Shown in pieces: positions 1 to 42,277 of a DNA stretch of 42,277 nt; positions within the stretch are counted from its first letter, which is position 1, and the number at the start of each line of letters is the position of its first letter. The DNA is from Deltaproteobacteria bacterium RIFOXYD12_FULL_57_12 (GTDB lineage: Bacteria > Desulfobacterota > Desulfobulbia > Desulfobulbales > BM004). The DNA is taken from the NCBI GenBank assembly GCA_001799275.1, contig MGTE01000042.1, positions 1 through 42,277 of the forward strand. Reading direction: 5' to 3'. A program made the position numbers and the translations under genes. The notes beneath the pieces were generated by a model, which worked only from the letters and a program-made list of their open reading frames with translations, did not search any database and had not been told where the DNA came from.

Positions 1-603
1 CAGCATGCGTTCCGCGCCGACGTTGAAAATCTGAATAACGCCATTCGCGTCAGTGGCGATACTCGAGAAGTTGGCACTGTTGAAAATTGCGCTTTGTAAA
101 GCTCCTGCCTTGAGCAGCGCCTCTTCCGCCTGTTTGCGTGCCGTGTTGTCGGTGCCGATCAGCAGATAGCCGATAATGGCGTCTTGATCGTCGCGTAGCG
201 CCGTGACCGATACCACCGCTGGGAAGCGGCTGCCGTCTTTACGGATATAGGTCAGTTCGTAGATGTCTTCAATGCCCCGCGAGGCCTTGAACACCAAGGC
301 CTCGAAACCCGGCGTAATCGGGGTTCCGAGCTCAACGCTGAGCGCCTCGGCGCGTGCAATTACTTCCTGCGGATCGGAAATATCGGCCGGCGTGATCTTG
401 TTCATCACTTCTTCAGCCGGGTAGCCAAGCATCCTCTCGGCGCCGACGTTGAAAATCTGAATAACGCCCTTCACATCGGTGGCGATGCTCGAGAAGTTGG
501 CGCTGTTGAATATCGCGCTCTGCAAAGCATCCGCCTTGAGCAATGCCTCTTCCGTCTGGTCCTTCGTACTGGATTTCAAAGTGTTTTCCTTTGCAAAATT
601 CAC
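1..603 (-). CDS. Tandem PAS-domain sensory protein (partial, C-terminus outside window)
   Basis: This is the N-terminal 201 codons of a PAS sensor that runs off the left edge. Translation from GTG at 601-603 gives a short lead, a full PAS domain (about residues 20-150, with the PAS segments FSSIATD and RKDGSRFPAVVSV), and the start of a second PAS domain. Residues 21-58 recur almost unchanged 142 residues later, so the domains are recent duplicates. The GTG overlaps the TGA stop of the upstream activator gene by two bases, which implies translational coupling and one operon. PAS proteins of this type usually end in a histidine kinase or cyclase module, but no output domain is visible here, so the output is unknown. 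The reading frame is certain; the exact start is likely but unproven. Confidence 0.85.
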   Translation of the reverse strand, partial: MNFAKENTLKSSTKDQTEEALLKADALQSAIFNSANFSSIATDVKGVIQIFNVGAERMLGYPAEEVMNKITPADISDPQEVIARAEALSVELGTPITPGFEALVFKASRGIEDIYELTYIRKDGSRFPAVVSVTALRDDQDAIIGYLLIGTDNTARKQAEEALLKAGALQSAIFNSANFSSIATDANGVIQIFNVGAERML

Positions 604-2156
604 ATGGCCTTTTTTTTCTGACGGAGAATACCGTGTTTATGCATCCGGGCGCGAAGAGTGCTGGGATTGAGACCAAGGAGTAACGCCGCCCCGTTTTTCC
701 CCTCGATTCGCCAACCGGTTTTCTTGAGCGCTTGGATGATGTAATCTTGTTCCAGGTCAGCGAGGGCCTTGACGTCCTGCCCTACCGCAGTCTTCTGGCT
801 AGTATCAAACCGGTCCAATATCCGGAGTACGGGCCCTTGGCTGATGATTACCGCCCGCTCGATGACACTTTCCAACTCCCGCACATTGCCGGGCCAGTGG
901 TATTCCTGAAGGGCGTTCAAGGTGTCTTGCAACACGGCCTCTATCTTCTTGCCATTTTTGTTGTTGAATTTGGCAACAAAATGATTGACGAGTAGCGGGA
1001 TGTCATCCTTCCGCTGCCTGAGTGGCGGCATCGTGATGGGAAAAACGTTGAGCCGGTAGAACAGGTCTTTTCTGAACCTGCCGTTCTTGATTTCTTCCTC
1101 CAGATTCCGGTTGCTGGCCGCGATAATCCGCACATCGGTCTTAATGGTGCGGGAACTGCCCAATCGCTCAAACTCGCCGTCCTGAATGACCCGGAGCAGC
1201 TTGCATTGCAGTTCTAGAGGCAACTCGCCTAGTTCGTCGAGGAATATTGTGCCGCCGTCGGCAAGTTCGAAGCGTCCGATCTGCCGAGCATCAGCACCGG
1301 TAAACGCACCCTTTTCCCGCCCGAAGAGCTCACTTTCCACCAGGGTCGCCGGCAGGGTCGCGCAGTTAACCGTGATTAATGGCCGGTTTTTGCGAACACT
1401 CCGACTGTGGATGGCGCGTGCTACCACGCCCTTGCCGGTGCCGGTCTCGCCCAGGAGAAGAACTGTCGCATTCGTGGGCGAGACCTGCTCGACCTGTACG
1501 AAGACATGCGAGAGGAGATTGCTTTGACCAATGATCTCGCCGAAGTTGAACTGCCGGTCAACCTCCCTCTGCAGATAGATGTTCTCCTCCTGGAGCCGGT
1601 CTTTCAACCGTTTTATTTCCGCATATGTATCTTGGAGGGACGCTTCTGCCCTTTTGCGTACCTCTATTTCCTGCGTGAGCTGCATATTCGCCCTGGTCAG
1701 CTCTTCAGTCCGTTCCTGCACTGCCTGTTCAAGCACCTTGTTGTAATTCTCGATTTTCTTATACAACAGCCGCACTTCCAGCATGTTGTGGATACGTGTC
1801 TGTAATTCGACCAGATCAAAAGGTTTGCTGATGAAATCCTTCGCGCCGGCGGAAAGCGCTCGCAGCTTGTGACCCGGTTGGGCGGTGATCACAAGGACCG
1901 GAACGTAGCTGTCTATTTTGATCTCCTTCAGGCCTTGCATTACCTGGAATCCATCCATGTCGGGCATCTGCAGATCAAGCAAAATCAGGTCGTAGTCATT
2001 CTTGCGGTGCAGCTCGCAGACCTCAAGCGGGTCCATCGTAGATGCGATGCAAATATAGCCGGCAGCGCTCAGCATTTGCTCGAGCAGCAGCACATTGGCT
2101 TCCTGATCGTCTACGATCAGAATATTGGCATTAAAAATATCGGATAAATGAACCAT
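600..2156 (-). CDS. Sigma-54-dependent response regulator (REC-AAA+-Fis HTH)
   Basis: This is an NtrC-class activator of sigma-54 RNA polymerase, 518 residues long and cytoplasmic. The N-terminal receiver domain (about 10-125) has the acidic pair D16-D17, phospho-acceptor D61 and K111. A probable coiled coil (about 130-200) leads to the AAA+ domain with Walker A GETGTGKG (236-243), the sigma-54 contact loop GAFTGA (283-288) and Walker B GGTIFLDE (301-308). A Fis/FhlA-type helix-turn-helix ends the protein (about 470-510, GAALLLGLNPSTLRARM). All key residues are present, so it should be active. It starts directly after the stop of the REC-GGDEF gene and overlaps the PAS gene. Its receiver is a close paralogue of the GGDEF protein's receiver. 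It is the only bacterial enhancer-binding protein in the window and so a candidate regulator of the five sigma-54 modules; that link is inference. Confidence 0.95.
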   Translation of the reverse strand: MVHLSDIFNANILIVDDQEANVLLLEQMLSAAGYICIASTMDPLEVCELHRKNDYDLILLDLQMPDMDGFQVMQGLKEIKIDSYVPVLVITAQPGHKLRALSAGAKDFISKPFDLVELQTRIHNMLEVRLLYKKIENYNKVLEQAVQERTEELTRANMQLTQEIEVRKRAEASLQDTYAEIKRLKDRLQEENIYLQREVDRQFNFGEIIGQSNLLSHVFVQVEQVSPTNATVLLLGETGTGKGVVARAIHSRSVRKNRPLITVNCATLPATLVESELFGREKGAFTGADARQIGRFELADGGTIFLDELGELPLELQCKLLRVIQDGEFERLGSSRTIKTDVRIIAASNRNLEEEIKNGRFRKDLFYRLNVFPITMPPLRQRKDDIPLLVNHFVAKFNNKNGKKIEAVLQDTLNALQEYHWPGNVRELESVIERAVIISQGPVLRILDRFDTSQKTAVGQDVKALADLEQDYIIQALKKTGWRIEGKNGAALLLGLNPSTLRARMHKHGILRQKKKAM

Positions 2157-3179
2157 TTATCGATGATCCTTCTGTTTTTTTGACGCATCCGGCAATGGCG
2201 TGCTGAAGGCTGGAGAGTCCTGTTGATTGCGCGCTACCGCTGACAGGTCTTTGCTCTCCGAGATTCGATAGGCGTTTTTGCCCGCGGATTTGGCCTTGTA
2301 CAAGGCCAGGTCCGCATTCTTCATCAGTGTGTCCGCGTCCTCGCCATGAACTGGATAGATACTTACACCTGCGCTGACGGTTATGTTAACGGTATGGCCC
2401 TCAATGTCATAAGGTTGCGACACGGCCTTGATCACTTTTGCCGCCACCGTGGCCGCATAGTCGGAACCGCTGATGTGCCACAGTGCTATTATGAATTCGT
2501 CACCGCCCAGGCGCGCCACCGTATCCTCTGCGCGCACCGTTGCTACCAGGCGCCCCGAGACCATTTTTAGCAGAACGTCCCCAGTGCCGTGCCCCAATGT
2601 GTCGTTGATCTGCTTGAAGCCGTCCAGATCCAGATACACCATCGCCATGGCGCTCTTGTTTCTTCGCGCATGGACCAGGGCCATCGATATTCTATCGGTT
2701 AGGAGTCGTCTGTTCGCAAGTCCTGTCAGCGGGTCATGCAGAGCCAGGGATTCCAGCATCTTGCCGTGATTGCGCGCCGCCTTGTGCAACAGGCGAACTT
2801 CCAACATGTTGTGAACCCGCATCAACACCTCGGCCAGATCAAACGGTTTGCTGACGAAATCTTTCGCGCCGCCTTGCAGCGCGCGTAACTTGAGAGCCGG
2901 TTGGGCGGTAACGGCCAGCACCGGCAGGTAGCCATCCGTTTCGATTTCTTTCAGGCTTTCCATCACCTGAAATCCGTCGGTGCCGGGCATCTGCAGATCG
3001 AGCAGGATCAGGTCGTAGCGGTTTTTGAGGTGAAGCTCGCAGACCTCGCCTGGATTCATCGTGGACGTGATGGAAACATAGCCGGCACCGCGCAGCATCT
3101 GCTCGAGCAGAAGGACATCAACGTCCTGATCGTCGACGATCAGGACGTTGCCGTGCAGAATGTCGGATGGACTTATCAT
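2157..3179 (-). CDS. Response regulator with GGDEF (diguanylate cyclase) domain
   Basis: This 340-residue protein has an N-terminal receiver domain (D16-D17, phospho-acceptor D61, K111) and a diguanylate cyclase domain (about 145-310). The active-site GGDEF is intact at 225-229. An RxxD inhibitory I-site (RAED, 216-219) sits the canonical five residues before it, so synthesis of cyclic di-GMP with product feedback is expected. The last 30 residues are low complexity. Its receiver is very similar to that of the next gene, including STM.P.EVCELH and DLILLDLQMP, so the pair arose by duplication. The stop is immediately followed by the ATG of the sigma-54 activator, which indicates an operon coupling cyclic di-GMP output to sigma-54 transcription. 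Confidence 0.95.
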   Translation of the reverse strand: MISPSDILHGNVLIVDDQDVDVLLLEQMLRGAGYVSITSTMNPGEVCELHLKNRYDLILLDLQMPGTDGFQVMESLKEIETDGYLPVLAVTAQPALKLRALQGGAKDFVSKPFDLAEVLMRVHNMLEVRLLHKAARNHGKMLESLALHDPLTGLANRRLLTDRISMALVHARRNKSAMAMVYLDLDGFKQINDTLGHGTGDVLLKMVSGRLVATVRAEDTVARLGGDEFIIALWHISGSDYAATVAAKVIKAVSQPYDIEGHTVNITVSAGVSIYPVHGEDADTLMKNADLALYKAKSAGKNAYRISESKDLSAVARNQQDSPAFSTPLPDASKKQKDHR

Positions 3180-3194
3180 GAGAATTGCAGTGCC

Positions 3195-3510
3195 TTATCC
3201 GATTCCCCCCCCCGCAAGTTCCAGCGCCATGTCCAGCGCCTCCATGAACTCGTTGACGTTAATCGGATTGGTGAGATAGCGGAAGAATCCTGCCTACAGA
3301 CCTTTCTGTATATCGTGCGGCATGGTATTGGCACTGATGGCAAGCACCGGTATGTGCGCCGTCGCCGGATCTTCACGAAGGATTTTTAGCGCCTGGATGC
3401 CGCTGGTGCCGGGCAGCAGATAGCCGATGATGGTGTTTGAGCATCGCGCAGCGCCCGTGACCGATTCCACCGTCGGGAACCGTCTCTTATCCTTTGGCTG
3501 TCTGAGACCT
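3195..3510 (-). pseudogene. Relic of a PAS/REC hybrid sensor kinase
   Basis: One minus-strand frame reads a PAS-like end (RRFPTVESVTG...TIIGYLL) that resembles the PAS domain at 1-600, and then runs at once into the C-terminal half of a receiver domain (LPGTSGIQALKILRED, IPVLAISANTMPHDIQKGL). A TAG stop near 3295 interrupts it, after which the same frame continues as AGFFRYLTNPINVNEFMEAL to a TAA at 3195-3197. The middle of a hybrid kinase (kinase core and the REC phospho-acceptor half) is missing, so this is a deletion-fusion relic with a nonsense mutation. It lies just upstream of the REC-GGDEF gene and may be the leftover sensor of that system. Confidence 0.75.
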
Positions 3511-3696
3511 TTATGTTGAAACTTACCAGGGGTTATCCCGCCTGATTAGTCCCTTACCGGTTGAGAGTTAACAATTTGTGCTAAGATTTTTAATAACCTC
3601 ATTGCTACAAGACATTCTGGGCGTGGTAGTTTTAAGGGACTTATTTCCGGTTTATCCGGATCAGGCTTATCCAAAGACTTGGGACCACCGCATTTG
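3511..3696. other. Intergenic stretch with no gene seen
   Basis: This stretch lies between the sensor relic and the stop of the YtxH gene. It is A+T-richer than its surroundings and holds no reading frame with a ribosome site. It could carry the promoter of the signalling operon, but no convincing -35/-10 pair or sigma-54 box was found. Confidence 0.4.
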
Positions 3697-4050
3697 TCAG
3701 CCCTTTTCCTGGCCCTTTATCGAGGCGGCCAGGGTCTCCTTTTCGTGTTTCATTGCCTCCTTACCGGCCTCATAGGCGGCGGACAGTATTTTTTTCTGGT
3801 CATCCACATAGTGTTCGCCTTTCGCGATTATGTCCTTGCCATAGTTGACCAGAGGCGCCGCCTGAGTCTTGAGCTGCTCGGGTAGTTCGTTTATTTTCCC
3901 TTTGATTTCAGTGCCGAATTCGGCGATTTTTTCCCTGGTATCCTTGCCGGAACGGGGGGCGAACAGCAGAGCGGCGGTGGCGCCCACCATGGCACCGGTA
4001 AGAAAGGAAAGGAAAACTACTCCAGTTTGGCTGCAATCGTTTCTATCCAT
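3697..4050 (-). CDS. YtxH-family envelope stress protein
   Basis: This 117-residue protein has one N-terminal transmembrane segment (about 9-30) running into the typical YtxH signature LLFAPRSGKDTREKI. A long charged amphipathic helix follows, probably a coiled coil in the cytoplasm. YtxH proteins are small membrane-anchored proteins often induced by general stress; the biochemical role is not known. The start ATG has a clear ribosome site (AGGAGG, 7 bp upstream). It follows the DUF948-like gene by 14 bp, so both are probably one transcript from sigma-54 module 1. Confidence 0.85.
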   Translation of the reverse strand: MDRNDCSQTGVVFLSFLTGAMVGATAALLFAPRSGKDTREKIAEFGTEIKGKINELPEQLKTQAAPLVNYGKDIIAKGEHYVDDQKKILSAAYEAGKEAMKHEKETLAASIKGQEKG

Positions 4051-4064
4051 TGTAATACCTCCTG

Positions 4065-4454
4065 TTAACTGTGTTTATCTGGATTTGTAAGGTAATGGAG
4101 AAAGGCCCGTACCCCAACGGAGAATCCGCTTATCTGGGTATAAATCGGGGCGATGCTGTTCTTCACTATGCTGGTAGTGATAAATAGGTTGTCGGCCGCC
4201 TCTTTGGCCCTTTCAATCACTTTGTCTGTCCTGTCGGCCTTGTTCTTGATGGTTTCGGTAAGGGTCTGGATTTCTCTTGAGGTGTGGGCCAGAGACCGGA
4301 GGAGCGGTGGCAGCTCCTGATTGAGACTGTCGATCAGGGCATCGATCCTACGGGCGCTTTGTTTGATCTGAATCTGGGTCGGCACTATAACGGCAACCAG
4401 GGTAACAAGACAGATCGTGATCACGGTCAGAAAGATATCAATCACTGGTATCAT
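4065..4454 (-). CDS. DUF948-like single-pass membrane protein
   Basis: This 129-residue protein has an N-terminal transmembrane helix (about 5-27) followed by a long helical region rich in K, E, T and L (about 30-100), as in DUF948/YtxG-like proteins, which are commonly encoded beside YtxH. Function is unknown; a structural or stress role at the membrane is inferred from the neighbour. The start has a GGGAG site 6 bp upstream. It is the first complete gene behind sigma-54 module 1, about 60 bp downstream of the predicted transcription start. A 14-codon fragment of an ABM gene occupies the leader. Confidence 0.75.
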   Translation of the reverse strand: MIPVIDIFLTVITICLVTLVAVIVPTQIQIKQSARRIDALIDSLNQELPPLLRSLAHTSREIQTLTETIKNKADRTDKVIERAKEAADNLFITTSIVKNSIAPIYTQISGFSVGVRAFLHYLTNPDKHS

Positions 4455-4467
4455 TTTTTCTCCCAGG

Positions 4468-4512
4468 TTATTTGTGAGCAGACACCCGCATATGCATGAA
4501 GACCAGAATCAT
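4468..4512 (-). pseudogene. 14-codon remnant of an ABM-domain gene
   Basis: Directly behind sigma-54 promoter 1 the sequence reads MILVFMHMRVSAHK and a TAA stop. This matches the first 13 codons of the intact ABM gene at 20455-20745 (MILTIMHMRVSAEK) at both DNA and protein level. The rest of that gene is absent and the DUF948-like gene follows. It could be translated as a short leader peptide or be inert; it marks where a copied cassette was joined to new downstream genes. Confidence 0.7.
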
Positions 4513-4524
4513 ACAGAGAGTTAT

Positions 4525-4540
4525 AGCAATAAGCATGCCA
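4525..4540 (-). promoter_or_regulatory. Sigma-54 promoter, module 1 (DUF948-like/YtxH)
   Basis: Read on the minus strand it is TGGCATG-N4-TTGCT, a close match to the -24/-12 consensus TGGCACG-N4-TTGCW, with GG and GC separated by 10 bp. The predicted transcription start is about 4514. A TAGCAA box at 4581-4586 lies 67-72 bp upstream of that start. Confidence 0.88.
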
Positions 4541-4640
4541 GCAGGCGAAATCAGGCAGAAACTTATGGAAAACCCTTTAGTAGCAAGGGGTGAGAGGAAG
4601 CGGAGAGAACGGAAAGGAAGGCCGACAAGGATTCTTCTGG

Positions 4641-4674
4641 CCTCAATATGTGGTGGGCCCTCATAATATTGAGG
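4641..4674 (-). promoter_or_regulatory. Tandem enhancer dyads (UAS), module 1
   Basis: Two 16-bp sites lie 2 bp apart: CCTCAATATGTGGTGG (4641-4656) and CCTCATAATATTGAGG (4659-4674). The second is a perfect CCTCA-N6-TGAGG dyad and the first an imperfect one. Together they also form a longer inverted repeat CCTCAATAT...ATATTGAGG. They start 127 bp upstream of the predicted transcription start, the usual place for an enhancer-binding protein. Confidence 0.85.
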
Positions 4675-4780
4675 GAAGCGTTTTGGGTTGAACTGACGCG
4701 TTCATCTCTGGGCGATCGGCGCAACCAAATCTGACCCCAATCTGAGCGCCTTCTTGTGACAGTTATTTCTTTACAGGCCC

Positions 4781-5737
4781 TTACTGATGACCCGTCCCGA
4801 TCGACTGCTGAAGCGTCACCTGGTTTATATGTTCTTTTATCTTGAATGCGAGGTAGTCCTTTTTATCCAGATCGAAGAGCTGCTTCCTGTAGCGGGTTGT
4901 AAGATCATACCACTCGCTGATTCTGATGCTGAAACGATTTTTTTCGGGATACTGCAACGTAGACATGAAGGACTGGATCGCGAAATAGTACCGGACAGCA
5001 TTACGCTCGACCGCGCCACGTGGTCCGCCGATATAGACGGGGTTACCGTGGCTGTCTGTACCGATCTCCGTGAATCCTACCTTGTCCCGACCGAGTATCG
5101 CAAAATAGATTTTTTCCGTGAGGCGAAGCACAACACTGTCATTGTATGAATAACTGACGTGGACAAAGGTCCTTCCTCCATCAAGGGGCAGGGCCTCGAA
5201 CCTCATCCTGTGGTCCTGTGTGCCTAAAGGGCCTTCATCAGCATTAAGCATGATATCAAGATACCCTGGCTGCTGATCAACGACCCGGTAATGGTAAAGG
5301 ACTTGGTCTGTGTCTTCCGGAGGTTGATAGACTTTTTTGCCGATGTAAAAGGTCAACAGTGGTACGCCGGGCTGCACCCTGTAGGTGCATGCCTTGACAT
5401 TGGGAGAGAGGGTTACGATATCACACCAGTTTGCCGGAACCTTGAGCACGTTGGCAACACTGCTGAAGGGTTGATCGAATATCCCGTAGACATCCACCTC
5501 CACCCTGTCATCCCGCTCAAAAGACTCCAGAAAGAGAGGAAGGCCGAAGCTGTTTGTCGCCAATTTGGCCAAATTCCCGTGATAGGTGTCGAGAAGGATA
5601 TCTTCGCACTGCCGAGGATTTTCGACAGCCGAAGCGGAACCGGCAGAAACAAGAATCGCAACTGCGACCATGAACAAGAAGGATTTCAGAAGGTTTCTGC
5701 ACTGATACATCTGATTCACATGACTCTCTTCCACCAT
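4781..5737 (-). CDS. Exported START/SRPBCC-like hypothetical protein
   Basis: This 318-residue protein has an N-terminal signal sequence (hydrophobic segment about residues 17-36, likely cleavage after SASA), so it is probably periplasmic. The body has no motif I can assign with certainty. Its length and alternating beta-rich pattern, with a central RMRFEALPLDGGRTFVHVSY segment, suggest a START/SRPBCC-like fold. It lies 24 bp downstream of the phospholipase D-like lipoprotein gene and probably shares its transcript, hinting at lipid or envelope work. The first ATG has an AGGTGG site; a second ATG at codon 10 (5710) is possible and would still keep the signal peptide. Confidence 0.7.
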   Translation of the reverse strand: MVEESHVNQMYQCRNLLKSFLFMVAVAILVSAGSASAVENPRQCEDILLDTYHGNLAKLATNSFGLPLFLESFERDDRVEVDVYGIFDQPFSSVANVLKVPANWCDIVTLSPNVKACTYRVQPGVPLLTFYIGKKVYQPPEDTDQVLYHYRVVDQQPGYLDIMLNADEGPLGTQDHRMRFEALPLDGGRTFVHVSYSYNDSVVLRLTEKIYFAILGRDKVGFTEIGTDSHGNPVYIGGPRGAVERNAVRYYFAIQSFMSTLQYPEKNRFSIRISEWYDLTTRYRKQLFDLDKKDYLAFKIKEHINQVTLQQSIGTGHQ

Positions 5738-5761
5738 AATGAATCCACCTGTGACGAAATG

Positions 5762-7168
5762 TTATAACCATTGGATGAATAAATTCACAAACCACGCCCT
5801 GATTTTGGGCAACAAGGGGCCGTTTTTCCACTCATCCCATAGAATCTGATCGGACTCCGCGAGATCCCCGGTAAACAGCTTCTCCATTTCGACGGCAAAC
5901 TCGCGACTCAGGATAACCGCATTTACCTCGTCATTGTTTAATAAGCTCAGGAAGTCCATGTTGGTTGAACCGACTGTTGACCAGACCTTGTCAACCACCG
6001 CGGTTTTCGCGTGCAGCAGGGAAGTGCTGTGTTCGTATAACTTCACCCCCGATTTCAACAACTCGGGATAATGATACCGCTGTGCATATAATGCCAACCG
6101 AGAATCGCTGGTCCCGGGGAGAACGATCTTTACGTCAACACCGCGCCTGGCAGCATCAGTAAGGGCCTTTATTATCTGGTCGTCAGGGATGAAATAGGAA
6201 CTCGTCATGTGAATCGAATGCTCAGCAAAAGTGATGGCTGACACATACATAATAAAGGGGAGCCTGTTGCTCTGTCCCGGGGTGCTGCCGACCACCTGCA
6301 CCAGGGCATTTCCCTCTTCTTTCAGATCAGGGAAATACTTTGTTCCCGAAAGGTCCGGGCCTTTCTGCTTCTGCCAGGTGTCAAAAAAGAGTTTTTGGCA
6401 TTCAGCCACAGCAGGGCCTTCAATTTGAACGTCGGTATCGCGCCAGTGGATTGGCGCCTTTTCGTGTCGTTTCCGTTTGAAAGGACTGCTCGAATAAACC
6501 CTGCTGATGTTGATACCACCGATAATGGCGACTTTGCCGTCGGCTATCAAAATTTTGCGGTGATCCCGGTGGGTCAGTCCCCACTTTTCCGAGGTCGCCA
6601 GTGGATTTATCGGATTGAATCCGATCACCTGTATGCCGCTGTCGCGCAGGCGTTGAAAAAAAGGAGCGGGCGTATTCATACTGCCCACGCTGTCATAAAT
6701 GACAGCAACCTGGACCCCTTCCGCCTGTTTTTGCACCAGCAGATCGGCAAACGTGCGGCCGGTTTCATCATCTTCAATGAGGTAGCTTTCAAGGTTGATA
6801 TGGTCTTTGGCATTCTTTATGGCTTTGAACATGGCGGCATAGGTCGCCTGACCATCGGCCAGCAGAGTGACTTTGTTCCCCTTTGTCAGCGGGCTTTCGG
6901 TGATTGATTCGAGCACTGCAGTGTGGCGTTCCAAAATGTCCGTTGGGTAGACCGATCGCTTCAGCCGTTCCATGACCGCCCTGCTTTTCTCGTGAGATAA
7001 CTGGCCCTTGGACGAGACAATTTGACGAGGTTCCTGTGCAGTCGGTGCCTCGTCGATCATTTTAGAGACGTTCGGCAAGGTCGCACATCCATTGCTGATG
7101 GGCAAAATGAAAACGAACAGAAAGAAGAAATAGAAAGGTTTGATGATTGTCATATGGTATCTTTTCAT
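5762..7168 (-). CDS. Phospholipase D/cardiolipin synthase-like lipoprotein
   Basis: This 468-residue member of the phospholipase D superfamily has two HKD catalytic motifs, HRKILIAD in the N-terminal half and HAKTAVVD in the C-terminal half, each followed by a G(G/S)xN-type segment (GGINIS, GSTNMD). Such enzymes transfer or hydrolyse phosphatidyl groups, for example in cardiolipin synthesis. The N-terminus is a signal peptide ending in a lipobox-like SNGC near residue 28, so it is predicted to be a periplasm-facing lipoprotein rather than the usual two-helix membrane synthase. A GGGAG ribosome site supports the start at 7168. A second PLD-family gene lies at 31620-32867. Confidence 0.88.
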   Translation of the reverse strand: MKRYHMTIIKPFYFFFLFVFILPISNGCATLPNVSKMIDEAPTAQEPRQIVSSKGQLSHEKSRAVMERLKRSVYPTDILERHTAVLESITESPLTKGNKVTLLADGQATYAAMFKAIKNAKDHINLESYLIEDDETGRTFADLLVQKQAEGVQVAVIYDSVGSMNTPAPFFQRLRDSGIQVIGFNPINPLATSEKWGLTHRDHRKILIADGKVAIIGGINISRVYSSSPFKRKRHEKAPIHWRDTDVQIEGPAVAECQKLFFDTWQKQKGPDLSGTKYFPDLKEEGNALVQVVGSTPGQSNRLPFIMYVSAITFAEHSIHMTSSYFIPDDQIIKALTDAARRGVDVKIVLPGTSDSRLALYAQRYHYPELLKSGVKLYEHSTSLLHAKTAVVDKVWSTVGSTNMDFLSLLNNDEVNAVILSREFAVEMEKLFTGDLAESDQILWDEWKNGPLLPKIRAWFVNLFIQWL

Positions 7169-7306
7169 GAAAATCTCCCGTGTTCGTTTTTTTCTGTGTT
7201 TTTCGTTGGGCCAAGTTCTTCAGGGCAACAGAACATCAGGGCATGGTACCATTCTCAGTATGGTCCAGGGGGCCGGCCGCGAAAGAGTGCAAAAAAGGGG
7301 TTAGGA

Positions 7307-8485
7307 ATGAACGACAAGCTTTCACCCAAGACGGACAGTGTCCGGGACAACGACGGGCCGGAATTTCCGGAGCCGGCTCCTTCGGTGTTGCGCACGCCGG
7401 TTGATGTCTATAGTTTTTCGCTCGTGCTGCTCGCATTGCTTGCGGTCATCTTCGTGCTGCATTGGGCCAGTGCGGTTTTCATCCCGCTGATGTTGGGCGT
7501 GATGATCAGCTATGCGCTTTCTCCCCCGGTCAACCTGATGGAAAAATGGCGAATCCCGCGCGCTATCGGGGCCGCTTTGTTGTTGCTCGGTATTGTCGGA
7601 GGGACAGGCTCTCTGGTTTATTCGCTCAGCGACGATGCTGCCAAGCTGATCGAAACTCTTCCCGACGCTGCGCAGAAGGTTCGCCTGGCAAGGTTCAAAG
7701 AACGGGGAACGTCCAAAGGCACGATGGAGAACGTACAAAAAACAGCCACCCAACTTGAGCGGGCAGCGAGCGAGACTGGCGCTCCGGCCCCTGACGCCCC
7801 GCGTGGGGTGACACGGGTGCAGATCGAAAAACCCAAACTTAATGTCAAAGACTACCTTTGGATGGGAACCAAGGGTGCAGTCGCGTTTGCCGGCCAGCTT
7901 ACAATTGTATTGTTTCTGGCATATTTTATGCTGGTTTCGGGTGACACGTTCCGGCGCAAATTGGTCAAGATCACCGGTCCCACCCTCAGCAAGAAAAAAA
8001 TTACGCTCCGGGTGCTGGATGAAATTACCAACCAGATTCAACGCTATCTGCTGGTGCAGATTGTCACCAGTATGCTGGTCGGCGTGCTGACCTGGCTCGC
8101 GTTTGTCTGGGTCGGCCTGGAGCATGCGGCAATTTGGGGAATCGCCGCCGGGGTATTCAATACTATCCCCTATCTCGGTCCGGTCATCATTACCGGGGGC
8201 ACGGCGCTCGTTGCCTTTCTCCAATTCGGCACGATTGGCATGGCACTTCTGGTCTCGGGCATCTCGCTGGTCATCACCAGTCTCGAAGGTTACTTACTGC
8301 TGCCTTGGCTTACCGGCCGGGCAAGCCGGATGAGCTCGGTGGTGGTGTTCGTCGGCATCCTGTTTTGGGGCTGGTTGTGGGGTGTATGGGGTTTATTGCT
8401 GGGCGTGCCCATCATCATGATTATCAAAGCGGTATGCGATCGGGTGGAAGATTTGAAACCCATTGGTGAACTCCTCGGCGATTAG
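7307..8485 (+). CDS. AI-2E/PerM-family transporter
   Basis: This 392-residue polytopic membrane protein is the only plus-strand gene between 0.6 and 36 kb. Hydrophobic segments fall near residues 30-100 and 190-380, separated by a long soluble loop (about 110-185), as is typical of the AI-2E/PerM/YhhT family. The C-terminal signature includes FNTIPYLGPVI, GYLLLPWLTGR and LLGVPI. Family members export or move small molecules or ions (autoinducer-2, Na+/Li+); the substrate here is unknown. The frame is open further upstream, but ATG 7307 has an AAGGGGTTAGGA ribosome site and begins the family-like sequence. It is divergent from the PLD lipoprotein gene, and a bidirectional terminator follows. 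Confidence 0.9.
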   Translation: MNDKLSPKTDSVRDNDGPEFPEPAPSVLRTPVDVYSFSLVLLALLAVIFVLHWASAVFIPLMLGVMISYALSPPVNLMEKWRIPRAIGAALLLLGIVGGTGSLVYSLSDDAAKLIETLPDAAQKVRLARFKERGTSKGTMENVQKTATQLERAASETGAPAPDAPRGVTRVQIEKPKLNVKDYLWMGTKGAVAFAGQLTIVLFLAYFMLVSGDTFRRKLVKITGPTLSKKKITLRVLDEITNQIQRYLLVQIVTSMLVGVLTWLAFVWVGLEHAAIWGIAAGVFNTIPYLGPVIITGGTALVAFLQFGTIGMALLVSGISLVITSLEGYLLLPWLTGRASRMSSVVVFVGILFWGWLWGVWGLLLGVPIIMIIKAVCDRVEDLKPIGELLGD

Positions 8486-8549
8486 CGCAGATCGCCAGCG
8501 GAATGGGAAAAGCCACCGATCATCGTTCCGCCCGCCGAAAACGTAAAAG

Positions 8550-8575
8550 GCCCGCAGGGCGATTTCCCTGCGGGC
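8550..8575. terminator. Bidirectional rho-independent terminator
   Basis: A perfect 10-bp stem GCCCGCAGGG / CCCTGCGGGC with a 6-base loop is flanked by A-rich sequence on the left and TGTTTGT on the right. It lies between the convergent ends of the transporter gene (8485) and the threonine-rich protein gene (8597), so it can serve both. Confidence 0.85.
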
Positions 8576-8596
8576 TGTTTGTACAGGCTCGACTAA

Positions 8597-9001
8597 CTAT
8601 TTACTCTCGGTCGTCGTTGTCGTGGTGCTGGTCCGCTTCTGTTCGATCCCGGGTTTTTCGGTCGTTGTCGTGGTTTTTTGAACCACAACTTTGTTGGCGA
8701 TCATGCGATCGCCTTCGCGGGTGTAGTAAACCGTCACCGGCAGACCGGACTTAACAGTCTCAATGGAGACGGGCGTACCATTTTGGTCAACATAGGTTGT
8801 GCTCTTCGTGTAGGTGTAGCTCATCGGTGATGAACTGGTTTCCGACCGAACCACGATGGTGTCGGGTCTAACTTCGCTGATTGTCCCCGCGGTTTCCGTC
8901 GTTGTGGTGGTATTGACAGTCACCTTTTCCTGTTGGGCATATAACCCGCAGGGCATAATCAGAACGGCTAATGCGAATACGAGCGGCTTCATTGTTTTCA
9001 T
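8597..9001 (-). CDS. Small exported protein with threonine-rich tail
   Basis: This 134-residue protein has a signal peptide (cleavage probably after GLYA, residue 22) and a mature part rich in T, V and S. A short beta-rich centre (VRPDTIVVRSETSSSPMSY, TYVDQNGTPV, VTVYYTREGDRMIANKVVV) precedes a tail QKTTTTTEKPGIEQKRTS followed by a poly-T run. No known catalytic motif is present. The frame is open upstream, but ATG 9001 has an AAGGAGAG ribosome site and starts the signal peptide. The tail is shared with the lipoprotein at 9340-9525, so the two genes are related by local duplication. An envelope location is inferred. Confidence 0.75.
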   Translation of the reverse strand: MKTMKPLVFALAVLIMPCGLYAQQEKVTVNTTTTTETAGTISEVRPDTIVVRSETSSSPMSYTYTKSTTYVDQNGTPVSIETVKSGLPVTVYYTREGDRMIANKVVVQKTTTTTEKPGIEQKRTSTTTTTTESK

Positions 9002-9167
9002 AAATCTCTCCTTTTTGTTGAATTTATAAGCATTCGATGTAACTCTACGCTTTCTCTCTGCCACACTCTGCTCACCGTGTTGAAAAGACCAGGCGCCTGA
9101 CATGGCTCACCCGCCTCTCCGCCTCACAATAATAAAACTCTATCCACGTTCCTGTGGTTGAAGCCTG

Positions 9168-9225
9168 AAGCCCGCAGAGCCATTCCCTGCAAGCTGCTGA
9201 ACTTTGTTCGGGCTCGACTAACCGG
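9168..9225. repeat. Decayed copy of the 8550-8600 terminator region
   Basis: Positions 9168-9225 (GCCCGCAGAGCCATTCCCTG ... GGCTCGACTAAC) match the terminator and gene end at 8550-8597 (GCCCGCAGGGCGATTTCCCT ... GGCTCGACTAAC) with scattered changes. It is the downstream flank of a duplicated gene, and its stem no longer pairs perfectly. Confidence 0.65.
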
Positions 9226-9339
9226 GCCCTTTTTTAGAGAAGAAATATCCCCTGCCGGCAACTGGTGTTCTTGCACCGGGGAAGGGTGGCGTGAAGAAAA
9301 CCGGAGAGGGGTATCCGTTGCCGGCAGGGGAAACTCGTT
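9226..9339. mobile_element. About 114-bp palindromic insertion at the duplicated gene end
   Basis: The duplicated gene ends are collinear on both sides of this block (GGCTCGACTAAC before, TATTTATTCTCG after), so the block appears inserted. It contains a perfect 14-bp inverted repeat, CCCCTGCCGGCAAC at 9249-9262 and GTTGCCGGCAGGGG at 9317-9330, 54 bp apart. There is no reading frame. It could be a small non-autonomous element or a hairpin acting as a terminator for the lipoprotein gene. Confidence 0.5.
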
Positions 9340-9525
9340 CTATTTATTCTCGATCGTCGTCGTGGTGGTGGTCTTCTTCTCTTCCATCACGGGCCTTTCA
9401 GTCGTCGTCGTGGTTTTCCGAATCACTTCTTCCGAACTTTCGTGTTTGGGTTTCGATGCACAGGCCGCCATGGTGGCGATCAGCACAAAAAAGACTAAAT
9501 AGGGGATAAAGATATTCTTTCTCAT
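9340..9525 (-). CDS. Small lipoprotein with threonine-rich tail
   Basis: This 61-residue lipoprotein has a hydrophobic signal (about residues 4-20), a lipobox ending MAAC at residue 22, then a short charged linker and a tail RKTTTTTERPVMEEKK followed by poly-T. The tail is nearly the same as that of the exported protein at 8597-9001, though the N-terminal halves differ, so a shared C-terminal module has been attached to two export signals. Function is unknown. The ribosome site is GAGAGGATT. It may belong to the transcript that starts at CsbD, about 180 bp upstream. Confidence 0.75.
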   Translation of the reverse strand: MRKNIFIPYLVFFVLIATMAACASKPKHESSEEVIRKTTTTTERPVMEEKKTTTTTTIENK

Positions 9526-9585
9526 GGCGGTTAATCCTCTCTATAACTTGTAGGGAAAAAAATGGTTGTGACTGAAGGGGTCAGA

Positions 9586-9609
9586 TCTACATATTCCATT
9601 AAATGTAGA
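9586..9609. repeat. Short inverted repeat TCTACAT-N10-ATGTAGA
   Basis: A 7-bp perfect inverted repeat lies between CsbD and the small lipoprotein gene and is preceded by GGGGTCAGA. It could be an operator, a weak hairpin, or the end of a lost repeat element; nothing in the sequence decides. Confidence 0.3.
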
Positions 9610-9708
9610 AGGGAACCCCCGCCCTGTTCTACGGCCGCAAGAGAAATCATGCTGACTTCCGGTTAAACAATCCTGCGACATGCCTTGGTTCATGATAGGC
9701 CGCGTTCA

Positions 9709-9888
9709 CTACTTCTCTAAAACTTTCTTGACCTGACCAATCTTTTCCTGAACTTTGCCGGCTATCTTTTCACTGGTGCCTTCGGCTTCCAGTTTAGGAT
9801 TATCGCTGAGTTTCCCGGCGACCTCCTTGATCTTGCCCTTCATTTTGTGATACGTGCCTTCCGCCAGGTCCTTCGTGCTTGGTTTCAT
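9709..9888 (-). CDS. CsbD-family stress protein
   Basis: This 59-residue hydrophilic protein is a clear CsbD-family member. It has the repeated K-G-K-I-K-E-V-AGKLSDNP pattern, continuing with E-G-x-x-x-K-IAGKVQEKIGQVKK, and is rich in K, E and G. CsbD proteins accumulate under general stress in many bacteria; their molecular role is not established. The ATG has a strong ribosome site (AAAAGGAGGAAT). It is the first intact gene after sigma-54 module 2. The 164-base leader between promoter and ATG carries a frameshifted ABM gene relic. Confidence 0.9.
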   Translation of the reverse strand: MKPSTKDLAEGTYHKMKGKIKEVAGKLSDNPKLEAEGTSEKIAGKVQEKIGQVKKVLEK

Positions 9889-9899
9889 GGTATTCCTCC

Positions 9900-10050
9900 T
9901 TTTGAGTTTGTTTTCATCCCCGTTACTCTGGCAGAAGTCGCAACGCAGGCATCCTTCTCCTTATGAAACCGATCAGGAAAACAATCGGCTGTGACAGCTC
10001 CATGTGTTTCTCTGGAAAGGAGCTTCATTCATACGATGAATCAGGATCAT
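9900..10050 (-). pseudogene. Frameshifted ABM-domain gene relic
   Basis: Downstream of sigma-54 promoter 2 the DNA aligns with the intact ABM gene at 20455-20745. It has an ATG 2-3 bases after the predicted transcription start, then a block reading MELSQPIVFLIGFIR, which matches MELSQTIISLISSIR. Frame is lost before and after this block, and the rest of the ABM gene is missing. CsbD now follows. It is a decayed copy of the gene that sits behind promoter 3. Confidence 0.65.
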
Positions 10051-10062
10051 ATTAATCGTATA

Positions 10063-10078
10063 AGCAATTGGCTTGCCA
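10063..10078 (-). promoter_or_regulatory. Sigma-54 promoter, module 2 (CsbD)
   Basis: The minus strand reads TGGCAAG-N4-TTGCT, with GG and GC 10 bp apart. The predicted transcription start is about 10052. A TAACAA box at 10119-10124, continued as TAACAA-N4-TTA, lies 67-72 bp upstream and resembles an IHF site with one mismatch. Confidence 0.87.
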
Positions 10079-10178
10079 ACAAGTTAAAGAAAATCATGAT
10101 TGAAGAATTATCCTTTAATAACAATTAATTAGACTCATACAAAGGGGACAGTGGAGAAATTAAAAAACGATCTGTTTG

Positions 10179-10212
10179 CCTCAATATTTGGTGGAACCTC
10201 AATATATTGAGG
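10179..10212 (-). promoter_or_regulatory. Tandem enhancer dyads (UAS), module 2
   Basis: CCTCAATATTTGGTGG (10179-10194) and CCTCAATATATTGAGG (10197-10212) are 2 bp apart. The first begins 127 bp upstream of the predicted start. The second site is a perfect CCTCA-N6-TGAGG dyad. Confidence 0.85.
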
Positions 10213-10351
10213 GGGGAGTTGAGGGGAGTCAGGCGTTCCGGCAAATCTGACGATTTGGTTTCCAGGTGGCCTATCTCGAGTTTGTGCATCCCTTTCCTCG
10301 CCGGACTCCATCAAAATCCCAGAGACACCCTCAAACCATAGTATCGAACCG

Positions 10352-12106
10352 TCATAGATAGTCAGCGCCGCGCCACTCGACAGCGCCGAATCGGGCCTTG
10401 CCAAGAAAAGTGTAAACAATGCTGATGGTTCCAATCGACTGGTGACTGTCAGCTCGATCGGGATACTGCGCATCCCGGACGGAGGCGATGTAGTTGAGCC
10501 CTAGAGCGTGACGGCCATAAACGCGAACGGTGAATCCCATGTTCAGACGTTCGATGGTTTCCCTTCCCCCAGGGTCAGCGCCACCCATGCCAGTCAAATG
10601 ATACGCGCGTCCTGTTAAGTCAAGCATGGCCCTGTCGCCAAGGATGAGGCGGAGCCCGACGAGCCCCTGCGGGGCGACGCCGTAGTGGTAATCGCGTTCA
10701 CCCACTTGGGTGACATTACCGGCCGCGGCGTAACCAACTCCCCCGAGGATCGAACCCTGGAGCGCCACCGTGCGGGAAAGCCACCATTGATAGGTAGTGC
10801 CGAGAGAGACAGATGTGCTGGAAACGCGAAAGATGTGCGGCGATATATAGTCATAGCCGCCATAGAGGCCCCATATCCCGCGGTAGGAATTGCCAGCCTC
10901 GTAGTCCTTTCCGAGGAGGAGGCCGCGGATCATGACGTCATCAAAAGGGTTGTCCGCGTTGCCAAGGGTGATGAATTCAAAATGGAAGTAATCGAAAGGA
11001 CGCGTGTAGCTATAGCCGGGCTTCCCGGGGAGCCCGTAGGCCATGGTGAAGTCCGCGGTCGGCTCGGTCCGGACGGTGGGGCTTATAGCGTACTGGTCGT
11101 TCACGTCCGACTTCATACTTACACCAAGCTGTACGCGCGAGAAGGTCGCCGGATTATGGCTCGGGAATATGGGCTTGAACCGGTTTCCAAAGGCAAGGCG
11201 ATTGATGCCTGTGGGTGGCGAAATTATCGCCGCGCCCAGCTCTTGCCAGAACCCGGGTTTGCCGCCATCGCCCTCAAGCACCAGACTGGCCATCCGGAAG
11301 AGCGCCTCCCCGAAGAAGCTCCCGCCAATGCCGCTGGCGAACTGGTCATTGATGGAGGGGTTCGTGGTCTCCCCGCCTGTTTCCCAGAGAAAGCTGCCAA
11401 CGTTGTCGTAGAGGAACGACTCCCAAAAGTTGAGACCAGCTGATCGCGCGAATCCATGGTACATGGACCCCTGATACGGATGCGCGAACTGATTGATGTT
11501 GAAGGCGTCCGTGTCGACCCCCCAGTTCCCGTTGAAGACATGATCCCGAAAGGTTGACAGATTCGTGTCGTAAACTTTTACCCCATTTTCTTCAAGATTG
11601 GGGTAAGCGAGCCGGTCGAACCCGTTGAGGAGAAGAAGAAAGGCGGGAATTTCCAGGGCTGGGATAAGGTAGCTCTTGCCGGCCCCCGTTTCCCAGGACA
11701 TGGCCGATTCCGGCACGTCGGGATTGTACGCCAACCACTCTTCCCCGCCCAAAGAGAGATTGACGGTTTTGTTCGGGATTGTATCGGACAGTTCAATCAA
11801 ATCCGGTGCAATCACCTTGCTATATCCATATCCACGTTTTGACGCTTCGAGGCTGTAATTACCCTTGGCTGGAACAGTAACTTCATAATTACCCGACGCA
11901 TCAGTAAGCCCGGTTGCTGCCACCTGACCGGTAGTTACATCTTTTGCCGTGATGAGCGCCCATTGAATCCCCTGGTTGGTGGAGTGATCCTTTACAGAAC
12001 CCGAGATTTTTCCGCCTTGGGCAAAGGCCACGCTACTTATAGAAATTATTATACCTACGTGAAGCGCCACAAATAACGACTTGAATATTTTTCCTGCGCG
12101 TTTCAT
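10352..12106 (-). CDS. DUF3943 outer-membrane-type protein with carboxypeptidase-regulatory-like domain
   Basis: This 584-residue exported protein has a signal peptide (about 1-29, cleavage after AFA), then an Ig-like carboxypeptidase-regulatory-like domain (about 32-118, GKISGSVKD...GNYEVTVPAKGNYSLEA). A DUF3943 region follows (about 130-310, with the family segment NQFAHPYQGSMYHGFARS). The C-terminal half has alternating short beta-strands rich in aromatics and G, as in an outer-membrane beta-barrel. Function is unknown. A GAAAGGA ribosome site precedes the ATG. It lies upstream of sigma-54 module 2 and downstream of the PAP2 gene on the same strand. Confidence 0.8.
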   Translation of the reverse strand: MKRAGKIFKSLFVALHVGIIISISSVAFAQGGKISGSVKDHSTNQGIQWALITAKDVTTGQVAATGLTDASGNYEVTVPAKGNYSLEASKRGYGYSKVIAPDLIELSDTIPNKTVNLSLGGEEWLAYNPDVPESAMSWETGAGKSYLIPALEIPAFLLLLNGFDRLAYPNLEENGVKVYDTNLSTFRDHVFNGNWGVDTDAFNINQFAHPYQGSMYHGFARSAGLNFWESFLYDNVGSFLWETGGETTNPSINDQFASGIGGSFFGEALFRMASLVLEGDGGKPGFWQELGAAIISPPTGINRLAFGNRFKPIFPSHNPATFSRVQLGVSMKSDVNDQYAISPTVRTEPTADFTMAYGLPGKPGYSYTRPFDYFHFEFITLGNADNPFDDVMIRGLLLGKDYEAGNSYRGIWGLYGGYDYISPHIFRVSSTSVSLGTTYQWWLSRTVALQGSILGGVGYAAAGNVTQVGERDYHYGVAPQGLVGLRLILGDRAMLDLTGRAYHLTGMGGADPGGRETIERLNMGFTVRVYGRHALGLNYIASVRDAQYPDRADSHQSIGTISIVYTFLGKARFGAVEWRGADYL

Positions 12107-12181
12107 GACTTTTCCTTTCTTTTTATTTTTTTTAAAGAAACTATCAAAAAAGAAGATGATTGATCATGTTGCATCAGGTCG

Positions 12182-12730
12182 TCAAAAGGAGCGCTGCCAA
12201 CGCAGACCGATGAAATCGGGGCCGATAATCGGGGCCAGGTGGGTCGCGTTTTCCGGCGTGACCGTGAGCAAGGCCACGCCATACGCCAACGCGCCGCTGG
12301 CAATGACATCGCGCCAGTGATGATGATCATCGTCAACTCGAACATATGCGACGTATGCGCTCGCCAGATAAGCGGGGGCGCCCCACTTCCAGCCGTAGCG
12401 CTCGCCCAGGAAGGTCGCGCCAGACAACACGAACGCCACGTGACCGGAGGGAAAACCATAGTCATGACCGTTTGGGCGTTTGCCCAGCCTGGTTTCGTTG
12501 AATCCGAGTCGGAGGGCCGACGTGAGGACCTGATTCACTACGGTGTTGCGCAGCCACTGTTTCTCGCCCTCGGTATCGTCCGTGAAATAGGCAACGGCCA
12601 AGCCGGTCAGGGGAACAACGGCCGTCAAGATGTCCGTCGCCACGATGTCGTTGTCGTTGCTGGCCGTAGCAGGGGCAGCATGCAAACCAAGCGCCGCGGC
12701 TATCAGGCACACAAGCAGGTATCTGGTCAT
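12182..12730 (-). CDS. PAP2-family phosphatase
   Basis: This 182-residue protein has an N-terminal signal or membrane segment (about 1-24) and all three PAP2 phosphatase motifs: KRP (84-86, in LGKRPNGH), PSGH (94-97) and R131 with the HHW-RD segment (137-141). These residues form the phosphohistidine active site of lipid phosphatases and class A acid phosphatases. The substrate may be phosphatidate, undecaprenyl pyrophosphate or lipid A phosphate and cannot be told from sequence. It is short for a six-helix PAP2 protein, so it may be periplasmic. The ribosome site is AGGAGG. It may be cotranscribed with the DUF3943 gene 75 bp downstream. Confidence 0.88.
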   Translation of the reverse strand: MTRYLLVCLIAAALGLHAAPATASNDNDIVATDILTAVVPLTGLAVAYFTDDTEGEKQWLRNTVVNQVLTSALRLGFNETRLGKRPNGHDYGFPSGHVAFVLSGATFLGERYGWKWGAPAYLASAYVAYVRVDDDHHHWRDVIASGALAYGVALLTVTPENATHLAPIIGPDFIGLRWQRSF

Positions 12731-12845
12731 AAAAATCCTCCTGGATGAAATGTCTTCCGGGTTTAAGATCCTCCGGCGTTTCCATGCCGCCAGTCGACGA
12801 CGCCGAAAGCGGGTTTGCTCAAGATATAGTTAACCGCGCGGGATG

Positions 12846-13376
12846 CTAGTCGTTATCGTGTTTTTCTTTCCTGCCTTTTTCGGGTTTTCCATGTTGAGGT
12901 TTAGATTGCTGTGGCTCCAACCCTTGGACACCCCAAGTATTTTGCTTCTCCCAATGTCTGCTCTTTTCCCAGTCTTGCCAGTTTTTCTGGACTTGTTCGT
13001 GGGGTATTCGTTGTTGTTTCCACTGATGTCCTTTCCAACGTTGTTCCCTATAGTCGTTCTTCCAACCTGAGGGGATCCCACCATAAAAAGAAGGAACGTT
13101 CTGATAGTGACTCCAACCTGAGCTATAGTCCCGTGAGCGATACCATCTCCCTTCCCACGGACGCCACCACCAACCATCGTAGAAAAAGACGTCCACATCT
13201 AAGTCGGGGACGGCGTAAACATAAGTCTCAGGTATCACTACTACCTGTGGAGGTGCGGCAAATACGATGGGCGGAGGCAGAGCAATACTAATGCCTATAT
13301 CTACCCCAGCCATCGTTAGAACAGGAAATACAAGTACCAATGCCAAAAGTGTTGTTCCAGAAAGAAATTTTTTCAT
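12846..13376 (-). CDS. Exported tryptophan/tyrosine-rich hypothetical protein
   Basis: This 176-residue protein has a signal peptide (about 1-23, cleavage after TMA), a proline/valine segment (LPPPIVFAAPPQVVVIP), an aromatic core (FFYDGWWWRPWEGRWYRSR) and a hydrophilic tail rich in Q, W, K and H. The aromatic core resembles that of the next lipoprotein (YYFYNGFHYHYNNDRWYYSR) and the YxWGxW-type core of the FecR-type protein, so these genes share a domain family. Function is unknown; an envelope role is inferred. The ribosome site is GGAGG. Confidence 0.75.
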   Translation of the reverse strand: MKKFLSGTTLLALVLVFPVLTMAGVDIGISIALPPPIVFAAPPQVVVIPETYVYAVPDLDVDVFFYDGWWWRPWEGRWYRSRDYSSGWSHYQNVPSFYGGIPSGWKNDYREQRWKGHQWKQQRIPHEQVQKNWQDWEKSRHWEKQNTWGVQGLEPQQSKPQHGKPEKGRKEKHDND

Positions 13377-13441
13377 TTTGTAGCCTCCGTATCCATCCCT
13401 AATTTACCGTAAACTCTGTTGTCGCTGCCGGCAGGCCAAAA

Positions 13442-13810
13442 TCATCTGCCTCGTCCATCGTAGCGTCGGTCATCGTCGCCCCGGTTATCGTCGCGTCGGT
13501 CATCGTCGCCTCGGCCCCTGTCATGCTGCCTGTCTCTTCCTTTGAACCTGACCTCTTTGGGGTAGTGGTCTCTTGGCAAGTCGGTCCAAGGCCCGCTCCT
13601 TGATCTTGAGTAGTACCAGCGGTCATTATTGTAATGATAGTGAAAACCATTGTAGAAATAGTACGGCTCCGTATCGAGTATCACGAGCTGCGGAAGAAGG
13701 GGTACAACCGTTAGTCCAGGTCCGCCGCGCCCTCCTGTCGGAACCACTGCACAGGCCGTCAGCGTCAGCATGGACGCCGCGAGAAGCGTTGAAATCAATA
13801 TTTTTTTCAT
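13442..13810 (-). CDS. Lipoprotein with aromatic core and Arg/Asp-rich tail
   Basis: This 122-residue lipoprotein has a signal with lipobox LTAC (C20), a GRGGPG linker, a VVPLLPQLVILD segment, an aromatic core (YYFYNGFHYHYNNDRWYYSR) and a low-complexity tail of RGDDDRRDD repeats from about residue 95. It is a paralogue of the protein at 12846-13376. The repeated tail is encoded by a tandem 15-18 bp DNA repeat. The ribosome site is AAGGAGG. Function is unknown. Confidence 0.75.
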   Translation of the reverse strand: MKKILISTLLAASMLTLTACAVVPTGGRGGPGLTVVPLLPQLVILDTEPYYFYNGFHYHYNNDRWYYSRSRSGPWTDLPRDHYPKEVRFKGRDRQHDRGRGDDDRRDDNRGDDDRRYDGRGR

Positions 13811-13876
13811 AATACCTCCTTAACTGAGAAGAGTGATGCCGTCCGATTTCGGCATTGATGGCGGAATGGCTGGCTG

Positions 13877-16075
13877 TTATTCATTGAGTTTTTCAGGAAG
13901 GACCTCTGTCTCGGGTGGCTGCCCCTTTCTCACTTTTTTCTTGTGGCCTGGCGTAGCCTCCTCATCCTCATCCTTTTCCTTCTGTTCTTCGTCCGTTACG
14001 GCAGGAGTCGGCTGCGCCTTTTCCATTTTTTTGGGTCTCGGTTCTCTGTTATCCACTTCCGGCTTCGCCTGCGGCGCCATGAACGACGGAGACGGAGCCT
14101 TTTTATCCTTCGCTCCTTCTTCTGTTACGGCAGGAGTCGGCGGCTGCGCCTCTTCTGTTTTCCGAGGCGTTTTTTCTCGGGTTTTCTCTTCTTTCACCGT
14201 CGGTTGACGCTGATTTTTTGACCTCGGTTCTCTTTTCTCCTCGTCCGGTGTCGTCTGCGGCGCCATGAACGAAGGAGACGTAGCCTCCTCTTCCTGTGCT
14301 TTTTCTTCTGTTACGGCAGGAGTCGGCGGCTGCGCCTCTTCCATTTTCCGAGGTGTTTTTTCTCGGGTCTTCTCTTCTTTCATCGTCGACTTACGCTGAT
14401 TTCTGGGTCTCGGTTCGTTTTTATCCTCTTCCTTTGCTTTTTCTTCTGTTACGGCTGGAGTCGGCTGCGTCTCTTCGCTTGAAGCCGGCGGCTGAGTCGC
14501 TTGCCGGTTCGTCCGACTGCCGTCTTTGTCGCGGGTTGACTGCTTGTCTTCACGCAACCGCTGCTTGTCTTCTCGCCTGCTCTCCGTTGGTGGTGTTGAT
14601 GGCTCTGGCTGTGCCTCCTCCATTTTTCGCGGAGCGGTTTTTTGGGTTTTTTCTTCTTTCAACCTCTCTCTGCGCTGAAGTTTGGGCCTCGGTTCTTTTT
14701 TCTCTTCGACCGTCATCGTTTGCGGTGCTGTCTTCGGCGAGAACACGGATTGGTCCTGCTTCCTCACCAGACGACGCTGCTCTTTCCGCTCCTCGACCCT
14801 GGTCTCCTTGACCTTGTCAGGCGGTTCTTTGGCCTTGGGAATTTCCCTGACAGACGCTCGCCTTGTAGCCCTCTCAGGTTCTATCTGCGGGCGGCCCACA
14901 CTGATTTTTTCCTTTAGAAAAGGGTTTCCCTTGACATTGAAATCAACCTGCTTGCCCCGTATAAATGTATCGTTATGGACTATGGTTACCGAATTTTTGA
15001 TCGAGACGTTCTGATAGACATTATTGATGACCACCTTATTCACATCGATATGATTGATGTCGACACTGTGCGGACCGTAATTCCCATGTCCGTAGTAAAT
15101 TTCTCTGGGGGCAAGAGGCACCCAGGCGACATATGTAGCGGTACGAACCCAGCCGACATATCCAGGCCCCCAGTAGACCTCGTTCCTGGGCGGCGGGACC
15201 CAACACCATCCATGCCTGGGGACAAAAGACCATCTGCCATAATGGTAGGGCGCCCATCCCCACGATTCTTGGGCTATCCATACGTAATCATCGCCTATCC
15301 ATACCCATCGGCCATTTCGATATGGCGACCAACCAACCGTAACCTGCACGGTTGGTCTCCAAACGAAGCCGTATAAAGGCATATCCACCCATTCGCCATT
15401 ATTGTCAAAGTCACGTGAATACCCAGCCAGTTCCTCCGGCAGATAGCGGGTGCTCCTGCTGCGCTCCTCAATGATCCTGTCTTGGTTTTGATTCCATCGT
15501 TCCCACGCATCGGCCGAGCCCAGCGGTGAGAGATCGGCCGAAGATTCGTCTAGCGACAGCATCTTCCCGGCCCGAACCATGGTTTCGCCATTCCTGCTCT
15601 CCGCCGAAATCGTGCCCAGATATACGGAGATATCCGTTTCTCCATCGTTTGATACATCCGCACTGAACTTAGCCCGCTTATAAACCCGGATTGAAGAAAG
15701 CGGGGTATCAATCTGGAGGGTAGTGTCCCGTTCGCCCTTGGCATTCACGTAAGCCAGTCCCATGTCCAGATAAAACTGCAAGGCGTCATTATCAACCGTA
15801 AGGATATCAAGGGCGGTCCTCTCGTCAAGTCTTATGACCGTGCCGCGCCGGGATTCAACTTCCGCCAGCCCATCTTCCGGGACCCATAATTGGTCTCCGT
15901 CCTTGAGTGGAAAATTGATGACAGCCGGGCTCCATTCCGAGGTATCAGCGGTTCTTATCTGGACATCACCTTCAATAAGACTTAAACGCAGCTCACCAAG
16001 GCCTGCCCCTGCGGCATAGGCCGGGAGAAACAGGATAAACAGCAGGAGTACTTTTGTTGCGGTTCTTGCACTCAT
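13877..16075 (-). CDS. FecR-domain protein with YxWGxW-type repeats and long charged tail
   Basis: This 732-residue exported protein has a signal peptide (about 1-23), a FecR-like domain (about 28-180, with DGDQLWVPEDGLAEV and RGTVIRLDERT), then an aromatic repeat region (about 225-330: YGFVWRPTVQ, GWSPYRNGRW, ESWGWAPYHYGRW). The C-terminal 350 residues are low complexity, rich in K, E, P, R and T, and carry imperfect repeats containing TPAVTEE and REKTPRK. Related proteins are annotated as FecR or DUF6600 and are thought to act in the envelope. The tail is expanding at DNA level, so its length probably differs between strains. It is the largest gene in this exported-protein cluster, with an AAGGAG ribosome site. 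Confidence 0.8.
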   Translation of the reverse strand: MSARTATKVLLLFILFLPAYAAGAGLGELRLSLIEGDVQIRTADTSEWSPAVINFPLKDGDQLWVPEDGLAEVESRRGTVIRLDERTALDILTVDNDALQFYLDMGLAYVNAKGERDTTLQIDTPLSSIRVYKRAKFSADVSNDGETDISVYLGTISAESRNGETMVRAGKMLSLDESSADLSPLGSADAWERWNQNQDRIIEERSRSTRYLPEELAGYSRDFDNNGEWVDMPLYGFVWRPTVQVTVGWSPYRNGRWVWIGDDYVWIAQESWGWAPYHYGRWSFVPRHGWCWVPPPRNEVYWGPGYVGWVRTATYVAWVPLAPREIYYGHGNYGPHSVDINHIDVNKVVINNVYQNVSIKNSVTIVHNDTFIRGKQVDFNVKGNPFLKEKISVGRPQIEPERATRRASVREIPKAKEPPDKVKETRVEERKEQRRLVRKQDQSVFSPKTAPQTMTVEEKKEPRPKLQRRERLKEEKTQKTAPRKMEEAQPEPSTPPTESRREDKQRLREDKQSTRDKDGSRTNRQATQPPASSEETQPTPAVTEEKAKEEDKNEPRPRNQRKSTMKEEKTREKTPRKMEEAQPPTPAVTEEKAQEEEATSPSFMAPQTTPDEEKREPRSKNQRQPTVKEEKTREKTPRKTEEAQPPTPAVTEEGAKDKKAPSPSFMAPQAKPEVDNREPRPKKMEKAQPTPAVTDEEQKEKDEDEEATPGHKKKVRKGQPPETEVLPEKLNE
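13995..14480 (-). repeat. Imperfect tandem coding repeats in the FecR-type gene tail
   Basis: The segment GTTACGGC(A/T)GGAGTCGGC recurs at 13995, 14124, 14310 and 14448. Each is followed by related sequence encoding the REKTPRK and EPR segments. Spacings are 129, 186 and 138 bp, all multiples of three, so copies can be gained or lost without shifting the frame. Confidence 0.8.
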
Positions 16076-16196
16076 TGTTTTTCTCCTTTCCGTCTCTTTG
16101 CTGACGACGGTCGAGCTGAAGGTTTCGCCCCACGTTCTATTCTCAGCGCCGTGCCTTAATCAGAGAGGGGGTAATCACGATGGCACATCCTCGGTG

Positions 16197-16280
16197 TCAT
16201 GACATCGATTCGGGCTCCATTTTGACCAGCATGATTTGCGCATCGAGCTTTTCTTCGAACGCCTTTTGCTTGTTCGTCAT
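16197..16280 (-). pseudogene. Short remnant resembling a coiled-coil stress protein N-terminus
   Basis: The minus strand encodes MTNKQKAFEEKLDAQIMLVK and seven more residues before a stop. The opening resembles the start of small coiled-coil proteins found in stress gene clusters (pattern K..YEEKLDAQL), but only 27 codons remain and the ribosome site is weak. It is probably a truncated relic; a real tiny peptide is less likely. Confidence 0.35.
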
Positions 16281-16316
16281 GGCAATCTCATCGTGGTTGC
16301 AACCTATTGCCGCACA

Positions 16317-16538
16317 TCATCCTTTCTTGTTTCCCACGACCAGCAACACGATACCGCCCACGAGCGCAAGAGCTCCGACGATCGGCGGCAGCGGAAATGT
16401 TTTCGTCTTCTCAGCCGTCATCTGGATGGGCCCGAAATCGACGACTTTTTCTCTTGTCGTATAGGTGATGCCTTGATAGGCAAAGGCCACGATCCCTATA
16501 GCGATGAGAATGATGGCTACCATCGGGTATGTTTTCAT
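16317..16538 (-). CDS. Small two-helix membrane protein
   Basis: This 73-residue protein has two transmembrane segments (about 5-25 and 48-68) joined by a polar loop YTTREKVVDFGPIQMTAEKT. It ends in GNKKG. Similar conserved small proteins occur in many environmental bacteria without known function. I chose the ATG at 16538 because AAGGA stands 9 bp before it; an ATG three codons earlier has that same sequence directly abutting and is less likely. Confidence 0.7.
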   Translation of the reverse strand: MKTYPMVAIILIAIGIVAFAYQGITYTTREKVVDFGPIQMTAEKTKTFPLPPIVGALALVGGIVLLVVGNKKG

Positions 16539-16591
16539 TTCGCTCATTCCTTAACGTCGTCAGTTTGTTTTAGTTCATAGCTTCCCACTGG

Positions 16592-16741
16592 CTATATGGG
16601 CCGCCGCCCCTGAATAATGTTGAGCAGCACGACAACAATAGCAACTACCAACAGGATATGAATGAACCCTCCCATCGTGTAACTGCTGACCAGTCCCAGC
16701 GCCCACAGAACTATCAGTATCACGGCAATTGTCCACAACAT
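16592..16741 (-). CDS. Lmo0937-type small membrane protein
   Basis: This 49-residue protein starts MLWTIAVILIVLWALGLVSS, followed by a second hydrophobic helix (HILLVVAIVVVLLNII) and the basic end QGRRPI. This is the pattern of the lmo0937/DUF5670 family of two-helix stress-associated membrane proteins. The ribosome site AAAAGGAGG is excellent. Function is unknown. Confidence 0.8.
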   Translation of the reverse strand: MLWTIAVILIVLWALGLVSSYTMGGFIHILLVVAIVVVLLNIIQGRRPI

Positions 16742-16775
16742 ATGATCCTCCTTTTGTTTGCCTGAAAGAACTCGG

Positions 16776-17300
16776 CTAATTTCCGCTCAAATCCTGAACG
16801 GCATCCACAATCATCCCGGTACCTACCGCCATCAACAGGATATCGGACGCCACGCGTACGAACCGATGTCCTGCGGGCGGCAACCCGAGTTGCACAACAA
16901 CCGCCGGCGGCAGGGCATGGAAAATAACGCCCCGGGGCAACGGTCGACCTACCTGCCACTTTCTGGCTTGACCAGGGGGCATGCAGCCGTTGTTCTTCTT
17001 GGCCAGGCCCGGCGGGCAGTGGCCGGAGCGGTATTGCTCCGTATAATAGTTCCGGATGACTTGCCGGTGTTGGTCGCCGAAATAGACGCGGACATTCACA
17101 TCATCCCCTCGTTGGTTGTGCGAATATCCATCATCACGGCCCCCATTACTCTCGCGTTTCTCTTTCTGCTCGTGTTTCCCGCCCTTATTCCCGTCGCCGG
17201 CCTTTGACGGCTTTCCAGCCAGGGCAGGGCTTGTGAAGGCAAGTATCCCGACGATGACAAGCGCAAGGATCTGGCTCTTCTGCATGGTGATTTTCTGCAT
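16776..17300 (-). CDS. Exported RcnB-like hypothetical protein
   Basis: This 174-residue protein has a signal peptide (about 1-28, cleavage after ALA) and a hydrophilic G/K/E/D-rich stretch (29-65). The conserved part is CPPGLAKKNNGCMPPGQARKW followed by a PLPRGVIFHALPP segment and a C-terminal hydrophobic helix (about 150-170). The CPPG..K....C.PPGQ.. pattern is shared with proteins annotated as RcnB-like or DUF1236 in proteobacteria, where RcnB is a periplasmic metal-homeostasis protein. The two cysteines may form a disulfide. Assignment to RcnB itself is tentative. The ribosome site is GGAGA. Confidence 0.65.
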   Translation of the reverse strand: MQKITMQKSQILALVIVGILAFTSPALAGKPSKAGDGNKGGKHEQKEKRESNGGRDDGYSHNQRGDDVNVRVYFGDQHRQVIRNYYTEQYRSGHCPPGLAKKNNGCMPPGQARKWQVGRPLPRGVIFHALPPAVVVQLGLPPAGHRFVRVASDILLMAVGTGMIVDAVQDLSGN

Positions 17301-17431
17301 GAGCTGTCTCCATATGAAAAGTTTTAAACGCGCCCGCTGGCATGCAATCCATGAACCGGCGGGAGGTCAGCTCACTGCCATCCCCGGCTTGTCTCGGAAA
17401 CGTGCTTGCGTTATTGAGAGCACACGGCTCC

Positions 17432-17824
17432 TCATCGTTCTTTTATCGGCCTCCCTGTGGTTTCCAGGAGCCATTGCTCGGCAGCGTCGTAGTCGCGAAA
17501 CGGCATGACGATGCATACGTCCTCAAGCAGGATCCTAAGCATGCGCATCATCCCAAAGGCAAAATCGCTGGAGACCAACACTGCCGTAGAGCCGAGCGTG
17601 GATTCGCGGCCAAAGGCGGTGAGCAGCACGACGATTTCGCGGGTTTGGGCTGAGGACCAGGTCGGCGTCGCGGTGCGAGCGTCGATTAACTCGGGGTAGC
17701 CCAGTCCTCCCTTAAGACGCTCCTCATGCAGATGGGATCGGACTTCCTCCCACCCAATTGGACCGCTGGCGATTGCCACCATGCAGCGCCGATCGTGGTC
17801 AATGGAGCTGGTAATGGTCATCAT
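17432..17824 (-). CDS. Cytoplasmic SpoIIAA/STAS-like hypothetical protein
   Basis: This 130-residue protein has no signal peptide. The order of strands and helices (ITSSIDHDRRCMVAIASGPI, then ELIDARTAT, then a helix and TAVLVSSDFAFGMMRMLRIL, ending with a helix YDAAEQWLLE) fits the SpoIIAA/STAS-like proteins that often sit in stress clusters. The function is not known. Two adjacent ATG codons follow a GGAGG site; either may be used. Confidence 0.6.
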   Translation of the reverse strand: MMTITSSIDHDRRCMVAIASGPIGWEEVRSHLHEERLKGGLGYPELIDARTATPTWSSAQTREIVVLLTAFGRESTLGSTAVLVSSDFAFGMMRMLRILLEDVCIVMPFRDYDAAEQWLLETTGRPIKER

Positions 17825-17904
17825 ACCCTCCGCCTCATTATGAAAAGTCGACCCAGTAATTCTTTGCGCCTTTTACCTTCCACCACGAATATCTGTGATG
17901 AAGA

Positions 17905-17973
17905 CTATGCCCCCCCAAACACCACTATCACCGCCTTGCGATGATCGATCCATAACCCTACGGTCATTTTCAT
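17905..17973 (-). pseudogene. Truncated copy of the eRF1-like gene at 35614
   Basis: The sequence reads MKMTVGLWIDHRKAVIVVFGGA and a TAG. Its first 18 residues match MKTIVGLWIDHRKAVIVV of the intact gene at 35614-36027, and the ribosome site (AAGGAGAAATTT) matches too. Similarity ends at a run of seven Gs. No continuation of the family was found in other frames, so most of the gene has been lost. Confidence 0.75.
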
Positions 17974-18149
17974 AAATTTCTCCTTGCTGGAAACGGCGTA
18001 ATAATTTTTATCTTCGCCCCTCTACTCATGAGGCCCTGCTCGCCTCGTTTCTGGATGCCGATTTCCTGGAAAAATTTACTTTGGTTGTTGTCCCAACTTC
18101 CGTGTGCGTGGCGTTCATTGTTCGTTGTGTCCGCAGGGTAGGGGGTTAG
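17974..18149. other. Intergenic stretch with no gene seen
   Basis: Together with the relic at 17905-17973 this forms a gene-poor gap of almost 400 bp between 17825 and 18219. I saw no complete reading frame, dyad site or sigma-54 promoter here. Confidence 0.4.
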
Positions 18150-18215
18150 GCACTTCCTGCTTTATTCGCGTCCTGCCGGGCTGACAAGTTCTTCCCGGCA
18201 GGATTAAGGAAGTGC
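18150..18215 (-). terminator. Nested hairpin after the VWA/OmpA gene
   Basis: The inner stem CCTGCCGGG (18172-18180) pairs with CCCGGCAGG (18194-18202). An outer stem GCACTTCCT (18150-18158) pairs with AGGAAGTGC (18207-18215). It begins a few bases after the stop of the minus-strand gene at 18220. It has no clear U tract, so it may stabilise the mRNA end rather than act as a classical terminator. Confidence 0.6.
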
Positions 18216-18219
18216 ATAA

Positions 18220-20277
18220 TTACATGCCTGTTGCTTCATAATTGACAGTTATAACCACGGTCCGGTTATAGGCCCTGCCCTCGGGCAGAGCATTGTCATA
18301 CGGCGGACCCTGGGGACCAACACCTTGATGATTTACTGTTGTTCCTGCGGATAGGTCGGCAGCCATGATCAGATCATAGGCGGCCTTGGCCCGGCGTTCA
18401 GAGAGTGGCAGGTTGTATTGTTCAGTGCCGATGATATCGGTGTGGCCGATAATCTGCACCTGGGAGGAAGACAACCCTTTGATCCTGGAGATGATCCGAT
18501 CCATAATAATTTGGTTCTGCTGCTTGATTTCCGCCCGATCAAATTCAAAAAGGATCAACGCGTACCTCTCCATTACCCTGTACCCCATCTTTTGGGCGAT
18601 CCGTTCCTCCCGTTTGATGAATTTGATCTGGATCGGGACTATGGACTCGGTTGTAAATTTTCCCTCTTCCTTGTCGATGACGTCAAGGCGAGCTGTAATC
18701 TGGCCAAGTGAAGCAAGGGTATGTAGCTCTACGGAATCAAGATCAAAGGTGATGCTTGCCGGCGGCTCTCCCTGATATTCGATCTTTTTCAGTGGAGTAC
18801 CATCACCGAGTAATGTTACTTGGCAATTTTTGATTCCGGCTTCCGCGTGAACGGACAGCTGAACGCGCACCTCTTTTGTATCGACCTGCTCTTCGAAGTA
18901 CGTGCTTTTTACCGTATCAAGAATGGCCATATCATCCGAAGTGATCTCAACCCGCTGATTTTCAACCACTCCTTCCGGAACCCTTGTCGTGCTTGGCACC
19001 GCCGGAAGTTTCTGGGCCTTGATCGTCATCCGACTGGGATCAATTCCCCACATGCCTAGATAGGCGGCGACAGCCTCAGCGCGATTTCTTGAAAGCGTAA
19101 TATTGTCTTTTTCCACGCCGGTATCCGACACACATCCCACCAGGGTCAGGCTCGCCTCCGGGTGATTGGCCATTCGTTTACCGATAATATTTAAGACGTT
19201 TTGATATTTTTCCATGGTTCCCTGTAGCTTTTCCTCGTCAAAGGCACGCATTTCTTCCGGGCTGGTTATGCTGACGTAGCGCGTGGGGATTAAAGTTTTT
19301 CCCGTATCGAAGTAGATGTGGTTAAGCAAGGGCGAGCTGTCAACGATGGTCAGTTCCTCGATCGTAATCATGGATGGATCAAGAGAGAGCGTCCCCTCCG
19401 GCGGGCTGTTGAACCGGTAGTTGATGATATAACGGTGGAAGATAGTAGTGGAAAAGGCCTTTAAGATGGGCAAAAAGTCGCTTGCGGAGCGGGCCTTGCG
19501 AATCTCCCCGCTATTGGTCAGGGCAAAGGACTTCAGAAAGGGATCCACCTCCGGCTTATCCATGTAATCGATGGCATAGGCCGAAAAATTATCAAGATTG
19601 CTGGCCGCCCCCGCCACATCCTCGGATTTGGCACGGCTGTTAATGTCCTCACCGTCGCTGAAGACCATCATGAACTTTTGTTTCTCGCTGGGCATTTGAT
19701 GGATGATGCCAAGCCCGACCACCATGGCGTCGTACAAATAGGTGCCGTCTGTCGTATCTTCGAAGCTTTCTTTCAAAAACTGGTTGAGGGCTGCAGGATT
19801 GTTGGACTGAAAAACCCTGGTTGCCACATTGTTAGTCGCCGGATCCTCTGTGCTCTTCGGATTGGTAAAAACCACAATATGGACGTTATCGATAGGGCGA
19901 ACATAGGAGATAAAACTCTGGAGCGCCTCAAGGAGAGGATTGACCGCCTTTCTCATTTCCATGGAAAAAGAGTTGTCCACGACAAGAACGATATTGAGAC
20001 CTGTGTCCCTACTCTCGGCATAATCCTGAACCGAGAGAATCTGTGCGGTTTGCGGACCTCTCTTGATTACAAAATCCTCTTTTGTCAGGCCGAGAACGGT
20101 CTCTCCATTGCTGTCCAGCACCGAGGCCAGAATTTTGTTGTCATCAAGAGGTTGGTAGCTCACTGCCCCAACCTGTCGGGAGAGGGATACCTCTAGCGCG
20201 CCTTCGGCATGGCAGTTGCTTATCCACAGACCAACAACAATGGGCAGAAAAAACAACGACAAGATAATTCTTCGCAT
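18220..20277 (-). CDS. VWA-domain protein with two OmpA-like domains
   Basis: This 685-residue exported protein has a signal peptide (about 1-24), then a von Willebrand A domain (about 92-290) with an intact metal-binding motif DNSFS (D101, S103, S105) and MVFSDGEDIN. A first OmpA-like domain (about 320-450: YFDTGKTLIP, LVGCVSDTGVEKDNITLSRNRA) and a canonical C-terminal OmpA domain (about 560-680: FEFDRAEIK, IIGHTDIIGTEQYNLPLSERRA) follow. OmpA domains bind peptidoglycan, so a cell-wall-anchored adhesive or scaffold role is likely. Two OmpA-like domains after one VWA domain is unusual. The ribosome site is AGGAGG. Confidence 0.85.
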   Translation of the reverse strand: MRRIILSLFFLPIVVGLWISNCHAEGALEVSLSRQVGAVSYQPLDDNKILASVLDSNGETVLGLTKEDFVIKRGPQTAQILSVQDYAESRDTGLNIVLVVDNSFSMEMRKAVNPLLEALQSFISYVRPIDNVHIVVFTNPKSTEDPATNNVATRVFQSNNPAALNQFLKESFEDTTDGTYLYDAMVVGLGIIHQMPSEKQKFMMVFSDGEDINSRAKSEDVAGAASNLDNFSAYAIDYMDKPEVDPFLKSFALTNSGEIRKARSASDFLPILKAFSTTIFHRYIINYRFNSPPEGTLSLDPSMITIEELTIVDSSPLLNHIYFDTGKTLIPTRYVSITSPEEMRAFDEEKLQGTMEKYQNVLNIIGKRMANHPEASLTLVGCVSDTGVEKDNITLSRNRAEAVAAYLGMWGIDPSRMTIKAQKLPAVPSTTRVPEGVVENQRVEITSDDMAILDTVKSTYFEEQVDTKEVRVQLSVHAEAGIKNCQVTLLGDGTPLKKIEYQGEPPASITFDLDSVELHTLASLGQITARLDVIDKEEGKFTTESIVPIQIKFIKREERIAQKMGYRVMERYALILFEFDRAEIKQQNQIIMDRIISRIKGLSSSQVQIIGHTDIIGTEQYNLPLSERRAKAAYDLIMAADLSAGTTVNHQGVGPQGPPYDNALPEGRAYNRTVVITVNYEATGM

Positions 20278-20329
20278 TTTGTCCTCCTGGTACGGGCCGC
20301 CTCAAAGGGCAGCAATGGTTTTATCGTAA

Positions 20330-20439
20330 TTATTCAATATACTCTCCGGCTCCCTCATACTTTGCCGTCGATGCGCAGTTCAGATGAGGAACCAGCAGAA
20401 TGACGGGAAGAAGGTTGGCGAACAGGTTGATTTTTTCAT
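20330..20439 (-). pseudogene. Possible entericidin-like small lipoprotein with frameshift
   Basis: An ATG with a GAGGAG ribosome site opens a frame that stops after 19 codons. Adding one A to the run of six As after the ATG would give MKKINLFANLLPVILLVPHL followed by NCAST and an end EGAGEYIE with a stop at 20330. This has the size, hydrophobic signal, cysteine and EGAGE..E end of entericidin-type lipoproteins, though the lipobox (HLNC) is poor. It is either a frameshift mutation, a sequencing error in the homopolymer, or coincidence. Confidence 0.4.
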
Positions 20440-20454
20440 AATGCTCCTCATTGG

Positions 20455-20745
20455 CTAGTCGGTTTTGGGTTTCTCGTAAGAAAGTATTTCACAGGGTTCT
20501 TCCAGAAGGCTCATCGCCCCTCGCAGCACCTTGAACCACTCAGACGTCAGCTGTGTTTCAAAGTTTTTTCGCGTATCCCATTCAACAAGCAGGCAGAAAA
20601 TGTTTTCATTTTCCAGGCCGTGAAAAAAATCACAACGCCCGCAGCCCTTTTCCGTCCTGATGGAGCTGATCAGCGAGATAATCGTCTGGGACAGTTCCAT
20701 CCGCTTCTCAGCAGACACCCGCATATGCATGATGGTCAGAATCAT
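20455..20745 (-). CDS. ABM-domain protein (antibiotic biosynthesis monooxygenase-like)
   Basis: This is a 96-residue single ABM domain of ferredoxin-like fold: first strand MILTIMHMRV, helix SAEKRMELSQTIISLISSIR, then CGRCDFFHGLENENIFCLLV and the WDT..NFETQLTSEWFKVL helix region typical of the family. ABM proteins include small monooxygenases and haem-degrading or quinol-related enzymes, but many have no known substrate. The ATG falls only 1-2 bases after the transcription start predicted from sigma-54 promoter 3, and no ribosome site precedes it, so translation may be leaderless. A second ATG at codon 16 has a weak GAGAAG site but would remove the first strand. Two decayed copies lie at 4468 and 9900. 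Confidence 0.8.
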   Translation of the reverse strand: MILTIMHMRVSAEKRMELSQTIISLISSIRTEKGCGRCDFFHGLENENIFCLLVEWDTRKNFETQLTSEWFKVLRGAMSLLEEPCEILSYEKPKTD

Positions 20746-20756
20746 ACAGAGAGCTT

Positions 20757-20772
20757 AGCAATAGGCATGCCA
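20757..20772 (-). promoter_or_regulatory. Sigma-54 promoter, module 3 (ABM gene)
   Basis: The minus strand reads TGGCATG-N4-TTGCT. The predicted start is about 20746. A TAACAA box lies at 20813-20818, 67-72 bp upstream. The promoter and first codons are closely similar to module 1. Confidence 0.88.
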
Positions 20773-20871
20773 ACAGGCAAAGGCAGACAGAAACTTTTTA
20801 AAAACCCTTTATTAACAAGGGAGAAGAGAAAACAGAGAGAACAGAAAAGAAGGCGGCCGTAATATGCCGGG

Positions 20872-20905
20872 CCTCAATATGTGGTGGACCCTCATAATAT
20901 TGAGG
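20872..20905 (-). promoter_or_regulatory. Tandem enhancer dyads (UAS), module 3
   Basis: CCTCAATATGTGGTGG (20872-20887) and CCTCATAATATTGAGG (20890-20905) are 2 bp apart, beginning 126 bp upstream of the predicted start. Both sites are identical to those of module 1. Confidence 0.85.
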
Positions 20906-21023
20906 GTAGATTGACGCCTCCCGACCTCACATCGACCGGCCGGTTTTGCCCTTTGAGCAGTCAATCATGCTTTCGAATCATAAAACCGAATCAATGAGAA
21001 GTCCCAGCGGTTGCTCAATCAGC

Positions 21024-21875
21024 TCAATAAAACTCCTGAAGCGTCCTCTCGATCTTCGACGAATCGAAAACCTGATGCACGAGCGGCCCGGCGGTCAGCA
21101 TCGGGATGCGCTCCTCAAAGGTAGGGCGGTTATTCCGGTAGATGATGCCGATCGGGATGCGGTCGCCCCATTCGAGTGCCCTTGAAAATGCCGCGATACG
21201 GTCGGCGGGATCATACTCCGGCTCGATGTGATACACGCGCTTCCGATACCACTCGTAGGTATTAACCTTGTTGAACGTGACACAGGGTTGAAGGATGTCG
21301 ATGAGGGCAAATCCCTTGTGAACCATGGCTTCCTTCATCAGACCCTTGAGGTGCGCCGTGTCGGCTGCGAAGGACCGGGCCGCGAAGCCGCAGTCGAGCG
21401 CCACGGCGAGAGCCATGGGATTGAACTGCTCGGAGATTACGCCGAAGGGGACGTTCTTGGCCTTTGTTCCTTCGCCGGTTGTGGGAGAGGGCTGTCCCTT
21501 GGTCAACCCGTAGATCTGGTTGTCGTGGACAAAGAGCTTTACATTGATATTTCGGCGCATGGCTGCCATGAGATGGTTGCCGCCCTCGCCGTAGCAGTCG
21601 CCATCGCCGGTGGTGACGATCACCGGCATGGCATGGTTCGCGAGCCTGATGCCCGTTGCAACCGGCAAGGCCCTGCCGTGCAGGCCGTTAAAGGTGTTGC
21701 CTCGGGTATAGTGCGGCAGCTTTGCCGCCTGGCCGATTCCCGATACCACGGTGATCTGATGCGGTTCAAGCTGAAGCTCTACTAAAACGTCCTTGAAGGC
21801 TTTCAAGATCGCAAAGTTACCGCATCCCGGACACCACGCCGGTGTCTGGCCTTTATATGTTCCCAAGGCGATCAT
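21024..21875 (-). CDS. 2-oxoacid:ferredoxin oxidoreductase, beta subunit
   Basis: This 283-residue subunit binds thiamine diphosphate. The conserved WCPGCGNFAIL stands at residues 14-24. The TPP/Mg motif GDGDCYGEGGNHLMAA is near 92 and is followed by FVHDNQIYGLTKGQ; the HYTRGN..NGLHGR segment is also typical. The complex oxidatively decarboxylates a 2-oxoacid (2-oxoglutarate, pyruvate or a related acid) to acyl-CoA and reduced ferredoxin in anaerobes. The beta-subunit type is the KorB/PorB class, but the substrate cannot be fixed. Its ATG lies inside the end of the alpha gene (23-bp overlap), with AGGAGAGG as ribosome site. Confidence 0.93.
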   Translation of the reverse strand: MIALGTYKGQTPAWCPGCGNFAILKAFKDVLVELQLEPHQITVVSGIGQAAKLPHYTRGNTFNGLHGRALPVATGIRLANHAMPVIVTTGDGDCYGEGGNHLMAAMRRNINVKLFVHDNQIYGLTKGQPSPTTGEGTKAKNVPFGVISEQFNPMALAVALDCGFAARSFAADTAHLKGLMKEAMVHKGFALIDILQPCVTFNKVNTYEWYRKRVYHIEPEYDPADRIAAFSRALEWGDRIPIGIIYRNNRPTFEERIPMLTAGPLVHQVFDSSKIERTLQEFY

Positions 21876-23580
21876 GAACCTCTCCTATCAGCTCTTCAAC
21901 CGTGAACGGCCGGCCATCGTACTTATTGATCTGGATTTTGAACTCAAAGCCGGTCGCGGCGCGCAGCAATCTGCTGAACTGACCGGTGGCGTTATGTTCG
22001 ATGCACAGGGGAAGTTTTGTCTTGCGCAGGAATGATACATAATCAAAGAGCCCCAGATCCGGCAGGGGGAAAACCTCACTGAAGTGAAGCATGGCAATGC
22101 TCATTGATTTTGCCAACTCATCGACGGCTTCCTTTATTATGCCATATGTTGAACCCCAACCGGTGAGGACCACATGCGCCTCCTGGTCTCCATAAAAGTC
22201 AGGTGGCGCGATCTCGGTTCTGATGAGCGGAAGTTTTTTGAGGAGACGCTTTTCGACCATCCTGATCCGAGTGGCGGCATCCTCGATAATATGGCCTTCC
22301 TCATCATGCTCATCGCTGTCAACGACCACGACATGGCTGGCGTCTCCCGGCACCGCGAGGGGAGAGATTCCCGTCTCGGTGTAGGCATAGCGCCTATAGT
22401 GCTGCTGGTTTTTGAAGGCATCTCCCCGTAGTCGGTAATCAATGTATCGTACCTGGTTCAGATCAAAGCTATCGACTGTCCATTGAGAATCGGCGAGATA
22501 GGTGTCAAAAAGGATGAAGACGGGAATCTGGTATTTTTCCGCGATATCAAAGGCCTTGTTGGTGAGATGGAATGCCTGGCGTGGCGTGCCGGGCGCAAAA
22601 ATGACGCGAGGGAATTCGCCATGCCCCGCGGACAGAAGAAACTCGAGATCGCCCTGCTCGGTTCGTGTCGGGAGGCCGGTGGCCGGACCGGGACGTTGCC
22701 CCATGGCAATTACGATCGGCGTCTCGGTCATGCCGGCAAGCGAAAGACCTTCCACCATCAGCGCAAAGCCGCCGCCCGAGGTGCCGGTCATGGCGCGTAC
22801 CCCCGCGTAGGAGGCGCCCAGAGCCATGTTGATCGCGGCAATCTCGTCTTCGGCCTGTTCGACGATAACGCCGTACTCACTCTCCGTTGAGGCGAGATAG
22901 TTCATGATCCCCGTGGACGGCGTCATGGGGTAAGCCGAATAGAACCTGCATCCCGAAGCAAGCGCTCCGAGTGCGATGGATTCGACCCCGCCGACCAGCA
23001 TCCGCTGTTGCACTTCATCGACGGCAACGGCAAAGGTACAGGTGTCGCAATGCAGTCTCGCATACTCGTACCCTGCCCGTACGGCGTTCTTGTTGGCATG
23101 AACAACATGATCGCCCTTGTTCTTGAACGTGTCGGCGATGAGCTCAAGAATAAGGTCCGGTTCCAGGCCGAGCATGCCGAGCACCGCGCCGGTAGCAACC
23201 GTATTCACCATGATCTTGTCGCCATCCTGTTCCAGAGCCAACTTCTCAAAGGGGATATCAAGAAAGGCTGGGCCACCGTTCTTGAACTTGAGCGCCGAAG
23301 CGTCATAGATAATCCTGCCGTTCACGGTCAGATCCTTCTCATGGCGGGTGATGCTTTCGCGGTCGAGCGCCACGAGAATATCGACCTTGTTCCGTGAAGC
23401 GGCAAGGGGCTGGCTCGAAAACCGCAACTGGTAGAAGTTGTGCCCGCCGCGGATGCGTGACTCATAATCCTGGTGGGAAAAGACATGATACCCGGCGCGG
23501 ACGAATACTCGTCCCAGGGCGTCGCCGATGGTCTGGATACCCTGCCCGGCTTCACCGCCAATTTTAATGGAGTAATCCAT
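21853..23580 (-). CDS. 2-oxoacid:ferredoxin oxidoreductase, fused gamma-alpha subunit
   Basis: This 575-residue subunit has the gamma domain at the N-terminus (about 1-180, IGGEAGQGIQTIGDALGR and DYESRIRGGHNFYQLRFS) fused to the alpha domain (about 195-575, GCRFYSAYPMTPSTGIM, VVEQAEDEIAAINMALGASY, TGTSGGGFALM). This is the common two-gene arrangement of the 2-oxoglutarate/2-oxoacid enzyme, paired with the beta gene just downstream. No ferredoxin domain is fused, so a separate ferredoxin must accept electrons. The ribosome site is AGAGGG. It lies 28 bp after a small gene of unknown function, likely in the same operon. Confidence 0.93.
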   Translation of the reverse strand: MDYSIKIGGEAGQGIQTIGDALGRVFVRAGYHVFSHQDYESRIRGGHNFYQLRFSSQPLAASRNKVDILVALDRESITRHEKDLTVNGRIIYDASALKFKNGGPAFLDIPFEKLALEQDGDKIMVNTVATGAVLGMLGLEPDLILELIADTFKNKGDHVVHANKNAVRAGYEYARLHCDTCTFAVAVDEVQQRMLVGGVESIALGALASGCRFYSAYPMTPSTGIMNYLASTESEYGVIVEQAEDEIAAINMALGASYAGVRAMTGTSGGGFALMVEGLSLAGMTETPIVIAMGQRPGPATGLPTRTEQGDLEFLLSAGHGEFPRVIFAPGTPRQAFHLTNKAFDIAEKYQIPVFILFDTYLADSQWTVDSFDLNQVRYIDYRLRGDAFKNQQHYRRYAYTETGISPLAVPGDASHVVVVDSDEHDEEGHIIEDAATRIRMVEKRLLKKLPLIRTEIAPPDFYGDQEAHVVLTGWGSTYGIIKEAVDELAKSMSIAMLHFSEVFPLPDLGLFDYVSFLRKTKLPLCIEHNATGQFSRLLRAATGFEFKIQINKYDGRPFTVEELIGEVHDRLGNI

Positions 23581-23608
23581 AATGCCCTCTTTTTGATGAC
23601 AAAAATCG

Positions 23609-23863
23609 CTAGAACTGCTGCCCCTCGATATTCTTTTTAAGTTGAGCGATCTCTAGGCCGAGGGAGACGCATTGCTTGCCTTCCATGCAGGCATCGGCAT
23701 CCGGTATTTCAAGGTGATGCTTGAGTTCGTGGCCGCCTTTTTTCAGGTCGACTATCCATGTCTTCTTTGGCGTGTCGAATTCGACGGCAATGTCGAGGCC
23801 GCATTCGCCTATCTCCGGATAAAGGGCGGTATTTTTTTTGCACAATTCTTCTTTCGAATGCAT
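23609..23863 (-). CDS. Small conserved hypothetical protein
   Basis: This 84-residue soluble protein has four cysteines (LC, ECG, DAC, QC), a strand-rich core AVEFDTPKKTWIVDLKKGGHELKHHLE and a helical end. I do not recognise the family. It is the first gene of the 2-oxoacid oxidoreductase operon with a good ribosome site (AGGAGG), so it is probably made with that enzyme; a metal-binding or accessory role is only a guess from the cysteines. Confidence 0.7.
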   Translation of the reverse strand: MHSKEELCKKNTALYPEIGECGLDIAVEFDTPKKTWIVDLKKGGHELKHHLEIPDADACMEGKQCVSLGLEIAQLKKNIEGQQF

Positions 23864-24177
23864 GATGAGCCTCCTGTTGTCTTCTCAGATTCCATTAAAT
23901 AACTCTGACCCCAAGCCGCCGCATTGACGGCAAATGCCAGTTCCACGAAAAATATCTTTTGAATTTACGACAGACCTTGACATCGATGGAGGAAGAAGGT
24001 TCGGCTGGCTTGTATCCCTGCCGCAGCTTGAACACCTTTCTTTTTTCGTTGCGGAGGAGCCCGCTTGAAAAACAGCAGATGACGAGTCTGAGCAGAATGC
24101 CTCTGTGTTCCCACAGCCTGCGCCAAAAGTTCCTATAGCTACCTCCTTCTCTTAGAGCTTATTCTATGGATAGACTC
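23864..24177. other. Gene-free gap between the rubrerythrin-like and oxidoreductase operons
   Basis: No convincing gene was found. A strong Shine-Dalgarno-like AGAAGGAGG (minus strand, about 24145) is not followed by an ATG at a suitable distance; the TTG frame after it reads a low-complexity basic peptide. The GGGGTCAGA motif near 23910 resembles that at about 9580. The promoter of the downstream operon should lie here, but no sigma-54 site is present. Confidence 0.4.
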
Positions 24178-24672
24178 TTAATATTCGTCCAGATGATGCC
24201 ATTCAGCGTTTTCAAGCCAATTTCCCGGCTCCGGTCTTGCAACGAATTCGGCAATATTTTCCATTATCCGGAAATGCTTTTCTTCTTCACCGGCAAGGCG
24301 CAAGAATATTTGTTTTGCCTCTTCCTCTCCAACCTCGGCGGCCTTGTCCAGATAGAATTTCCGACTCAACTCCTCAATGGCCATTGCTTTCCGGTATGCT
24401 TCGAGATCAGAGGAATCAAAGCGTATTTCAGTTTTTTCTTCCTTCATTCTGATAAAAACGTTTTTTACATTCCCCAGGACTGTTGTTGTCGCAGGCGGAG
24501 ATTTTCCGGCATGTTTCTGCAGTTGTGCAATAATGTTGTAATGCTTCACTTCTTCGTCGGCCAGCATGGTTAGAATAGTCTTAATGCCTTCCACTTGGCA
24601 CTTATCTGCAAGTTCACGGTAATAGTTCTCTCCGTCTTTCTCCATCCGCATGGCATATTCAAAGATGTTCAT
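24178..24672 (-). CDS. Rubrerythrin-type ferritin-like diiron protein
   Basis: This 164-residue four-helix-bundle protein carries two diiron half-sites: E15 with EEVKH (40-44), and E100 with EEKH (130-133). It lacks the C-terminal rubredoxin domain of classical rubrerythrin. Such proteins reduce peroxide or handle iron in anaerobes. It follows desulfoferrodoxin by 36 bp and ends the oxygen-defence run that starts at the flavodiiron protein. The ribosome site is GGGGAGAG. Confidence 0.88.
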   Translation of the reverse strand: MNIFEYAMRMEKDGENYYRELADKCQVEGIKTILTMLADEEVKHYNIIAQLQKHAGKSPPATTTVLGNVKNVFIRMKEEKTEIRFDSSDLEAYRKAMAIEELSRKFYLDKAAEVGEEEAKQIFLRLAGEEEKHFRIMENIAEFVARPEPGNWLENAEWHHLDEY

Positions 24673-24708
24673 AACGCTCTCCCCTGATATTCAAATCACA
24701 TAGGATGA

Positions 24709-25086
24709 TTATCCTTTCCACAGACCATGCAGATTGCAATATTCCCGGGCGGTTATCTTGCCCGCGTCGATTTTGAACACGGCCTCCGCCGCTTTGCCAG
24801 GGCTGAGGAATCGCCGGTATACCCGGCCGTCATCAGTAATTGCCTCAATCCACTCAATATAATGTTTGTCTTCCATGGGATGGGCGACGCTGCCGACCTT
24901 TACCTTGAAGCCGCCCTCGATCTTTTCGATCACCGGGATATGTTTTTCTTTTGCCGCGTCAACGGTGTTCTCGGCAAACAGTTTCATCGGCGCGCCGCAA
25001 CAGACAAGCTCGCCATCTCCAGCGTGCAGCATTTCCACGATATTTCCACAGATTTCACATTTATAGATTTGCATTTTCTTGGTCAT
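24709..25086 (-). CDS. dfx: Desulfoferrodoxin (superoxide reductase)
   Basis: This 125-residue two-domain superoxide reductase has an N-terminal desulforedoxin iron site with C10, C13, C29 and C30. The C-terminal catalytic iron site has H49, H69 (AHPM), H75 (HYIEWI), C117 and H120 (CNLHGLW). All ligands are present. The enzyme reduces superoxide to peroxide without making oxygen, in the cytoplasm. It lies between the thioredoxin-like selenoprotein and the rubrerythrin-like protein, which could remove the peroxide formed. A GGGAG ribosome site supports the start; a second ATG at codon 5 is possible. Confidence 0.96.
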
Positions 25087-25132
25087 GACTGTTTCTCCCT
25101 AGTTTTGATATCATTGCGGCCAACCTGTTTCG

Positions 25133-25699
25133 TTAAAGAAGACGATACGGAGAGGCCCGTTTTGCCCATGGACTCAAGGGATACTCTTTCAGCAAATGTT
25201 CGTAGGCTTCCTTCAGGGGCAGCGCGTTCTTCGTGCTCTTGTAGCGGCTGACACCTGCCAGAAAAACTGCCTCCGGGGCAGAATCGCTCCCAGGACTTTT
25301 ATCCACTATTTTTTCAAAAAAAGTGATCGCTTCCTTGAACTCACCAGCGTCGTAATGCATTTTGCCGATACCGAGAACTATTGCGGAAATCAGCTCTTCT
25401 GGTTCCAGAAAACCGATTGACCGATGATGCTCTTTGCCATTTTTATCAAGAATCAGCAGAGCCGGGGTCCAGTTGATACTGAAATCCTTTGCCGGTTGTT
25501 CAGCGGAACCTATGCGTAAGGGGACAACCTTTTCATTGATGAAGGTAATGACTGCTTCGTTGGGGTACGTAACTGCACCCATCTGTTGACAGCCAATTCA
25601 CTGTGGGTTGAAAAAATCCAGGAAAATTGCTTTGTTTTCCGCTTTTCCTCTGCTCAGGGCCTTGTCGAGCACTGTTTCCCACTGAATTTGTTTTGCCAT
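25133..25699 (-). CDS. Thioredoxin-like selenoprotein (UxxC) with C-terminal TPR-like helices
   Basis: The frame runs 188 residues from an ATG with a strong ribosome site (AAGGAGAAG) and contains one in-frame TGA at codon 34 (25598-25600). The TGA stands exactly at the first position of a thioredoxin active site: FLDFFNPQ-[TGA]-IGCQQM, so decoding as selenocysteine gives UIGC. Upstream and downstream segments belong together: a thioredoxin-like fold continues (NEKVVPLRI, WTPALLILDKNGKEHH) and TPR-like helices follow (YDAGEFKEAITFFEKIVDKS). A hairpin fitting the bacterial SECIS rules starts 18 bases after the TGA. Placed between flavodiiron protein and superoxide reductase, it is probably a redox protein of oxygen defence. 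The alternative, a truncated pair of reading frames, is unlikely given the motif. Confidence 0.85.
25563..25580 (-). promoter_or_regulatory. Predicted bacterial SECIS hairpin
   Basis: On the mRNA, bases 21-38 counted from the U of the UGA form GGGUGC-AGUUAC-GUACCC: a 6-bp stem (one G-U pair) with a 6-base loop. A G is the second base of the loop and the loop lies about 24-29 bases after the UGA, as required by the bacterial SECIS model. It is the recognition element for SelB. Confidence 0.75.
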
Positions 25700-25777
25700 G
25701 GCGCCTTCTCCTTGTAAATGTTTCAAGAAATAACAACTCGAATGAAACTGCGTGCTCTCCTTCCGTGGTCTGTCGGA

Positions 25778-26992
25778 TTATGCACCGTTCTGCTTTGTGG
25801 CAAAAGGGCATTGGTCCGCAACTGAAGAGCCAAATTCATAGCATCCATCAAGGGACTTGTGATCCGGATTCCAGAGTGTCCGGATGCCCTCGTTTACCAA
25901 CGCAAAACCTGCCTCATGCAGTCGACTGCTGATAATTTTTATGCCCTCGCCACTCCAGCCGTAAGAGCCGAAAGCCGCCGCTTTTTTTCCCTTGAACCCC
26001 AAGCCCTTTATTTCCTCAAGGATCGCGGCCACCGACGACAGAATGCCCCGGTTGATGGTCGGAGACCCGACAAGGATTGCCTTGGATCGAAACACTTCCG
26101 TTAGGATGTCGTTGGCATCGCTTCGTGCCGCATTATACAGTTTCACGGTAACCGCCAGATCAGAGGATCTGATTCCCGCCGCCAGGGTCTCCGCCATTAT
26201 CCTGGTGCTGTTCCACATGGTGTCATAGATGATCGTGATCTGGTTTTCCTGGTAATCATCAGCCCAGGCCGCATATTGATTGACGATCTGCAATGGGTCC
26301 TCACGCCAGATGATGCCGTGGCTCGGACAGATCATCTTCACCGGCAGGTTCAGTCCGACGAACTCCTTGATTTTTTTTGTCACCTGCCGGCTGAATGGCG
26401 TGAGGATATTGGCGTAGTATTTGATGCATTCCTGATACAACTCGCAGCGGTCAACCTGATCGTTAAACATATGCTCAGAGGCCAGGTGATGGCCAAAGGC
26501 GTCATTGCTGAACAGGATCTGCTCTTCGGTCAGATAGCAGAACATGCTGTCCGGCCAATGCAGCATGGGCGCTTCTATAAAAACAAGCTCTTTGCCGCCG
26601 AGCGAGAGGCGATCGCCGGTTTTGGCCACCTGGAAATTCCAGTCCTGATGATAATGGCCCCTCAGCGACTTCACTGCATTTGCCGTGCAGTAAATCGGCG
26701 TTTCCGGAATCATCTTCATGAGCGCGGGCAACGCACCGCTGTGGTCCGGCTCCGCGTGGTTGGTGATAACAAAATCAATTTTAGCCAGATCAATCTCATT
26801 GGCGAGGCGGCGGATGAATTCATCCGCAAAGGGAGCCCAGACCGTATCGATCAGCGCGATCTTCTGGTCCCGGACGAGATAGGAATTGTAGGTGGAGCCC
26901 CGGTGGGTGGAGTACTCCTCACCATGAAATTTTCTGATTTCCCAGTCTTTTTTGCCAACCCAGGTGATGCTTTCCGTAATCGCGAAACTCAT
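25778..26992 (-). CDS. Flavodiiron protein (FprA/Roo type)
   Basis: This 404-residue protein has an N-terminal metallo-beta-lactamase-like diiron domain (about 1-245) with ligands H79, E81, D83 and H84 (HAEPDH), H145 and D164. A C-terminal flavodoxin domain (about 250-400: YDTMWNSTRIMAE, GSPTINRG, GSYGWSGEG) follows. It reduces oxygen to water, or nitric oxide to nitrous oxide, in the cytoplasm of anaerobes, taking electrons from rubredoxin or a similar donor. It is the first gene of a run with the thioredoxin-like selenoprotein, desulfoferrodoxin and rubrerythrin-like protein. The ribosome site is GAGGG. Confidence 0.95.
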   Translation of the reverse strand: MSFAITESITWVGKKDWEIRKFHGEEYSTHRGSTYNSYLVRDQKIALIDTVWAPFADEFIRRLANEIDLAKIDFVITNHAEPDHSGALPALMKMIPETPIYCTANAVKSLRGHYHQDWNFQVAKTGDRLSLGGKELVFIEAPMLHWPDSMFCYLTEEQILFSNDAFGHHLASEHMFNDQVDRCELYQECIKYYANILTPFSRQVTKKIKEFVGLNLPVKMICPSHGIIWREDPLQIVNQYAAWADDYQENQITIIYDTMWNSTRIMAETLAAGIRSSDLAVTVKLYNAARSDANDILTEVFRSKAILVGSPTINRGILSSVAAILEEIKGLGFKGKKAAAFGSYGWSGEGIKIISSRLHEAGFALVNEGIRTLWNPDHKSLDGCYEFGSSVADQCPFATKQNGA

Positions 26993-27069
26993 TTTTCCCT
27001 CACTTGTGATAGAAAAAATCCTTGATTATTCCTGTGTCCGAAACATGTCCCATTCCAGACTACTCACAT

Positions 27070-28305
27070 TCACAACTGCTTTGAAATTGACATACAAAAG
27101 ATTGTTCCCTGCCGGGGAGCCGGCTCGGTCCATACCTGGCCCTGGTGCTGTTCCGCTATATCCTTGACGATGGACAGACCCAGCCCAGAACCGGAAACGT
27201 TTTTGGCTGATTCCAACCGGATAAACTGTTTGAATATCTTGCGGGTATCTTGCAAGGCTATTCCGACCCCGTCATCCTGAACACAAAGAATATGATGCCT
27301 CCTGTTTTCACCATATCCGATCTCGATTGCGGACATCTCTTTACCGCCGTATTTCAGGGCGTTATCAACCAGATTTCTCAAGGCCCTCAGGATGGCCAGG
27401 CGGTCCGCCCTGATCTCGGGCGGATCTCCAAGAACAGCTAATCTTGTACGACGCTGATCAAACCGGCCGGCAAATTCCTCTCTGATATTCTGGAAAAGAT
27501 CCCTCAATCTGACCGTTTCAATTTTGAGGGGTACTTCTCCGGTCAAGATGTACTCATTGATCTTGTCAACCAGGTCAACAATCTCTCCGGAGGCTTTCAG
27601 GAGCTGCTTGCAATAAGTTCCACCATTGTTGTCGAGGATATCCCGATAACGCTCCCGGAGGCGTTTTGTCAGACCGTGGACGACCAGGGCTGGATTTTTC
27701 AGATCATGGGAGATCGACCATGCGAACATCTTGATTTTTTCACTACTGTTTTTGAGCGCCATCGCTACCTTCTCGCTCTCGGTAACATCAATTACTGCAA
27801 TACAGCAGTGGTTGGGTTCGCATGCCCAGCTCGGCAGGATTGCGCTTTTCAATTGGGCATGCAATCGATCTCCATTGCCCTTAATCAGCCTGATCACGCA
27901 GCTCTGTCGATTGCCAGTCTGAAAGACCAGTCGCAGGTGCTTGAAGAAGGCAGCCCTGTCCTCCTGGTCTATGAACAGGGGGAATGAACTTTTTCGCAAG
28001 GCGTCTCTTTCTGTGGCCAGCATGGCGGCACCGAAGACGTTAACCGCCTGGATATTCCCTTTCCTGTCAAGGGTGAAATAGCCGATTGGCGCAAAATCGA
28101 AAAGAGCTCTATGCCGGTCACGGGCCTCCACAAGCTCATCCTGTGCCCGCCTCAGTTCTTCGTTCTGCATCTCCAGTTCGAGTTGGCGCGTCCGGAGTTC
28201 GTGAACCAGATCCCGGACAGCCGATCCCGTTATTTTCCCGATTGTCGTATCGCCGGCCAGCCATTTTGCCTCGGCCATATTTCGAGGTTTGTTGGATAAT
28301 TTCAT
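27070..28305 (-). CDS. PAS-domain sensor histidine kinase
   Basis: This 411-residue cytoplasmic kinase has no membrane segment: a coiled coil (about 30-65), one PAS domain (about 66-175, FAPIGYFTLDRKGNIQAVN), a dimerisation helix with H200 (SISHDLKNPA) and a HATPase_c domain with N box (LRNLVDNALKYGG), G1 (DDGVGIAL) and G2 (GSGLGLSIVKDIAEQ). All kinase boxes are present. No response regulator is adjacent; the sigma-54 activator at 600 or another regulator could be the partner, but nothing shows this. It follows ftsH on the same strand, separated by a palindrome-ended element. The ribosome site is weak, so the start is provisional. Confidence 0.88.
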   Translation of the reverse strand: MKLSNKPRNMAEAKWLAGDTTIGKITGSAVRDLVHELRTRQLELEMQNEELRRAQDELVEARDRHRALFDFAPIGYFTLDRKGNIQAVNVFGAAMLATERDALRKSSFPLFIDQEDRAAFFKHLRLVFQTGNRQSCVIRLIKGNGDRLHAQLKSAILPSWACEPNHCCIAVIDVTESEKVAMALKNSSEKIKMFAWSISHDLKNPALVVHGLTKRLRERYRDILDNNGGTYCKQLLKASGEIVDLVDKINEYILTGEVPLKIETVRLRDLFQNIREEFAGRFDQRRTRLAVLGDPPEIRADRLAILRALRNLVDNALKYGGKEMSAIEIGYGENRRHHILCVQDDGVGIALQDTRKIFKQFIRLESAKNVSGSGLGLSIVKDIAEQHQGQVWTEPAPRQGTIFCMSISKQL

Positions 28306-28340
28306 TTGTCGGATTCACCGTTAGGTTCTGCAACCAGATT

Positions 28341-28503
28341 TGATGGCGTCGCAAAAAGTCCGATCTCCTGCGTCGTAGCGGGATCTCGGGTGCTCGACAT
28401 ACCTGATGTATGCCTCCGCGCCCTCGACACCACTACTCCTTGTGTATCGAACTTTTTGTTTAGCCATCGCAAGCGGTACGATGGACTTTTTGCGAGCCCA
28501 TCA
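28341..28503. repeat. Palindrome-ended intergenic element A (163 bp)
   Basis: The ends TGATGGCGTCGCAAAAAGTC and the reverse complement of 28483-28503 agree at 19 of 21 positions over 28341-28361. There is no reading frame. The centre contains CTGCGTCGTAGC and GTATGCCTCCGCGCC, similar to element C read on its minus strand. It sits between ftsH and the histidine kinase and may be a non-autonomous mobile repeat. Confidence 0.65.
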
Positions 28504-28522
28504 GATTTACATTCAAACACGA

Positions 28523-30403
28523 TCAGGCAACAGCCAGCATTGCCCTCAATTCCTCGCCTGGCACACTTTCTTTTTCCGAAAGGAGCTGTGCCAGTTTATC
28601 CAGGACTATCCGTCGCTCCGAGAGGATTTTCCGGACACGTTGATGCGCTTCCTCAATGAACTTGGCGATCTCTTCATCGATTTGCGCGGCTTTTTCCTCG
28701 CTGTAGTTTTTCCCGGAAGAAAAACCTTCCGGGGCGAACATCGGTTGTCGAGAACGCTCGTAGGTCACCAGTCCCAGGCGATCACTCATGCCGTATTCGG
28801 TGACCATGGACCGGGCAATGTCAGTTGCCCGCTGCAGGTCGTTTTGCGCCCCGGTGGAGACTTCTCCGAAAACCAGCTCCTCCGCCACCCGGCCGCCCAA
28901 AAGAACGGCCAGTCTGTCCAGCAGCTCAGGGCGGGTCATCAAATATCGGTCTTCCGTGGGTTGCTGCTGGGTATAGCCAAGTGCCGCAATCCCTCTGGGA
29001 ATAATGGAGATTTTGTGTACCGGGTCGGCATGCTCAAGCGACTCGGCGACAATTGCATGGCCGGACTCATGAAAGGTCACAATTTCCTTCTCTTTCGTAT
29101 TCATAATCCGGTTCTTTTTCTCCAAACCCCCAACCACCCGGTCGATCGCCTCATCAAATTCAGCCGCCTCCACTGTTTCTTTATTCTTACGGGCAGCCAA
29201 CAGGGCAGATTCGTTGACGAGATTGGCAAGATCGGCTCCCACAAAGCCCGGAGTACGGCCGGCGATTTTGCGGAGATCGACCTCTGGTCCCAGGAGAACA
29301 TTTTTGGAGTGAATCTTCAGGATAGCCTCCCGACCGTTGATATCCGGGCGATCCACCAGGACCTGCCGGTCAAAGCGGCCCGGGCGCAGGAGTGCGGGAT
29401 CGAGGATCTCCGGCCGGTTAGTGGCGGACATGATGATCACCCCTTTATTGGTCTCAAAGCCGTCCATCTCGACCAGAAGCTGATTGAGGGTTTGCTCGCG
29501 TTCGTCATGCCCGCCCATGACATTCATCCCCCGCGCCTTGCCGAGAGCGTCCAGTTCATCGATAAAAATGATGCAGGGCGCCTGTTTGGCGGCCTGGGAA
29601 AAGAGATCGCGCACGCGGGCGGCGCCAACGCCTACGAACATCTCCACAAACTCGGAGCCGCTGATGCTGAAGAACGGCACCTTCGCCTCCCCGGCCACGG
29701 CCTTGGCCAGGAGCGTTTTACCGGTTCCGGGCGGGCCGACCAGGAGCACACCCTTGGGAATTCTGCCACCCAGTTTTTGGAATTTTCCGGGATTACTCAA
29801 AAACTCCACGACTTCCTGGAGTTCTTCCTTGGCTTCATCAATTCCGGCAACATCCGCAAAGGAGACTTTCGTTTCACTTCCGGCAAAAATCTTGGCCTTG
29901 TTCTTGCTGAAAGACATGACCCCCATGCCAGGCCCCATTTTTTTCATGAAGAATCGCCAGATCAGAAAAAAAATCCCGATCGGGACGATCCAGGAGAGAA
30001 AGAAACTCAGAAACTTATTCTCAGTTTGTCCGGAATAGTTGATATTGTGGTCATCAAGATCCTTTACCAGGCCGGGATCATTCACCCGAACAGTGGTGAA
30101 TCCCTGGCCCGGTTTTTCCGTCAGCGTTCCATGGATATTCTCCGGATCAATGGTCAGGGTGCTCACTTTGCCTGCGGCGACGTACTGTTTGAATTGGCTA
30201 TAGGGGATCGTTTCAACTTTTGGAGCAAAAAGGAATTGCTGCAGACTTGTAAGGAAGAGAAAGAAGAGCAGGACATACCAAATGTTAAAACCGGACTTTG
30301 GCGGCAAGCCATCTTTCCCCGGCGCCGTGTTATTAAGACCAAACAAGGACCGGATTGTCTCGATTATGTTTTTTTGTGGTTTGTTATCACTGTCGGGCGG
30401 CAT
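28523..30403 (-). CDS. ftsH: ATP-dependent zinc metalloprotease FtsH
   Basis: This 626-residue membrane protease degrades misfolded and regulatory membrane and cytosolic proteins. It has two transmembrane helices (about 39-59 and 132-151) enclosing a periplasmic domain, then an AAA+ domain with Walker A GPPGTGKT (223-230), FIDELDALG and the SRH segment, and the zinc site HESGH (445-449). The frame is open to a TTG at 30478, but that TTG is part of the -12 element of the sigma-54 promoter and cannot be transcribed. ATG 30403 has AGGAAAGGGG before it and gives the normal family length. Sigma-54 control of ftsH, instead of the heat-shock sigma factor, is notable. Confidence 0.96.
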
Positions 30404-30473
30404 TTTCCCCTTTCCTGCTTCATTGATGGTTTTCAGGCTCTCCGGTTGAATTGATCTGTTATCTGCCCTTATA

Positions 30474-30489
30474 GGCAAAAGTTATGCCG
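30474..30489 (-). promoter_or_regulatory. Sigma-54 promoter, module 4 (ftsH)
   Basis: The minus strand reads CGGCATA-N4-TTGCC. The first base differs from the consensus T, but GG-N10-GC is exact and the enhancer spacing matches the other four modules. The predicted start is about 30463, giving a 60-base leader before the ftsH ATG. The -70 TAACAA box is absent here. Confidence 0.78.
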
Positions 30490-30588
30490 GCCAGGCAAAA
30501 TCGGACGAAATTTTTCATGAACCCAGGAGGAACGTGGGATGTAGCTGGGGGAAGAATTTATGAAGAGAGCCGGACATGATCTGTCTGG

Positions 30589-30622
30589 CCTCAATATGTG
30601 GTGGGGCCTCGGAATATTGAGG
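30589..30622 (-). promoter_or_regulatory. Tandem enhancer dyads (UAS), module 4
   Basis: CCTCAATATGTGGTGG (30589-30604) and CCTCGGAATATTGAGG (30607-30622) are 2 bp apart, beginning 126 bp upstream of the predicted start. Confidence 0.83.
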
Positions 30623-30760
30623 GAAGACAGCATGGGGACTTAGGGCTTAATTATAGATAAGCTCTAAGATTTTCGGTGCCGAAAAGCGGTTTGGTTCCCT
30701 ATGCTAAGGGATTTGTCGGGTTGCATCTGCAGCGTCGTCTGGCCCTGCCAATTAAACTTG

Positions 30761-31390
30761 TCAAAGCCTTCGCAGGGACTCCCGCAGATAGGACCGGTCG
30801 CCCAGCCTGTGCAAAAAAGGACCATGCGGCCCAATTTCCACTATGCTGATAGAGGCCACCGGCATACTGATGCGATCGCGAAAACGCCCTACGTCAATGC
30901 CCAGCAGCGAGCACAGCATGATTCGGATCGTGGCCTTATGAGAAACAACGAGGACATTTCCGGTCGTGCAGGTTTTCTCAATTTCCTCAAGCACCAGTGA
31001 ACTGCGGCGGGCAACCTCGATGCCTCTTTCCCCGCCGGTGGGAGCATTCCACCCCGGATCGGTTAGCCAGCGAACGTAGTCATCATGAAACTCGCGAGTA
31101 ATATCCTCGGGCTTTTTACCCTCCCATTGACCAAAAGCAATTTCGTGCAACCCTTTCTTGAGTTGGATTCGTACACCTGCCGCCTTGCAAAGCGGTTCGG
31201 CCGTGGCGACGGCGCGGCGCAGCGGACTGGAAAAAACAGCGGCCCATGGCAGAGATTTGTGCGCCTCGGCAAAATCCTCTGCCATCTGATACCCGGATGG
31301 GGTCAGGTCCGGGTCGAGAGTCCCGCAGTAACCGCCGGTTTGGCTGGCAGTAGTTTCTCCATGTCGCAGAAAATAGATGATTAAGCTCAT
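30761..31390 (-). CDS. Histidine phosphatase (phosphoglycerate mutase-like)
   Basis: This 209-residue enzyme of the histidine phosphatase superfamily has the RHG motif (FLRHGET, about residues 8-14), SSPLRRAVATAEPL, and the second catalytic histidine in VVSHKATIRIML. Members act on sugar phosphates, nucleotides or cofactors such as alpha-ribazole phosphate; the substrate is not evident. It is the last gene of the minus-strand run that begins at 36255, separated from the cardiolipin synthase-like gene by element B. The ribosome site is GGAGAGAG. Confidence 0.88.
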   Translation of the reverse strand: MSLIIYFLRHGETTASQTGGYCGTLDPDLTPSGYQMAEDFAEAHKSLPWAAVFSSPLRRAVATAEPLCKAAGVRIQLKKGLHEIAFGQWEGKKPEDITREFHDDYVRWLTDPGWNAPTGGERGIEVARRSSLVLEEIEKTCTTGNVLVVSHKATIRIMLCSLLGIDVGRFRDRISMPVASISIVEIGPHGPFLHRLGDRSYLRESLRRL

Positions 31391-31409
31391 ACGTTAGTCT
31401 CTCTCCTAT

Positions 31410-31585
31410 GAGCCTCTTGCAAAATGAACATCTACTCCGATCGGCTAAAAATATCCTGCGCGGCGTCTTCCTTGTGAAATCGTCCTCAACGTAGCCCTGC
31501 TATGCTTCCGGGCGATTTCACAACTCATCCTTGCTCAGAATATTATTTCTCGATCTCGCTACGACGTTCATTTTGCAAGAGGCTC
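31410..31585. repeat. Palindrome-ended intergenic element B (176 bp)
   Basis: The perfect 20-bp inverted ends are GAGCCTCTTGCAAAATGAAC at 31410-31429 and its complement at 31566-31585. An internal inverted pair GTGAAATCG / CGATTTCAC is also present. There is no reading frame. It lies inside the presumed operon, between the cardiolipin synthase-like and phosphatase genes, and its folding could end or process the transcript. Confidence 0.7.
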
Positions 31586-31619
31586 CTATGCGTCATCCAA
31601 TGCACCACCACCCGGTGAC

Positions 31620-32867
31620 CTACAGCCCGGGCGGCCGCTCGTTCATTGCCCGGCTGTTTTCACGGGGATACCCGCTGATTCCCGTCATCAATCGCAGCAA
31701 ACCATAACTGAACCAGCTCATGAATCGTAAACCGGCGGGTTGCTGTTTCCATTTGTCTCTCAATATCCGCAGGCCATCGGTTGTCATGGTCCTTTTCAGG
31801 CTTTGCGTCAGGGTCGCGCCGAATTCTTCGTTGTCAACGACAACATTCGCTTCGCGTGAAAGCAGCAGGCTGAACGGATCAATATTCGAAGACCCTACCG
31901 TCGCCCAATGCCCGTCGATCACCGCCACTTTGGCGTGCAGAAAGCTTTTTTGGTATTCGTAAATTTCAATTCCCGCATCGAGGAAAGTGCCATAGAGCGC
32001 CCGCGAGGCATAATGCTGGAGTAGATATTCAACCCGGCCTTGCAGCAGCAAAACCACCCGCACGCCACGCCTGGCCGCATTGATAAGTGCATGACGAAAA
32101 TTAAGCCCTGGCAAAAAATAGGCATTGGCAAGAATGATCTCGGATTGAGCCCGATCAATCGCTTGCAGATACGCCGCTTCAATGTCCCGGCGATGGCGGA
32201 TATTGTCACGCACCAGGAATGCCGCGCTCATGTGCCCCCCGGTGAAGGTTGAAACAGGCGGTGCACTCTCCAGTATCGTTCCTTTGCGAAAATAACTCCA
32301 TGCCACCAGTGACCACAGGCGCTGGGCGGAAAGGCGGATCACGTCAACCAGCGGTCCTTGCACGGCAACCGCGTAGTCGTGGCGAGGGGGCATGCTGCCC
32401 GTCGTTCCCCTGTCATCAATAATGTTAATTCCCCCGACAAAGGCGATCTCGCGGTCTATCACCGCGATTTTTCTGTGCATTCGACGCAGGCGTTTACGAC
32501 GAAACGTCCAGGGGGATATCTTGGCCCGGTAGATGAGCGTCTTTACACCGCCCGCAAGCAGACAGTCCAGCATGCTCCGCGGCAGATCCTTGGACCCGTA
32601 ACCGTCGATCAGCACATGGACTTTTACGCCGCGCCGGACGGCCCGCGTAAGCGCGTCCGTAATCCTTTGTCCGGTGGCATCTTTTTCGTAAATATATGTT
32701 TCAAGATAGATTTCCTGTTTTGCCCGGTCGAAGGCCGCTTCGATGGCTGGAAAATAAGCTTCTCCGTTCTGTAACAGGGTGACCTGATTGCCCGGAATGA
32801 AGCGAGATACGTTCGCGGGTAAGATAGCTTTATACAGATTCCGGCGATGCCTTTTCCCGTGGGACAT
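31620..32867 (-). CDS. Cardiolipin synthase B-like phospholipase D protein
   Basis: This 415-residue phospholipase D-superfamily protein has two HKD motifs, HRKIAVIDREIAFVGGIN and HAKVAVIDGHWATVGSSNID. It has no N-terminal membrane helices or signal peptide, as in ClsB-type cardiolipin synthases, which make cardiolipin from phosphatidylglycerol or phosphatidylethanolamine at the inner membrane. It lies 25 bp after the phosphoketolase gene, so they are likely cotranscribed. The ribosome site is weak (ACAGGTAA). It is distinct from the lipoprotein-type homologue at 5762. Confidence 0.9.
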   Translation of the reverse strand: MSHGKRHRRNLYKAILPANVSRFIPGNQVTLLQNGEAYFPAIEAAFDRAKQEIYLETYIYEKDATGQRITDALTRAVRRGVKVHVLIDGYGSKDLPRSMLDCLLAGGVKTLIYRAKISPWTFRRKRLRRMHRKIAVIDREIAFVGGINIIDDRGTTGSMPPRHDYAVAVQGPLVDVIRLSAQRLWSLVAWSYFRKGTILESAPPVSTFTGGHMSAAFLVRDNIRHRRDIEAAYLQAIDRAQSEIILANAYFLPGLNFRHALINAARRGVRVVLLLQGRVEYLLQHYASRALYGTFLDAGIEIYEYQKSFLHAKVAVIDGHWATVGSSNIDPFSLLLSREANVVVDNEEFGATLTQSLKRTMTTDGLRILRDKWKQQPAGLRFMSWFSYGLLRLMTGISGYPRENSRAMNERPPGL

Positions 32868-32892
32868 AAAAATTACCTGTCACTCAAACCTG

Positions 32893-35274
32893 TCACTGCT
32901 TTGAGCAGTTGGGATTGCCCCACTTCCAGTTGCGGATTTCCGGCAGGTCCTCGCCGTTTTTGTTGATGTATTGCTTATGCTCAACCAGCTTTTCCGTAAG
33001 CTGTTGTTTTAGGGAGATGCCCTGGTCGCCGGTCTGCGGCAGGCGGTCGATGGTGTCCATCACGAGGTGGAAGCGGTCCAGATCGTTCAGCACCGTCATG
33101 TCGAAGGGTGTGGTGATGGTGCCTTCTTCCTTGTAGCCGCGGACGTGGATGTTGTCGTGGTTGGTGCGGCGGTAGGTCAGCCGGTGGATCAACCACGGGT
33201 AAGCATGGAAGGCGAAGATGACCGGTTTGTCCCTGGTGAAGAGCGCGTCGAAATCCTGGTCGGAGAGCCCGTGCGGGTGCTCGCTTTGCGGTTGCAGCTT
33301 CATGAGGTCGACAATGTTGACCACCCTGATTTTCAAATCGGGCAGATGCTCGCGCATAATGGCGACGGCGGCGAGCGTCTCCAGTGTTGGCACATCGCCA
33401 CAGCAGGCCATGACCACGTCAGGCGTAGCGCCCTGGTCGTTGCTGGCCCACTGCCAGATGCCGACGCCTGCAGCACAGTGCTTGATCGCGGCGTCCATGG
33501 TCAGCCACTGCGGCGCTTGATACTTGCCCGCGATCACGACGTTGACATAGTGGCGGCTCTTCAGGCAATGGTCCCAGACCGAGAGCAGGCAGTTGGCATC
33601 GGGTGGCAGATACACCCGCACGACAGAGGCCTTTTTGTTTACCACGTGGTCGATAAAGCCGGGGTCCTGGTGGGTAAAGCCGTTATGCATTTGCTGCCAG
33701 ACATGCGAGGCCAGCAGGTAATTCAGCGAGGCAATTTTCCGCCGCCACGGCAGCTCCGCCGTGACCTTCAGCCATTTGGCGTGCTGGTTAAACATCGAGT
33801 CGATGATGTGGATAAACGCCTCGTAGCAGTTAAACAGTCCGTGCCGGCCGGTGAGCAGGTACCCTTCCAGCCAGCCTTCGCACTGATGTTCGCTCAACAT
33901 CTCCATGACCCGGCCATCCAGGGCGAGGAATTCATCGTTGGCCTGCGTCCGTGCTTCCCACTGACGGTTGGTGACCTCAAAAACGGCGTTCAAGCGATTG
34001 GAAAGCGTTTCGTCAGGACCGAATATTCTGAAATTACGTTGCTCCTGATTGAGCTTTGCCACATCGCGCAGGAACACGCCGAGTTCGTGCGCGTCGGCGG
34101 CCCGAACGGAGCCTGGTGACGGCACATCCACCGCGTAGTCGCGAAAATCAGGCATGATCAGATCGCGAAGCAGCAGGCCGCCGTTGGCGTGAGGATTGTC
34201 GCCCATGCGTCTTTCCCCCTGGGGCGCCAGTTCAGCCAGTTCCGGTTTCAAGCGGCCCACATCATCGAAGAGCTCCTCCGGTCGGTAGCTCTTAAGCCAA
34301 TCTTCCAAGAGCTTGAGGTGTTCGGGATGGGTGGCCGGATCGGAGAGCGGCACCTGATGCGCCCGAAAGGTGCCTTCAATCTGCAGGCCATCGACGATCT
34401 TCGGCCCGGTCCAGCCCTTGGGTGAATTGAGGACGATCATCGGCCAATACGGCCGGGTGAGGTTGTTATGGACGCGGGCGTCCTGTTGGATCTTTTTGAT
34501 CTGTTCCACCGCCATATCCAGGGTCGCGGCCATTGCTTCGTGCATCAGTTCTGGTTCATGGCCCTCGACAAAGTAGGGCATCCAGCCGTAGCCTCGGAAC
34601 AGCTGTTCTAATTCCTCGCGGCTGATGCGGGCAAGGATGGTCGGGTTGGCGATTTTATAGCCGTTTAAGTGCAGGATCGGCAGCACCGCGCCGTCGGAGG
34701 CCGGATTGAGAAACTTGTTGGAATGCCAGGCAGTGGCCAGGGGGCCGGTTTCCGCCTCGCCATCGCCGACCACGCAGGCGACGATAAGCTCGGGATTGTC
34801 AAACACCGCCCCGAAGGAATGGCTGAGCGAATAGCCCAGCTCGCCGCCCTCGTGGATTGAGCCCGGGCATTCCGGCGAGGCATGGCTGGGAATGCCGCCG
34901 GGAAATGAAAACTGCAGAAAAAGCTTCCTGAGCCCCATCTCATCCCGGCTGATATGGGGATAGATCTCGCTGTAGGTGCCCTCAAGATAGGTATTAGCCA
35001 CTACAGCAGGGCCGCCGTGGCCGGGGCCGGAGACGTAAATCATGTCGAGGTCGTATTTCTTGATCACCCGGTTCAGGTGCACGTAGATGAAGTTCTGGCC
35101 GGGGGTCGTGCCCCAGTGACCGAGCAGCATGTGCTTGATATCCGCCAGCGCTAGCGGCCGTTTCAGCAGTGGATTGTCGAAAAGATATATCTGCCCGATC
35201 GACAGATAGTTGGCGGCACGCCAGTAAGCGTCCATCTTATAGAGCAGTTCCGGGGAAAGCGTTTTTTTTGTCAT
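32893..35274 (-). CDS. xfp: Phosphoketolase
   Basis: This 793-residue thiamine-diphosphate enzyme cleaves xylulose 5-phosphate and/or fructose 6-phosphate with phosphate to acetyl phosphate plus a smaller sugar phosphate. Family segments include [52 protein letters not shown] and, late, [14 protein letters not shown]. Upstream codons in the frame do not resemble the family; ATG 35274 has GGAGTCC before it and yields the normal length of about 790 residues. Acetyl phosphate made here could feed ATP synthesis or response-regulator phosphorylation. It lies in a stress-type operon and not with pentose-pathway genes, as is often seen for accessory copies. Confidence 0.95.
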
Positions 35275-35384
35275 GGCTGGACTCCGGTCGGCATTGCGAG
35301 CGTGCCGAGTCTTTGGGTTTGCAACCGCCGGCAGCAGTTTGTCGCCGATGTGATAACCGAGGCATGCATCCACCGTTTCCATGA

Positions 35385-35609
35385 CTATGGCTCCGGATTC
35401 ATCCTTTTTTCCACCTGCCGATGCATCATGAAACTGTGCAGCAGCCAACCAAGGACAATGCCAATTGCAAGAATGAAAAACATCAACAGAGAGCGGGACA
35501 TGGAGAGCGTCCAGAACAGGAATCTTATTTCGGCGACAGCGACGTTCTGGATAATGAAGAGTGCGGCAAGACCAGCAAAAATCAAGCTCAATACAAGTTT
35601 AAAATTCAT
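35385..35609 (-). CDS. LapA-like (DUF1049) two-helix membrane protein
   Basis: This 74-residue protein has two transmembrane segments (about 4-22 and 38-62) with the family pattern F(I/V)IQN...IRFLFW...S...L.F...IGI.LGWLL, as in LapA/DUF1049 proteins linked to lipopolysaccharide assembly. The frame is open upstream, but ATG 35609 with GAAAGG and the family start [11 protein letters not shown] is preferred. It lies 4 bp after the eRF1-like gene, indicating coupling. Confidence 0.8.
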
Positions 35610-35613
35610 TTTT

Positions 35614-36027
35614 TCAACCTTTCTTCCTTTGAAAATACTCTCGGACTTTCGCCGCAATCTGGCGATCCGTCATCGCGTCTTCTGTTTCCACCGCCTCGAT
35701 GTGTGCACCGAGTTTGTCCCTTTCAAGACGATTTTTTAGTTCTCCCTTTGCCTCGCCAGGACCAAACAGCAGAATCGAATCGGCATCTCGAATTACCGAA
35801 ATGATCTGGTCGTAGAAACCGTGGAGTTGGCCGGTAAACTTACTCTCGCGGCTGTCGTCCGCCGGCACCATCTGTGCTTCATAGGGGGCCAACGAACGAA
35901 CGCCGTCAAAACGTCCTTGCTGCCTTTCCACCTTCGATTCGATCACTTTCGTTTTTTCCCCCTTATCCGAAACCACGACTATTACAGCCTTGCGATGATC
36001 AATCCACAACCCCACGATCGTTTTCAT
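35614..36027 (-). CDS. eRF1-like/host-attachment-type stress protein
   Basis: This 137-residue soluble protein opens with MKTIVGLWIDHRKAVIVVVS, then has a central IRDADSILLFGPGEAKGELKNRLE and an end with a helix DRQIAAKVREYFQ. The pattern matches small bacterial proteins annotated as eRF1-domain, 'translational machinery' or host-attachment proteins. The GPGEAK segment is typical. Molecular function is unknown. A truncated paralogue lies at 17905. It is the second gene after sigma-54 module 5, with an AAGGAG ribosome site. Confidence 0.8.
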   Translation of the reverse strand: MKTIVGLWIDHRKAVIVVVSDKGEKTKVIESKVERQQGRFDGVRSLAPYEAQMVPADDSRESKFTGQLHGFYDQIISVIRDADSILLFGPGEAKGELKNRLERDKLGAHIEAVETEDAMTDRQIAAKVREYFQRKKG

Positions 36028-36099
36028 AGATTTCTCCTTTTTAATTTTTGTTTTCCCATCTTCCGCATGCTTTTCAGGGACCGTGCGCAGCCCCCTGTA

Positions 36100-36255
36100 T
36101 TATATCCGGCCTAACAGCAGCAGGATGATCAGGATCAGCACGATCAGGCCTATGCCGCCGCTCGGGTAGTAACCCCACTCGCGGCTGTGAGGCCAGGAAG
36201 GTAATGCACCCACCAGCATCAAAATCAGGATGATGAGCAAAATTGTTCCGAGCAT
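36100..36255 (-). CDS. DUF3309-family small membrane protein
   Basis: This 51-residue protein has the DUF3309 pattern: MLGTILLIILILMLVGALP, then WPHSREWGYYPSGGIGLIVL and a second hydrophobic helix. The protein is widespread in stress-related clusters, with no known activity. The ribosome site is AAAGGAG. It is the first gene behind sigma-54 module 5, about 280 bp downstream of the predicted start. Confidence 0.88.
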   Translation of the reverse strand: MLGTILLIILILMLVGALPSWPHSREWGYYPSGGIGLIVLILIILLLLGRI

Positions 36256-36546
36256 GGCGTTTCTCCTTTGTGTTGCAGTTTTGTATTGCTAAGGCTCGCT
36301 GCGAGTTTCCTGTCTAGTTGGTGTCCATCCAGAAATGGGCTTTTTCGGCACAAGAGCTAAAAGAATTTGCCAGGAATTATTCATCAAATGATTGACAGGC
36401 AAAGCGCAGTAGTCAATTTTTCCGTTAAAGTGATAGTTCAAGGTGTTGCAATGCTTATTGAAGACGCACCTCTCCCGTAATATTATAATGAACTAAAATT
36501 TTTATAAGTCACATTTGTTTGTCCTTCATCATACTAAGAGAGAACT
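36256..36546 (-). other. Long 5' leader of the DUF3309-to-phosphatase operon
   Basis: About 280 bases lie between the predicted sigma-54 start (36536) and the DUF3309 ATG. Only tiny frames occur (for example MMKDKQM directly at the start site). No ABM relic could be recognised here, unlike modules 1-3, though the AGTTCTCTC region after the promoter is similar. The leader could fold or hold a small RNA; nothing definite was seen. Confidence 0.4.
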
Positions 36547-36562
36547 CGCAAGTGGTATGCCA
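36547..36562 (-). promoter_or_regulatory. Sigma-54 promoter, module 5 (DUF3309 operon)
   Basis: The minus strand reads TGGCATA-N4-TTGCG with GG-N10-GC exact. The predicted start is about 36536. TAACAA at 36603-36608, continued as TAACAA-N4-TTG, is 67-72 bp upstream. Confidence 0.85.
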
Positions 36563-36661
36563 GCAGGCTGAAGCGGGGAGAATAATCAAAAAAATCCTTT
36601 AGTAACAAAAAGTTGAACATGTCTGGCTGGGCAGATGGTGATGTCGAAAGGATCTGCCAGC

Positions 36662-36695
36662 CCTCAATATACTGCGGCTCCTCAAAATATTGAGG
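36662..36695 (-). promoter_or_regulatory. Tandem enhancer dyads (UAS), module 5
   Basis: CCTCAATATACTGCGG (36662-36677) and CCTCAAAATATTGAGG (36680-36695) are 2 bp apart, beginning 126 bp upstream of the predicted start. This is the most diverged first site of the five. Confidence 0.83.
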
Positions 36696-37178
36696 GAAGA
36701 ACTTGATGCCGATGCCAACGCTGGAGACTTTTTGATTCATGGTTTAACAGGAAAAATTCCTAAAGAATTTTTGCTCAAATCACATTCATCTGCTTGTGGC
36801 TGGAGATGACAATCGAAATGTAATCCCAAAGTCGATGCATTTGGTCGCCGATCGGTCCGGGCTGGAGTTCAAGCAAAGGGAAGGGAGGAACGGGGCATTA
36901 TGTGCGAGTCAGTGGCGGTTTCACAGAACCGCCCTGAATTTTGGAACGGGCGAAAAACCGATTACTTATCACCTCTTCTCATACTTTCTTGACGGCCATT
37001 CGGGCGCTTGCTATCGTATGATTGCCGGAAAGCAATTTTTATCATCCCATTATCACCCGGGAAAGGCGACTACATGGCGATCCGACGCACGGGTGCAGGT
37101 CTGGCTCTCAAGTTTACCTGTGCAGAATTTAAGTGAACTCTATTATGTGGACCTTTAATGAGCAATGGTGGGGAACGA
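36696..37178. other. Intergenic region before the plus-strand cluster
   Basis: It holds the space between module 5 and the first plus-strand gene, so promoters for the biosynthetic cluster should lie here. A 120-codon plus-strand frame (36796-37158, GTG start) overlaps the next gene's first possible ATG, but it has no ribosome site or recognisable family, and I do not call it a gene. Confidence 0.4.
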
Positions 37179-38138
37179 ATGAGAAAAAGGATCTTCTTCA
37201 TCTGCGGTTCAATGAATCAGACAACCCAGATGCACCAGATTTCCAAGCACCTTTCCGACTACGAGCATTCTTTTTCGCCTTTCTACTGCCATGGCATTGA
37301 TGAAATTCTTCGCAGACTCGGGTTGATCGAATTCACGATCGCAGGCAACAAGGTGGTGGGACGCTGCCGGAAGTATCTGCAGGACCATGGCCTCCGCATC
37401 GACTACCAGGGAAAGAGTGGGCCCTACGACCTGGTGGTTACCTGCACGGACGTATACATTCAGAATAACATTCGAGATAACCGGATCGTCCTGGTGCAGG
37501 AGGGGATTATCGACCAGGATACAATCATGTATCGTCTTGCCAGTCGCTTCCGCTTCCTGCCTCGGTGGATGGCGGATACAGGGATGACAGGTCTCAGCGA
37601 TGCGTACCGGGCTTTCTGTGTCGCAAGCGAGGGATATCGCGATTTCTTTATCCAAAGAGGCGCGCGTCCTGAAAAGATTGTTGTTACGGGAATACCCAAT
37701 TTCGATAACTGCCACCAATATTGCACCAACAACTTTCCCTATAGTCACTACGTGCTGGCCTGTACGTCGAACCTCAGGGAGTTGTTCCGGCGTGAGGACC
37801 GCGCGGCTTTCATCCGCAGGGCTGTTGAGATCGCCGGGAACCGGCAGCTTTTCTTCAAGCTTCATCCCAATGAAAATGTCGAGCGTGCCACCCGGGAAAT
37901 CAGGACGTACGCCCCGGGTGCCATGGTGTTTACGACCGGAAGCGCGGAGGAAATGATCGCCAACTGCGATGCCCTGATCACCAGATTTTCGTCCACCGCC
38001 TTCGTCGGAGTTGCGCTTGGCAAAGAGACCTACTCGGACTTCGATATGGACACATTGCACCGCCTGGCGCCCCTGCAGAATAACTCGGCGGCTTTGAACA
38101 TCGCCAAAGTCTGCCGCCGGGTTCTTGCAGAGAAATGA
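37179..38138 (+). CDS. Glycosyltransferase-like (GT-B/capsular type) protein
   Basis: This 319-residue soluble protein has a Rossmann-like start RKRIFFICGSMNQTTQMHQI and a C-terminal half resembling CDP-glycerol glycerophosphotransferase or GT-B enzymes: CTSNLRELFRRED, FFKLHPNENVERATREIR, ANCDALITRFSSTAFVGVALGKETYS. These patterns suggest a nucleotide-sugar or CDP-alcohol transferase. The donor and acceptor are unknown. I chose ATG 37179 (GGGGAACG before it) over ATG 37158. It opens a plus-strand cluster leading to a polyketide-synthase-like gene. Confidence 0.7.
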   Translation: MRKRIFFICGSMNQTTQMHQISKHLSDYEHSFSPFYCHGIDEILRRLGLIEFTIAGNKVVGRCRKYLQDHGLRIDYQGKSGPYDLVVTCTDVYIQNNIRDNRIVLVQEGIIDQDTIMYRLASRFRFLPRWMADTGMTGLSDAYRAFCVASEGYRDFFIQRGARPEKIVVTGIPNFDNCHQYCTNNFPYSHYVLACTSNLRELFRREDRAAFIRRAVEIAGNRQLFFKLHPNENVERATREIRTYAPGAMVFTTGSAEEMIANCDALITRFSSTAFVGVALGKETYSDFDMDTLHRLAPLQNNSAALNIAKVCRRVLAEK

Positions 38139-38218
38139 TGGTCTCTGCTTCCTTGACATCAAGATGGGCGTATGCTATAGAAATCACTTGAATTTTTTAC
38201 CTACCGAGGAAATACGGA

Positions 38219-39199
38219 TTGAAGGTTCTGGTTACAGGCGCGACAGGATTTATCGGCAGTCACCTGGTGGAAGCCCTTGTTCAACGGGGAGCGCAGGTCA
38301 GATGTCTTGTTCGTGATAAAACGAAATTAGGATGGGTGAAAGATTCCCCCGTTGAATTTGTAGTCGGAAATTGCCAGGAGAAGAATTCTCTGAAACACGC
38401 CGTGCAAGACGTCGATCAGGTGTTTCATCTTGCGGGTGCGATAATGGCCGTCAAGGAAAAAACGTTTTTCGACGTGAATGGGCTGGGTACGGAGAACCTT
38501 GTCCAGGCCTGCATTGAAAACAATTCCCGTCTCAAGAAATTTATCTATCTTTCGAGCCAGGCAGCAGCAGGGCCGTGTCAAAGCGGTGAGAAGAAAAATG
38601 AATCTCATCCTTGCGAGCCGGTCTCTCCCTATGGGAAAAGCAAACTGCTGGGGGAAAAATTGGCCCTGGCCCGATCCCATGAGCTTCCTCTCCTCATCCT
38701 GCGGCCCTGTGCCGTTTATGGACCCAGGGATAAAGGCTTTTATACTCTTTTCAAGTGGATCAAAAAACACATCAAGCCCTGTCTCTCCGATCATGATCAA
38801 CACATCAGCATGTGCTATGTTGACGATCTTGTCCAGGCGATCCTGTTGGCTGCCGAGACCCGGACAGAGAACGGGGGAATATTTTTTCTGTCTGATGGCC
38901 ATGATTACCTGATGGAAGAAATGAGTGACATCTTCGCGCAAGCGCTGGAGGTAAGCGCATTGAAGCTTTACCTTCCAAAACAGATGCTGTCCGGCATGGC
39001 CTTTATGGCAGAATGCTTCTCCAGAGCCACCGGAAAGCCTTCCATCATGAGCAGAGGCAAGGTGGAGGAAATGGTCTGTAAGAATTGGCTCTGCGACATT
39101 ACTAAGGCCAGGACTTTATTGGGTTTCGAACCCCGGATTTCTCTTGTCCGGGGAGCTGAATTGACCGTCGCCTGGTATAAAAAAGAAAATTGGCTATAA
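38219..39199 (+). CDS. NAD-dependent epimerase/dehydratase (extended SDR)
   Basis: This 326-residue extended short-chain dehydrogenase has the NAD(P)-binding GATGFIGSHLVEAL (about 7-20), VFHLAGA, and catalytic Y-x-x-x-K in SPYGKSK (about 139-145). The substrate-binding half is typical of sugar epimerases, hydroxysteroid dehydrogenases or dihydroflavonol reductases. The start is a TTG with GAGGAA upstream. It lies 80 bp after the transferase and 6 bp before the GNAT-like gene, so it shares the biosynthetic operon. Confidence 0.88.
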   Translation: MKVLVTGATGFIGSHLVEALVQRGAQVRCLVRDKTKLGWVKDSPVEFVVGNCQEKNSLKHAVQDVDQVFHLAGAIMAVKEKTFFDVNGLGTENLVQACIENNSRLKKFIYLSSQAAAGPCQSGEKKNESHPCEPVSPYGKSKLLGEKLALARSHELPLLILRPCAVYGPRDKGFYTLFKWIKKHIKPCLSDHDQHISMCYVDDLVQAILLAAETRTENGGIFFLSDGHDYLMEEMSDIFAQALEVSALKLYLPKQMLSGMAFMAECFSRATGKPSIMSRGKVEEMVCKNWLCDITKARTLLGFEPRISLVRGAELTVAWYKKENWL

Positions 39200-39205
39200 G
39201 CGCTC

Positions 39206-40327
39206 ATGACCGGCATTGAAATAATTACTGTGGAAAGCAGAGCGGAGATCAGGGACTTCATTGACCTGCCGTGGCAAATTTATGCCGGGTACCCCCATTG
39301 GGTTCCCCCCATTAAAAAAGATGTTCGCCGGTTGCTGGATCCCCGCCAACACCCCTTCTGGGAGTTTTCCGAACGCATCCTCTTTCTGGCCCGGCGCGGC
39401 GCCAAGACGGTGGGAAGGATCGCGGGCATCATAGATCGCCATCATAACGAGTTCCACAACGAACAGATGGGCATCTGGGGATTTTTCGAATGTGGTGACG
39501 ATTCGGAGGTCGCGTCGTCTCTCTTCTCTGCCGTGGAGACCTGGCTGCGCCGCAAGGGCATGACCTTCGTGAGAGGCCCGCTCAATCCATCCATCAATTA
39601 CGAGGCGGGGTTGCTCATTGACGGCTTTGAGTATCCGCCTGCCTTAATGATGACCTACAATCCGCCGTACTATCCCCACTTGATCGAATCGTGCGGTTTC
39701 GCCAGAGAAAAGGACCTGTTTTCTTTCATGATAGACGGGGCTTATCAGCTTCCCGAGTGGATGGATAGTCTTGCTGCACGGCTGGCCCGCAAAAAAGGCA
39801 TTCACATCAGGCCATTTCGGGTAAAGGATCCGGTTCCTGAACTTGCCCTGGTTCGGGAGATATTCAACGACTGCTGGTCCGATAACTGGGGTTACGTCCC
39901 CTTGAGCGATCACGAGATACGTGAGATAGGAAGGGATCTGGTGAAAATTGCGGATCCGGACCTGGCTTTTTTTCTCTATTATGAGGATGAACCCGCGGGG
40001 GTCTGCGTGGTTTTGCCCGACATCAACCCGTTGCTCAAACGGTTCAACGGGAGCATCGGCCTGCCGGGTTTGTTGAAGTTTCTTCGCTATCGGCGGGAGA
40101 TCACCGGATTGCGGGCGATGCTCTTCGGTGTCAAGGAGAAGTATCGACAACTGGGGCTTCCTCTTCTGGCCTTCAGCCACCTGTATGAGGCTGCAAGGAA
40201 GAAGGAAATATACCGTTATATGGAGCTGGGCTGGACCCTGGAGGACAACGAGTCGATCAACTCCTTGCTAGAGGAAGCCGGTGCCAGAATTCACAAGAAA
40301 TATTGCATATATAGAAAGCCTTTATGA
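39206..40327 (+). CDS. GNAT-like acyltransferase-fold protein
   Basis: This 373-residue protein has an N-terminal segment (DLPWQIYAGYPHWVPPIKKDV), a mid segment RGPLNPSINYEAGLLIDGFEYPP and a C-terminal GNAT-like portion (FFLYYEDEPAGVCVVLPDIN, GVKEKYRQLGLPLLAFSHLY, MELGWTLEDNESINSLLEEAGA). Such long two-lobed GNAT relatives are common as hypothetical proteins and often stand beside lipid or polyketide synthesis genes. Acyl transfer is likely but not proved. It begins 6 bp after the SDR stop, suggesting coupling, with a weak ribosome site. Confidence 0.75.
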   Translation: MTGIEIITVESRAEIRDFIDLPWQIYAGYPHWVPPIKKDVRRLLDPRQHPFWEFSERILFLARRGAKTVGRIAGIIDRHHNEFHNEQMGIWGFFECGDDSEVASSLFSAVETWLRRKGMTFVRGPLNPSINYEAGLLIDGFEYPPALMMTYNPPYYPHLIESCGFAREKDLFSFMIDGAYQLPEWMDSLAARLARKKGIHIRPFRVKDPVPELALVREIFNDCWSDNWGYVPLSDHEIREIGRDLVKIADPDLAFFLYYEDEPAGVCVVLPDINPLLKRFNGSIGLPGLLKFLRYRREITGLRAMLFGVKEKYRQLGLPLLAFSHLYEAARKKEIYRYMELGWTLEDNESINSLLEEAGARIHKKYCIYRKPL

Positions 40328-40333
40328 TTACTA

Positions 40334-40495
40334 AGTACCCCCGGCCATAAATATGGGACGCATCGAGGATGTCGAGACAACCGGGATGCAAGGCGCGAGG
40401 AGCGCAGCATACCCAGGGTCTGTAAGCGACGAGCAACGCAGCAGGCCGGTTTGTATCGGCATCCGAATGCCACTGTAGTTATGAACGGGGGTACT
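40334..40495. repeat. Palindrome-ended intergenic element C (162 bp)
   Basis: The perfect 10-bp ends AGTACCCCCG and CGGGGGTACT extend inward with mismatches (CATAA/TTATG). The minus strand reads CTGCGTTGCTCGTCGC and GGTATGCTGCGCTCCTCGCG, a core similar to element A. It lies between the GNAT-like gene and the TTG start of the polyketide-synthase-like gene, only 39 bp before that start. Confidence 0.7.
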
Positions 40496-40534
40496 ACGAC
40501 AAGGGTATCGCATTCAAACGGAGGTCCAGGCAAA

Positions 40535-42277
40535 TTGGCTGAATATCGAGTTCCACTCATTGCTTTTGTCTGGCGGCCTGAAGAGATGATCCCGTCGGTG
40601 CTCCAAATGGCGCACCAAACAGGGAGCAGGACCATCTTCGATTTTTCCATGATGGAGGTCGAACCACTCTATTTGGCCTTGCAAAAAGCCGGCACCGCCG
40701 ACCTGCTCCGGGATATCAAGATCTCCGCCTCCGCCTTGATGGATCCTGCTTTGGAGCAGGTGCTGAGAAAAACAGGGGTCCAGAACATCTGGGTTGAATG
40801 CCACCCTGTTTTGTTCCGGGAAGATATCTCCATCTTTCTGAAGAGATTGAGGGATTTGTCGGAAGAGTACTGTCTCTTTCCCATCCTCGGGGATCTGGAT
40901 CTTCTGGCAGCGATTTTAACCGATAGCCCGGGAATCGGGCGTATTGTCCTGAAAGGGTGCGAGGCCTCCGGATTCGTCAGCAGCGAGACGACCCTGGCTT
41001 TCTATGCAGCAGTCAAGGAGAGAATGTCCAATGCAGGGCAAACCATGGACATCCTTATCTGGGGAAGCATCTTCACCCCTGAGGCGGCAGCGGCATTACT
41101 GTCCACCGGGGCCACGGGGATCGTCTTCGAAAGCCTCCACTGGCTGACAGACCTGGTTGGTGTTGATGATGCCCAACACCGGCTTCTCTCCAACCTCCGC
41201 CTGGATTCCACCGAGCTGGTCGGCCTCGACCTCCAGGTTCCATGTCGCCTTTTCAACAAGGGCAACTCCATTGCGTTCAGAGAGATCAGACAATTCGAAA
41301 ATTCGCTGTGCGGAGGAGCGATCACTCAGGAAAGCCGCCGTGCCTTTGCAGACCGGGTGAGTACCAGCTTCCTCCACCCTCTTGAGAGCCACTTCACCCC
41401 GGGCGAGCTCATCCCTCTGGGGGTGGAAACCGCATTTGCCGCGTCCTTTGCCGAACGTTTCGGAACGAAAACCGGGGAGGCCGTGCATTCCTTCATGGAG
41501 GAGATTCGCAGGCTATGCCAACTCGCTGAAAACAAAAAGGATTGCTTCCTGGACAGCCCTGTTGCAGCGGAGATGGGAACCCGATATCCCTTTATCCAGG
41601 GGGCCATGACCTGGATCACGGACATCCCCGAATTTGCATCTAGGGTTGCCGAGGCCGGCGGCTTGCCTACCATCGCCCTTGGCCTCATGAACGCGGAGAT
41701 CCTTGATAAGAGGCTGGGAACCCTGCCGGAGATCATGGCAGGACGCCCTTATGCGGTAAATATCGTGTCACTGGCGGAGAATCCTTTCAGGGAGACCCAT
41801 CTGGCCTGGATAAAAAAACACAAGCCCCGTTTTGTGGTAATCGCCGGCGGTGATCTTTCACCGTTAAGGGGATTGCTGGAATGCGGCCTGGAAGTCATAT
41901 ATATCGCCCCTGACGAGGCCCTGCTGCAGCTCGCTCTTGAAGCCGGCGTCCGCTACGTGATCTGCGAGGGATATGAGGCCGGTGGCCACGTGGGGCGCCA
42001 CAGCACCCTCACCCTGGCGCAAAGGGTACTGGACCTGAAACGACTCAAACCATCCCTGTTCGAGAATTGTCGCCTGATACTTGCCGGGGGAATCTTCAAT
42101 CGGGAGACCGCATTCATCGCCGCCATGCTTGGAGCGGATGGTATCCAGATGGGCACCGCGTATCTGGCCTGCCGGGAGATCATTGAAACAGGCGCCTTGG
42201 CAGCTCTCTATCAGCGGATGATCCTGGAATCGCCTCCGGGCGGCACAGTTGTTTCAGGCAGGAACACCGGGCTCCAG
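40535..42277 (+). CDS. Polyketide-synthase-associated protein with tandem nitronate monooxygenase domains (partial)
   Basis: This frame stays open for 581 codons to the right edge. It starts at TTG 40535 with GGAGG 10 bp upstream, reading LAEYRVPLIAFVWRPEEM. The second domain (from about residue 350) is a clear FMN-dependent nitronate monooxygenase barrel: GTRYPFIQGAMTWITD, EAGGLPTIALG, then CEGYEAGGHVGRHST, LAGGIFN and GADGIQMGTAYLA. The first 330 residues look like a decayed copy (LKGCEASGFVSSET, IWGSIFTPEAAAALLSTGAT, IVFES). In multidomain polyketide or polyunsaturated fatty acid synthases such a domain acts as enoyl reductase, and the protein probably continues into ketosynthase and acyltransferase modules outside the window. 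The upstream SDR, GNAT-like and transferase genes would serve the same product. Confidence 0.8.
   Translation, partial: MAEYRVPLIAFVWRPEEMIPSVLQMAHQTGSRTIFDFSMMEVEPLYLALQKAGTADLLRDIKISASALMDPALEQVLRKTGVQNIWVECHPVLFREDISIFLKRLRDLSEEYCLFPILGDLDLLAAILTDSPGIGRIVLKGCEASGFVSSETTLAFYAAVKERMSNAGQTMDILIWGSIFTPEAAAALLSTGATGIVFESLHWLTDLVGVDDAQHRLLSNLRLDSTELVGLDLQVPCRLFNKGNSIAFREIRQFENSLCGGAITQESRRAFADRVSTSFLHPLESHFTPGELIPLGVETAFAASFAERFGTKTGEAVHSFMEEIRRLCQLAENKKDCFLDSPVAAEMGTRYPFIQGAMTWITDIPEFASRVAEAGGLPTIALGLMNAEILDKRLGTLPEIMAGRPYAVNIVSLAENPFRETHLAWIKKHKPRFVVIAGGDLSPLRGLLECGLEVIYIAPDEALLQLALEAGVRYVICEGYEAGGHVGRHSTLTLAQRVLDLKRLKPSLFENCRLILAGGIFNRETAFIAAMLGADGIQMGTAYLACREIIETGALAALYQRMILESPPGGTVVSGRNTGLQ

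Follow-up and report, generated by a model that had tools for sequence, protein, structure and literature searches.

A gene on the reverse strand of MGTE01000042.1, the 42,277 nt contig of Deltaproteobacteria bacterium RIFOXYD12_FULL_57_12 that was analysed in its entirety (the window), in all likelihood encodes a selenoprotein oxidoreductase, with an in-frame TGA specifying selenocysteine (Sec) at the first active-site position of a thioredoxin-like domain (Table 1). The frame comprises 188 codons followed by TAA, and its sole TGA is codon 34. This reading of the codon is about as firm as sequence allows; the presence of Sec in the protein itself, the direction of its redox reaction, its electron donor and its clients are inferred. 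A first-pass annotation had proposed a thioredoxin-like UxxC selenoprotein here, the TGA standing where such proteins have their first active-site cysteine, within a run of oxygen-defence genes. The selenoprotein is supported by the Sec machinery of the host, by cysteine-containing homologues and by a conserved SECIS hairpin; the proposed context holds in the window and not around the relatives of the gene.

Table 1. Features of the window, with positions numbered from its first letter
Feature	Positions	Strand	Remarks
KorB, beta subunit	21024..21875	-	Identified from its position following KorA and its sequence, not by family scan
KorA, 2-oxoacid:acceptor oxidoreductase alpha subunit (fused type)	21853..23580	-	TIGR03710 over cut-off; recurrent neighbour
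84 aa conserved protein, no known family	23609..23863	-	Recurrent neighbour
Rubrerythrin-type ferritin-like protein, downstream	24178..24672	-	
Desulfoferrodoxin (superoxide reductase), downstream	24709..25086	-	TIGR00320 over cut-off
Selenoprotein gene, 188 aa with predicted Sec34	25133..25699	-	Thioredoxin domain approximately 1-107, TPR-like helical tail approximately 108-188
Codons 78-79, invariant Thr-Pro	25463..25468	-	Place of the cis-proline loop facing the thioredoxin active site
Bacterial SECIS upper hairpin GGGTGC-AGTTAC-GTACCC	25563..25580	-	6 bp stem, 6 nt loop, GU at loop positions 2-3
Codon 37 (TGT), predicted resolving cysteine of UIGC	25589..25591	-	Cys in all Sec forms
TGA codon 34, read as Sec	25598..25600	-	First position of the UIGC redox motif; Cys in genomes G288 and G015
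Ribosome-binding site AAGGAGAAGG before the true ATG	25704..25713	-	
FprA-like A-type flavodiiron protein, upstream, co-directional	25778..26992	-	No rubredoxin domain found

The start of the frame is well marked, as had been claimed from the strength of its ribosome site: AAGGAG lies ahead of the ATG, which begins 4 nt after AAGGAGAAGG. An SD-like stretch is found at this upstream start in 80 of 81 relatives, compared with seven of 81 at the internal ATG or Met codon. It is nevertheless the internal ATG that a standard ORF caller adopts, returning 25133-25582 for this gene, and the active site is lost as a result, just as the first-pass annotation had anticipated. Homology-like sequence had been noted on both sides of the TGA. 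Between the window and a relative 74% identical to it, 13 of the 20 changes in the 28 codons preceding the TGA are at third positions (four, three and 13 differences at codon positions one, two and three, respectively), the same coding-like pattern of divergence as is found downstream.

The TGA itself is widely conserved. With a cut-off of E at most 1e-15, a sample of 395 genomes from the phylum yielded the protein in 84, the matches mostly containing exactly one TGA, and it is present in 22 of 58 closer relatives, where every match contains one; the phylum sample and closer relatives together provide about 100 independent genes with TGA at the same codon. Homologues with the TGA also occur in a MAG labelled Nitrospirae (74% identical) and a Syntrophaceae MAG (L025, 43% identical). 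The latter shares the stretch with G374, a genome of the phylum sample, on which grounds the sampled phylum is taken as Desulfobacterota. Ninety-two loci were examined in addition to that of the window, and the Sec forms number 82, including the window gene. When these are aligned at codon 34, as the first-pass annotation had recommended, the TGA proves invariant, as do Cys at +3 and Phe at -5, and 64 of the 82 have the motif UIGC; homologues with Cys in place of Sec are found. Among 80 genomes scanned, SelB exceeds its cut-off in 61 of the 62 carrying the TGA form. The exception, G344, is a fragmented MAG (92% complete, 260 contigs), and its missing SelB is probably a matter of incompleteness. 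SelB fell below its cut-off in four of the nine genomes with TGA-free homologues.

Two sets of genomes show variation on this pattern. G288, holding the only Cys form of family f31 (L118), has no SelB over the cut-off, and G363, from the same genus, has both the TGA (L125) and SelB; the pair points to a recent replacement of Sec by Cys that went together with loss of the Sec machinery. Separately, two loci (L130 in G312:C2 and L131 in G386:C102) encode shorter paralogues of 155-159 aa, with the motif UGAC and an early TAG end. The full-length gene is also present in both genomes, and these additional copies may be decaying or specialised.

The host genome (3.84 Mb in 126 contigs, 90% complete) contains all four of the genes for Sec synthesis and insertion that were sought: selA (631 bits), selB (375.6 bits, over the cut-off), selC, encoding tRNA-Sec (74.8 bits, the only match above the gathering score of 47), and selD (348 bits; C112:10858-11784, L020). 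The last of these is itself a selenoprotein gene, a single in-frame TGA occupying its catalytic position (...RTCG-U-AAKIGP...), and gives the genome a further, independent Sec codon.

The hairpin that had been noticed following the TGA has the features of a bacterial SECIS element. Published criteria for such structures are a stem of 4-16 bp, a loop of 3-9 nt with G in its first two positions, a distance of 16-37 nt from the UGA and an MFE of at most -7.5 kcal/mol (PMC13188914). As RNA, the window hairpin is GGGUGC-AGUUAC-GUACCC; it starts 17 nt after the UGA, its loop lies 23 nt past the UGA, its energy is -8.4 kcal/mol as a bare hairpin and -10.4 kcal/mol for 45 nt, and it falls within all of these limits. 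An Rfam search of the window returned no match, and the element was tested from alignments. RNA folding finds this hairpin behind the TGA in one homologue after another, all six stem pairs being formed in 68 of the 82 Sec forms. Resampling of synonymous codons (500 times) gave a mean of 5.2 and a maximum of 12 fully paired genes, dealing the 3' arms out among the sequences gave at most 45, and sliding the 3' arm by 1-3 nt left none or one, so the amino acid sequence does not explain the stem. Loop position 2 is G in all 82 genes; 14 have no exact six-pair stem, and a shifted hairpin is possible in some of these. The threonine at +10 is encoded by ACG, the third base of which must be G for the stem to form, in 50 of 54 genes; in the remainder of these genes ACG accounts for 102 of 462 Thr codons. 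Compensatory pairs are also found (GAU with UAU, GGU with UAC, GAA with UUU), such that a change of Asp to Glu (GAU to GAA) is accompanied by one of Tyr to Phe (UAU to UUU) and pairing is kept. The RNA signal is thus strong enough to be accompanied by a residue change in the protein (Tyr to Phe), a clear case of an RNA element acting as a constraint on a protein. The hairpin is absent from the aligned Cys-form relatives.

Two explanations that dispense with Sec were set against these data. If the TGA were an ordinary stop, the 149 aa product from the ATG at 25582, which is what standard ORF calling yields, would be the real protein, and the upstream part a decayed remnant or leader. However, such a product would start too late in the fold to include strand 1, helix 1 or the active site, most relatives have no ribosome site ahead of the internal ATG, and 82 genes have retained the frame and the TGA, for the most part with the SECIS as well; given this conservation and the ribosome-site counts, the explanation is very improbable and was rejected. 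A single TGA in one MAG could be a sequencing error, or the code might have changed such that TGA specifies Trp or Cys, but the recurrence of the codon across independent genes is hard to reconcile with either. TGA is also a normal stop elsewhere in the window, for example in KorB, a kinase at 27070 and a gene at 30761, so the genetic code is not changed, and a Sec tRNA and SelB are present. This second explanation was therefore discarded as well, its probability being close to nil.

With the TGA read as a residue, Thioredoxin_2 (PF13098), Thioredox_DsbH and Thioredoxin_7 all match approximately residues 3-105, PF13098 being the best Pfam match (35.0 bits, gathering 27), and TPR_6 matches residues 109-138. 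An AlphaFold2 model made with 73 family members (pLDDT 97.4, pTM 0.92) predicts a thioredoxin fold, in which Sec34 follows the strand at 24-30 and precedes the helix at 35-44, Thr78-Pro79 lies just ahead of the strand at 80-84, in the place of the thioredoxin cis-proline, and long helices matching the TPR extend to the C-terminus. The best PDB folds found by Foldseek were a DUF255 domain, DsbD-gamma, YbbN/CnoX, DsbH and 2kuc, a disulfide isomerase of Bacteroides; by sequence profile the best PDB relatives were 2kuc and DsbD-gamma, the latter being the best with a name. Inspection of the N-terminus by eye revealed no hydrophobic signal, and no signal peptide or membrane part is visible, so the protein is probably cytosolic. 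In NCBIfam scans, no model exceeded its cut-off with the window protein, the Trx7/PDZ selenoprotein model staying under the listing threshold, and no dedicated model emerged for the 73 family members, which had low-scoring neighbours such as TsoB and DsbD.

The domain cd02953 is that of DsbD-gamma. Selenoproteins of a UxxC, Thioredoxin_2/DsbD-gamma kind have already been catalogued (PMC13188914, PMC1794560, PMC2398784). A 2006 survey listed a 'thiol:disulfide interchange protein' in Geobacter metallireducens, G. uraniireducens and Syntrophus aciditrophicus (PMC1794560), the GOS survey a 'Trx-like 2 (thiol disulfide interchange protein)' with UxxC, equated with cd02953 (PMC2398784), and catalogues of 2022 and 2026 a 'thiol:disulfide interchange protein' defined by PF13098 and UxxC, with WP_011366075.1 as its representative. 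The window protein has the PF13098 or DsbD-gamma-like domain, DsbD-gamma being its nearest named relative, and the UxxC motif, in the form UIGC, and the kind of host agrees, as with the homologue in the Syntrophaceae MAG. Agreement in domain, motif and type of host makes its membership of this known but functionally uncharacterised family very probable, the match being by these three features rather than by sequence. The catalogues mention no TPR tail, which the window protein possesses.

Other thioredoxin-like proteins are more distant. The C-terminal (gamma) domain of DsbD has the same fold (profile E approximately 3e-13, TM-score to the target approximately 0.67), but is a periplasmic domain of a membrane protein and has CxxC, whereas the window protein is small, contains a predicted Sec and a TPR tail and has no visible signal or membrane part. 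Selenocysteine thioredoxin (PF00085, UxxC, WP_010956703.1) shares fold and motif; the window protein differs in its extra TPR tail and in scoring below the cut-offs of the canonical thioredoxin model TIGR01068 (30.1 bits against 96.8) and, narrowly, of PF00085. Similarity to the VPGUxxT selenoproteins and TsoB is weak and confined to the thioredoxin part, the NCBIfam models scoring 31.8 bits against a cut-off of 805, 23.8 against 350 and 20.2 against 275, and their Sec motif or domain make-up is different.

The gene lies in a co-directional run with those for FprA, desulfoferrodoxin and the rubrerythrin-like protein, separated by gaps of 78, 46 and 36 nt, and the short gaps and shared direction make a common transcript in the window plausible. 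The oxygen-defence run of the first-pass annotation is to that extent real; the set is not, however, conserved around relatives, where KorAB is the recurrent neighbour instead. FprA was found near none of the 92 relative loci, and desulfoferrodoxin and rubrerythrin near two each, with one further desulfoferrodoxin in a closer relative (L177), so these genes were rejected as generally conserved partners. Neighbours were clustered using a support-based choice of ORFs, as choosing the longest was swamped by shadow ORFs in GC-rich loci. By this approach KorA and KorB each recur in 10 loci, nine of them co-directional, from about nine taxonomic families. KorA lies within about 6 kb in 10 of approximately 112 loci, compared with about 0.3 expected given that a fused KorA occurs approximately once per genome, an expectation that is rough, ignores relatedness and is affected by some of the searched genomes having been chosen with the neighbour known. 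No neighbour is common to all relatives among the loci examined. A cluster resembling response regulators also appears in 10 loci, mostly on the opposite strand, and was not counted as a link since this is a large common family.

Two further observations concern this neighbourhood. In the MAG labelled Nitrospirae, KorA (81%) and KorB (89%) directly follow the 74% identical homologue (L024:5001-5567), which means that either the genome is mislabelled or the cluster has been transferred. The 84 aa protein has conserved Cys residues, and its gene accompanies that of the selenoprotein in seven loci from different families, on the same strand every time and in several cases together with KorAB.

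The most likely function is that of a seleno-reductase which keeps oxygen-sensitive cytosolic clients reduced, reduction being the likeliest task for a protein in the cytosol of an anaerobe. SelB loaded with Sec-tRNA would bind the hairpin, and Sec would be inserted at position 34 in place of a stop. By thioredoxin chemistry Sec34 would then attack and Cys37 resolve, such that the UIGC pair would reduce disulfides or oxidised thiols via a mixed selenenyl sulfide, and the Sec-Cys selenenylsulfide left behind would be reset by a thioredoxin-type reductase; the TPR-like tail probably serves to dock client proteins. These clients would most likely be oxygen-sensitive cytosolic enzymes of anaerobes, with gene context pointing to KorAB as the best candidate, although confidence that KorAB is in fact the client is low. 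Enzymes of the KorAB type are oxygen-sensitive, so a link between the reductase and oxygen damage is still plausible, with the client and not the defence genes as the connection.

Other functions can be envisaged. The protein may resemble the chaperedoxins CnoX and YbbN, its TPR holding oxidised, unfolding clients while the UxxC motif reduces them before they are handed over to GroEL or DnaK. The order of domains, thioredoxin then TPR, is the same, Foldseek places the YbbN structures 3qou and 3qdn among its best matches over the full length, and the CnoX of Caulobacter is an active reductase (PMC6282202). Nevertheless, the TPR part spans approximately 80 residues in a protein of 188 aa, compared with approximately 285 aa for YbbN, the TM-score to YbbN is only 0.43, identity in the structural alignment is 13-15%, and the motif is UIGC with Sec, not WCG/XPC, making a function of this type possible but doubtful. 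Alternatively, the protein might be a repair or maturation factor specific to KorAB, acting with the 84 aa protein. The arguments for such a factor are that KorAB is the most recurrent co-directional neighbour, with KorA lying directly behind the gene even in the Nitrospirae-labelled MAG, and the recurrence of the 84 aa gene on the same strand. Yet approximately nine tenths of loci have no KorAB within 4-6 kb, and in several of the genomes that carry the selenoprotein no full-length fused KorA scored above the cut-off; a role this narrow appears unlikely. It is unlikely that both ideas apply together, that is, that these proteins constitute a seleno-chaperedoxin family of their own (a UxxC thioredoxin joined to a TPR), uncharacterised, found widely among anaerobes of the Desulfobacterota type and missed by current annotation models, which protects or repairs the oxygen-sensitive 2-oxoacid:ferredoxin oxidoreductase with the 84 aa partner. 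The more general seleno-reductase is preferred to these alternatives.

To the catalogued family the present analysis adds strong RNA evidence, a TPR tail, a broad distribution, an association with KorAB and the finding that no annotation model covers it. Roughly a fifth of the phylum genomes sampled carry the gene and NCBIfam has no model for it; with gene calling discarding the active site, many anaerobes are probably annotated with a truncated protein that has lost its redox centre. The association with KorAB offers a testable client for a class of selenoprotein that catalogues have carried for some two decades with no function assigned.

A search past the TGA-terminated ORFs of the window yielded no other convincing Sec gene. 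One long open frame behind a TGA (40325-40327), at 40328-42277 on the forward strand, looks like a separate large gene leaving the window and not read-through, and by eye resembles PfaD or nitronate monooxygenase.
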